Virus record (IMG/VR): IMGVR_UViG_3300044715_000274 | Coordinates: 1 to 36,531 of that record | Source: a virus | Length of the DNA stretch: 36,531 nt | Strand: one strand, 5' to 3' | In this document: piece by piece, positions 1 to 36,531 of the stretch | Layout: each line of letters starts with the position of its first letter | Numbering within the stretch: position 1 is the stretch's first letter | Made by a program: the position numbers and the translations under genes | The notes under the pieces: generated by a model | What the model saw: the letters and a program-made list of their open reading frames with translations, nothing else | The model's database searches: none | What the model was told of the DNA's origin: nothing

Positions 1-85
1 CATTGGTATTTAAGTTCCAAAAGTCATTCATTGCCGTTCTAGTTATGCCTTGATTTAAAGCCGTACCTGCCCAAGTTGTAGCCAT
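1..85 (-). CDS. N-terminus of a second tail-fibre protein (partial)
   Basis: The reading frame begins with ATG at 85-83 and runs off the left edge after 28 codons. The product starts MATTWAGTALNQ. It starts one base after the stop of the large fibre gene, in the arrangement TAA-T-ATG, so it is probably translationally coupled. The start resembles that of the 162-aa protein encoded at 35858-36346 (MADTWAGNANNQ), which also follows an S74 stop codon by one base. This suggests a family of serial fibre genes. The rest of the gene is outside the window. It may end in the S74 fragment at 36348-36531 if the map is circular. Confidence 0.6.
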   Translation of the reverse strand, partial: MATTWAGTALNQGITRTAMNDFWNLNTN

Positions 86-86
86 A

Positions 87-3000
87 TTATTTATTTTCTA
101 GTTCTTTAATTCTTTGTTCTAATGCGTACACTTTTGCTACTAATACCTCACGATAAGATAGGCTTAACATATCATCACTACCTTTTGAAACCGCACTATC
201 TAATATCCCAACAAAATCTTGAGCATAATAACCTAATTCAACCTTTCCGTTTTTAGTGTAAAGTTTAGGTGTTATTGATGCAATGCCTTTTGTTTGGTAG
301 TTATCTTGGATAAGTGTTTTTAATCTGCTATCGCTGCTCTCAAAAAAGCCCGTAGCAGTACAAGTTGAACTAAATGTAGCTGCTCCTGCATTTGTAAATG
401 TTATTGTTTTATTCCAAGAACCATTATAAAACCAAAAGTCTAAACCATAAGAAGCATTTAATTGTTGTAATACTTGATAAGTAGTTCCGCTATCAGTAAG
501 TGTTACAAAAGCACCTGAAGCAACCGAATTAGATGCAGCACCTAAACTTCTCAAATCTCCAATTGTTGACCTTAATGAACCTGAAAATGTACCTGCTACC
601 GCCGTTACACTACTAGAGAATGTAGCTGCTCCTGTGGATGCTATGGTAAGTCTTGTTGCACCATTAGTTCTTAAAACTAAATCAGCATTTTCTTGTTGGT
701 CAATTCTTAATTCATTACCATTATATCCTATTCTACCTCCTGTTGTTGCAGAAGGACTTGTAAACTTTACATAACTTGTACCATCAGGTCCATTTATTGC
801 TAACCTAAAACCTGTATTTGTTGGAGTCCCCAATAGCAAATTACCATCACTCGTTAAGGTCATTGCTTGGGTAAAGGATATAGCGTTACCTGCCGTTCCT
901 GAAGGGGCGTTAAACCAAGCATGGCTACCATCTAATTGTCTATAATTTGTTGCATTATTTGTATTTAAGTAAGTCCAAGCACTAGCTGCACTTTTATATG
1001 CATTGCTTGAAAATTCAGCAGAACCTGATGAGTTATTTGTATAAATAGAAGCATAAGAACCTATTTGCATAGCAATAGCTCCACTCCACGCACTCGGTGT
1101 AACTCCTAATCCTAAATTGCCTGAAGAATTAAGAATCATTCTTTGCGTTGATACACCTGCCGAAGCACCACCTGTAAAAAAACTAATCGGTGCAGAATTA
1201 GCACTTCTTAAAGCAAGACCACCTGTACCATCCGAGCCAATACTTAATTGTTGTGCTGAATAAGTACCAAAACTCCAAGTATTAGAAGTTAAGAAAATAC
1301 CACCATATTGAGTAACGGAAGTTCCATTGTATGCTTTAAATCCAATTCCCGAACCTGTTGTTGCACCTGTCGTATCAGGATTACTTACAAATAATGTGTT
1401 TAAATCCGAATTATTAAAAGTCTTTGCACCACTAATTGTTTGAGTAGTTGCTAGTGTTACATAGCCACTTAAATCAGGTGCGTAGTTAGGAATATTTAAA
1501 GTGTTTGAACTAAATGTCGCTGCACCACTTGTTCCTGTTGTTGTTAATGTTATTGCACTTTGCTTATTATTAAAGGTTGTCCAATCGGTATTTGAAAGTA
1601 AACCTCTTGCCGTTGCGGATGCGGATGGTATATTAAAAGTATGCGTTGCCGTTGTACTTGAAATATTAAAATCCGTTCCACTCATCCCCGTTGAAAAGTT
1701 TTGAGTTGCTGCGGTTAATCCATTTAATGTTGAAATCCTATTTGAATATGCCGTATCCCATTGCGTTTGGCTTGCATTAGTTGGTATTGAATAACCCGCC
1801 GTAAAACTAAATACACCCGTTGTGTTGGTATATGTTAACCCTGTTGCACTTGAACTTAAAGCAAGTAAAGAAATATAAGCGGTCGGATTAGATGCTAAAT
1901 AATAAGTACTATTATCATAAATTATAGTTGATCCGCTAATCTTTACAAAGCCCGTGCCACTTAAAGCCGCTTGTTTAAGATTGAATGTATTCCAATCGGT
2001 ACTGCTTAAAGCACCGGTTGCGCTTGTTGATGCAAGCCCTAGGCTCAAAGCTTGAGTACTTAAACTTAATCCATTTGCCGTGCCAATGGTCACCGCCGAA
2101 TGTCTTGCCGCCGTATTGGCAGCCACATCCGTATTTGCGCTTACTCTTCCTTCGGTATAATATAATCTTGAACCTTCCGTGATGTCCGATGTTGTCAAAC
2201 TCACCGCACCGGTGTATCCATTTACCGAACTTACGGCATCGGAGTTATCAACTTTGTTCCAAGTGGTTCCATTAAAGATGGCCCAATCACCCACTTTCCA
2301 ATCCGTGATGCCATCAAGGTTTGTTGATCCCGCAACACTTACGATATAATAATATCCTTTTGTACCCGTTCCACTTGTAAGTGTTGGGCTATTTGTTGAT
2401 GCGTTCCAAACGCTTTGATATATTGCGCCTCCTAATACTCCATTGATTTGATTTTGAACTTTACCAAATGCAATTAATATTGAGTCGGTCGCACTTATTG
2501 ATCCTCCGGTAATGTTCACACCGGTTAAAAGTTTACCCGTTACGGCCGATGTACTTAATGTCACCGCCGCCGATCCTGGGCCGCTCGCAGTTGCCTCACC
2601 ACTTAATGCGGTGATGTAATTGCCCGAAGCTTGTTTATTATTAAATGTATTCCAATCGGTTGAGCTTAAATAACCATCACCACTCACACCCGCTTGGCTT
2701 ATTGTAAATCCTCCCGTTGTATTGTTATAAGATAATGGAGCCGTTGCACTCAATCCGGTTAACGCAATATAAGCGCTTGGATTAGATGCTAAATAATAAG
2801 TACTATTATCATAGCTTATTGTAGTACCGGTTGCCTTTACAAATCCGGTGCCATTTAAAGCCGCTTGCTTACCATTAAAAGTGTTCCAATCAGTACTTGA
2901 TAAATAACCATTTACCGATGTAGTTGCTTGCGCAATGCTAAATGCTCCGGTTGTATTGTTATAAGATAATGGCGATACTCCGCTTAAGCTTGTTAATGAG

Positions 3001-4562
3001 ATTGGTGTATATCCTAATACTGTTGCGATGCTTTTATTTTTCCATAAGCTTGTCGCACTCTCATAAAATAAACCTTCGTTATTTGCAACACTTGAGATTA
3101 AAACATCATGAATCTCTCTTAATTCAAAGCCGTTTTGTATCTTAACATAAATCTCTCCATTGTTTATATTGACTCTTGTAACTACTCCAATGTAAACTAA
3201 ATGCGCCGGTGCAACGGGCTTATTTGCCAACCCATATATTAAATTACCACTCACTCCAAGCCACACCGGATCACCCGCGGTTGCCGTTGATGTATCAAGG
3301 CCCGCCAATAATCCTTCCGTAATAATTTGCCCTATATCGTTAATTACAAAGTTTTGAGATGCTAATCCCAATGTCTTGCTTGATGTTCCCTCGGTTGCAT
3401 TTGATGCCAATGAAACCAATTGATTTGTACCATTTGCACCACTTACATAAACTGCTTGTCCTTTATTTATTGCAACCGCTGCTTTGACTGTATCTCTTAA
3501 TTGCTCGGTATAATTATCAATCCATAAAGTGTCATAATTGGTCGCACTATTTTTAGCAAGCAATTGTCCTGTTGATCCACCCGATGGTACTAATTGAGTG
3601 CTTAATGGGATTGTATAACCGGTATCTAATCCAAATGCTAATGTTCCCGCGCTTACGATGGGCGAGCCACTTATTGTAAGTCCGGCCGGAACTGTTGCCG
3701 CAACACTTGTAACCGTTCCGCTTGCATCATTAAATTTATTCCAATCCGTGCTACTTAAAGCGCCGGTTGTTGATGCCGATGCTAATGCTAGGCTTAACAC
3801 TTGAGATGCTAAGCTTAACCCATTAGCAGTGCCTATTGTTAATGCGGCATGTCTTGCAGCGGTATTTGCTGCCACATCCACATTATTTGATACTCGTGCT
3901 TCGGTATAATATAATCTTGTTCCTTCCGCAATATCGGTTGTTGTTAATACAACCGTTCCAACATATCCGTTAACACTTGTTACCAAATTGGTATCAATGT
4001 CGGTCCATGATGCGGTGATGGTGCCTCCATCTTGTTGGTTTAAAGTTAATGTCTTTGTCGTTGTACCGCTTACGCTTGCACTTACGATTGAGTCATTATA
4101 AGCAGTGTCCCAGGTTGTTTGCTTTGCAGTTGTTGGCAAAGAATAACCCGAAGCATAATTAAGTGCTAGCGTGCCATTAATTGTAATTGGATTGCCACTT
4201 ACTTGAAGGCCAACCGGAACACTCATGTCAACACTCGTAACCGTTCCCGTTCCCGTTACGGCTTTGTTAATCCATTTAGTGCCATCATATGTAAGGACAT
4301 CGCCGTTTGTACTGCTTACTAATGTTACATCACCAAGTTCGCCAAGGTCATAATCACCATCAACCGCGATTATATTACCGGTCCTTCCGAATACTGAATA
4401 CACGGTTGTTGGTAGTGGATATGCACCATTAACTGTTGATACTTCAACGATTTGCTCGTTTACATTTACAATAACATCCCCACTCTCTACATTGATACTA
4501 ATTTTTTCATCATTAACTACTATGTTTATTTGCTCTTCGCTTGGTGTTATTATTGTACTCAT
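87..4562 (-). CDS. Tail fibre protein with C-terminal S74 intramolecular chaperone
   Basis: This 1,491-aa protein is the largest product in the window and is probably the receptor-binding fibre. The body is rich in Thr, Ser, Asn and Gly. It contains repeated blocks typical of beta-rich fibres: a block of about 70 residues near 205-275 (RLYYTEARVSNNVDVAANTA) recurs near 785-855, and copies of LSSTDWNTFN are scattered throughout. The last ~84 residues, from about 1408, match the Peptidase_S74/endosialidase chaperone: SDSRLK at the expected self-cleavage junction, then YAQD, then a C-terminal helix. In that family the domain trimerises the fibre and then cuts itself off before the conserved Ser. 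The gene lies at the end of the visible late operon, four bases after the preceding gene. Confidence 0.9.
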   Translation of the reverse strand: MSTIITPSEEQINIVVNDEKISINVESGDVIVNVNEQIVEVSTVNGAYPLPTTVYSVFGRTGNIIAVDGDYDLGELGDVTLVSSTNGDVLTYDGTKWINKAVTGTGTVTSVDMSVPVGLQVSGNPITINGTLALNYASGYSLPTTAKQTTWDTAYNDSIVSASVSGTTTKTLTLNQQDGGTITASWTDIDTNLVTSVNGYVGTVVLTTTDIAEGTRLYYTEARVSNNVDVAANTAARHAALTIGTANGLSLASQVLSLALASASTTGALSSTDWNKFNDASGTVTSVAATVPAGLTISGSPIVSAGTLAFGLDTGYTIPLSTQLVPSGGSTGQLLAKNSATNYDTLWIDNYTEQLRDTVKAAVAINKGQAVYVSGANGTNQLVSLASNATEGTSSKTLGLASQNFVINDIGQIITEGLLAGLDTSTATAGDPVWLGVSGNLIYGLANKPVAPAHLVYIGVVTRVNINNGEIYVKIQNGFELREIHDVLISSVANNEGLFYESATSLWKNKSIATVLGYTPISLTSLSGVSPLSYNNTTGAFSIAQATTSVNGYLSSTDWNTFNGKQAALNGTGFVKATGTTISYDNSTYYLASNPSAYIALTGLSATAPLSYNNTTGGFTISQAGVSGDGYLSSTDWNTFNNKQASGNYITALSGEATASGPGSAAVTLSTSAVTGKLLTGVNITGGSISATDSILIAFGKVQNQINGVLGGAIYQSVWNASTNSPTLTSGTGTKGYYYIVSVAGSTNLDGITDWKVGDWAIFNGTTWNKVDNSDAVSSVNGYTGAVSLTTSDITEGSRLYYTEGRVSANTDVAANTAARHSAVTIGTANGLSLSTQALSLGLASTSATGALSSTDWNTFNLKQAALSGTGFVKISGSTIIYDNSTYYLASNPTAYISLLALSSSATGLTYTNTTGVFSFTAGYSIPTNASQTQWDTAYSNRISTLNGLTAATQNFSTGMSGTDFNISSTTATHTFNIPSASATARGLLSNTDWTTFNNKQSAITLTTTGTSGAATFSSNTLNIPNYAPDLSGYVTLATTQTISGAKTFNNSDLNTLFVSNPDTTGATTGSGIGFKAYNGTSVTQYGGIFLTSNTWSFGTYSAQQLSIGSDGTGGLALRSANSAPISFFTGGASAGVSTQRMILNSSGNLGLGVTPSAWSGAIAMQIGSYASIYTNNSSGSAEFSSNAYKSAASAWTYLNTNNATNYRQLDGSHAWFNAPSGTAGNAISFTQAMTLTSDGNLLLGTPTNTGFRLAINGPDGTSYVKFTSPSATTGGRIGYNGNELRIDQQENADLVLRTNGATRLTIASTGAATFSSSVTAVAGTFSGSLRSTIGDLRSLGAASNSVASGAFVTLTDSGTTYQVLQQLNASYGLDFWFYNGSWNKTITFTNAGAATFSSTCTATGFFESSDSRLKTLIQDNYQTKGIASITPKLYTKNGKVELGYYAQDFVGILDSAVSKGSDDMLSLSYREVLVAKVYALEQRIKELENK
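139..264. repeat. 126-bp exact repeat in S74 coding sequence, copy 1
   Basis: Bases 139-264 are identical to 36406-36531. They encode the middle of the S74 chaperone of the large fibre. On the low-coordinate side (90-138 versus 36351-36405) the copies are similar but not identical, so these are paralogous domains and not the same locus read twice. The second copy stops at the window edge. Confidence 0.95.
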
Positions 4563-4566
4563 TTTA

Positions 4567-4932
4567 TTATAATCTTGTTATGTCCTCCTGTACTAAAAAA
4601 GTTCCCCAAATGTATGTTTTGACAAGGCCACTTGGAAAGGTGACATTCATGTCATAAACATAATTCCCGGCGGCAATATCTACTATCTTATTTAATGTAA
4701 TCTCGTTTTTACCGGCGCCACCAATTGTGATGCTTGTACCGGTTACAAGGCTCAACACCACATCCGTTGATGTAGGTTTGGTCCTAACTTGTATTAAGAT
4801 AGTTGATCCGCTTAAATCAACTGCCACATCATTTGCCGTGATGGCGAATGTTTGCGCCCATGAATCATTGCGCCATAATTGAACATTGTATTGTGCGGGC
4901 CTTAAATCACCCGTTGAACTATTGCAACTCAT
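4567..4932 (-). CDS. Small tail or baseplate structural protein, beta-sandwich type
   Basis: This 121-aa protein lies between the connector-like genes and the large fibre. It has no signal peptide or membrane segment. The pattern is a likely beta strand with WRNDSWAQTF, then VDLSGSTILIQVRTKP, then a Gly-rich turn and a last strand YIWGTFLVQEDI. From memory this resembles the N-terminal Ig-like domain of BppU-type baseplate proteins. A role as fibre attachment or baseplate component is inferred from that fold and from its place directly upstream of the fibre. There is no catalytic motif. Confidence 0.6.
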   Translation of the reverse strand: MSCNSSTGDLRPAQYNVQLWRNDSWAQTFAITANDVAVDLSGSTILIQVRTKPTSTDVVLSLVTGTSITIGGAGKNEITLNKIVDIAAGNYVYDMNVTFPSGLVKTYIWGTFLVQEDITRL

Positions 4933-4944
4933 ATTTATAATTTT

Positions 4945-5379
4945 TTAATTTAATGGCATATCGCAAGCATCAAACTCCGATACTGTTGTCATGTTAAAGG
5001 TTATCTCAATACCACTCAAATAATCTTCAAACTTATCCAAAATAAAATTGTAACTAATATTAGGATCAAGGATGTAGTTATTTGCTCCGTTTCTCATTTT
5101 GCTAATTATGTCCGCTCCGATTTGTAATTGATCGGATGCAACATCCGGCTCAAACTCGGCCTCCATGCCCGCCTTATCTAAAAACCAAAGCGTTACATTA
5201 TAGACTTGTTCACGCCCAACATTCAATGATCCGCTATTAATTGCAAAGCAAGCAATGGGATAAATTGGTTGGTCATTTACAAACAACCACTCTCTTGGTG
5301 TCGCATTTTTTACGCTCTTTATTTGCGCATGCGATTCTAGGAGAGTCCTTATTGTACTTATTACCTGGTTGTAAGTCAT
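4945..5379 (-). CDS. Hypothetical head-tail joining or tail-terminator-like protein
   Basis: I do not recognise a named domain in this 144-aa protein. It is compact, mixed alpha/beta and acidic, with an N-terminal helix (YNQVISTIRTLLESH) and a late strand ending in EITFNMTTVSEFDAC. Size and position, between the connector-like gene and the fibre genes in the late operon, fit a tail terminator or neck protein. The whole protein is cytoplasmic by composition. The function is inferred from context only. Confidence 0.55.
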   Translation of the reverse strand: MTYNQVISTIRTLLESHAQIKSVKNATPREWLFVNDQPIYPIACFAINSGSLNVGREQVYNVTLWFLDKAGMEAEFEPDVASDQLQIGADIISKMRNGANNYILDPNISYNFILDKFEDYLSGIEITFNMTTVSEFDACDMPLN

Positions 5380-5414
5380 TGAATTTTTGTTTTACTTTGT
5401 CTAAAAACTCCCTT

Positions 5415-5987
5415 TTATAACTGCGTATTTTCATGAGGTAAATCTAGGTTACTAACTCTTCGTGTTGCTCCTCTCCTTCCCAAAAATATTGGCGAAGTAT
5501 ATGCTTTAATTTGTGGCGCTATAATATCAAATCCGCTACCATAGTTTAAATACTCTTCAAACAACTCGGAGTTTTCACGAAGATAATCAATTAATCTTGT
5601 TTTGTAGAACTCACCATTGCTCATGTAAGACCTTTGTAATAATTCCAATTGGCCTTTGCTTGGTGAGTTGCTTTCCTCCGCAGTTTTCTGCATTAATCCT
5701 TTGCTAAAAAATTGGAACGATGTTGCCATTACCATCTCGGCAAGTGTGAACCATAAAAGACAATCCGTTACATAATTGTTAAGCAAAGATTTTTCATCCG
5801 TGCTTAAATCATTATTCTCAACCCCATCTTGCAACCTACGAAATAAAGAGGTACCAAGTGCCGGCAATAAAAACTTATCTTGAGCTAATTTGATAACCGG
5901 TAAAATTTGCTTACCATCGATGCCCTGGCTTATTGCCGTTCTACTTTTGATAAGCTCCTCATTAATAAAAAGTATATTTAAACTCAT
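5415..5987 (-). CDS. DUF6712-like head-tail connector (adaptor) protein
   Basis: This 190-aa, mostly helical protein follows the portal gene by four bases. It begins with an N-terminal extension and then ISQGIDGKQILPVIKLAQDK and FLLPALGTSLFRRL. I associate this pattern, from memory, with the DUF6712 phage family of gp6/gp15-like adaptors. An adaptor ring that docks below the portal fits both the fold and the position. No enzyme motif is present. Confidence 0.6.
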   Translation of the reverse strand: MSLNILFINEELIKSRTAISQGIDGKQILPVIKLAQDKFLLPALGTSLFRRLQDGVENNDLSTDEKSLLNNYVTDCLLWFTLAEMVMATSFQFFSKGLMQKTAEESNSPSKGQLELLQRSYMSNGEFYKTRLIDYLRENSELFEEYLNYGSGFDIIAPQIKAYTSPIFLGRRGATRRVSNLDLPHENTQL

Positions 5988-5991
5988 AAAA

Positions 5992-7983
5992 TTATTTTTT
6001 TCTAGTTACAATTTTTACTTGCCAACGATGTCTGCAATATGGTCGGTGAACTCCATTAGGTTGCGTGAACCAACCGCCTCTCCTATCAAATACTGAATAG
6101 CCTAAACGCTCGGAAATGTTCTCAATATCGGAACGGCTCCAAAGCTTTGTTTCTGCTAATTGTAATAAGCGCGCACAAAATGGTCGGTTTTTATCATCTC
6201 TTGGACCGGCATATGTGTAACGCAAAAGCACCTCGGTTGTGGTAGCTTTATCACCTCCCGCAATTTTGCGAAGTGGCTTTGTAAGCACACTCTCTTGAGG
6301 TTTATACTTTGGGTTTAATATGCTTAAATCCCTACCAATTGTTTTTAAATATCCTTCCGTTTTTAAAGCTTCAATTGTTACATTTATTTCCGCAACACTT
6401 TTATTTAAGATGGTGCCAAGATTCTCCGGAGTAATAAGCTTATTTTTGCTTATCAAATCAAGGACATTCGCTTTTATTGTGTCAATCTCGGCATCCGCAA
6501 ATTGCTCAAAGTTTTTAGCTTCATGAGTCTCAATTACTTCAAACTCATTGCAATTGTCACCGCATGCGCTAAATTCACTCAATAACAAATCATCTTGCAT
6601 ATCAGCAAAGGCCTCTTCGGTTTTAGGATCATCATCAACACCCAGGAAGGTATTCACATCATCATCGCTAAAACCAAATCCACTCTTTAACATCAATGCC
6701 GCTTGTTGCTTGTTAATCTTACCGCTTCCGAATTGGCGAACGATACGCATAACATTTTGATATTGCCTTCCGCTTAAATTCTTAATGCTATCATTTGCAG
6801 CCGCTATTGGCTCACTACCCGTTGGAGGTACATTACCGCCTTGAGGTGCCACGCTATCCGGTGCAAGGCCTAACTTCTCACGGATTTCATTGCGTGTCAT
6901 ATTGGCGCTCATAATAGCCTCGCTAAACTCAAAGCTTAATGGCTCAACCGGAACAATCTCAAACTCACCAACGATGCCGGCCAATTTCATTAACTTATTA
7001 AAAGTTACTTCGTGTTGTTGTTGGCGCTCGTTGACATATGTATTTTGGAATATTTGATAAGCATCACGGATTTCGCTACGGCCACCCAATTGCCCTTCGG
7101 TTTTGATACCAAATAGCATCGGGCTTGTAACTTGATGACAAGAGAAAATCTCTTGTTGGATTAGATTGTTAACATTAGTGAAATCCTCTTTTGTTAAATT
7201 GGTTTGACCTAAATCAACAATATCGACTGCATTTTCCTTTGATGGGTTGAATGCAATCACCACGCGGTCACCTTCCGGATTAGCGAACTTATTCTTTAAA
7301 TCTCTCTCAACTTCCTCTTGCTCCTCCTCACCTGGTAAGCCATTATTGAAATTAATCAATTTGGTGGCCACAAAGTTTTTCTTTGCATTACCTAATATGT
7401 GTCGGCTCACTTGGATATCACTCTCGATGTAATTAAGCCCTTGGAAATAGGAAGGAAGAGGATAAATATCACTCTTTGGATTGTACTGCTTTACAAATAA
7501 TATTTGTGCGCCATTTGGCTCATTTGGATTGAATGCTTTGTACTCTCTTGCCGTTTCTCTAAATTCACTTTTGCTCCAATCATCTTTAACATAAAAGCAT
7601 TTCATATCTTTTGAAACTCTCACCTTTTGGAACTCAATGTGATACACTCCGGCGATTTGCTTTAACGCATTGTAAACAATTTGCAAATAAAATCCACCAT
7701 GAAGCTCATCATCTAAAATTGAGCGCTTTAAAATTTGATTCCAAGTTTCACCCTCAACATTGGCAACTTTCGGAACATCTGCGAAACCTTTGCCATAAAT
7801 ATAATTAACCTTACCTTTTACAATTGCACCATGCTTTGGGCTTTCGCCAAATAACTCAATCAAGTAATTTGAATAGTTATTTTTTGCACCAAACTCAACA
7901 TAGTTTTTGCCCCTCTTCTCTTCAAATTTAGGTTGTTGCGCTTGGTCAAATTCGACCTTTACTAAATGATATTTATTGCTCAC
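5992..7983 (-). CDS. Portal protein with a fused C-terminal winged-helix and MuF-like region
   Basis: This is the portal, the dodecameric channel for DNA packaging. I choose GTG at 7983 (product starts VSNKYHLVKVEF). The longer frame to 8082 would add a Lys/Arg-rich tail lying over the preceding gene in another frame. The GTG start overlaps that gene by 11 bases and gives 663 aa. The central region carries portal-like signatures: YFQGLNYIESDIQVSRHILG, QQEIFSCHQVTSPMLFGI and GGRSEIRDAYQIFQNTY. After about residue 480 it continues with a possible winged helix (LITPENLGTILNKSVAEI) and a Cys/His-containing end (RPFCARLL, HRPYCRHRW). That end is reminiscent of MuF/gp7-type minor head proteins, which are normally separate genes. 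Confidence 0.85.
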   Translation of the reverse strand: MSNKYHLVKVEFDQAQQPKFEEKRGKNYVEFGAKNNYSNYLIELFGESPKHGAIVKGKVNYIYGKGFADVPKVANVEGETWNQILKRSILDDELHGGFYLQIVYNALKQIAGVYHIEFQKVRVSKDMKCFYVKDDWSKSEFRETAREYKAFNPNEPNGAQILFVKQYNPKSDIYPLPSYFQGLNYIESDIQVSRHILGNAKKNFVATKLINFNNGLPGEEEQEEVERDLKNKFANPEGDRVVIAFNPSKENAVDIVDLGQTNLTKEDFTNVNNLIQQEIFSCHQVTSPMLFGIKTEGQLGGRSEIRDAYQIFQNTYVNERQQQHEVTFNKLMKLAGIVGEFEIVPVEPLSFEFSEAIMSANMTRNEIREKLGLAPDSVAPQGGNVPPTGSEPIAAANDSIKNLSGRQYQNVMRIVRQFGSGKINKQQAALMLKSGFGFSDDDVNTFLGVDDDPKTEEAFADMQDDLLLSEFSACGDNCNEFEVIETHEAKNFEQFADAEIDTIKANVLDLISKNKLITPENLGTILNKSVAEINVTIEALKTEGYLKTIGRDLSILNPKYKPQESVLTKPLRKIAGGDKATTTEVLLRYTYAGPRDDKNRPFCARLLQLAETKLWSRSDIENISERLGYSVFDRRGGWFTQPNGVHRPYCRHRWQVKIVTRKK

Positions 7984-8347
7984 AATTATATGTTTTAAAT
8001 TCGTTACATTGATCCGTATATTCAGTTGGCGCACATTCGGCTGCATCATGTAAATACATAAAGCCCTCCTCAACAATTGCACCGCTCAATAATAGATCAA
8101 GATTTGTTGAGCTTGCTTGTTGTCTTATAATATATCGCCAGGTACCGGCTTCGTAATTCTTAAAAACCTTATCCAAGATAAGCATTTTTTGGTATCTATT
8201 ATAATCAACAATGTTTGTACCAACAAATTTAACTATTTTATCCGTAGCACTTGTAAAAATAAATAAATATTTAGGCGTTGCGATGGTTGTTAACTCATCG
8301 GCCGTAAATATTATGTAATTATTTTGCCCTTTATATATGTGCAACAT
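7973..8347 (-). CDS. Hypothetical structural protein, beta-sandwich type
   Basis: This 124-aa protein is encoded between the tail-tube and portal genes. Its strand pattern (YKGQNNYIIFTADEL, PKYLFIFTSA, GTWRYIIRQQA, LSGAIVEEGFMYL) recalls the small Ig-like or BppU-N-like structural proteins of Bacteroidetes phages. The C-terminus contains three Cys residues (AECAP, DQCNEF, YNCEQ). It is preceded by an intrinsic terminator (8360-8392), so its expression needs read-through or another promoter. Its last 11 bases overlap the portal start. No function is assigned. Confidence 0.6.
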   Translation of the reverse strand: MLHIYKGQNNYIIFTADELTTIATPKYLFIFTSATDKIVKFVGTNIVDYNRYQKMLILDKVFKNYEAGTWRYIIRQQASSTNLDLLLSGAIVEEGFMYLHDAAECAPTEYTDQCNEFKTYNCEQ

Positions 8348-8359
8348 CTTGTTAAATTT

Positions 8360-8392
8360 AAAAAGCCCTACCTACTCACAGGTAGGTAGGGC
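8360..8392 (-). terminator. Intrinsic terminator after the tail-tube gene
   Basis: A perfect 11-bp stem (GCCCTACCTAC and its complement) encloses a 6-nt loop at 8365-8392. It is followed on the minus strand by five T at 8364-8360. It lies between the tail-tube gene and the next gene. It would reduce transcription of the portal and later genes relative to capsid and tube. Confidence 0.85.
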
Positions 8393-8419
8393 ATAAATAA
8401 AATACTGCTTTAAATAAAA

Positions 8420-8938
8420 TTATCCCGCAGTCTCAAGCGCCGCTCCTACTGTTGCGCTAACTTGTAAAAAATCATCAACCTCTATTCCACTTAATGTGAT
8501 ATTGTAACCATTACGATCACCCGCAGCCGTACCACTTCCGCTTTCAGTTGTTGCAAGATATAAACCTTTACCCTTACCGTACATACGATAATTGCCATCC
8601 ATATCCAATGTAACAACCATTAACTTATTTTTAGCAAGTGTACGAACTATGTTCGCAGTTGTTGAGTCTCTCTTATTTAATGGGAATACTACTTGATGAG
8701 TATAAAATACTGAACCATTCTCTTCCGATGCAGTTGCATTAGATGATGTGTTTGCGGTTGCTCTTGGAACCTCAAACTTGTAAAATCTTTTGCCCGCTAC
8801 TTTTGTGATGCCGGTAACTAAACCGCTCACTTCCGTTACACCCGAAATGTTGCCGAACTCTGCTAAATATACCGCAGATAAACCGCCGATATTTTCGCGA
8901 CAATCAATCGTGTACCCGCTTGTTATTGCACATGCCAT
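8420..8938 (-). CDS. Putative major tail tube protein
   Basis: This 172-aa protein contains no membrane segment or enzyme motif. It begins MACAITSGYTIDCRENIGG and ends with strands including VVTLDMDGNYRMYG, GYNITLSGIEVDD and FLQVSATV. The DGNYRMYGKGKG and GYNITLSG pattern fits tail-tube proteins that stack as hexameric rings. The gene follows the major capsid gene and is bounded on both sides by strong terminators, as expected for an abundant structural protein. The alternative is a head decoration protein. Confidence 0.6.
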   Translation of the reverse strand: MACAITSGYTIDCRENIGGLSAVYLAEFGNISGVTEVSGLVTGITKVAGKRFYKFEVPRATANTSSNATASEENGSVFYTHQVVFPLNKRDSTTANIVRTLAKNKLMVVTLDMDGNYRMYGKGKGLYLATTESGSGTAAGDRNGYNITLSGIEVDDFLQVSATVGAALETAG

Positions 8939-8951
8939 GATAAAAAAGTTT

Positions 8952-8981
8952 AAAAAAAAGGCGGCTATTTCACCGCCTTTT
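8952..8981 (-). terminator. Intrinsic terminator after the major capsid gene
   Basis: The arms AAAAGGCGG (8956-8964) and CCGCCTTTT (8973-8981) are perfectly complementary around an 8-nt loop. On the minus strand the hairpin runs into a run of eight T (8959-8952). It lies 17 bases beyond the capsid stop codon. A weaker T run also follows on the plus strand, but no plus-strand gene uses it. Confidence 0.85.
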
Positions 8982-8997
8982 CTTGATTATAATTTAA

Positions 8998-9957
8998 TTA
9001 GATAGTTGCTTTGAACTTTACACACATTGTTGTGTAAGCCACGCCAATACCTAATTTGAAAGCTACTCTATAACGAACCTCGTTATTATCTTCGGAATAC
9101 CAAATTTTGTAGTTTTCTTGTTCTGCTTCTAAATCAAACGCCATTGCGATATTTGATAAAGTTGTAGCGTAGATGTCGCCTGTTCCGTTCAAACCATTAA
9201 CCGCAACTAATTCAACATTAGTACCTGGGATAATGAAAGTTTGAGAAGCATCACCATCAACTTTGTAGTTGTAAAGATTTAATGCTTGGTAAGCCAATAC
9301 CGCTAAACGGTAAGTATCATTACCAACGAATACTTTTAAATCATCTGCATCGATAATCTCAACAGGGATTGCTTTATAAACTCCGTTTAATACTGAAACG
9401 ATGTTTGTTGCACTTAAAGCAGAGATTGGACCGCCACTTACATAACCACTTACATTCGCATTAACAGGAGAACCCGCATCAATGATTTTGATTAAACCAT
9501 CAAAACGCTTTAAGTTTTCGCTAGTTGAATCAGTATCACCTTGCCACAAACCAACTTCTAATTGCTTTGCAATCATCTTGTTTTTTTGCTCGGTGAACTT
9601 TGTTTGAAATTCAGCCCATCCGAAATCTTCGTAAGTTGATCCCGCTTTCAAAGCCTCTTGAGAAAAGTAAGCTTCAAAATCTTTTGGACAAATTGTCTCT
9701 TCAAGCTTTACCTTACCAACTGTTACAGTTGCTTGGCTTAAAGTTGTAGTGCCAGAAGCATTCCAACCACAAGCATCAACTTGAAAGTTTGCATTTGTAG
9801 CTAATTTAGGAACCGCTACGCTTGATTTTGTTTTAGGTAATAAGATACCACCGCTCTTGATTAAAGATTGCGTTTTTGCTGCGAATACAGCCTCGGTTAA
9901 TAAAGGTGCAATCTCTTGTTTAGTATATGCACTTATGCCGCTGAATGATAATGCCAT
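8998..9957 (-). CDS. Major capsid protein (HK97-fold)
   Basis: This 319-aa protein is encoded immediately after a scaffold-like and a prohead-protease-like gene, the normal capsid cassette. Features seen are an N-terminal helical region (YTKQEIAPLLTEAVFAAKTQ), a long central loop with EETICPKDFEAYFSQEALKA, the A-domain-like LKVFVGNDTYRLAVLAYQAL, and a late segment with FDLEAEQENYKIWYSEDNNE and VRYRVAFKLGIGVAY. The late segment is typical of HK97-type capsid proteins of Bacteroidetes phages. The gene is followed by a strong terminator. Confidence 0.85.
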   Translation of the reverse strand: MALSFSGISAYTKQEIAPLLTEAVFAAKTQSLIKSGGILLPKTKSSVAVPKLATNANFQVDACGWNASGTTTLSQATVTVGKVKLEETICPKDFEAYFSQEALKAGSTYEDFGWAEFQTKFTEQKNKMIAKQLEVGLWQGDTDSTSENLKRFDGLIKIIDAGSPVNANVSGYVSGGPISALSATNIVSVLNGVYKAIPVEIIDADDLKVFVGNDTYRLAVLAYQALNLYNYKVDGDASQTFIIPGTNVELVAVNGLNGTGDIYATTLSNIAMAFDLEAEQENYKIWYSEDNNEVRYRVAFKLGIGVAYTTMCVKFKATI

Positions 9958-9976
9958 TTTTTTATAATTTTAATTT

Positions 9977-10567
9977 TTAAGAACAAATTGATTTTGAGAA
10001 ATTTTCAAACTCCGCTCTTGCATCTTTTTTAACTTCGCTGAAAGCGTTGCTATTTTTTACACTTGAGTCAGCTTGAGATTGAGGAGCTTCAACTAACATC
10101 TTACTAATTTGCATTAATCCTTCGATTACTTTATTAGCTTGAGTTAATTTAACTTCATATGCTGCGAACTTATCTTCATAAGCTGCAAACTTTTCATTTG
10201 TTGCACTCTCGAATGCAGCAAATTTAGCGCTCATGTCCTCTTGGCCGATTGGCTCTTCGGGGATTGCGGGTGCAACCTCTTCCTCCATTGCCGGCTTGAT
10301 TTCCATGATTACGCCATTGTCACCAAGGACAATTGTTGTACCATCTTCAAGCATATGCTCTCCAACAGGAGCGGCAACACCTTCAATGGTTACTATTCCA
10401 CCAACCATCAACTCGGTAACTTCAACGATAGTACCATCTTTTAATTTGGCCTCCATCATTTTACTTTCCGTTGCTTTTGGCTCACCACTTACAGGTGGCA
10501 TTTGGTCTCCAACTAATTCTGCAAAGAACATTGAGACCTTGTTTAAAATACTTTGTGCGTTTTCCAT
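9977..10567 (-). CDS. Capsid scaffold-like protein
   Basis: This 196-aa acidic protein has a beta-rich middle (DGTIVEVTELMVGGIVTIEG) followed by a Pro/Glu-rich linker. A coiled coil with internal repeats follows (KFAAYEDKFAAYEVKL, around residues 125-140). It ends in a charged tail. Acidic, helical proteins between the prohead protease and the capsid gene are usually scaffolds, removed after prohead assembly. Position and composition support this role; there is no diagnostic motif. Confidence 0.7.
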   Translation of the reverse strand: MENAQSILNKVSMFFAELVGDQMPPVSGEPKATESKMMEAKLKDGTIVEVTELMVGGIVTIEGVAAPVGEHMLEDGTTIVLGDNGVIMEIKPAMEEEVAPAIPEEPIGQEDMSAKFAAFESATNEKFAAYEDKFAAYEVKLTQANKVIEGLMQISKMLVEAPQSQADSSVKNSNAFSEVKKDARAEFENFSKSICS

Positions 10568-10580
10568 ACTCTTATATATA

Positions 10581-11204
10581 TTATTTTAATGAATTAGGTA
10601 CTTTTAATAAATCTGCTAGCTCGGCAAGTTTTTGCTCGGCATAGCTTTTTTCACGATCAATTGGTAAAACATAGTCAAAGAAACCCTCAACCGAGAATCC
10701 TTTTACCTTATCTTCCTTAATCAACTGCCATGCGGTAGGATTCTCAACATAGAACGAACCAAACCATGAGCCATCCTTTGCATCCTCAAATCCCGCCATA
10801 GGTAAAATGCCTCTTGACTTATCTACGATAAAGCTTTCAAACATTACCAATCCATCAAGTCTCATATTTGAGTCATGCATTAGATTGACATTTTGTTGGT
10901 AACCTTTTTTAGCAAATTTGATGGCAATCTCTTTTATTGTCTCCGCTGAAAATTTCACATAGTGTTCGCCAAACTTTGAATTGTTACGATATATTAATGC
11001 ATCTGCAAGCATCAATGGGCCACTAATAATGTGCTTATCTTCGTTTTGAATAGCAAAAGCAATGCGTTTTGGATTCATTATCTCTTCCGCAAATGCCACA
11101 AAGTCCTTTTGAATTGCCGGCTTATCAACAAGTGCTATGAATGATACCTCGGCATCATCCTCCAAATCCTCTTGTATTTTAAGCTCATATATAGGTAAAG
11201 TCAT
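10581..11204 (-). CDS. Prohead protease, XkdF/Peptidase S78-like
   Basis: This 207-aa protein starts MTLPIYELKIQEDLEDDAEV, then FIALVDKPAIQKDFVAF, which is characteristic of the PBSX XkdF-like protease family. Likely catalytic residues are the His in VNLMHDSN and the Ser in VKGFSVEGFF, in the expected order and spacing for S78-type herpesvirus-fold proteases. The enzyme would cleave scaffold and capsid during maturation. It lies 13 bases upstream of the scaffold gene. Confidence 0.85.
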   Translation of the reverse strand: MTLPIYELKIQEDLEDDAEVSFIALVDKPAIQKDFVAFAEEIMNPKRIAFAIQNEDKHIISGPLMLADALIYRNNSKFGEHYVKFSAETIKEIAIKFAKKGYQQNVNLMHDSNMRLDGLVMFESFIVDKSRGILPMAGFEDAKDGSWFGSFYVENPTAWQLIKEDKVKGFSVEGFFDYVLPIDREKSYAEQKLAELADLLKVPNSLK

Positions 11205-11238
11205 ATAAATAAATATAAAAAATTAGAACATTGTACTT

Positions 11239-12687
11239 TTAGTTAATTCGGGCCGCTCGATTAAGTCTTTGGATTCTCTCTTGGTTACCGGTCACATCCG
11301 ATTCAACAACAAATGCACGCGCCGCAACATTGCCAATTTGATTAACCTGGGCTTGGTTTAATGTTGTTGTTGATACTTGAGGCATCAATGGTGCGGACAT
11401 AGATGGGATTGATGGCATACTACCTCCGCCGCCTCCTGGCACTTGGACCGCGGTTATTGTCCTAACTGTTTTTAATCCTGTTGCAATAATAGCCGCAACA
11501 CTCGCAATCTTTTGGATTGTACCAAATGGCTCCGGTATAACTGATTTTGCTCTTATTACTTCCGATGCCCCGACATATGTATTGATTAAAGCCGATGCGA
11601 TTCCTAATGCTTTACCCGCCACTGTTTGCTCACCAACTATTGCACCCAATGCAGATGTTGCATTTGCGATAGCCATAGCCGAGTCAACTCTTGTTTTAGT
11701 CTCTTCCTCAATGAGTTTTTTCTTTTTCTCTGCATTGTCCTCATCAACCTTCATTAAATCTTTCGCAAGTTGCACCTCAAAATCTGCATTAGCTTTCATG
11801 CTTGCGGCATTCCTTTCCTCCTCTTTTAATCTTGCCTCTTCCTTTTTTGCAGCTTGCTCCTCTTCATATTTATTAGCATCGATTTGTCTTTGCACCTCAA
11901 AATCTTGATAAGCTTTTGCATCTGCTGCGGCTTTTTCAAGTCTTGCTTTCTCTTCGGCCGCTGCCTTTTCACGAGCTGCTTTTCTTTTATCAAGTTCGGC
12001 TTGCTCAATAGCCGTTACCTCTTTTGTTCCACTTATAAATCTTGCATTTGCTGAATCATATCTTTTACCAAACTCGGTTACTGATTTTTTGGCATCATCC
12101 CAGGCTCCGCTAAAATCTCCGCTTATAAACTTTTTAACCGCTGATCCAACCATCCCAAGTCCTTGTAAGAATGATGTGATTGCCGAGTAAGCCGTTCCAA
12201 TTGCTTTGGTCACAAATGGCAAAGCACTTGTTGCAAGCTGAACAAATGAGTTAATCAATGGCTCAACCGCTGCCAATATGCCACCGAAAATCTTTTGAAG
12301 TCCAATCAATAAAGGTTGAAATCTTTTCATTGATCCTTCGGTTTGGCTAAATGCCGCAACAAGTCCACCAATAGCCGCAACAAATAACCCAATACCGGTG
12401 GCTTTTAATGCCCCGCCAAATGATTGAGTTGCAACCTTTGCTTTATTCAATGCAGCCCCAACCATCCCCAATGGGCCACCCGCACTCTCTAATGAATCAA
12501 TCCAATCGCTTGAGGCATTCTTTGATGATTTAATCTTATCCTCAAGATCATCGATTTGATTGTAAAGCTTTTTAAATTCCTCGGAACCCGCCGCCGTATC
12601 TTTTAATTGCTTTTTTAATGCTTTTAAATCCGATATCGAGTTGGCCGTTTTAATCTCAATCTCGGCCGCCACCACTTTTTTTGCCAT
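11239..12687 (-). CDS. Tail tape measure protein
   Basis: This 482-aa protein has an N-terminal coiled coil (about 1-60) and a Gly/Ala-rich hydrophobic stretch (about 90-200, with KATGIGLFVAAIGGLVAAF). A long Ala/Lys/Glu coiled coil follows (about 225-325), then another Ala-rich hydrophobic segment. This is the usual composition of a tape measure protein, which sets tail length and lies inside the tube. It is short for the class, suggesting a short flexible tail. It sits at the end of the tail cassette, before the head genes. Confidence 0.8.
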   Translation of the reverse strand: MAKKVVAAEIEIKTANSISDLKALKKQLKDTAAGSEEFKKLYNQIDDLEDKIKSSKNASSDWIDSLESAGGPLGMVGAALNKAKVATQSFGGALKATGIGLFVAAIGGLVAAFSQTEGSMKRFQPLLIGLQKIFGGILAAVEPLINSFVQLATSALPFVTKAIGTAYSAITSFLQGLGMVGSAVKKFISGDFSGAWDDAKKSVTEFGKRYDSANARFISGTKEVTAIEQAELDKRKAAREKAAAEEKARLEKAAADAKAYQDFEVQRQIDANKYEEEQAAKKEEARLKEEERNAASMKANADFEVQLAKDLMKVDEDNAEKKKKLIEEETKTRVDSAMAIANATSALGAIVGEQTVAGKALGIASALINTYVGASEVIRAKSVIPEPFGTIQKIASVAAIIATGLKTVRTITAVQVPGGGGGSMPSIPSMSAPLMPQVSTTTLNQAQVNQIGNVAARAFVVESDVTGNQERIQRLNRAARIN

Positions 12688-12688
12688 C

Positions 12689-14722
12689 TTAATATGTTTT
12701 GTTGATTACCCTCAAAAGCTCAACTTTTGTTAAGTCGTTTGTCTCCGGTGAGTAATCTATGATTTTACTGATTCTATACAACCCGCCATCTATAAATATA
12801 AATTTTGCGAAGTCAAGGTTATACATGTCGATGGATGTTAAATTAAACATGCCACTTAATAGCCTACTATCTTTGTTTGTTATCTCGGCTAAATAAGGTG
12901 AGTAATATGTATTAAACAAGTTATTTGATAAATTACCACTTGCCAACTCAAAGTACAATTGTTGAGGTGCGCCAAAGCCTATGTCACTACTTGGAGCATC
13001 CGGATCATCTAAATGTCCTCCATAAAGATAAGATGTCTTGCTTGCCAATACAGTTGCTCCATTTAATATGTTCCAGGATGTTAAGCCGGTAAGCTTTTTT
13101 ACTTGCATGATTCTTATTATGTGATCCATGCTATCCTCTTTTGTATTCTCGTTTGACTTTTTATAAATAGCCGGATAAACCTTATCAGTTCCCGTAGCGC
13201 CATAAAGCACCGAGCTTGCAAAGATTACTTCAACCGATTGACTATCTTTTGCAAATTCCAAACCATTATCAAAAATCCTATCACCATATCCCTCATTATA
13301 TTTTTTACGATAATCCTCATTATAAAAATCACTGTCTTGTCTATATTTTAAATTGTAATACCTAGCATTTATTTCGCTCATTGGCTTAATCTTAATCGGT
13401 TGGCTCCTGTCTAATTTGTTACTCCAATCAATTACATCACCACTCCAAAAGTCAACATAAGGCTCAATATTTAATCGGTAAGGAATAAACTTATCCTCCG
13501 TTACAAGTAAATTAAACATCTTTAATATGCTCGTAAAAAAGTCCTTTTGAAATATACCCTTTGGGATTGTGTCGTTTATTGTTATAGTCTCATTATAAGT
13601 AACCGGAACAATCTCCGGAGTAGTTGTATTAAAATTAAAACCCGAAGATGTTAAGCTATTGAATTCATAAGGTTGACTACCTAATGACCATGTAATATGT
13701 ACTTGAAAATAATCATTTACATTAATTGTATAATTTGTAAGATTAAAGTTTACTTGAAAAAAATTGCCACTAAATCCCGCACCCATATTATATGATGCAA
13801 TTGATGTACCATTTTTCTTTAAGTACATAGTTGCGTTTTGACCAATGGCCCACTCCGCATTAACATTAAAATCAATGTTTACAATCTTTGTACTTCCTGT
13901 ATATGTGAATTTTGTATCGGAATCAGTTAAAGTAAAGTTACCAAGTGTTATCGTTCCAAATTGCAAATATAACTCAACCGCCGTTCCGCTATATGTTTGA
14001 TCTAATGGGTAAGCTTTTAACTGCGCACTATTTGAACTTGATAAAGCTTTTTGATTATGTGGTATTACTAATTGTTTAAAAAATGTAGTATTAAAAAACG
14101 CACTTGAGTAAGTATATCCGGCATTGGTAATAATCTTATCTAAATATTCACGCACAAATAATGCCGGCCTTAATGCGCTAAATTGGAAATTAACTTTATC
14201 AGTACTAACATTGCCATAATCAATCAATGGATAACAATACCCACTTGCTCCCAATGTATCCCAACTATTTGAGATATTAGTAACATTATATGTGTGATTG
14301 TAAGCGCTAAAATTAAGGTCCTCAAGTCTCAAGTTGCCTAGCTTATTAACAAAGCCACCAAGCTCACCAAAGATTGAGCATTCGTATTCTATTGCATCGC
14401 CATCCTTAACTATCTCAAGTAATCTTAAAACACCCTTCATTATCTGCAATCCGTTTACTTCGATTCTCGCTTCCGCATTTCGAGCGGCATTGAAATTATA
14501 AAGCACATTATCTCCGAGATCATTGCTAAAATTAGAATTATTAAAATCAAAGATATTACCAAACAACTCATTATTATTCGCGGTGCCAGGTAAAACAATT
14601 GTTTTTGTAAACGAAGTGCTTTTTGAGTCCAAGTTTTGAAGGTCATCGATTGCATAAGTTATTTGATTTGATAAGCCTTGAGATAAATCAAGCTCATATC
14701 CTTCTATAAAAATTTTAGTCAT
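12689..14722 (-). CDS. Large tail or baseplate protein
   Basis: This 677-aa, Asn/Tyr/Thr-rich protein starts MTKIFIEGYELDLSQGLS and continues with QITYAIDDLQNLDSKSTSFT. The stop lies one base before the tape-measure start. The beginning has an order of strands like distal-tail or baseplate hub proteins of Bacteroidetes phages, and the middle is beta-rich with many aromatic residues. The ending LYRISKIIDYSPETNDLTKV also looks like a phage tail protein. A tail-tip role is inferred from size, composition and proximity to the tape measure. Confidence 0.65.
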   Translation of the reverse strand: MTKIFIEGYELDLSQGLSNQITYAIDDLQNLDSKSTSFTKTIVLPGTANNNELFGNIFDFNNSNFSNDLGDNVLYNFNAARNAEARIEVNGLQIMKGVLRLLEIVKDGDAIEYECSIFGELGGFVNKLGNLRLEDLNFSAYNHTYNVTNISNSWDTLGASGYCYPLIDYGNVSTDKVNFQFSALRPALFVREYLDKIITNAGYTYSSAFFNTTFFKQLVIPHNQKALSSSNSAQLKAYPLDQTYSGTAVELYLQFGTITLGNFTLTDSDTKFTYTGSTKIVNIDFNVNAEWAIGQNATMYLKKNGTSIASYNMGAGFSGNFFQVNFNLTNYTINVNDYFQVHITWSLGSQPYEFNSLTSSGFNFNTTTPEIVPVTYNETITINDTIPKGIFQKDFFTSILKMFNLLVTEDKFIPYRLNIEPYVDFWSGDVIDWSNKLDRSQPIKIKPMSEINARYYNLKYRQDSDFYNEDYRKKYNEGYGDRIFDNGLEFAKDSQSVEVIFASSVLYGATGTDKVYPAIYKKSNENTKEDSMDHIIRIMQVKKLTGLTSWNILNGATVLASKTSYLYGGHLDDPDAPSSDIGFGAPQQLYFELASGNLSNNLFNTYYSPYLAEITNKDSRLLSGMFNLTSIDMYNLDFAKFIFIDGGLYRISKIIDYSPETNDLTKVELLRVINKTY

Positions 14723-14723
14723 A

Positions 14724-15857
14724 TTATCTTAATTGTGAATATCTTGTTTGATCCAAATTAATGTCAACCTCAAATACTCTTAATCTATTGTTTACATATT
14801 TGCTATACTCATAATTACTATTTTTTAAGCTTACCGGATAAAAATAACCATCTTGCTCAAAGTATATTTGTGGGCTATCAATCAACTCATTAAGCCAATT
14901 ATAGTCCTCATCCGATGGCGCATCCATTGTAAGCTTATATGAATGATCACTTTTATTCAAGTAATTAATCTTACTGCTTACATATTTGTTATTGGCATCA
15001 TAGTAACTCACCGAGCTTGCGCCTAATGAATAATCACGCTTTTCAAATCCTTTCCTTGATACATCCATTGTAAGTCTTGAAGCCAACCCAAACTTTGCCG
15101 TGTCAAACATCCCCAGGTGATTCATAAAGTGCAAGTTGTAGCTCGTGTACTTTGGATTACAATCCATCGTAACGGTAATTATGCTCGTTCCAATTGTAAC
15201 CGTGTAATATTTGCAAGCACTTGTTATAATAGTCGTTGGATTATTTAAAGCCGGTGCGCCAATGTTTAATTGACCAAATGCCTTTGATGATCCAAAGCTG
15301 AATGCCGTTGTTGCTATTAATGTATTGGTGCCATCAAATGTCGATACAGTTATACCGCTGACATCTTTACATCCCATATAAATATTATCAGTAAGTGATG
15401 CAGTTATTTTGTTTGGTCTATTGGTAAATGCTTTGCCATTGTAAATTGAGATATCGTTCACCTTTCTTTTAAATAATGGCGCGGTCCAATTGTAAGCGGT
15501 AACCGTTCCACTTGCAAGGTTTAAAGTTGTTACACCGGAGTAATCCTCTCCAATTTGATAAACATAGCTTTGTGCTATTTGTCCGCTTACATTAGGCTCG
15601 CACATCAAAACATCATCGCTCGGTGTTAACCATTCGTATGTCATCGTATTGCGGACAATTGGCCCCGCATCAAAATATCCTCGGCCATTGGATGGCTCCG
15701 GATATAATTTAACCCTTACTTGTTGTACACCTTCGACAAGGATATCCATCACATACTTAAAATCAGTTTGTCCGCTTGCGCTACTATTGAACACATGCCA
15801 CAATGTATCTTGCACGCTTGGTGATCCACTTGGATATCCTAAATTACTTATTGCCAT
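14724..15857 (-). CDS. Tail structural protein, beta-rich
   Basis: This 377-aa protein starts MAISNLGYPSGSPSVQDTLW and then shows a strand pattern (VRVKLYPEPSNGRGYFDAGP) followed by many Thr/Ser/Asn-rich strands. The C-terminal part includes FEKRDYSLGASSVSYYDANN and SPQIYFEQDGYFYPVSLKNS. It has no membrane segment or enzyme motif. It ends one base before the 677-aa tail gene and overlaps its upstream neighbour by 14 bases. It probably belongs to the tail tip or baseplate; the specific role is unknown. Confidence 0.6.
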   Translation of the reverse strand: MAISNLGYPSGSPSVQDTLWHVFNSSASGQTDFKYVMDILVEGVQQVRVKLYPEPSNGRGYFDAGPIVRNTMTYEWLTPSDDVLMCEPNVSGQIAQSYVYQIGEDYSGVTTLNLASGTVTAYNWTAPLFKRKVNDISIYNGKAFTNRPNKITASLTDNIYMGCKDVSGITVSTFDGTNTLIATTAFSFGSSKAFGQLNIGAPALNNPTTIITSACKYYTVTIGTSIITVTMDCNPKYTSYNLHFMNHLGMFDTAKFGLASRLTMDVSRKGFEKRDYSLGASSVSYYDANNKYVSSKINYLNKSDHSYKLTMDAPSDEDYNWLNELIDSPQIYFEQDGYFYPVSLKNSNYEYSKYVNNRLRVFEVDINLDQTRYSQLR

Positions 15858-16500
15858 CTCTTAACTTTATATTTTCAAATGTTATAATAATACCACTCTC
15901 AACCGCTTCAAACATCTTAACCTCAAAATCCTCAAATGTCTTATTGAAAGCATCCGTGAAATAATTGGTTGACTTAATACCGAATCTCTTAATTAAATAT
16001 CCAAGTGTTGCAACCTGGGTGTCAATCAATGTCTTTTTGCCGGAAAACCTCAATCCTTTCCTTTCCCCTCCCTTTCCTAGCGCTTTGTCATTCATTACGC
16101 TCGTAATCTTTGCTTTACCACTTTGTATGTACTTTTTTAAAGAGTCCTTCATTGATTGTGGCACTCCGTAATTTCTATACCTATATGGTGACTTCGGCGC
16201 ATTGGTTGTTGACTTAACACCCTTAACCCCTTCATTTGGGAAATCATAATAATCAATCATCTTCAACCTAAACACTATTGATCCGTTTCCTTCAATGATT
16301 TCGGGAACCATACTATTAATCAAATCCCCCGAACTCACTACCTTTTTATTATTAGCAAAGTAGCTAATATTTTTTAGGAACTCCTCCGCATATTGTTCAA
16401 GTACACTATTGACAACCGTAAACTCCGTTATATTATCCCCTCCAAAATCAAAACCACTAGCGAGTGCCTCATTTTGTGCTTTCCTTATATTGATACTCAT
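15844..16500 (-). CDS. Putative tail completion protein, HK97 gp10-like
   Basis: This 218-aa basic protein contains LINSMVPEIIEGNGSIVFRL and YDFPNEGVKGVKST. The pattern, in which a minor strand pair is followed by a basic loop region, resembles gp10/tail-completion proteins that close the head-tail interface. It sits between the chaperone-like gene and the tail-tip genes. The assignment is tentative because the family is diverse. Confidence 0.5.
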   Translation of the reverse strand: MSINIRKAQNEALASGFDFGGDNITEFTVVNSVLEQYAEEFLKNISYFANNKKVVSSGDLINSMVPEIIEGNGSIVFRLKMIDYYDFPNEGVKGVKSTTNAPKSPYRYRNYGVPQSMKDSLKKYIQSGKAKITSVMNDKALGKGGERKGLRFSGKKTLIDTQVATLGYLIKRFGIKSTNYFTDAFNKTFEDFEVKMFEAVESGIIITFENIKLRDGNK

Positions 16501-16751
16501 CTAGTTGCTTTTTACTTTTTAAATACGACAAATCGTTTAAGAACTGAATCACCGGCAAATCATAAACCGCATCAAGTGGAATGCCTTCAAACTCACTTAC
16601 CTCTTTTGCGTTGTATATCCATCCGAAACGACTTGAGAAATCTTCCTCAATTGTTGGAGTCGCTTTTTGTTCGCCTTCCTCAAATTCATCTGCGCTACCA
16701 AATAATCCATTGTATTGATTGTTGAATGTTGCGATAATAGATAAAAAAAAA
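16469..16751 (-). CDS. -1 frame extension of the tail assembly chaperone-like gene
   Basis: From the T9 run at 16751-16743 the -1 frame stays open to TGA at 16471-16469 and encodes about 93 residues. It starts LSIIATFNNQYNGLFGSADE, includes FGWIYNAKEVSEFEGI and ends LSYLKSKKQLDEYQYKESTK. It has protein-like composition. There is no ATG, GTG or TTG near its beginning, so it cannot be an independent gene and must be fused to the upstream frame. Slippage on TTT TTT would give a product of about 257 aa. The alternative is a sequencing or true indel in the homopolymer. It overlaps the next gene by 32 bases. Confidence 0.65.
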
Positions 16752-17235
16752 CCATTGCATGGTAACCATGTCTATAATCGGCCTTTTTCATATCATCCGC
16801 ATACTCCTCATGCTTCAATACATCAAAGTCATCCTTTACATATCTCATCTTCAACCAACTCCAATGCATCGGAGTACAAATGCTCGCCAGGATATTATGC
16901 ATGTTCATAATAGGATCATCCTTGCTAAATGTCAAAACCTCGATATATCTTCCTGTATTAAAAGGATTCTTTATGTCAAAGTTTAAATGATACACTTTTG
17001 TGCCACATGCAATCAATTGCCTTGGCGGTCTATTCATCTCATCCTCAACCTTCAAATCAAATGTTACCTTTAAATCCTCACATATCTTGCCAAACTTTTT
17101 AAGTGGCATACTCTCAACATAATCAACCGACTTGCCTAATAAGATTTGGACCAAGTTGCTAGCTTTGTCTATTTCATCCATCTCCATTGTAGCAATGGAG
17201 TGAAGCTTTTGGAATTTGTCTATTGTTAGTTTCAT
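16597..17235 (-). CDS. Tail assembly chaperone-like protein (zero-frame product)
   Basis: The zero frame gives 212 aa: MKLTIDKFQKLHSIATMEMD at the start, then a helical region and a central FNTGRYIEVLTFSKDDPIMN. Up to residue 164 (AMVFF) it looks like a normal protein. After the T9 run the zero frame gives a Lys/Arg/Gln-rich tail ending VVSDGYTTQKR that looks less like conserved protein than the overlapping -1 frame. Tail assembly chaperones often make a short and a -1 frameshifted long form, and this gene lies upstream of the tape measure. The order here (terminase, chaperone, completion protein, tail tip, tape measure) fits that role. Confidence 0.6.
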   Translation of the reverse strand: MKLTIDKFQKLHSIATMEMDEIDKASNLVQILLGKSVDYVESMPLKKFGKICEDLKVTFDLKVEDEMNRPPRQLIACGTKVYHLNFDIKNPFNTGRYIEVLTFSKDDPIMNMHNILASICTPMHWSWLKMRYVKDDFDVLKHEEYADDMKKADYRHGYHAMVFFYLLSQHSTINTMDYLVAQMNLRKANKKRLQQLRKISQVVSDGYTTQKR

Positions 17236-17254
17236 TCTATTATAAATATACTTT

Positions 17255-18421
17255 TTATATTACATGGTACTTACCAACCAATTTGTAGTCATTACGGCAT
17301 TTATTTGCAAGTGCCAGGGCAATCACACAATCATCATGGAACCCTTGAGGCGCTGAATACCTCACACCGGTTGGAGTAAATTTGTACTCAAACACTTCAA
17401 GCTCATGCTTAATAAAGCCATCGGGATATGATATTGATTTGGTTTGGATGGCATTGCTTAACCCCTCCAATAATTGTTGCTTGCTTACACTTGTAAACTT
17501 AAAGCCATGCATTTGGCTAAACTTTTTTTGTAGGTCCTCAACAATGGCATCGCCCACACCTGTACTATCAATTACTATTGGGATATTAGATGGCAATCTT
17601 AAGATTGTCTCTTTTGTCTGCATCCAATCTTTTTGAAACCGATCAAAGTGAACGACATTGCCTAGCTTATCCATCCCGATGATAACAGTCCAATCCACCG
17701 ATTTAGCAAGGTCAATTCCGTAATAAGCAGCCACACCGGTTGAGGTTTTAGTACATGCATAAATAAACTCGGAGCCAAATGGATTGGCTGCATTCTCCAT
17801 CGGATCGGCCATGTACTCTTGTTTGAATACAACCGCCGGAAGCTGCGCCTTTGCCGAGTCAATCTCGGATGCATCCATGAAAGGATTATCATAAGTAGTA
17901 AATTTAAAGCTTTGCCAATCCGGCTCACCGCCCCTCATAAATAAACTATAAAAGTAATTTTTGCCTCTTGGTGTGCTTAAAAATATTGCCTTACCCTTAA
18001 AATCAGTTAGCGTTGGCCTTATGCTATTATTCCATCCTTCCTCAAGATTGGCGATATATGATGCCTCATCAATGATAACCAGATGATACTTTGTTCCTCT
18101 CATGGCATCAAGCCTTTCACCCGTAAAAAACCTTATTGATCCTCCCGTAATAAAATCCATCAATAGGTCGGTCTCATTCTTTTTATAAACTTTGTCCGGT
18201 AATATCTTGCATATCTCTTTAAAAAACATCTTACCCAACTGATAAGTCGGAGTGATATATGCAACATGTTGTCGCTTTAACGCTGACTCAATTGCTATGG
18301 TTTGAGAGATAACCGACTTACCAAACCTTCGACCGGCCATCATTACTTTAAACCTGGCATCCGATTGGATGACCTCTAATTGTTTGAGATGTGGCTTTGG
18401 GAGTTTAATCTCAAGATTCAT
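17255..18421 (-). CDS. terL: Terminase large subunit
   Basis: This 388-aa protein is the DNA-packaging motor and nuclease. Walker A is AGRRFGKS (29-36). Walker B is LVIIDE (114-119), with the catalytic Glu at 119. The coupling motif is FLSTPRG. The RNase-H-like nuclease domain shows GIDLAKSVDWTVIIG, VIDSTGVGD and FHDDCVIALALA, supplying the expected acidic residues. It overlaps the end of the small-subunit gene by 11 bases. Confidence 0.95.
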   Translation of the reverse strand: MNLEIKLPKPHLKQLEVIQSDARFKVMMAGRRFGKSVISQTIAIESALKRQHVAYITPTYQLGKMFFKEICKILPDKVYKKNETDLLMDFITGGSIRFFTGERLDAMRGTKYHLVIIDEASYIANLEEGWNNSIRPTLTDFKGKAIFLSTPRGKNYFYSLFMRGGEPDWQSFKFTTYDNPFMDASEIDSAKAQLPAVVFKQEYMADPMENAANPFGSEFIYACTKTSTGVAAYYGIDLAKSVDWTVIIGMDKLGNVVHFDRFQKDWMQTKETILRLPSNIPIVIDSTGVGDAIVEDLQKKFSQMHGFKFTSVSKQQLLEGLSNAIQTKSISYPDGFIKHELEVFEYKFTPTGVRYSAPQGFHDDCVIALALANKCRNDYKLVGKYHVI

Positions 18422-18836
18422 ATTTGATTGTAATGGTGTCGATGTTTGTATTTTCAGTCATTGCCTTATCAGTCATGCCAAGAGCATTCTTTGCATAAAA
18501 TATCGCCTTGCCTTCATTAGCTACTATATCAACTGCCAATGATTTAAACATCGCAACGATATGCGTAACCAATTCATAATAAGGATGTGTCGGGTCCTGT
18601 CTAATGGTCCAAAGTTGCATCCTATGGTAAAACTCTTTATTGTGTCTGCGCAACCAATGATCTAGGAAATAATCTATTGTTGGTACATAACGGTCTCTTA
18701 TCTCAACTATCTTACCGCTACCGGTTGCCACCTCTTTTTTACCGCCCATACAATCATCACAATATGCATAAGCCAAATTAAGCATTTCATCTTTATCGAT
18801 ATCTTTAAACTTTCTTGTTGTGTGTTCTCTTACCAT
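18411..18836 (-). CDS. Putative terminase small subunit
   Basis: This 141-aa protein is encoded directly upstream of, and overlapping, the terminase ATPase gene. The C-terminal part contains KAIFYAKNALGMTDKAMTEN, a pattern I have seen in small terminase subunits of Bacteroidetes phages. The N-terminal part is helical and basic and contains YCDDC. The small subunit would recognise the packaging site. Its first 32 bases overlap the preceding glycosyltransferase gene, so a later start is possible. Confidence 0.65.
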   Translation of the reverse strand: MVREHTTRKFKDIDKDEMLNLAYAYCDDCMGGKKEVATGSGKIVEIRDRYVPTIDYFLDHWLRRHNKEFYHRMQLWTIRQDPTHPYYELVTHIVAMFKSLAVDIVANEGKAIFYAKNALGMTDKAMTENTNIDTITIKYES

Positions 18837-19425
18837 GTTTTATGTTTTTAGTTCCGTTCCTATATGAGTTTATGTCATGCTCATGCGCGGCCCAATTCTT
18901 ATTAATTATCTCGGCCTTATCCCATCCGTACTCATCCCCTGTTGCGTGAGTTCCTAAATGCTCGGCCATGCAGTCCATCACATAGTAAGTATTAAAATTC
19001 GCTATGTGGGATCGCTCGCAGTAATCCAAATCAATTGGGCCATAAGGGAACATCGACTCATTAAAGTAACCAATTGCATTAACAAGCTTTATGTCAACCA
19101 ACCAATTGGATATGATATGCTCACTCCTAATTCCTTTCTTTACTTCTCCCAGGCTTGAGGCCACTATTCCGGCAAATGGGTAAGTTTGGATGGCTTCAAG
19201 TTTCTTTGCCAACCAATTGTCCGGCTCAATGATATCATTGGCAAGGTAGCCAATATAGTCGTAGTTATCAATTATAGCGATATCTAGGCCATCATTTAGC
19301 GCGTTGGCAATACCTTCTCTATTTACCTCAAGGTACTTATAATCGCATCCCGCACGCTTTAAATTGGATTCAATGATATCCTTTGGCCTATTGCCATAAG
19401 TTAAGCCACATATTAGTATTTTCAT
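18805..19425 (-). CDS. Glycosyltransferase family 2-like protein
   Basis: This 206-aa protein has the GT-A pattern: an N-terminal Rossmann-type strand (MKILICGLTYGNRPKDIIES) and a helix-strand with EGIANALNDGLDIA. NDIIEPDNWLAKKLEAI takes the place of the DXD region, and GYFNESMFPYGPIDLDYCER is typical of GT2 acceptor sites. It could modify DNA, capsid or host surface sugars; the sequence does not show which. It is the first gene of the late operon, just upstream of the terminase genes. The putative promoter box lies about 38 bases upstream. Confidence 0.75.
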   Translation of the reverse strand: MKILICGLTYGNRPKDIIESNLKRAGCDYKYLEVNREGIANALNDGLDIAIIDNYDYIGYLANDIIEPDNWLAKKLEAIQTYPFAGIVASSLGEVKKGIRSEHIISNWLVDIKLVNAIGYFNESMFPYGPIDLDYCERSHIANFNTYYVMDCMAEHLGTHATGDEYGWDKAEIINKNWAAHEHDINSYRNGTKNIKHGKRTHNKKV

Positions 19426-19444
19426 ACAACAACATTTTATTATT

Positions 19445-19474
19445 TTTATCCGCAGTTATCCGCAAATATACGCA
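19445..19474. repeat. Three tandem 10-bp units like DnaA boxes
   Basis: Consecutive 10-base units at 19445, 19455 and 19465 all end in CGCA. The first two contain TTATCCGCA (19446-19454 and 19456-19464), one base away from the DnaA box TTATCCACA. The third is degenerate. They overlap the putative late promoter box. The phage also encodes a DnaA-domain-IV protein (33811-34161). Confidence 0.6.
19463..19470 (-). promoter_or_regulatory. Putative late promoter -7 box
   Basis: On the minus strand 19470-19463 reads TATATTTG, an exact fit to the Bacteroidetes -7 consensus TAnnTTTG. It lies 38 bases upstream of the first late gene (start 19425). No clear -33 TTTG was found upstream, so a phage factor may assist. 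Confidence 0.5.
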
Positions 19475-19491
19475 ACCATGTCCGAAGTTTC

Positions 19492-19560
19492 CATCATAAG
19501 TGGTCATTAATGACACTAATGGTGGCATTATGTGTCATATAATGCACTTTATGATGTGCA
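19492..19560. repeat. Cluster of nested inverted repeats upstream of the late operon
   Basis: Within 69 bases there are several exact inverted repeats: CATCATAA (19492-19499) with TTATGATG (19549-19556); the palindrome GTCATTAATGAC (19503-19514); ATGACAC (19510-19516) with GTGTCAT (19532-19538); GCATTAT (19525-19531) with ATAATGC (19539-19545); and TGCAC (19543-19547) with GTGCA (19556-19560). No reading frame is seen. Possible roles are packaging site, operator or replication element. Confidence 0.7.
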
Positions 19561-19606
19561 TTTATCAATCAAGCTTGAGCCGATTATCAATCATTTACGG
19601 ATCATT

Positions 19607-19649
19607 GAGTAAAATTACTCACTCCATTGAGTAAAGTAAAATAGTAAAG
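19607..19649. repeat. GAGTAA/AGTAAAG half-site cluster
   Basis: GAGTAA occurs at 19607-19612, inverted (TTACTC) at 19615-19620, and again at 19630-19635. It is followed by AGTAAAG-type elements to 19649. The AGTAAAG core is the same as in the inverted repeats around the GIY-YIG/XRE gene promoter at 21623-21658, so the same regulator may bind here. Confidence 0.45.
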
Positions 19650-19955
19650 TTATTGTTTGTTTGACTTAAATACTAATTCTGCATTTTTATACATAAATTT
19701 ACTAGCATCTTTTTTATATTTATGTTTAGCTTTAAGTAATTGTTGTATAGTTCCTTTTAAGTTTTTTACATATTCATCTTGCCTATTAAGACGAAGTACT
19801 TTATTTTCATCTTCTAATTCTGCTATTTGACTTTCTAAAGCACCTACCTTAACCCCATATTCTTTTAGTTGTCTATGTAAATCAGTAACTATTTCATCTT
19901 GGCTATATATTCTTTTTACCTGCAATAAAACTTCCCTATCTACATATGTTTTCAT
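19650..19955 (-). CDS. Coiled-coil hypothetical protein
   Basis: This 101-aa basic protein has a clear heptad-like coiled coil around residues 25-60 (GALESQIAELEDENKVLRLN). It ends in a Lys-rich tail. It is the last gene of the leftward cluster of five small genes and is preceded by the shared leader ending TATAACCT before ATG. No function recognised. Confidence 0.65.
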   Translation of the reverse strand: MKTYVDREVLLQVKRIYSQDEIVTDLHRQLKEYGVKVGALESQIAELEDENKVLRLNRQDEYVKNLKGTIQQLLKAKHKYKKDASKFMYKNAELVFKSNKQ

Positions 19956-19958
19956 AGG

Positions 19959-20168
19959 TTATAGTTTTTCTATTTCTTTTTTTACTTCTTGCCAATATTC
20001 AACACTTGAATGCTCAAATGGCATTCTATCAGCTAATATCTCATCTACTGCTATTAATGCACATTGAATAGTATTAAATTTACTTCTATCATCAACATAC
20101 TCATCATAACGCTGAATATGAACGACTAATTTATTATAAATCTCTTGTGCTTTTTGTTGTGGTGTCAT
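19959..20168 (-). CDS. Small hypothetical protein
   Basis: This 69-aa protein starts MTPQQKAQEIYNKLVVHIQR and ends VEYWQEVKKEIEKL, with CALIAVDEIL in the middle. It is predicted to be helical and soluble. I have seen this pattern in other Bacteroidetes phage genomes but know of no function. It lies in the five-gene cluster and shares the conserved leader. Confidence 0.7.
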   Translation of the reverse strand: MTPQQKAQEIYNKLVVHIQRYDEYVDDRSKFNTIQCALIAVDEILADRMPFEHSSVEYWQEVKKEIEKL

Positions 20169-20184
20169 AGGTTATTTGTTTTGG

Positions 20185-20388
20185 TTAAAAATTACGTTCT
20201 TCCTTTAATTCATATTCTAATGCTTCTATCTTATCTCTTAATTCTTCTAATTGTTCTTTTTCTTTTTCAAATGAATTTTCTATTAAATCAATTATTTCAT
20301 TCATAAGCCAATTAGCGTCTTCTTTCAATTTATATCGTTCATTTATACTCTGAACTTTGTCCATTAATTCTTGCATTGCTGTTTTCAT
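20185..20388 (-). CDS. Small helical protein, MKTAMQEL family
   Basis: This 67-aa protein begins MKTAMQELMDKVQSINERYK and is almost entirely charged helix, with EKEKEQLEELRDKIEALE. The same MKTAMQEL start and EKEKEQ motif occur in the 89-aa protein at 24217-24486, so these are paralogues. No function is known. It shares the conserved leader. Confidence 0.7.
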   Translation of the reverse strand: MKTAMQELMDKVQSINERYKLKEDANWLMNEIIDLIENSFEKEKEQLEELRDKIEALEYELKEERNF

Positions 20389-20391
20389 AGG

Positions 20392-20760
20392 TTATTTATT
20401 TTTAACTATTTCAATTAATTTTTTAAGACAAGCAAGTTCTGCTTCTTCGTAGGTATAGTATAGTTCCGAATAAGTTGGTAAAATATTATCCCATTGAAAA
20501 TCACCTTTGTATTTTGATAAAGAATAGCAAAACAGAGGTTCCATTGTTTGGTCTACATCTATAACAGAAAATAAATTATACTTCTCTCTAAAAAATCTAA
20601 ATGCTTGTTGATATAGTGGTGCACATAAATGACTTCCATAATTTAGAAATACTATCTTTGGTTTTTCATCAACAATAGCATACCAAGCGATATTATAATC
20701 ATCAAAACCTAATTCTTTAAGTTCTAATGCCTCGTCATAAGGGATAAATTCTTTGTTCAT
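20392..20760 (-). CDS. Hypothetical protein, 122 aa
   Basis: This is an acidic, aromatic-rich protein starting MNKEFIPYDEALELKELGFD and containing YNIAWYAIVDEKPKIVFLN. It has no membrane segment and no motif that I recognise. It shares the conserved leader and lies three bases from the next gene start, so it is part of the same small operon. Confidence 0.65.
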   Translation of the reverse strand: MNKEFIPYDEALELKELGFDDYNIAWYAIVDEKPKIVFLNYGSHLCAPLYQQAFRFFREKYNLFSVIDVDQTMEPLFCYSLSKYKGDFQWDNILPTYSELYYTYEEAELACLKKLIEIVKNK

Positions 20761-20763
20761 AGG

Positions 20764-20985
20764 TTATTTGTTTTGGTTATCTTTTTTACATTTGCACCAT
20801 TTGATAGGATTATCATTTGGAACAATTTGTGGTATATATCCTTCGTTTAAAAATTCGCAATATTCCCTCATATTTTCATTATCTTCTAAATCTATTAATG
20901 TTGGAAATACACTTACCATTGTTACTTGATTACATTCTTTGCAATTAAATTCAATTCTTTGATTAAATTCTATTGGGTGTTTCAT
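20764..20985 (-). CDS. Small Cys-rich protein, possible zinc finger
   Basis: This 73-aa protein has a CKEC pair near residues 15-18 and a CKC pair near the C-terminus (KWCKCKKDNQNK), so a treble-clef or zinc-ribbon fold is possible. It is the first gene of the cluster. Its stop codon lies inside the conserved leader of the next gene. No function recognised. Confidence 0.6.
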   Translation of the reverse strand: MKHPIEFNQRIEFNCKECNQVTMVSVFPTLIDLEDNENMREYCEFLNEGYIPQIVPNDNPIKWCKCKKDNQNK

Positions 20986-21149
20986 AGGTTATTTGTTTTG
21001 GTTTAATAATGTAAAATTGATTTAATATAATTAATTAATGTTAAGTATAAGTACTAAATTTAAAATATTTATAATTGGAATTATATTTCTAATTTGATTA
21101 AATATTTGTGCTTTAATAGCTTTTTTAAAGTGAATTGGAAATATGTTTC

Positions 21150-21620
21150 TTACTTTGCCCTATTTTGATATTTATACCCCATCGCTAATAATGCTTTGTG
21201 AATAGCACCAATGGTTATATTGCCTTGAGCATCTCTGCGTTCCATATCCAAAACACCTTGTTTTGTAATACCTATTGTTTCGCCTAGTTCTTCCATACTC
21301 ATTTTTTTCTTTAATCTGCATTGTTTAATAAGACCTATTGGAGTAAAGGCATCTTTGCCAAATCCATATTTCCATAATAAATCATCGCTTAAACTTTCAA
21401 CAAATATTTGTAATTCGGTATTGTATTCAAACCATTCCCCATTACTACTAGCAGGTTTAAACATTTTGTGATAATTCCTTTCATCTTCTCTATTGCCTTC
21501 AATCAATCCAAGCACTTCTAATTTAACAGGGCAACTTACTTGTAATGTGCTTAATCTTAATTTAATTCTATCGGTATAGCCAATTTTTACATAATCGGTA
21601 TGCTTTATAAAATATATCAT
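21150..21620 (-). CDS. GIY-YIG (T5orf172/MUG113-like) domain fused to an XRE-type HTH
   Basis: I choose ATG at 21620. A longer TTG start (21638) would fall inside the promoter -7 box. The 156-aa product has an N-terminal GIY-YIG-like domain: MIYFIKHTDYVKIGYTDRI, then RLSTLQVSCPVKLEVLGLIE and ending GEWFEYN, as in the T5orf172/MUG113 group. After about residue 95 it has a helix-turn-helix of the XRE/Cro type (IGLIKQCRLKKKMSMEELGE, IGITKQGVLDMERR). This pairing suggests a DNA-binding regulator that uses, or has lost, nuclease activity. It is likely autoregulated by the inverted repeats next to its promoter. Confidence 0.75.
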   Translation of the reverse strand: MIYFIKHTDYVKIGYTDRIKLRLSTLQVSCPVKLEVLGLIEGNREDERNYHKMFKPASSNGEWFEYNTELQIFVESLSDDLLWKYGFGKDAFTPIGLIKQCRLKKKMSMEELGETIGITKQGVLDMERRDAQGNITIGAIHKALLAMGYKYQNRAK

Positions 21621-21622
21621 AA

Positions 21623-21658
21623 CTTTACTTTTTAGCAAATATAAGGAAAAAAGTAAAG
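21623..21658 (-). promoter_or_regulatory. Promoter inside an 11-bp operator inverted repeat
   Basis: A perfect -7 box TATATTTG (minus strand 21643-21636) is flanked by CTTTACTTTTT (21623-21633) and its exact complement AAAAAGTAAAG (21648-21658). The arms would put a bound dimer directly over the promoter of the GIY-YIG/XRE gene, whose ATG begins at 21620. The leader would be about 10 bases. Confidence 0.75.
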
Positions 21659-22059
21659 CAATAGCTTTTTATTTGTAAATATTTAGCTTGACTAATTTAC
21701 TTTATCCTTTAAAGTAAAATAAGAATACCTATATGTTACTTTAAAGCAGATTTTTATAATTTAAGTACAACAGGATTTTATAATACAACTATCCTAAAAA
21801 ATCGGACAGTTCATTATTTATCTCCGTTCACGGAACATGAACAACCAAAATAAGTGAACACTATCAAAACTTGCATATTTTACATTTTATGATAGTTGTA
21901 GTTTACATTTCCATATAAATCGGTAACAATACTACCGAATTTGGCATCACTTTGTTACATACTTTGTCAAAATTATCCCATCATTTAGGATATATATTTC
22001 CAATTTGCATGAATTTTACTAAATATTTCATGCAATACGCCTAAATTAGAAATATACTT
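21659..22059. other. Non-coding region with short inverted repeats
   Basis: I see no convincing gene in these 401 bases. They hold the operator at 21696-21718, a TACTTTAAAG element near 21737, an ACTATCA/TGATAGT pair near 21865 and 21890, and an exact pair TTGCATGAA (22005-22013) with TTCATGCAA (22027-22035). The last is 25 bases after the acyltransferase stop and could fold, but it lacks a T-run, so I do not call it a terminator. Confidence 0.5.
21696..21718. promoter_or_regulatory. Second operator-like inverted repeat
   Basis: TTTACTTTA (21696-21704) and TAAAGTAAA (21710-21718) form an exact 9-bp inverted repeat with a 5-base spacer. The half-site matches the arms around the promoter at 21623-21658, which supports a shared regulator. 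Confidence 0.65.
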
Positions 22060-22551
22060 CTATTTATAAATAGCATTATCCCCTATCTCTTTTGCCGGAT
22101 TACCCGCATACTTTTTAAAAGCTTCCGTGATTAGTTTCTTTGTTACCACCGCACCCATCCCAATCATGCATCCGATGGCAATGTCTTGCTTTTGATGAAT
22201 CACCGCATTAAGTCCAAGATTACATTTATACCTCACAATGGTATGTCCTCCAACCTTTACACCACATGAGATTGTGACCTTATCACCTATCTCGCAGTCA
22301 TGACCTACATGGCTATGCTTTAACATCCAAACATCATTACCAATAATTGTTGGTTGATCACCTGTGCTTGCATCAATGGTAACATGTCCGGTTAATACTA
22401 CATTGTCACCAATGGAGACACTCCCAGGCTCCCGATTCCAAAACTCTTTATGCTCGGCCGTGTAACCGATAATGCAATAAGGACCAATATAACAGTTCTC
22501 GCCTATAATAACATTAGGACCAATTTTGGCCGTTCCATCAATGTAACTCAT
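22060..22551 (-). CDS. Left-handed beta-helix acyltransferase, LpxA/hexapeptide type
   Basis: This 163-aa protein is built of hexapeptide repeats: AKIGPNVIIGENCYIGPYCI, then IGDNVVLTGHVTID, SHVGHDCEIGDKVTISCGVK, and a late IGMGAVVTKK. It lacks membrane segments. It should form a trimer that transfers an acyl or acetyl group to a sugar nucleotide or surface sugar. With two glycosyltransferases in the same phage, a role in surface modification (adsorption control or exclusion) is plausible, but the substrate cannot be read from sequence. It overlaps the 88-aa gene by 14 bases. Confidence 0.8.
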   Translation of the reverse strand: MSYIDGTAKIGPNVIIGENCYIGPYCIIGYTAEHKEFWNREPGSVSIGDNVVLTGHVTIDASTGDQPTIIGNDVWMLKHSHVGHDCEIGDKVTISCGVKVGGHTIVRYKCNLGLNAVIHQKQDIAIGCMIGMGAVVTKKLITEAFKKYAGNPAKEIGDNAIYK

Positions 22552-22804
22552 CTTTAAATTGTTTATATGTTAACACTAAAAATTCACATACGCATGCATC
22601 ACACCTACGATTATAATCGTAGTGTGGTATCTTTAATTTAATCACGCTCAATAACTCATCCTGTACATCTGCGTGAAAGTTTACTATCTCTCCACTCCGG
22701 ATAAATAGATCATAATGGTGCTTATGCCTCAATAAGATTTCCAAATGCTTCTCTACGCTCGGCACCAATTTTTTGATAGTTGTATTTTTCTTTTGCCCAC
22801 TCAT
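22538..22804 (-). CDS. Small hypothetical protein with a Cys pair
   Basis: The open frame gives 88 aa, with KHLEILLRHKHHYDLFIRSG and YNRRCDACVCEFLVLTYKQF. The second segment suggests a helical, possibly zinc-binding, small phage protein. The first 83 bases overlap the glycosyltransferase gene. A TTG or GTG start around codons 13-14 would shorten that overlap. No function known. Confidence 0.6.
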   Translation of the reverse strand: MSGQKKNTTIKKLVPSVEKHLEILLRHKHHYDLFIRSGEIVNFHADVQDELLSVIKLKIPHYDYNRRCDACVCEFLVLTYKQFKDELH

Positions 22805-23741
22805 ATAAATCGTTTCCCATTTTAACCCTTTCGGTGGGGTTGTTTACTAAATAAGATATATGCTTAAACCAATCACTTTGATTCTTTACCCATAACACCG
22901 GTGCATCCTTATCCTTGTTATATGGCTCAACATCACTCACAACACATGCAATCCTTTTACTCGCAGCTTCGAGGATTTTAAGATTAGATTTGCACGCATG
23001 CCATTGCGAGTCCTCCAATGGTATCACCATAATGTCGGCATGCTCAAAGTGAGTCATGTAGTTATTTGGCAATGTTCCGTTAAGTTTTCTATTAGCTAAC
23101 TTTCCCCCATTAGTAAACATGCTATGCACTTTATCCCAATACTCTTTACTCACCGGATCGGTATCGGTGTAACCTCCCAATACCATCTCTATTCCTGGCA
23201 ATGCATTAAATCTCTTTATCGGGTTTTTAAGTATTGCAATGTCATTCATATGCGTTGATCCTCCGGCCCAAAAGATGCGCACCTTATCCGACTCATGTCT
23301 CAAGTCGGTATATTGTTGCTCACCCAATGGAATGCAGTTTGGGAATATCTTTACATTCTTATTATACTTACTTACCTTCTCCGCAATGCGCTCATTGGTG
23401 CATGTAACCATATCCGCATTAAAGATATTGTTTATTACCCTTTTCTTTTGTGGCTCATAGAATTGGTGTAAAGGATGACTATACGGCAACTCCCAATCAT
23501 CATCGAGATCAATCACTACTTTAAAATGTTTCTTTGTCTCATGCCAATCATTGTCAAATTGAGAGAATCGATTATACAATAAAATCTCAAAGTTCCTTTC
23601 GTTCAATATCTCTTCCGTTGGTGTATTGCAAATATGGTTATATGAGTCCGGCATAAATGCCAACGGCAACAATACTCGGTGCCATCCGCATCCGCTTTGC
23701 TTTTGTGTAACTCCTAGCACCTGGATAATCTTATCGTTCAT
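22722..23741 (-). CDS. Glycosyltransferase, GT-B fold, family 4-like
   Basis: This 339-aa protein starts with a Gly-rich loop (VTQKQSGCGWHRVLLPLAFM), has VVIDLDDDWELPYSHPLHQF, and then a second Rossmann domain with IFWAGGSTHMNDI and HADIMVIPLEDSQWHACKSN. KILEAASKRIACVVSDV follows near the C-terminus, the donor-binding region of GT4-type enzymes. It probably transfers a sugar to DNA, protein or a host surface structure. It is encoded with the acyltransferase two genes downstream. Confidence 0.8.
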   Translation of the reverse strand: MNDKIIQVLGVTQKQSGCGWHRVLLPLAFMPDSYNHICNTPTEEILNERNFEILLYNRFSQFDNDWHETKKHFKVVIDLDDDWELPYSHPLHQFYEPQKKRVINNIFNADMVTCTNERIAEKVSKYNKNVKIFPNCIPLGEQQYTDLRHESDKVRIFWAGGSTHMNDIAILKNPIKRFNALPGIEMVLGGYTDTDPVSKEYWDKVHSMFTNGGKLANRKLNGTLPNNYMTHFEHADIMVIPLEDSQWHACKSNLKILEAASKRIACVVSDVEPYNKDKDAPVLWVKNQSDWFKHISYLVNNPTERVKMGNDLYEWAKEKYNYQKIGAERREAFGNLIEA

Positions 23742-23977
23742 TATTGCTTTATTAAATTAAGTATATCATCAATCTTCATATCACTTACATAACTGTTATT
23801 ATCAACAACAACCTCCGTGTATTCAATACCATTCTTAAACAACTGCGCCATGTAATCAATATAAAATATTACAAAGTATGTCCGCTTCAATTCTGCAAAG
23901 TCCGTTTCAATGCCCATGTCCTTCATCTGCTTGGATACATCATCGTGACAAATTATAGGAATCTTTATTGGTAACAT
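23741..23977 (-). CDS. Small hypothetical protein
   Basis: This 78-aa protein starts MLPIKIPIICHDDVSKQMKD and is mixed alpha/beta. No motif is recognised. Its stop codon overlaps the glycosyltransferase start by one base, so it is in the same operon. Confidence 0.55.
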   Translation of the reverse strand: MLPIKIPIICHDDVSKQMKDMGIETDFAELKRTYFVIFYIDYMAQLFKNGIEYTEVVVDNNSYVSDMKIDDILNLIKQ

Positions 23978-23978
23978 A

Positions 23979-24215
23979 TTACTTTATTTTTTGTCCTAAA
24001 AACCCGGCTCCAAATATTATTGCAATAAAGGTACTAACATAGATTGGTAAAAAAAATAGTATCACCGCACACCACACACTTAAGCATGTCGCACAATCAA
24101 ATGGCTTCATTCTTTTCTCAAATGGAATGCCCCATATCTTTTTTATAATGTAAGGTATTTTGGCCACATTAACAAAATAATAAGCAAATAAAAACGCTGC
24201 AAGTACTGTAATCAT
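23979..24215 (-). CDS. Small membrane protein
   Basis: I choose ATG at 24215, two bases after the upstream stop (TAA-T-ATG). The longer start at 24251 would overlap the upstream gene by 35 bases. The 78-aa product has two likely membrane segments: an N-terminal one (MITVLAAFLFAYYFVNVAKI) and a C-terminal one after KPFDCATCLSVWCAVILFFL. The KPFDC..C pattern is common in small phage membrane proteins of unknown role. Confidence 0.65.
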   Translation of the reverse strand: MITVLAAFLFAYYFVNVAKIPYIIKKIWGIPFEKRMKPFDCATCLSVWCAVILFFLPIYVSTFIAIIFGAGFLGQKIK

Positions 24216-24216
24216 A

Positions 24217-24486
24217 TTAATTAATTTGGTTGTATAAATCATTATCTTCATCTGCTTTCATAATGTCAATGATGTTTTGCTTTTGGTTATACTTTTGGTT
24301 GTAGTATTCATGTGCCCAATCTTTATTGTCATTTACTTTGCCATCTAAAAAAGCCTTCATTATCTGCTCTTTTTCTTTTTCAAGTCCATTTTTTAATTGT
24401 TCTAAAAGTTCATTTGGACTTATCATTGAACGCATAATTACTCTATTATTTGCCCATTCAATTAATTCTTGCATTGCTGTTTTCAT
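24217..24486 (-). CDS. Small helical protein, MKTAMQEL family
   Basis: This 89-aa charged protein starts MKTAMQELIEWANNRVIMRS and contains GLEKEKEQIMKAFLDGK and AHEYYNQKYNQ. It is a paralogue of the 67-aa product at 20185-20388. I have seen this family repeatedly in Bacteroidetes phages; function unknown. It does not carry the TAACCT leader of the other cluster. Confidence 0.7.
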   Translation of the reverse strand: MKTAMQELIEWANNRVIMRSMISPNELLEQLKNGLEKEKEQIMKAFLDGKVNDNKDWAHEYYNQKYNQKQNIIDIMKADEDNDLYNQIN

Positions 24487-24487
24487 A

Positions 24488-25030
24488 TTAAAATATTTTA
24501 TTTAAACATAGATTTTTTAACTCAAGTTTTGTTTTCCTAATAATATCCTTTACATGTTTCTCCGGTATGTTATAATGGTCCGCTACTTTTTTGCATGATC
24601 TTACTTCAACATATTTGTTAAAGAGTATCGCTTCATGTGCTTGCATCTCATCTTCGGCAAACTTTGCTACCAGGCGAGCATTAGCAACCTTTGCAAATTT
24701 AGGATTTAATTCGGGTAATTTAAGTTGAGACTTTAAATAGTTAATTGCTTTATCGTAATCATTCTTACGAAACTTTTTATAGAATTGGGATGTTGAGCTG
24801 AATGCCATATTAGTAATAATCTTTATTGAGAATCCTATTAAGCCATTAGAGGCCCAAATTTCGGTTATCTTATCGCAATGGATGCTTAACAATGCCAAAG
24901 CTAGTTCCTGTCTCAAGTCATCTTGTAAATCGCTAGGCCGTACTGATTTAATCAATTGGTCAATTTGTGGATTCAAATATACATATTCAATGATTTCATT
25001 ACATGTACTCGGTTTTTTTTTGCTTAACAT
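24488..25030 (-). CDS. RNA polymerase sigma-like factor
   Basis: This 180-aa protein contains a sigma-region-2-like helix (PSDLQDDLRQELALALLSIH). A C-terminal region-4-like helix-turn-helix follows (NKYVEVRSCKKVADHYNIPE, KHVKDIIRKTKLELKN). The arrangement fits an ECF-like or phage sigma factor that could direct host RNA polymerase to phage promoters. It is encoded at the edge of the iteron-like region. The assignment is by fold pattern and I have no search to confirm it. Confidence 0.6.
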   Translation of the reverse strand: MLSKKKPSTCNEIIEYVYLNPQIDQLIKSVRPSDLQDDLRQELALALLSIHCDKITEIWASNGLIGFSIKIITNMAFSSTSQFYKKFRKNDYDKAINYLKSQLKLPELNPKFAKVANARLVAKFAEDEMQAHEAILFNKYVEVRSCKKVADHYNIPEKHVKDIIRKTKLELKNLCLNKIF

Positions 25031-25251
25031 ATTGACTATTAATTAGTTGTAAGTGTTTTGTACTCGTGTACTCGATTTACCTATAATAAATTGGACTATT
25101 ATAATAAAAAATAAAAAAAAAGAAGAGGTCAAGGAAATATTTAATAAAAGCGAGTACATCGAGTACATTTTTTTTAATTAGTTAATTATCAATTAGTTAT
25201 GTGTATTAAAACATAGCTCAAATCGAGTACAAATCAAGTACAACCGAGTAC
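25005..25251. repeat. Array of eight CGAGTAC sites in two opposed clusters
   Basis: Three sites read GTACTCG on the plus strand (25005, 25060, 25068). Five read CGAGTAC (25151, 25160, 25224, 25235 with one mismatch, 25245). The clusters face each other across about 75 bases of A/T-rich DNA (25075-25150). Spacing within pairs is 8-11 bases. The array lies between the sigma-like gene and the primase-helicase. An origin or operator is the best guess. Confidence 0.75.
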
Positions 25252-25368
25252 ATTTTTAGGTTTTACCTCCAATTTGATGCCTTTCCACACAAATATACCA
25301 CCTTTTGGATTAGCAATTATCCATTTGTCAAATGCTTTTACCGGATCAAGATAAGATTTTAAACTCAT
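25234..25368 (-). CDS. Possible small protein overlapping the primase end
   Basis: ATG at 25368 opens 44 codons: it starts MSLKSYLDPVKAFDKW, includes ANPKGGIFVWKGIKLEV and ends NVLGCT. It overlaps the primase end by 23 bases in another frame. Composition is protein-like, but its last codons lie in the iteron sites, so it may be spurious. No function. Confidence 0.35.
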   Translation of the reverse strand: MSLKSYLDPVKAFDKWIIANPKGGIFVWKGIKLEVKPKNVLGCT

Positions 25369-27820
25369 GTTTGTTATTATTTTGCCTATTTCGGCGGGTT
25401 TCCAATTTGATTCCAAAGATATCCGAGGACATATGAAGTCCTTTTTTAAACCTTATTTGTGAGTAATCCTTTTTATCAAAGTCATTAATATTACAAAATG
25501 ATATGTATTCCGAGCCAAACTCAAACCATTTGTCACGGACAATATCATCATAATAAGCCAAAAAGTCCTCACCAAAATTAAGTTTTACATTCTTACGATT
25601 GATTGAGTCGCTATTCTCAATAACAGGAATACCGCTCTCAAGATATATTTGAACTGATTCAATCATAAAATTATAGAAGCGATTCCATTCATCTTGATCC
25701 CAATCATTAAACAAAGTATTGCCAAAGAAATCAAGTGGTGAGTTCTTATGGTTAAAGAACGAACCAAACTCAATCACTTTTACTCTTCGCTTGCCATGGC
25801 CACCACTATAATTGATTGTGTAATTAGTAGTAAATCCAAACTTGGGAGCATTATTGTAATCAATGTAAAGCTCATCTTTATTTTTCTTTTCAACTGTAAC
25901 CCCTTCGGTAATCTTGGAATAAAAACCCTCAAAGTCTAAATTTTTACGGCAATCCTCAATGATAATTAATTGAGTAGATAACTCAACGCGTTGGAATGCA
26001 AATGACTTATCAAGCTTAAAGTTCTTACCATCAATTGACACCAGGTTAATTAATTTACCGATGGCCTTAAAGAAAATCCCTTTGCCGGCGCCACCGCCTT
26101 GGGCCTCATCTTCGGTCTCTTCTGCAAGGATCACCGCAAATGATTTAGTCGGATCCTTGTAAGTATGGAGTAAGTAACCAATTAAACTAATGGCATAAGC
26201 GATGCGCTCGGTGTCTCCATTGCAAACCTTATCAATAAATTTAGTGTATTGAACATATTCAAAGTCGATGTCTTGTTCAATGTCAATATTAAAATCAATT
26301 ACTTGATCCTTCCAAACATGTACGCCCAAATCACCGTACTTAATTAGTTCCTTTTTATTTTTAGTGATGCGGACCACACCATTTTTAAAAGGATAAAACG
26401 CGGCGGTCTTGGTATGCTTTAAAAAATTAAGCTTTATGTTCTGCATAAACTCAAACAACCCTTTGTTAAAATATGCATCGGCTCCCTTATATATTATCTC
26501 GCGGAGCTTAGATGGGTTGGTGCCATCAAAGTTCGATGGCAAAGAGTCAATATATGAGTTAAGAAACTTTTTAATTTGCTCCATGTTAGTCTCCGAGACA
26601 AAGCCATCTTCAACGCGGACCAATTTATAATTAAGCTTATTGTCATAATAATAAATGTAAAACCCGCCACTCATTGAAAGGAAGGAAAGGAACTTGGACC
26701 GATCAATGGTGACAATTCCTTTATCATTTACATTCCAAAATGTAAGGATGCTCTCTCCATTACCGCTCTCAATATCTTTTATTAGGTCCTCGGTCTTGGT
26801 TACATCCAGGTTATGCTTTTGGGAAAGGTAAGCGGCGATATTTTTATTATCAAGCCCTTCCTCTTTTTTCTTAAGGAAGTCTCTTTTTATATTTGATGAG
26901 ATGCGATTCTTTTGTTCCCCAAATCCATCTTGAGACAATTGCTTGGCAGCATTAGAGAAGTTGGAACCATGTTCAAGGATGGTGTAAATAGCAAACGGCT
27001 TGTATCCTTTGCCTGTCTCAAACTCGGTTGATGTTGAGAATACTTTAAACAGTCCAAGGCCTTGATGATAATCTGCGGATATATGAGAATCGGTTTTGCC
27101 TGGGCGCTTTAAGTAATCCCTCTCACCTTTACGCTCAATCCAAGTCCAACCGTGCTTTTCAAGTAATGCAACGACATCGCACTTATTATTATAATCATCC
27201 CAAGGTGTAAGTTGAAAGTTAGCGGTATCGGTGATAACTTGTTGGCGCACCTCTTTAACTACTTCGTTGAATGATCTGCAAATTGATAAGATGGATTCCC
27301 TTTGCTCCAATGTTATAACATTTATCTTAAAGTCCTTTTCTTTGGTGTACCCTTCGGATGGAGGTGCAAGCACATATCCTCCCTCACCGCGTGTCTCAAT
27401 TAACACTATCTCTTTTGCGTGTGGTGTCTCTTTAAGTTCCTCTTTTGTTGCATGGCGCATCGCAAGTTTTTGATTGCCTTCAATCTCTTCGGACCTGTAA
27501 TATAAATGATACCCACCGGATTTGGTGCGTACCACATATAAAAGCTCCATTAAGTCTCCAAGTTCCAATTTAAGGCGCTCCCATAATGTACCGCTTACAT
27601 CATACTTTAAATCAACATCAATTATCTCTAATCCTCCGGAGACTGCGCCACCGATGATGGCAATGTTGTTTGACCTTGTGTTAGTAAATTGGGCCTTCAT
27701 TGTTGCCGCATCCATTATCTTGGATTGGAACTCGGTCCAAGGGAAAATTGCTCTCTTATTATCACCTATTGGGATAACGGAGAAACCTTGATTTGCGTAG
27801 TAGTTGGCTGCTTTAATCAT
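25346..27820 (-). CDS. Primase-polymerase fused to SF3-type helicase
   Basis: This 824-aa protein combines two replication activities. The N-terminal ~220 residues form a Prim-Pol domain: GFSVIPIGDNKRAIFPW, the metal-binding EIIDVD (Asp68, Asp70) and SGGYHLYYR (His105). The C-terminal half is a D5/SF3-like ATPase with Walker A GGGAGKGIF (about 573-581), Walker B LIIIEDC, and the FTTNYTI sensor. It is the replication initiator/helicase candidate, encoded beside the CGAGTAC array. Its start overlaps the nuclease stop by four bases (ATGA). Confidence 0.9.
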   Translation of the reverse strand: MIKAANYYANQGFSVIPIGDNKRAIFPWTEFQSKIMDAATMKAQFTNTRSNNIAIIGGAVSGGLEIIDVDLKYDVSGTLWERLKLELGDLMELLYVVRTKSGGYHLYYRSEEIEGNQKLAMRHATKEELKETPHAKEIVLIETRGEGGYVLAPPSEGYTKEKDFKINVITLEQRESILSICRSFNEVVKEVRQQVITDTANFQLTPWDDYNNKCDVVALLEKHGWTWIERKGERDYLKRPGKTDSHISADYHQGLGLFKVFSTSTEFETGKGYKPFAIYTILEHGSNFSNAAKQLSQDGFGEQKNRISSNIKRDFLKKKEEGLDNKNIAAYLSQKHNLDVTKTEDLIKDIESGNGESILTFWNVNDKGIVTIDRSKFLSFLSMSGGFYIYYYDNKLNYKLVRVEDGFVSETNMEQIKKFLNSYIDSLPSNFDGTNPSKLREIIYKGADAYFNKGLFEFMQNIKLNFLKHTKTAAFYPFKNGVVRITKNKKELIKYGDLGVHVWKDQVIDFNIDIEQDIDFEYVQYTKFIDKVCNGDTERIAYAISLIGYLLHTYKDPTKSFAVILAEETEDEAQGGGAGKGIFFKAIGKLINLVSIDGKNFKLDKSFAFQRVELSTQLIIIEDCRKNLDFEGFYSKITEGVTVEKKNKDELYIDYNNAPKFGFTTNYTINYSGGHGKRRVKVIEFGSFFNHKNSPLDFFGNTLFNDWDQDEWNRFYNFMIESVQIYLESGIPVIENSDSINRKNVKLNFGEDFLAYYDDIVRDKWFEFGSEYISFCNINDFDKKDYSQIRFKKGLHMSSDIFGIKLETRRNRQNNNKHEFKILS

Positions 27821-28080
27821 TTGGTTATAAATTTAATCTCATCCATTTTGTAAATAGTATAAACGCGAAACCCTTGCTCTTCAAGTTGTTCATGTCTATA
27901 CTTTTGTAATTCCGAAAGCCGGCCCTTCTCGGCCTTGCATTCAATAAAGAAAGTTTTACCATCTTTGAGGATCATAAGGTCGGGCATGCCATTTTTATTG
28001 CATTGTATTATCTTTACGACATACCAACCGATTAACTCAAAGTGCCGGATGACTTTGCTTTGCAGAATAGATTCTCTCAA
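27817..28080 (-). CDS. VRR-NUC domain nuclease
   Basis: This 87-aa protein matches the VRR-NUC family: ESILQSKVIRHFELIGWYVV, then GMPDLMILKDGKTFFIECKA with the catalytic Asp and the ExK pair (IECKAEKG), then LSELQKYRHEQLEEQGF. It would act as a structure-specific nuclease in replication or repair. It overlaps the primase gene by four bases and is overlapped by the small RHH-like gene upstream. Confidence 0.9.
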   Translation of the reverse strand: MRESILQSKVIRHFELIGWYVVKIIQCNKNGMPDLMILKDGKTFFIECKAEKGRLSELQKYRHEQLEEQGFRVYTIYKMDEIKFITK

Positions 28081-28195
28081 TTTCTTTAAGTTCTTTTTTA
28101 GCTTCGTTTAAAAATTTGCTTTTCACCATTATGGTCAAAGCTTTTTTCTTTTCCTTTTCGGGGAGTGGCTTACGCCCTCGTGTTTCTTTTTTCAT
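28037..28195 (-). CDS. Small basic protein, possible ribbon-helix-helix
   Basis: ATG at 28195 opens 52 codons ending TGA at 28039-28037: MKKETRGRKPLPEKEKKKAL, then TIMVKSKFLNEAKKELKEIE. A Gly-Arg-Lys-Pro linker followed by a short strand and two helices is typical of small RHH DNA-binding proteins. It overlaps the VRR-NUC gene start by 44 bases, so translation may be coupled. Function inferred from fold only. Confidence 0.6.
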   Translation of the reverse strand: MKKETRGRKPLPEKEKKKALTIMVKSKFLNEAKKELKEIERIYSAKQSHPAL

Positions 28196-28262
28196 AGTTT
28201 TCTTCTAGGTTGATTAATATGCAGACCAATATTAGGAATGCAATGATAAATAAAATTTTCAT
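28170..28262 (-). CDS. Small single-pass membrane peptide
   Basis: ATG at 28262 opens 30 codons: MKILFIIAFLILVCILINLE followed by a short charged tail. The first 18 residues are a membrane segment. It is the first gene of the leftward early operon and overlaps the RHH-like gene by 26 bases. Function unknown. Confidence 0.45.
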   Translation of the reverse strand: MKILFIIAFLILVCILINLEENYEKRNTRA

Positions 28263-28336
28263 GTTATTGGTTTTAAGATACCATTTTTAAGGACACTACC
28301 GATTTTATCCAATAGCTTTAAATGGTCAAACCTTAT

Positions 28337-28404
28337 AAAAAAACACCCCCGCTCCCATCCAGGATAACCCACTACGATTATTAATTATTGTTAATTAGCG
28401 GAGG
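28337..28404 (-). terminator. Attenuator-like hairpin in the leftward early leader
   Basis: On the minus strand CCTCCGCT (28404-28397) can pair with AGCGGGGG (28353-28346; one G-T pair). It is followed, after two bases, by seven T at 28343-28337. The loop is 43 bases. It lies in the untranslated leader of the leftward early operon, between the promoter box at 28421-28428 and the first gene. A mini-ORF (MPPLINNN, 28407-28381) overlaps the 5' arm. Regulation by anti-termination is possible. Confidence 0.5.
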
Positions 28405-28420
28405 CATTTCGTTTATGCTC

Positions 28421-28428
28421 CAAATGTA
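28421..28428 (-). promoter_or_regulatory. Putative leftward early promoter -7 box
   Basis: On the minus strand 28428-28421 reads TACATTTG, an exact match to TAnnTTTG. Upstream lies the A/T tract shared with the divergent rightward promoter (28432-28484). It would drive the 28262-25346 operon. Confidence 0.5.
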
Positions 28429-28431
28429 ATT

Positions 28432-28484
28432 TAAAAAAATTTAATAAAAAAGTTTTTTTATTCAATTAAAAAAGATTAGTATTG
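28432..28484 (+). promoter_or_regulatory. Putative rightward early promoter, duplicated element copy 1
   Basis: This 53-base segment aligns without gaps to 33378-33430 at 42 of 53 positions. It has A and T tracts followed by the -7-like box TAGTATTG (28477-28484, one mismatch to TAnnTTTG). The SSB-like gene starts 34 bases downstream. Confidence 0.55.
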
Positions 28485-28517
28485 TGATGTCGTTATAAAA
28501 CAAACGATTTTTATATC

Positions 28518-29105
28518 ATGGCTTTATCAAATTTAGGAGGTACAAATTTAACTTACCTCTCCGTTTCCGATGGGAACCTAGTACGCCAACACAAAACGGC
28601 GAATGATCGCACAACCGAGCGAGTAACAAAAACCGGTAAACTTGTTTTTGAGGAACGCTTCAAAGACTTAACGGGTAACATTACAAATGTTAACACTCGT
28701 GAGAATGACTATGGTAAGCAATGGCAATTGACATTCCAGGATGGCGCCGATACATATATTGTATCAATGCCGTATTCAAGTCGATATGCATCAAGCTTTT
28801 TAAAAGCTTTGCCAAACATTAACATTGAGGAACCTTTAAGATTTATGCCTTGGGCCATGAAGGACAAAAACGATGTAAGCAAAACAGTTACCGGCATCAC
28901 AATGTATCAAGATGATACAAAGATTGCGCCGGCTTACACAAAGGATGCTCCCAATGGCTTACCACAAATGGAGAAGATTAAAGTAAAAGGCAAAGAGCAA
29001 TGGGATGATTCTGCAATGATGGAGTTCCTTGAGCAAACTGCTTTAAAGATTTTTGCCAAGCATAATGATAATGATTTGGTTTTGGATGAGGAGTCACCTT
29101 TTTAG
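28518..29105 (+). CDS. Single-stranded DNA-binding-like protein
   Basis: This 195-aa protein has an OB-fold-like strand pattern (FEERFKDLTGNITNVNTREN, then YGKQWQLTFQDGADTYIVSM). It has a flexible C-terminal part ending in the acidic tip LVLDEESPF, much like the tip of SSB proteins, which recruits partner enzymes. It is the first gene of the rightward early operon. From memory, similar proteins occur at this position in other Bacteroidetes phages. Alternative: a recombination mediator. Confidence 0.65.
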   Translation: MALSNLGGTNLTYLSVSDGNLVRQHKTANDRTTERVTKTGKLVFEERFKDLTGNITNVNTRENDYGKQWQLTFQDGADTYIVSMPYSSRYASSFLKALPNINIEEPLRFMPWAMKDKNDVSKTVTGITMYQDDTKIAPAYTKDAPNGLPQMEKIKVKGKEQWDDSAMMEFLEQTALKIFAKHNDNDLVLDEESPF

Positions 29106-29170
29106 TTGGTTTTGGTTAGCGGTTAGCCTTCCGTACAAAAAGGCACTTTTTATAATTTAAAATTAAAAAC

Positions 29171-29359
29171 ATGCCGAAAATTAAAATTACCAAAGAGATT
29201 AACATCATCGACAATTTTGAGAGATATTTCTTATATGTCGATAATAAGTTTATTACAGGGGCCGAAACCCTTGAAGAGATTGAGCAAATTGCTACCGCAG
29301 TCATTGCCAACAATGGAGACAAAGTAATCACCGAAACCATAAAAGAATACACATGCTAG
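29171..29359 (+). CDS. Small hypothetical protein
   Basis: This 62-aa protein starts MPKIKITKEINIIDNFERYF and has LEEIEQIATAVIANNGDKVI. It is alpha/beta and soluble. It ends inside the start of the RecB-like nuclease gene (7-base overlap), indicating co-translation. No function is known. Confidence 0.6.
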   Translation: MPKIKITKEINIIDNFERYFLYVDNKFITGAETLEEIEQIATAVIANNGDKVITETIKEYTC

Positions 29360-30099
29360 TAAAAACCAAAACCAATCAATTAACATTTGTCGATGGTAGA
29401 TTTTACCACGATGAAGATGGGAATTATTTCCCAAGTGCCACCACATTACTTGAAGCTTATCCAAAGCCATTTGCCCTTATCCAATGGATGAAGGAGGTTG
29501 GCTCAAAGGCAGATGAGATAAGAGATAACGCCGGGCGCCGTGGCTCTACCGTACACCAATTGACCGAAGATTACGATCACGGCATGGAGTGTAAATTATT
29601 AGATGATAACAACCGACCAAAGTATTCGCTTGAGGAGTGGAATATGTTTGAGCGATATGTTGAATTCAGCGTAAACCATAAGCCGGTACATGCAATGATT
29701 GAGCAAACCTTTGTAAGCAATCATTTAAAGTTTGCCGGTACGCTTGATCGCATTTGCACTATTGATGGCAAAACATATGTTTTAGACATTAAGACAAGCA
29801 ACGGGATATATAATAGTTATTGGCTCCAATTGGCAGCTTACAAGGAATTATATAATCATTCGGTTAAGCAATCCGATAACATGCCGGATATTGATGGCGT
29901 GGCTATTTTATGGCTTAATGCCAAGACTCGGACCTATGGTAAGAATGGAGTCATCCAAGGCCCTGGGTGGCAGATGGTGACTAAAGATGACACCTCGGAT
30001 GATTGGTCATTATTCCTTGCAGTCCAACAGTTATGGAACGCGGAGCATGAGAATGATAAGCCGAGAGAATTTAGTTATCAGTTATCTCACAAAAAATAG
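29353..30099 (+). CDS. PD-(D/E)XK nuclease, RecB-like
   Basis: This 248-aa protein has RRGSTVHQLTEDYDHG near residue 63, a pattern common in phage RecB-type nucleases. The catalytic core follows: FAGTLDRICTIDG, then YVLDIKTS (Asp and ExK-like DIK), then YWLQLAAYKELYNH. It probably acts with the SSB-like protein and the DEDD exonuclease in phage recombination and replication. Confidence 0.85.
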   Translation: MLVKTKTNQLTFVDGRFYHDEDGNYFPSATTLLEAYPKPFALIQWMKEVGSKADEIRDNAGRRGSTVHQLTEDYDHGMECKLLDDNNRPKYSLEEWNMFERYVEFSVNHKPVHAMIEQTFVSNHLKFAGTLDRICTIDGKTYVLDIKTSNGIYNSYWLQLAAYKELYNHSVKQSDNMPDIDGVAILWLNAKTRTYGKNGVIQGPGWQMVTKDDTSDDWSLFLAVQQLWNAEHENDKPREFSYQLSHKK

Positions 30100-30123
30100 T
30101 AGTTTTACACTTAAACCCGCATT

Positions 30124-30861
30124 ATGATAACGAGAACCAAAAGGAAGAGATTGTATTTCGACATCGAGACAAGCCCCAACATTGGTTTTTTTTGGCAAAG
30201 CGGGTTTAAGTTAAACATTGGGCCGCAAAATATTATAACCGAGCGTGCCATTATTTGCATATGTTATAAATGGGAAGATGATAAAGATACTCACGCGCTC
30301 ACCTGGGATGCAAAGCAAAGCGATAAAAAGATGCTTCAAGATTTTATTAAGATTGTAAATGAAGCGGATGAGTTGGTTGGTCATAATGGTGATAAGTTTG
30401 ATCTTGCTTGGGTGAGGACAAGATGTTTGTTTTACGGCATCGATATGTTTCCAACCTACCAAACCATTGACACTTTAAAAGTATCAAGGTCAAAGTTTAA
30501 ATTCAATAGCAATAAGCTTAATTACATTGCCGGATATTTAGGCATTGGCTCCAAGATTAAAACGGATTTTGATTTATGGAAAAGCATTGTTTTAAAAAAG
30601 GATCAAGTTGCAATGGATAAGATGGTTAAGTATTGCAAGATGGATGTTGTATTGCTTGAGAAGGTACATAAGAAACTATCAAACCATATCGCACCCAAAA
30701 CACATTACGGAGTAATATTTGGCCACCACAAAGGCAGTTGCCCGGAGTGTGGTAGCGATGACCTGGTAATCAAGGACCGAAGAGCATTAGCAAGCGGAGT
30801 TGTTAAATTAATTTTTAGATGTAGAACATGCGGCAAGCATCATAATAAAACGGATAAATAA
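30124..30861 (+). CDS. 3'-5' exonuclease (DEDDy) with zinc ribbon
   Basis: This 245-aa protein has the exonuclease I motif FDIETS (Asp13, Glu15), motif II GHNGDKFD, and motif III YCKMDV (Y-x3-D), giving a DEDDy active site. The C-terminal ~40 residues form a zinc ribbon (CPECG and CRTCG). The enzyme likely degrades or proofreads DNA ends. Its stop overlaps the next start (TAATG), so it is in an operon. Confidence 0.9.
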   Translation: MITRTKRKRLYFDIETSPNIGFFWQSGFKLNIGPQNIITERAIICICYKWEDDKDTHALTWDAKQSDKKMLQDFIKIVNEADELVGHNGDKFDLAWVRTRCLFYGIDMFPTYQTIDTLKVSRSKFKFNSNKLNYIAGYLGIGSKIKTDFDLWKSIVLKKDQVAMDKMVKYCKMDVVLLEKVHKKLSNHIAPKTHYGVIFGHHKGSCPECGSDDLVIKDRRALASGVVKLIFRCRTCGKHHNKTDK

Positions 30862-31061
30862 TGAGTAAACTTTTATACGATATCATTGATGATTTATTAT
30901 TTAGAGAGGAGAAGGGCCGAGCGGAATATGGCACCACAATGGATCGCACTGATTTAAGAGAAGATGAGTGGTTACAACATGCATATGAGGAAGCATTGGA
31001 TTTGGCTATTTATCTCAAAAAAATAATTAAGACTAGAAGTGAAAATAAAGATAATTTATAA
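30861..31061 (+). CDS. MazG-like or nucleotide-metabolism small protein
   Basis: This 66-aa protein contains GRAEYGTTMDRTDLREDEWL and AYEEALDLAIYLKKII. The helical E-x2-D pattern near the C-terminus resembles the MazG/dUTPase-like all-alpha pyrophosphohydrolase fold, in which the acidic residues bind Mg. It is shorter than the family norm. Function would be cleansing or balancing of the nucleotide pool. Tentative. Confidence 0.5.
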   Translation: MSKLLYDIIDDLLFREEKGRAEYGTTMDRTDLREDEWLQHAYEEALDLAIYLKKIIKTRSENKDNL

Positions 31062-31308
31062 AAAATTAGGAAGAGAGCAAGCTCATGGCATTGCCGAGAG
31101 CGATGGGATTATTTATTTGGATCCGCGTTTGCGCGGAAAAAAGCATTTGGAAATTTTGCTCCATGAACTCGGACACCTATTGGATGCCAAAGATTCGGAG
31201 GAGACTGTCATTAAAAAATCAGTAGCATATACAAAGATTCTTTGGCAAGAGGGTTATCGCCGTATCGATGATACGAACGATACACCATTACAGGATGGCA
31301 CAAATTAA
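31039..31308 (+). CDS. Small HELGH zinc-peptidase-like protein
   Basis: This 89-aa protein starts at GTG (KIKIIYKKLGREQAHGIAES). A metal-binding helix HLEILLHELGHLLDAK carries the HExxH motif. No third ligand is obvious in the remaining sequence. It may be a peptidase or a remnant scaffold. It overlaps the previous gene by 23 bases. From memory, similar small proteins occur in Bacteroidetes phages. Confidence 0.6.
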   Translation: MKIKIIYKKLGREQAHGIAESDGIIYLDPRLRGKKHLEILLHELGHLLDAKDSEETVIKKSVAYTKILWQEGYRRIDDTNDTPLQDGTN

Positions 31309-31315
31309 TCAAAAC

Positions 31316-32200
31316 ATGACACATGGATCACTTTTCAGCGGCATAGGAGGATTTGATCTTGCGGCCGAATGGATGGGATGGGATAATGTATTTCATTGCG
31401 AATGGAATCCCTTTGGTCAAAAGGTACTTAAACATCATTTTCCAAATTCAATTAGTTACAATGACATCACAAAAACAGACTTCTCTATTCACGAAGGAAG
31501 TATTGATATCCTTACAGGAGGATTTCCTTGTCAACCATACTCAAGCGCCGGTAAGCGACTTGGGAAAGCCGATGAGCGACATCTCTTTCCGGAAATGTTA
31601 CGATGCATTAAAGAGGTCAAACCGAGATACATCGTGGGCGAGAATGTTCGTGGACTCGTTAGTTGGGGGGGGGGGGTGGTATTCAACGAGGTGTGCGATG
31701 ACTTGGAAAGGGAAGGCTATGCAGTACAACCGTTTCTTATTCCTGCTGCAAGTGTCGGCGCACCGCACCAAAGACAAAGGATATGGTTTGTTGCCAACTC
31801 CAATGGCATCGGAAGGGGACAAGATGACCGGATCAATAACGGAGAATCAAATGAGTTTAACAAAGATGGTGAGACAAGGGATGTTACCAACTCCGGATGC
31901 TCAAGATTGGAATTCGGGAACAAAACCGGAAACATACGAAGCGAGAAAACAAAAACACAAATTGAAGGGGGTAAATTTACATATGAGTTTAAGACAAATG
32001 GCAATGGGAGTTGGCAAGACTTCCCAACTGTCTCCCCTGTTTGTGGGGGAAATGATGGGCTTCCCCGAGAATTGGACAACATCACCTTTCCTAAATGGAG
32101 AAAAGAATCAATCAAAGCTTACGGAAACGCCATAGTGCCTCAAGTAGCTTATCAAATTTTTAAAGCAATATGCAACTCCGAGACTATCAAATCGACATAG
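31316..32200 (+). CDS. DNA (cytosine-5) methyltransferase
   Basis: From ATG 31316 the product is 294 aa; earlier in-frame starts at 31268 and 31295 would overlap the previous gene. Motifs in order: I GSLFSGIGGFDLA, IV GGFPCQPYS with the catalytic Cys72, VI ENVRGL, VIII QRQRIWFVA, and X AYGNAIVPQVA. It methylates cytosine in phage or host DNA, probably against restriction. The region between motifs VIII and IX is polar and low in conservation-like features, where a target-recognition domain should be. A G12 run (31665-31676) lies just after motif VI. A second frame is open through 31353-32135. Confidence 0.9.
   Translation: MTHGSLFSGIGGFDLAAEWMGWDNVFHCEWNPFGQKVLKHHFPNSISYNDITKTDFSIHEGSIDILTGGFPCQPYSSAGKRLGKADERHLFPEMLRCIKEVKPRYIVGENVRGLVSWGGGVVFNEVCDDLEREGYAVQPFLIPAASVGAPHQRQRIWFVANSNGIGRGQDDRINNGESNEFNKDGETRDVTNSGCSRLEFGNKTGNIRSEKTKTQIEGGKFTYEFKTNGNGSWQDFPTVSPVCGGNDGLPRELDNITFPKWRKESIKAYGNAIVPQVAYQIFKAICNSETIKST
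31353..32135 (+). CDS. Overlapping alternate-frame protein inside the methyltransferase gene
   Basis: In the +1 frame relative to the methyltransferase, 260 codons are open without a stop. The peptide is protein-like: QTSLFTKEVLISLQEDF, SWARMFVDSLV, GWYSTRCAMTWKGKAMQYNR, two LPTP motifs (LLPTPMASE, MLPTPDAQDW), and LSPLFVGEMMGFPENWT. I recall proteins with these motifs from Bacteroidetes phages, but cannot check. The start codon is uncertain. The overlap covers the catalytic and target-recognition parts of the enzyme. It may be a true second gene or a frame kept open by constraint. Confidence 0.5.
   Translation: MILRPNGWDGIMYFIANGIPLVKRYLNIIFQIQLVTMTSQKQTSLFTKEVLISLQEDFLVNHTQAPVSDLGKPMSDISFRKCYDALKRSNRDTSWARMFVDSLVGGGGWYSTRCAMTWKGKAMQYNRFLFLLQVSAHRTKDKGYGLLPTPMASEGDKMTGSITENQMSLTKMVRQGMLPTPDAQDWNSGTKPETYEARKQKHKLKGVNLHMSLRQMAMGVGKTSQLSPLFVGEMMGFPENWTTSPFLNGEKNQSKLTETP
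31665..31676 (+). repeat. Twelve-G homopolymer
   Basis: Twelve consecutive G within an AT-rich gene. It encodes Gly residues in both the methyltransferase frame (SWGGGVV) and the overlapping frame (VGGGGWY). Slippage to 11 G would join the methyltransferase N-terminus to the overlapping frame. Slippage to 13 would enter the third frame. Confidence 0.9.
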
Positions 32201-33393
32201 CCAATAGGGGCCTTGAGGTCATTAATGAATTTGGTTTGGTATATCTTGCAATGCAAGTAAGGACCGGCAAAACTTTAACAAGTTTACTATTAGCAAACAA
32301 ATTAAGTGTTGAGCATGTCTTATTTGTTACAAAGAAAAAAGCCATCTCAAGCATTGAGGATGATTTTAAATTGTCCGGTTATGTATATAAATTAGATATT
32401 ATTAATTTTGAAAGCGTACATAAATGCCAAAATATTTATGATCTTATTATTATTGATGAAGCTCATTCATTGGGCCAATACCCAATCCCTTCCGAAAGGA
32501 CAAAAGCATTAAAGGAATTATGCAAAGGTAAGCCGGTGATTTATTTAAGTGGTACACCAACACCGGAAAGCTTTGCTCAAATATTCCATCAATTTTGGGT
32601 ATCGGATAAGTCACCATTTGCAGATCATAAAAACTTTTACTCCTGGCACAAAGCTTATGGCATCCCAAAGAAAAAATTTGTTTTCAATCGTGAGCTTGCT
32701 GATTACTCACATGTCAAAACGGAGTTGATTGAATGCGAGATTAACCATTTGTTTTTGACATATACGCAACAGGAGGCCGGGTTTGAATCTTTGGTGCAAG
32801 AGGCCATCTTGTATGTGCCAATGAGTGATAAGGTCAAATGGGCCATTGATAAGATTACCAAGGACAAATTATTTAGGACAAAGGATGGTGAGATAGTGGT
32901 GGCAGATACGGCGGTTAAAGAGATGCAAAAAGTACATCAAATATGTAGCGGAACGGTCAAAAAGGATGATGGCAATGCAATCATATTTGATGAGACAAAA
33001 GCCAACTTTATTAAGGAAAGGTTTAAGGATCAAAAGATTGCCATTTTTTATAAGTACATAGCCGAGGGGTTGCTTTTAAAGGCAACTTTTAAAAACTCAT
33101 ATGATGATCCGCAAGAGTTTAATAAGGCCGGCGGCGATGCGGTATTCATAAGCCAGGTGCAAAGCGGAAGGGAGGGGATAAATTTAAGCACGGCCGATGC
33201 GCTTGTTATGTACAATATTGACTTTTCAGCGGTAAGCTATTGGCAATCAAGGGCAAGGATGCAAACCAAGGACCGGACAATAGCCTCAAAAGTGTTTTGG
33301 ATATTCACCGTTGGAGGCATTGAGGAGCGTATTTTTAACATGGTCCAAGCCAAAAAAGACTTTACTTTAAGGCACTTTAAAAAAATATATTAA
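32170..33393 (+). CDS. SNF2-like/DEAD-type helicase
   Basis: This 407-aa protein has Q-like LRDYQIDIANRG, motif I QVRTGKT (29-35), motif II IIIDEAHSLG, motif III YLSGTPTP, and motif V/VI QSGREGINLSTADALVMYNI plus YWQSRARMQTKDR. The compact two-domain form is the one usual in phage helicases. It probably remodels replication or recombination intermediates. It overlaps the methyltransferase end by 31 bases. Confidence 0.85.
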   Translation: MQLRDYQIDIANRGLEVINEFGLVYLAMQVRTGKTLTSLLLANKLSVEHVLFVTKKKAISSIEDDFKLSGYVYKLDIINFESVHKCQNIYDLIIIDEAHSLGQYPIPSERTKALKELCKGKPVIYLSGTPTPESFAQIFHQFWVSDKSPFADHKNFYSWHKAYGIPKKKFVFNRELADYSHVKTELIECEINHLFLTYTQQEAGFESLVQEAILYVPMSDKVKWAIDKITKDKLFRTKDGEIVVADTAVKEMQKVHQICSGTVKKDDGNAIIFDETKANFIKERFKDQKIAIFYKYIAEGLLLKATFKNSYDDPQEFNKAGGDAVFISQVQSGREGINLSTADALVMYNIDFSAVSYWQSRARMQTKDRTIASKVFWIFTVGGIEERIFNMVQAKKDFTLRHFKKIY

Positions 33394-33430
33394 AAATATT
33401 TTTTTATTAAATTAAAATAACATAGCTTTG
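33378..33430 (+). promoter_or_regulatory. Putative rightward internal promoter, duplicated element copy 2
   Basis: This 53-base segment aligns without gaps to the early promoter region 28432-28484 at 42 of 53 positions. It ends in TAGCTTTG (33423-33430), an exact TAnnTTTG box. Its first bases overlap the end of the helicase gene. It would drive the small membrane proteins and the DnaA-like gene. Confidence 0.6.
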
Positions 33431-33449
33431 GTTTCTAAACAAAATCAAA

Positions 33450-33536
33450 ATGAATAAACAACAAAACCACAACTTTCAAGCGGTCATTATTTTAATCACC
33501 GCATTTTTAATCACGGCTTTCTTACAAAATATTTAG
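33450..33536 (+). CDS. Small membrane peptide
   Basis: ATG at 33450 opens 28 codons: a short polar start (MNKQQNHNFQ) followed by a membrane segment (AVIILITAFLITAFL). It starts 20 bases after the promoter box. Function unknown. Confidence 0.5.
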   Translation: MNKQQNHNFQAVIILITAFLITAFLQNI

Positions 33537-33538
33537 CC

Positions 33539-33667
33539 ATGATTAGAGCAATTTTATCACTAATTAAGTTTTTTTTAATTGCAGTACCACTCGCGTGTTT
33601 TGTATATGCAATATTATTTTTAATCGTTAAATTTAGAGAAGATGCCAAATCACAAAGAATGGATTGA
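33539..33667 (+). CDS. Small membrane protein
   Basis: ATG at 33539 opens 42 codons: MIRAILSLIKFFLIAVPLAC with a second hydrophobic stretch VYAILFLIVKF and a charged end. One or two membrane segments. It overlaps the next gene start by 26 bases. No function recognised. Confidence 0.5.
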   Translation: MIRAILSLIKFFLIAVPLACFVYAILFLIVKFREDAKSQRMD

Positions 33668-33839
33668 GTTAACAATTATTGAGAAAATAGATATGGTTGG
33701 CAAGCTTACTCACTTGCTACAAAACGACCTATCAAGTTATAAATTTTTTAAATCGCAAATAATCATATCGGAATTAACCGGTAAATTTAATGAGGTTAAA
33801 ATAAACGACAATGAATTACATGATAATGCCAGGGATTAA
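33642..33839 (+). CDS. Small hypothetical protein
   Basis: This 65-aa helical protein starts MPNHKEWIELTIIEKIDMVG. It has no membrane segment or motif. It overlaps the DnaA-like gene start by 29 bases, so it probably belongs to the same transcript from the promoter at 33378-33430. Confidence 0.55.
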   Translation: MPNHKEWIELTIIEKIDMVGKLTHLLQNDLSSYKFFKSQIIISELTGKFNEVKINDNELHDNARD

Positions 33840-34161
33840 GAAAGCAAAGATTGGCTTTAAGACAATGCCTAAAAAGAAAGTGTTGAAGTATATTGATACA
33901 GTTATTGCAAACACTTGTGAGCAATACAATATAACAGTAGATCAAATAAAATCAAAAACTAGAAAAGGTCCTATTGTAATACCTAGATTATTAACAATGC
34001 ATATTTTAAAATCAAATACACTTTTAACATTAAAAGAGATTGGGATTGTTTTTAATCGTGATCACACAACGGTAATCAATGCCATTAAATCAACAAGCAA
34101 CATGCTTGAAACGGATTGTGATTTTAAAGAGGAATATCAAAAATTGATTATGAAGCTATAA
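33811..34161 (+). CDS. DnaA domain-IV-like DNA-binding protein
   Basis: This 116-aa protein has the DnaA C-terminal fold: a helix with VIPRLLTMHILKSNTLLTLK, then EIGIVFNRDHTTVINAIKST. The last part matches the DnaA signature (RDHTTV) that contacts the DnaA box. There is no AAA+ domain, so it is a stand-alone box-binding domain. It could bind the DnaA-box-like repeats at 19445-19474, or compete with host DnaA. The exact start is uncertain (several ATG within the first six codons). It ends convergently with the endolysin gene, overlapping it by 14 bases. Confidence 0.8.
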   Translation: MNYMIMPGIKKAKIGFKTMPKKKVLKYIDTVIANTCEQYNITVDQIKSKTRKGPIVIPRLLTMHILKSNTLLTLKEIGIVFNRDHTTVINAIKSTSNMLETDCDFKEEYQKLIMKL

Positions 34162-34615
34162 CATATTTCGTTCCCCCATCTACTAACACGGCTCTCAAGA
34201 CTTGATGTCTTTGAGGGCCGTTCTTTTTAAAGCTTACATGCACCCAGGATGGGTTAACGGTATCGCCGAACTCCCAAATCAATTGGTCAAAGTCAAGCTT
34301 TAATTTAATAAATTCGTAAACCATTGCATTTGTCACACCATTGGATGAGCCATCCATATCAATATCAATTGCCTCACCTTTGAGATGTTGGCTTGATTTT
34401 GCGCCTTTCAATGCTTGATTAAGTTCTGCGGAGCGATATCCGGATGAGATAAAAATAGGGCAACGGAAATGGTTGCGGATTGGCTCAAAGATATTTTCGG
34501 CCAATGCCTTTAAATTGATAATATGCTCATCGGTTGGCATATTGGTAACTCCAAGGCGCTTTGCGGAGTCACTACGAATTAATTCGGATAAAGATAAATG
34601 CTCGGATATTATCAT
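34148..34615 (-). CDS. Endolysin, M15 D-Ala-D-Ala carboxypeptidase-type
   Basis: This 155-aa protein has the M15 metallopeptidase core: FISSGYRSAELNQALKG, then SSQHLKGEAIDID with the zinc ligands His77 and Asp84, then SWVHVSF with His126. The N-terminal part starts MIISEHLSLSELIRSDSA, as in many phage M15 endolysins. It cleaves peptidoglycan cross-links at lysis. It overlaps the u-spanin gene by four bases. Its 3' part contains a terminator for the opposite strand. Confidence 0.9.
   Translation of the reverse strand: MIISEHLSLSELIRSDSAKRLGVTNMPTDEHIINLKALAENIFEPIRNHFRCPIFISSGYRSAELNQALKGAKSSQHLKGEAIDIDMDGSSNGVTNAMVYEFIKLKLDFDQLIWEFGDTVNPSWVHVSFKKNGPQRHQVLRAVLVDGGTKYVIAS
34188..34228 (+). terminator. 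Rightward terminator inside the endolysin gene
   Basis: The arms ACGGCTCTCAAGAC (34188-34201) and GTCTTTGAGGGCCGT (34207-34221) are nearly complementary around a 5-base loop, with one bulge and one G-T pair. A T-rich tail (TTCTTTTT, 34221-34228) follows. In rightward orientation this ends the early operon just after the DnaA-like gene. The same bases encode part of the endolysin. Confidence 0.75.
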
Positions 34616-35088
34616 AATTTATACTTTAAAAATCCAATAACGATTAAAGCGATTAAAAGTACCCAAAAACGGCGGCTCCACGACTTGCTAGTCTCTTTAT
34701 TGACTTGCGCCAAAGTCTTGTAATATCGCACGGAATCAAGCGCAATGCCTAAACTACGCGTGTCAACAATATAACCGGTTACAATTTGGTTAACCTTAAC
34801 TGTCTTAACGATGGTTTTTGGTTCCTCTTTAATGGTTATGTATTCAACCCCGTTAATATTGATTGTATCTCTTTTGTAGTTAACAATGGTATCAATAAGT
34901 AATGTAGTGTCATATTTGGTTATTAAGGTAGTGTCATTGACACATGGATGAGTAACCTCCAAAGCACGAAAAATCCGCTCGCTTGCATCTTTATCATTTA
35001 AGATAAGGCGCTCGGCTTTACGGATTGGGTTGCAACTGAATGTTAGTGCAATTAATAAAACTGCAAGGATGCTATTTTTTATTGCCAT
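34612..35088 (-). CDS. u-spanin (lipoprotein with C-terminal membrane anchor)
   Basis: I prefer ATG at 35088 (158 aa); the longer start at 35100 adds four residues. The product begins MAIKNSILAVLLIALTFSCN, a lipoprotein signal with the lipid-anchored Cys at 19. A periplasmic linker rich in Thr/Asp/Ile (about 20-135) follows, and it ends in a membrane segment (RFWVLLIALIVIGFLKYKL). Lipid anchor at one end and inner-membrane segment at the other is the topology of a unimolecular spanin, which fuses the inner and outer membranes at lysis. It lies between holin and endolysin genes. Confidence 0.8.
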   Translation of the reverse strand: MAIKNSILAVLLIALTFSCNPIRKAERLILNDKDASERIFRALEVTHPCVNDTTLITKYDTTLLIDTIVNYKRDTININGVEYITIKEEPKTIVKTVKVNQIVTGYIVDTRSLGIALDSVRYYKTLAQVNKETSKSWSRRFWVLLIALIVIGFLKYKL

Positions 35089-35269
35089 ATCTTGGATCAT
35101 TAGGGTTAAGGAAATTTATAATAATAGGCATTATTGAGATAGCACCGGCCGACAAGCACTCTTTTAAAGTGATTGCAAAGATATCACCTTTTGCCATTGC
35201 CATCGTAAGGATGGCGGTAATAACTACCTTAATCCATGATCCAAGCATTGAGTTTAAAAACTTCATCAT
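35072..35269 (-). CDS. Holin-like membrane protein
   Basis: This 65-aa protein has two hydrophobic segments (WIKVVITAILTMAMA and AGAISIMPIIINFL) around a short charged loop. It ends with NPNDPRYGNKK, an ending I associate from memory with holins of Bacteroidetes phages. It would form the lesion that releases the endolysin. It overlaps the spanin gene at its 3' end and a small membrane gene at its 5' end. Confidence 0.8.
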   Translation of the reverse strand: MMKFLNSMLGSWIKVVITAILTMAMAKGDIFAITLKECLSAGAISIMPIIINFLNPNDPRYGNKK

Positions 35270-35436
35270 AGCTTTCTTATTTGTTTAATGTAATAAATAA
35301 TTGCTAGGATACCCGAAATGATAGCAACCAAGCCCGCTACCATTGTAATCAATGGTTGTGCTTGTGTGATTGTTATACTTGCTGCGGTAATTGATACCGT
35401 TGTGTTAACGAGCGCTTGGCTGCTATCTTGTGTCAT
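35266..35436 (-). CDS. Small holin-like or antiholin-like membrane protein
   Basis: ATG at 35436 opens 56 codons ending TGA at 35268-35266, overlapping the next gene's ATG (ATGA). The protein has a polar N-terminus (MTQDSSQALVNTTVS) and a strong membrane segment near the C-terminus (MVAGLVAIISGILAIIYYIK) followed by a basic end. Its location directly before the holin suggests a role in lysis, as a second holin or antiholin. Confidence 0.7.
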   Translation of the reverse strand: MTQDSSQALVNTTVSITAASITITQAQPLITMVAGLVAIISGILAIIYYIKQIRKL

Positions 35437-35439
35437 TGC

Positions 35440-35826
35440 TTAAAGTTCCTCTTCATCTTGTTTAATAAATTCGATTCCATTGGTCCAATCTTCAAGGAAG
35501 ATAAAGTTTTCAAGCCCTTGAGGATTAACGATGTTAATCTTCTCAAATGCGAACTCCTCATCATTTAGGGCTTTAATGTCGCTTGTTAGCTTTTTAATGC
35601 CTTCCTTTGTAAATTGGTAATCACCTTTTTCCGTTACATTTAAAATCCCTTTGTCGTTGGCGCTTGCATTATCAAGTCGTAATTCATCCTTTTTGGATTG
35701 ATACGCTTCATAGCTAGGCTTAACCTTTTCAAAGATTTTGAATAGCTTTTTTTGTACTTTTGTTTCCTGGTTACCTATGATCGCCTCCATTTGTGCGACT
35801 AGGTTTAATAAATTTGAATACTTCAT
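35440..35826 (-). CDS. Hypothetical protein, 128 aa
   Basis: This 128-aa charged protein has a helical start (YSNLLNLVAQMEAIIGNQET) and a mixed second half (FTKEGIKKLTSDIKALNDEE, then LENFIFLEDWTNG). There is no signal or membrane segment. It sits between fibre-like and lysis genes in the late operon, as do many small tail-related proteins, but its function is unknown. Confidence 0.65.
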   Translation of the reverse strand: MKYSNLLNLVAQMEAIIGNQETKVQKKLFKIFEKVKPSYEAYQSKKDELRLDNASANDKGILNVTEKGDYQFTKEGIKKLTSDIKALNDEEFAFEKINIVNPQGLENFIFLEDWTNGIEFIKQDEEEL

Positions 35827-35857
35827 AAAATTATAATTTTAGCAAATATATTATTTT

Positions 35858-36346
35858 TTAACAAGAAACAATTGTTAATATTACCCCTGATGTATTCACT
35901 TGATATGAACCACCACCATACGAATAGTTAAATATCCATCTACTTGTAGTAAATGTTTTAGCCGTTGTCAATGCTCTATTTGTATATAATTGAGCACCAA
36001 CTGCAAAAGTTGATGAATACAAAACTTGGTCTTCTAATCCCATTGCAAGACAACTTGAGACATTTGTACTACTTGTATCAAAACTAGCTTGTAATATAAA
36101 GTCTAATTTAGTTAGGCATTTTGAATTAGATACACCTGTAAAAGTATCATAAAGATTCATTGTGCCATCATTAACATAAAAGTAAATGCCATAAGTATTT
36201 AAGTCTCCAACAGTCATTACCTCTCTTGTATCAGGCGGAGCAGTTGGATAGTAACTACCATAATAAGCACCTGTTGACACTCCGTTTAAAAATGCCTTAA
36301 AAGTTACTAATTGATTGTTAGCGTTACCTGCCCAAGTATCTGCCAT
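35858..36346 (-). CDS. Small tail-fibre-related protein
   Basis: This 162-aa protein starts MADTWAGNANNQLVTFKAFL, close to the start of the partial gene at 1-85 (MATTWAGTALNQ). It has a beta-rich body with many Ser/Thr/Tyr residues (TGAYYGSYYPTAPPDTREVM) and ends YQVNTSGVILTIVSC. It begins one base after the S74 stop codon, like the gene at 1-85. I infer it is a fibre or fibre-accessory protein that shares an N-terminal attachment motif. Confidence 0.6.
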   Translation of the reverse strand: MADTWAGNANNQLVTFKAFLNGVSTGAYYGSYYPTAPPDTREVMTVGDLNTYGIYFYVNDGTMNLYDTFTGVSNSKCLTKLDFILQASFDTSSTNVSSCLAMGLEDQVLYSSTFAVGAQLYTNRALTTAKTFTTSRWIFNYSYGGGSYQVNTSGVILTIVSC

Positions 36347-36347
36347 A

Positions 36348-36531
36348 TTAATTAATTTTAGCTTTTAGTTCTTTAATCTCTTGTTCCAAAGCGTACACTT
36401 TTGCAACTAATACCTCACGATAAGATAGGCTTAACATATCATCACTACCTTTTGAAACCGCACTATCTAATATCCCAACAAAATCTTGAGCATAATAACC
36501 TAATTCAACCTTTCCGTTTTTAGTGTAAAGT
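36348..36531 (-). CDS. C-terminal fragment of an S74 tail fibre (partial)
   Basis: The frame reads in from beyond the right edge and ends at TAA 36350-36348. It encodes 60 residues of an S74 chaperone: YAQDFVGILDSAVSKGSDDM, then YREVLVAKVYALEQEIKELK. The end (KAKIN) differs from the large fibre (ENK). Over the upstream 126 bases it is identical to the large fibre gene. It is probably the end of the fibre gene that begins at 1-85, or of a third fibre. Confidence 0.85.
   Translation of the reverse strand, partial: LYTKNGKVELGYYAQDFVGILDSAVSKGSDDMLSLSYREVLVAKVYALEQEIKELKAKIN
36406..36531. repeat. 126-bp exact repeat in S74 coding sequence, copy 2
   Basis: Identical to 139-264, and reaching exactly to the last base of the window. 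Divergence begins at 36405 (A versus T). The coincidence of the repeat end with the window end suggests that the assembly stopped inside the repeat. Confidence 0.95.

Follow-up and report, generated by a model that had tools for sequence, protein, structure and literature searches.

Organization of the locus

The window analysed here is the whole 36,531-nucleotide stretch of IMG/VR virus record IMGVR_UViG_3300044715_000274. In the ORF listing, a methyltransferase open reading frame (ORF) spans 31268-32200 and is overlapped by a +1 ORF that is open at 31353-32135; both frames are open as the initial annotation had claimed. The protein of the methyltransferase frame is termed alpha and that of the +1 frame beta, and their features are collected in Table 1. 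Alpha matches Pfam PF00145 (E=8.3e-48) and also PHROG 363. The hallmarks of PF00145, which are motifs I, IV (PCQ), VI (ENV), VIII (QxRxR) and X in the usual numbering, were found in the alpha frame, and the LPTP motifs and LSPLFVGEMMGFPENWT were read in the +1 frame, in both respects as described before. ATG 31316 is the likely start of alpha because the alignment upstream of this codon consists mostly of gaps.

In the AlphaFold model of alpha (43 sequences), residues 1-165 are mostly confident, residues 166-270 have pLDDT values below 50 and residues 271-294 are again confident. The motif X region forms a helix (273-293) in a block with pLDDT values of 82-94. Foldseek aligned this model best with M.HhaI over about 165-170 columns; M.HaeIII followed at rank 10. 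The small domain, comprising the target-recognition domain (TRD) and motif IX, appears to be absent from the alpha chain, in which the shadow is neutral and predicted to be disordered. The apparent TRD of alpha is most likely a shadow linker en route to motif X.

The neighbours of the methyltransferase gene resemble a phage replication module, with an exonuclease, a DNA polymerase exonuclease subunit, a small metalloprotease-like ORF and then a helicase. A PHROGs scan gave no restriction enzyme match among 10 window proteins; the gene is therefore probably that of an orphan phage methyltransferase.

Table 1. Features of the alpha and beta frames, in window coordinates.
Feature	Position	Strand	Basis
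Alpha, C5-cytosine methyltransferase, putative large subunit, 294 aa	31316..32200	+	PF00145, PHROG 363, aligned-block start
Alpha motif I, FSGIGGFDLAA	31334..31366	+	translation; columns invariant or nearly so in alignment A3
5' portion of the +1 ORF as first described, probably untranslated as beta	31353..31460	+	beta ratio, stop at 31428
Beta, putative +1-frame protein, 224 aa, with LPTP cassettes and motif IX-like segment	31461..32135	+	PHROG 1008, conserved ATG, selection ratios
Alpha motif IV with catalytic PCQ, GGFPCQPYS	31517..31543	+	translation; G68-S76 invariant in alignment A3
Alpha motif VI, ENV	31640..31648	+	translation; E109, N110 and V111 invariant in alignment A3
Poly-G tract of 12 G in the overlap, encoding runs of Gly in either frame	31665..31676	+	letters, translations
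Alpha motif VIII, HQRQRIWFVA, overlapped by the beta N-terminal region	31766..31795	+	translation; constraint in both frames
Beta cassette 1, LLPTPMASEG...	31788..31880	+	module cluster 1, type seen 35 times
Alpha shadow linker, open, without amino-acid constraint	31796..32005	+	selection ratios; pLDDT<50
Beta cassette 2, MLPTPDAQDWNSG..., last LPTP to IX-like segment	31881..32018	+	motif pattern, module clustering
Beta motif IX-like segment, TSQLSPLFVGEMMGFPENWTTSP	32019..32087	+	invariant residues, hhalign to L174
Alpha motif X, YGNAIVPQVA	32120..32149	+	translation; G270, N271, A272, V274, P275 and Q276 invariant in alignment A3

Length and conservation of the two open frames

The length of the +1 ORF was compared with a null in which the synonymous codons of the methyltransferase were shuffled 300 times per locus. 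Of 112 distinct ORFs, 99 loci were tested, the remainder being too short, too long or with ambiguous bases. The +1 ORF was longer than every shuffle in 95 of these loci and was reached by 1-3 shuffles in the other four. For the window, 262 codons were observed against a null mean of 81 and a null maximum of 165, so the length lies beyond chance as the initial annotation had argued, with the caveat that two of six single-chain control methyltransferases (L178 and L179) likewise exceed the null. In the same shuffles the third frame stayed at chance level (median 35, null mean 41). ORF length was rejected as sole proof on account of these controls and is used as support only; selection by frame is the stronger proof because the length null is imperfectly specific. 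The two controls are standard single-chain loci of Streptococcus phages, whose +1 ORF lengths were reached by 0 and 1 of 300 shuffles, respectively. The +1 ORF of L178 (1652-2146) has a weak beta-profile match over the I-VIII region, away from the TRD/IX part.

Openness was also followed in the opposite direction, from beta. Among 243 distinct nested loci, beta-synonymous shuffles predict 1122 alpha-frame stops in the shadow and none is observed; for the third frame, 2423 stops are observed and 2413 expected. An open alpha is part of the definition of the nested class; this condition is dropped in a further count of the 254 distinct loci with motif IX in the +1 frame and motif X in frame 0, of which 250 have no alpha stop. 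The simplest reason for a stop-free alpha is that ribosomes read it across the shadow up to motif X.

Alpha-frame stops occur in the remaining four loci (L010, L159, L249 and L261). In L010 (3634), L249 (549, 993) and L261 (3477, 3975) the stops are TGA and beta is intact. These three loci have TGA at a conserved Trp ahead of motif X, and L249 and L261 have a second TGA upstream. The codons may be recoded or read through, or alpha may have lost its C-terminus.

Selection in each frame

Each difference was classed as synonymous or non-synonymous per frame (dNN/dSN). The first set comprised 96 aligned loci of the 112 distinct ORFs, after exclusion of L090 and of sequences with <200 or >500 codons, ambiguous bases or no N-terminus. 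The second started from 251 distinct nested sequences, among which the window possibly occurs twice (as itself and as L170), and 66 disjoint pairs were formed from them.

The ratios of the 66 pairs change along the gene. Over motifs I-IV, alpha is at 0.15 and beta at 0.83 (0.73-0.97); this region lies mostly outside beta, so values slightly below 1 may be bias and small departures are not over-read. The stretch that follows (roughly 31556-31645) gives 0.16 for alpha and 0.64 (0.52-0.80) for beta, a weaker constraint. Over motifs VI-VIII, the last 150 nt of the N-terminal domain, the values are 0.20 for alpha and 0.38 (0.32-0.44) for beta. From motif VIII to motif IX, alpha rises to 1.37 (1.22-1.59) and beta falls to 0.20 (0.18-0.22), and at motif IX they are 0.50 and 0.24, respectively. 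Both proteins are clearly constrained at about 31640-31795 and 32006-32130, and in the VIII-IX interval beta only. The same picture is seen in the 96-locus, window-like alignment, in which the alpha shadow linker has ratios of 1.36 (0.97-1.93) and 1.79 (0.96-4.0). Entropy by codon position agrees, with the sequence from motif VIII to motif IX constrained in the +1 frame and unconstrained in the methyltransferase frame.

Purifying selection is not confined to the methyltransferase frame, and the conservation of the double coding that had been surmised from similar peptides of other Bacteroidetes phages is confirmed by this selection on beta and by the openness of alpha. Since the VIII-IX interval is constrained in beta and shows no constraint in alpha, the TRD and motif IX are most likely part of beta.

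Start and extent of beta

The initial annotation had the second frame running from 31353. The frame is open from there, as stated, but beta probably does not start at that point; it is best read from ATG 31461 to 32135 (224 aa), with TTG 31353 disfavoured as a start. Among the 96 aligned loci, the beta ratio at 31353-31460 is indistinguishable from 1 (0.69, CI 0.35-1.6), 73 have a beta-frame stop at 31428 and 83 have an ATG at 31461. Where the alpha codon that forms this ATG encodes Asn, it is AAT in 82 of 82 loci, which are related and hence give non-independent events; elsewhere in alpha AAT is used for 827 of 1708 Asn codons. A Shine-Dalgarno match of at least 5 nt precedes the beta start in 8 of 15 Bacillota-type loci, compared with 7.1% of 678 start-like control codons, and a match of at least 4 nt in 13 of 15, compared with 21%; the control codons were taken from the same genes, and the start codon of each locus was picked after inspection of the data. 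No obvious Shine-Dalgarno sequence was seen at the beta ATG of the window itself. The record of Paenibacillus phage Bloom annotates both nested genes (BLOOM_56 and BLOOM_57), and its beta start is the one derived here.

The window beta matches PHROG 1008, labelled 'DNA methyltransferase' (E=3e-22), as do 51 of 51 betas of alignment A1. Pfam gave no recognised domain on the +1 frame, just a sub-threshold EFR3 match, and no HNH. The beta profile had no matches to PDB sequences up to E 10, and the single +1 sequence had 14 weak immunoglobulin matches (best E 0.29). AlphaFold modelled beta alone poorly (43 sequences; pLDDT 51.6, pTM 0.23), so this model lends no support to a fold.

The motif IX-like segment

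The C-terminal segment of beta follows the pattern L-x-P-x-F-V-x-x-M-M-G-F-P-x-x-W-T, with M199, G200, P202 and W205 invariant in 51 sequences. It stands at the motif IX position and reads like motif IX; compare LTPRECWRLQGFPDW in L178. The segment resembles the matching part of a single-chain enzyme, that of Mycobacterium phage Shauna1 (gp67, L174): hhalign aligned 23 columns at the IX position (probability 93.8%, E 1.7e-7), and the beta profile matches Shauna1 at the LPTP/IX region (E 7.4e-7). Against four standard single-chain methyltransferases the hhalign match was weak (probability 1.5%, E 0.035), and the motif IX segment was aligned. By position, pattern and similarity to L174, the segment is most likely motif IX.

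Shauna1 gp67 resembles the window locus in carrying motifs I-VIII, three LPTP segments, MMGWPAGWVT at the IX position and motif X. It differs in that everything lies in one frame of a single chain. A third layout is found in the actinophage loci Upyo, Camperdownii, Vash, miche and Shivanishola, in which, by eye from the translations, the LPTP region, the IX position and motif X lie in the +1 ORF. Nested, tandem and single-chain loci thus form an architecture series. Short IX/X profiles found no motif IX in 6 of 21 phage-record loci, including three tandem forms, and mostly missed the tandem splits. In Gordonia phage Shivanishola (L181, 1555-2941), motif VIII starts in frame 0 and ends (VFILAHPAD) in the +1 frame, possibly at a frameshift site or through a mutation.

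LPTP cassettes

The 242 distinct betas, in which the window is possibly counted twice, contain 0-5 LPTP-type motifs each (none in 9 and 1-5 in 233). The motifs are spaced by a median of 39 aa (quartiles 33-43, n=271). Clustering of 268 modules of at least 20 aa gave 69 clusters, several of which recur at different positions. Loci whose catalytic domains are 98-100% identical have different module strings; these were defined with a strict motif pattern and an identity cut-off of 55%, and some differences may represent missed motifs. The window and L090 are 93% identical upstream, and L090 has an additional 348 nt (116 codons) in the cassette region. Beta would accordingly be built of exchangeable cassettes of about 39 aa, which may set the target sequence.

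The poly-G tract

The poly-G tract was considered as a phase-variation switch, a proposal that was rejected because the run is not conserved across the family: 10 or 12 G are present in 10 of 88 parsed loci and 3-5 G in 75. The run can be explained by the genetic code: where both frames need Gly at neighbouring codons, G is forced at every position. Two nearly identical contigs from metagenome 3300042892 have shorter runs, of 11 G in L090 and of 10 G in L015, where the contig end is close by. In L090 the alpha N-half is fused to the beta C-half in one frame. These length variants could reflect slippage, assembly error or real variation or switching.

Distribution and annotation of the nested form

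A tblastn search with the +1 protein found 18 phage records. A scan of IMG/VR gave 136 encoding stretches among 150 pattern matches, and 80 were kept. When the fetched loci were sorted by the frames of motifs I-VIII, IX and X, 323 of 339 were nested (+1), a count that includes duplicate contigs and the window as L170. Genomes were scanned with a pattern derived from the IX segment of beta, and the best 80 of 261 relatives were sorted. Of these, 76 are nested with alpha, two have an alpha-frame TGA (L249 and L261), L256 is frame-broken, and L251 begins inside beta at a contig edge. The pattern is an MGFP-type motif, so types other than MGFP would be missed.

The nested loci carry the labels Bacteroidota, Bacillota, Thermodesulfobacteriota and Candidatus Parcubacteria, and include phages of Mycobacterium, Klebsiella and Escherichia; many of the bacterial-labelled loci may be prophages. 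The initial annotation had mentioned similar peptides in other Bacteroidetes phages. Such peptides do exist in Bacteroides and Porphyromonas phages, and they occur outside these phages as well. A tree of 36 rows places 28 nested rows behind one starred branch, and in the same tree Royals2015, a mycobacteriophage with the nested form, clusters at weak support (88/55) with tandem and single-chain loci of actinophages.

Public records annotate the nested genes as methyltransferase or hypothetical protein. The 11 annotated nested phage records that were fetched carry alpha only in eight cases, beta only in one (Porphyromonas phage018a), beta and an N-terminal methyltransferase piece in one (KT997847) and both genes in one (Bloom). 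C72C1 and R23.9 annotate alpha only (record set L003, L008, L004, L005 and L007, including Bloom). No account of the nested phage family was found in the titles or abstracts of the open-licence PMC literature, and it may be in print elsewhere; the accessible portions of PMC3439449, PMC4574080, PMC10885494, PMC12707154, PMC8008677, PMC5723332, PMC5009743 and PMC8227390 do not describe it.

Comparison with known systems

The multispecific C5 methyltransferases of Bacillus phages (SPR, phi3T and rho11s) are single chains with tandem TRD modules of roughly 40 aa. The LPTP modules, which are tandem with a median spacing of 39 aa, recall these modules and may serve as TRDs. They differ from the Bacillus phage modules in lying in a separate nested subunit and in being stop-free in two frames. 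To our knowledge, enzyme halves from one DNA stretch in two frames are rare among double-stranded DNA phages and bacteria. One such enzyme may be M.EcoHK31I, which recognises YGGCCR. Its small subunit is reported, in work attributed to Lee et al. in 1995, to be encoded within the large-subunit gene in another reading frame, and in this feature it is like the nested (+1) loci found here.

M.EcoHK31I consists of two polypeptides, the large subunit with motifs I-VIII and X and the small subunit with motif IX, and its predicted TRD is placed in the large subunit (PMC3404938). Compared by this layout, the window locus is alike in having motifs I-VIII and X in one chain and motif IX in the other. 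It is unlike M.EcoHK31I in that alpha is unconstrained between motifs VIII and IX and selection points to a TRD in beta. EcoHK31I is moreover listed as a Type II restriction-modification system (PMC6456624), whereas the window gene lies among phage replication genes. M.AquI also has two chains, the second of which carries the distal variable region and motif IX, and also motif X (PMC3404938). The window locus shares the two chains and the placing of the variable region and motif IX in the second; in contrast, its motif X is in alpha, and beta stops before the end of motif X. The actinophage tandem splits look AquI-like by translation reading. ShiLan-type hidden HNH elements, which PMC11855218 describes as mobile homing-endonuclease insertions out of frame in phage methylase genes, are similar in placing an out-of-frame second protein inside a phage methylase gene. 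Unlike them, beta lacks an HNH match, and its counterpart is enzyme sequence. Two EcoHK31I-like plasmid candidates (L340 and L341) were set aside; they adjoin NgoMIV-type endonucleases and have an ordinary motif IX in one chain.

Discussion

The locus very probably encodes a two-subunit split C5-cytosine methyltransferase from overlapping frames, in which alpha has the core and motif X and beta has the TRD and motif IX. Alpha would supply the core that binds AdoMet and carries out catalysis (motifs I-VIII) together with motif X, and between the core and motif X it would cross a linker that is stop-free and otherwise unconstrained. Beta, starting at its own ATG, would supply the small domain, composed of the LPTP-cassette target-recognition region and motif IX. 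Translated from overlapping frames of one message, the two proteins would pair into a complete enzyme whose mark on phage DNA most likely protects it from host restriction. M.EcoHK31I is a precedent showing that an enzyme can work when divided in this way (PMC3404938). The initial annotation had proposed a second protein that is possibly a specificity partner or a counter-defence protein. We infer the former from the conserved double coding, the cassettes and the IX-like segment in the +1 frame, and it also fits the neutral 'TRD' of alpha and the conserved internal start with a Shine-Dalgarno sequence in Bacillota-type relatives. The counter-defence guess is not needed; a phage orphan methyltransferase is plausibly anti-restriction itself.

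An improbable alternative is programmed ribosomal frameshifting, by which ribosomes would slip +1 after motifs I-VIII to yield a single chain of I-VIII, TRD and IX, with motif X coming from ordinary alpha. The overlap of the frames over motifs VI-VIII is where such a switch would fall, L090 (11 G, not 12) joins the two halves in one frame, and motif VIII of Shivanishola ends in the +1 frame. The conserved internal ATG, the invariant AAT and the Shine-Dalgarno enrichment all argue for a separate start instead. The beta-frame constraint is moreover present already over motifs VI-VIII, the poly-G run is unconserved in the family, and alpha is kept open through to motif X.

An independent accessory protein, that is, a counter-defence protein or regulator overprinted on the methyltransferase gene without being a subunit, is very improbable. 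The lack of a recognised Pfam domain in beta, which matches mainly PHROG 1008, is consistent with it. However, beta occurs with alpha (76 nested among the best 80 of 261 genome loci), single-chain Shauna1 has an LPTP region and IX segment of comparable kind within its enzyme chain, and alpha has no constrained TRD of its own. We give hardly any credence to a +1 frame that shadows the methyltransferase by decay or chance and owes its openness to composition. The two single-chain controls with a +1 ORF longer than the shuffle null fit that explanation, and the beta-profile match over motif VIII, which is similar in L172, L174 and L178, could partly be alpha shadow. It is contradicted by the purifying selection between motifs VIII and IX in the +1 frame only (0.20 versus 1.37), and the third frame is at chance level.

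The nested arrangement is deep, occurring in phages and bacteria of several phyla. The locus is a clean case of a frame in which openness is the sole constraint, and it offers a natural experiment on overlapping genes. The breadth of the nested form, the TRD in beta, the alpha linker under openness only and the cassette-built beta look new. Any specificity deduced from the alpha frame of nested genes would rest on unconstrained sequence. We are evenly divided on a broader proposal, in which a widespread phage and prophage class keeps its specificity in a nested +1 subunit and beta is multispecific, recombining and made of exchangeable cassettes, each about 39 aa long. A cassette would then code for protein in one frame and serve as stop-free filler in the other. 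Exchange of such doubly open cassettes would leave the catalytic frame intact and let phages alter their target sequences or combine several of them. The cassettes suggest a route to rapid change of phage methylation targets, which is relevant to keeping up with host restriction.

Elsewhere in the window, gene direction and GC skew flip at about 28000, with a long minus-strand block to the left and the plus-strand replication genes to the right.
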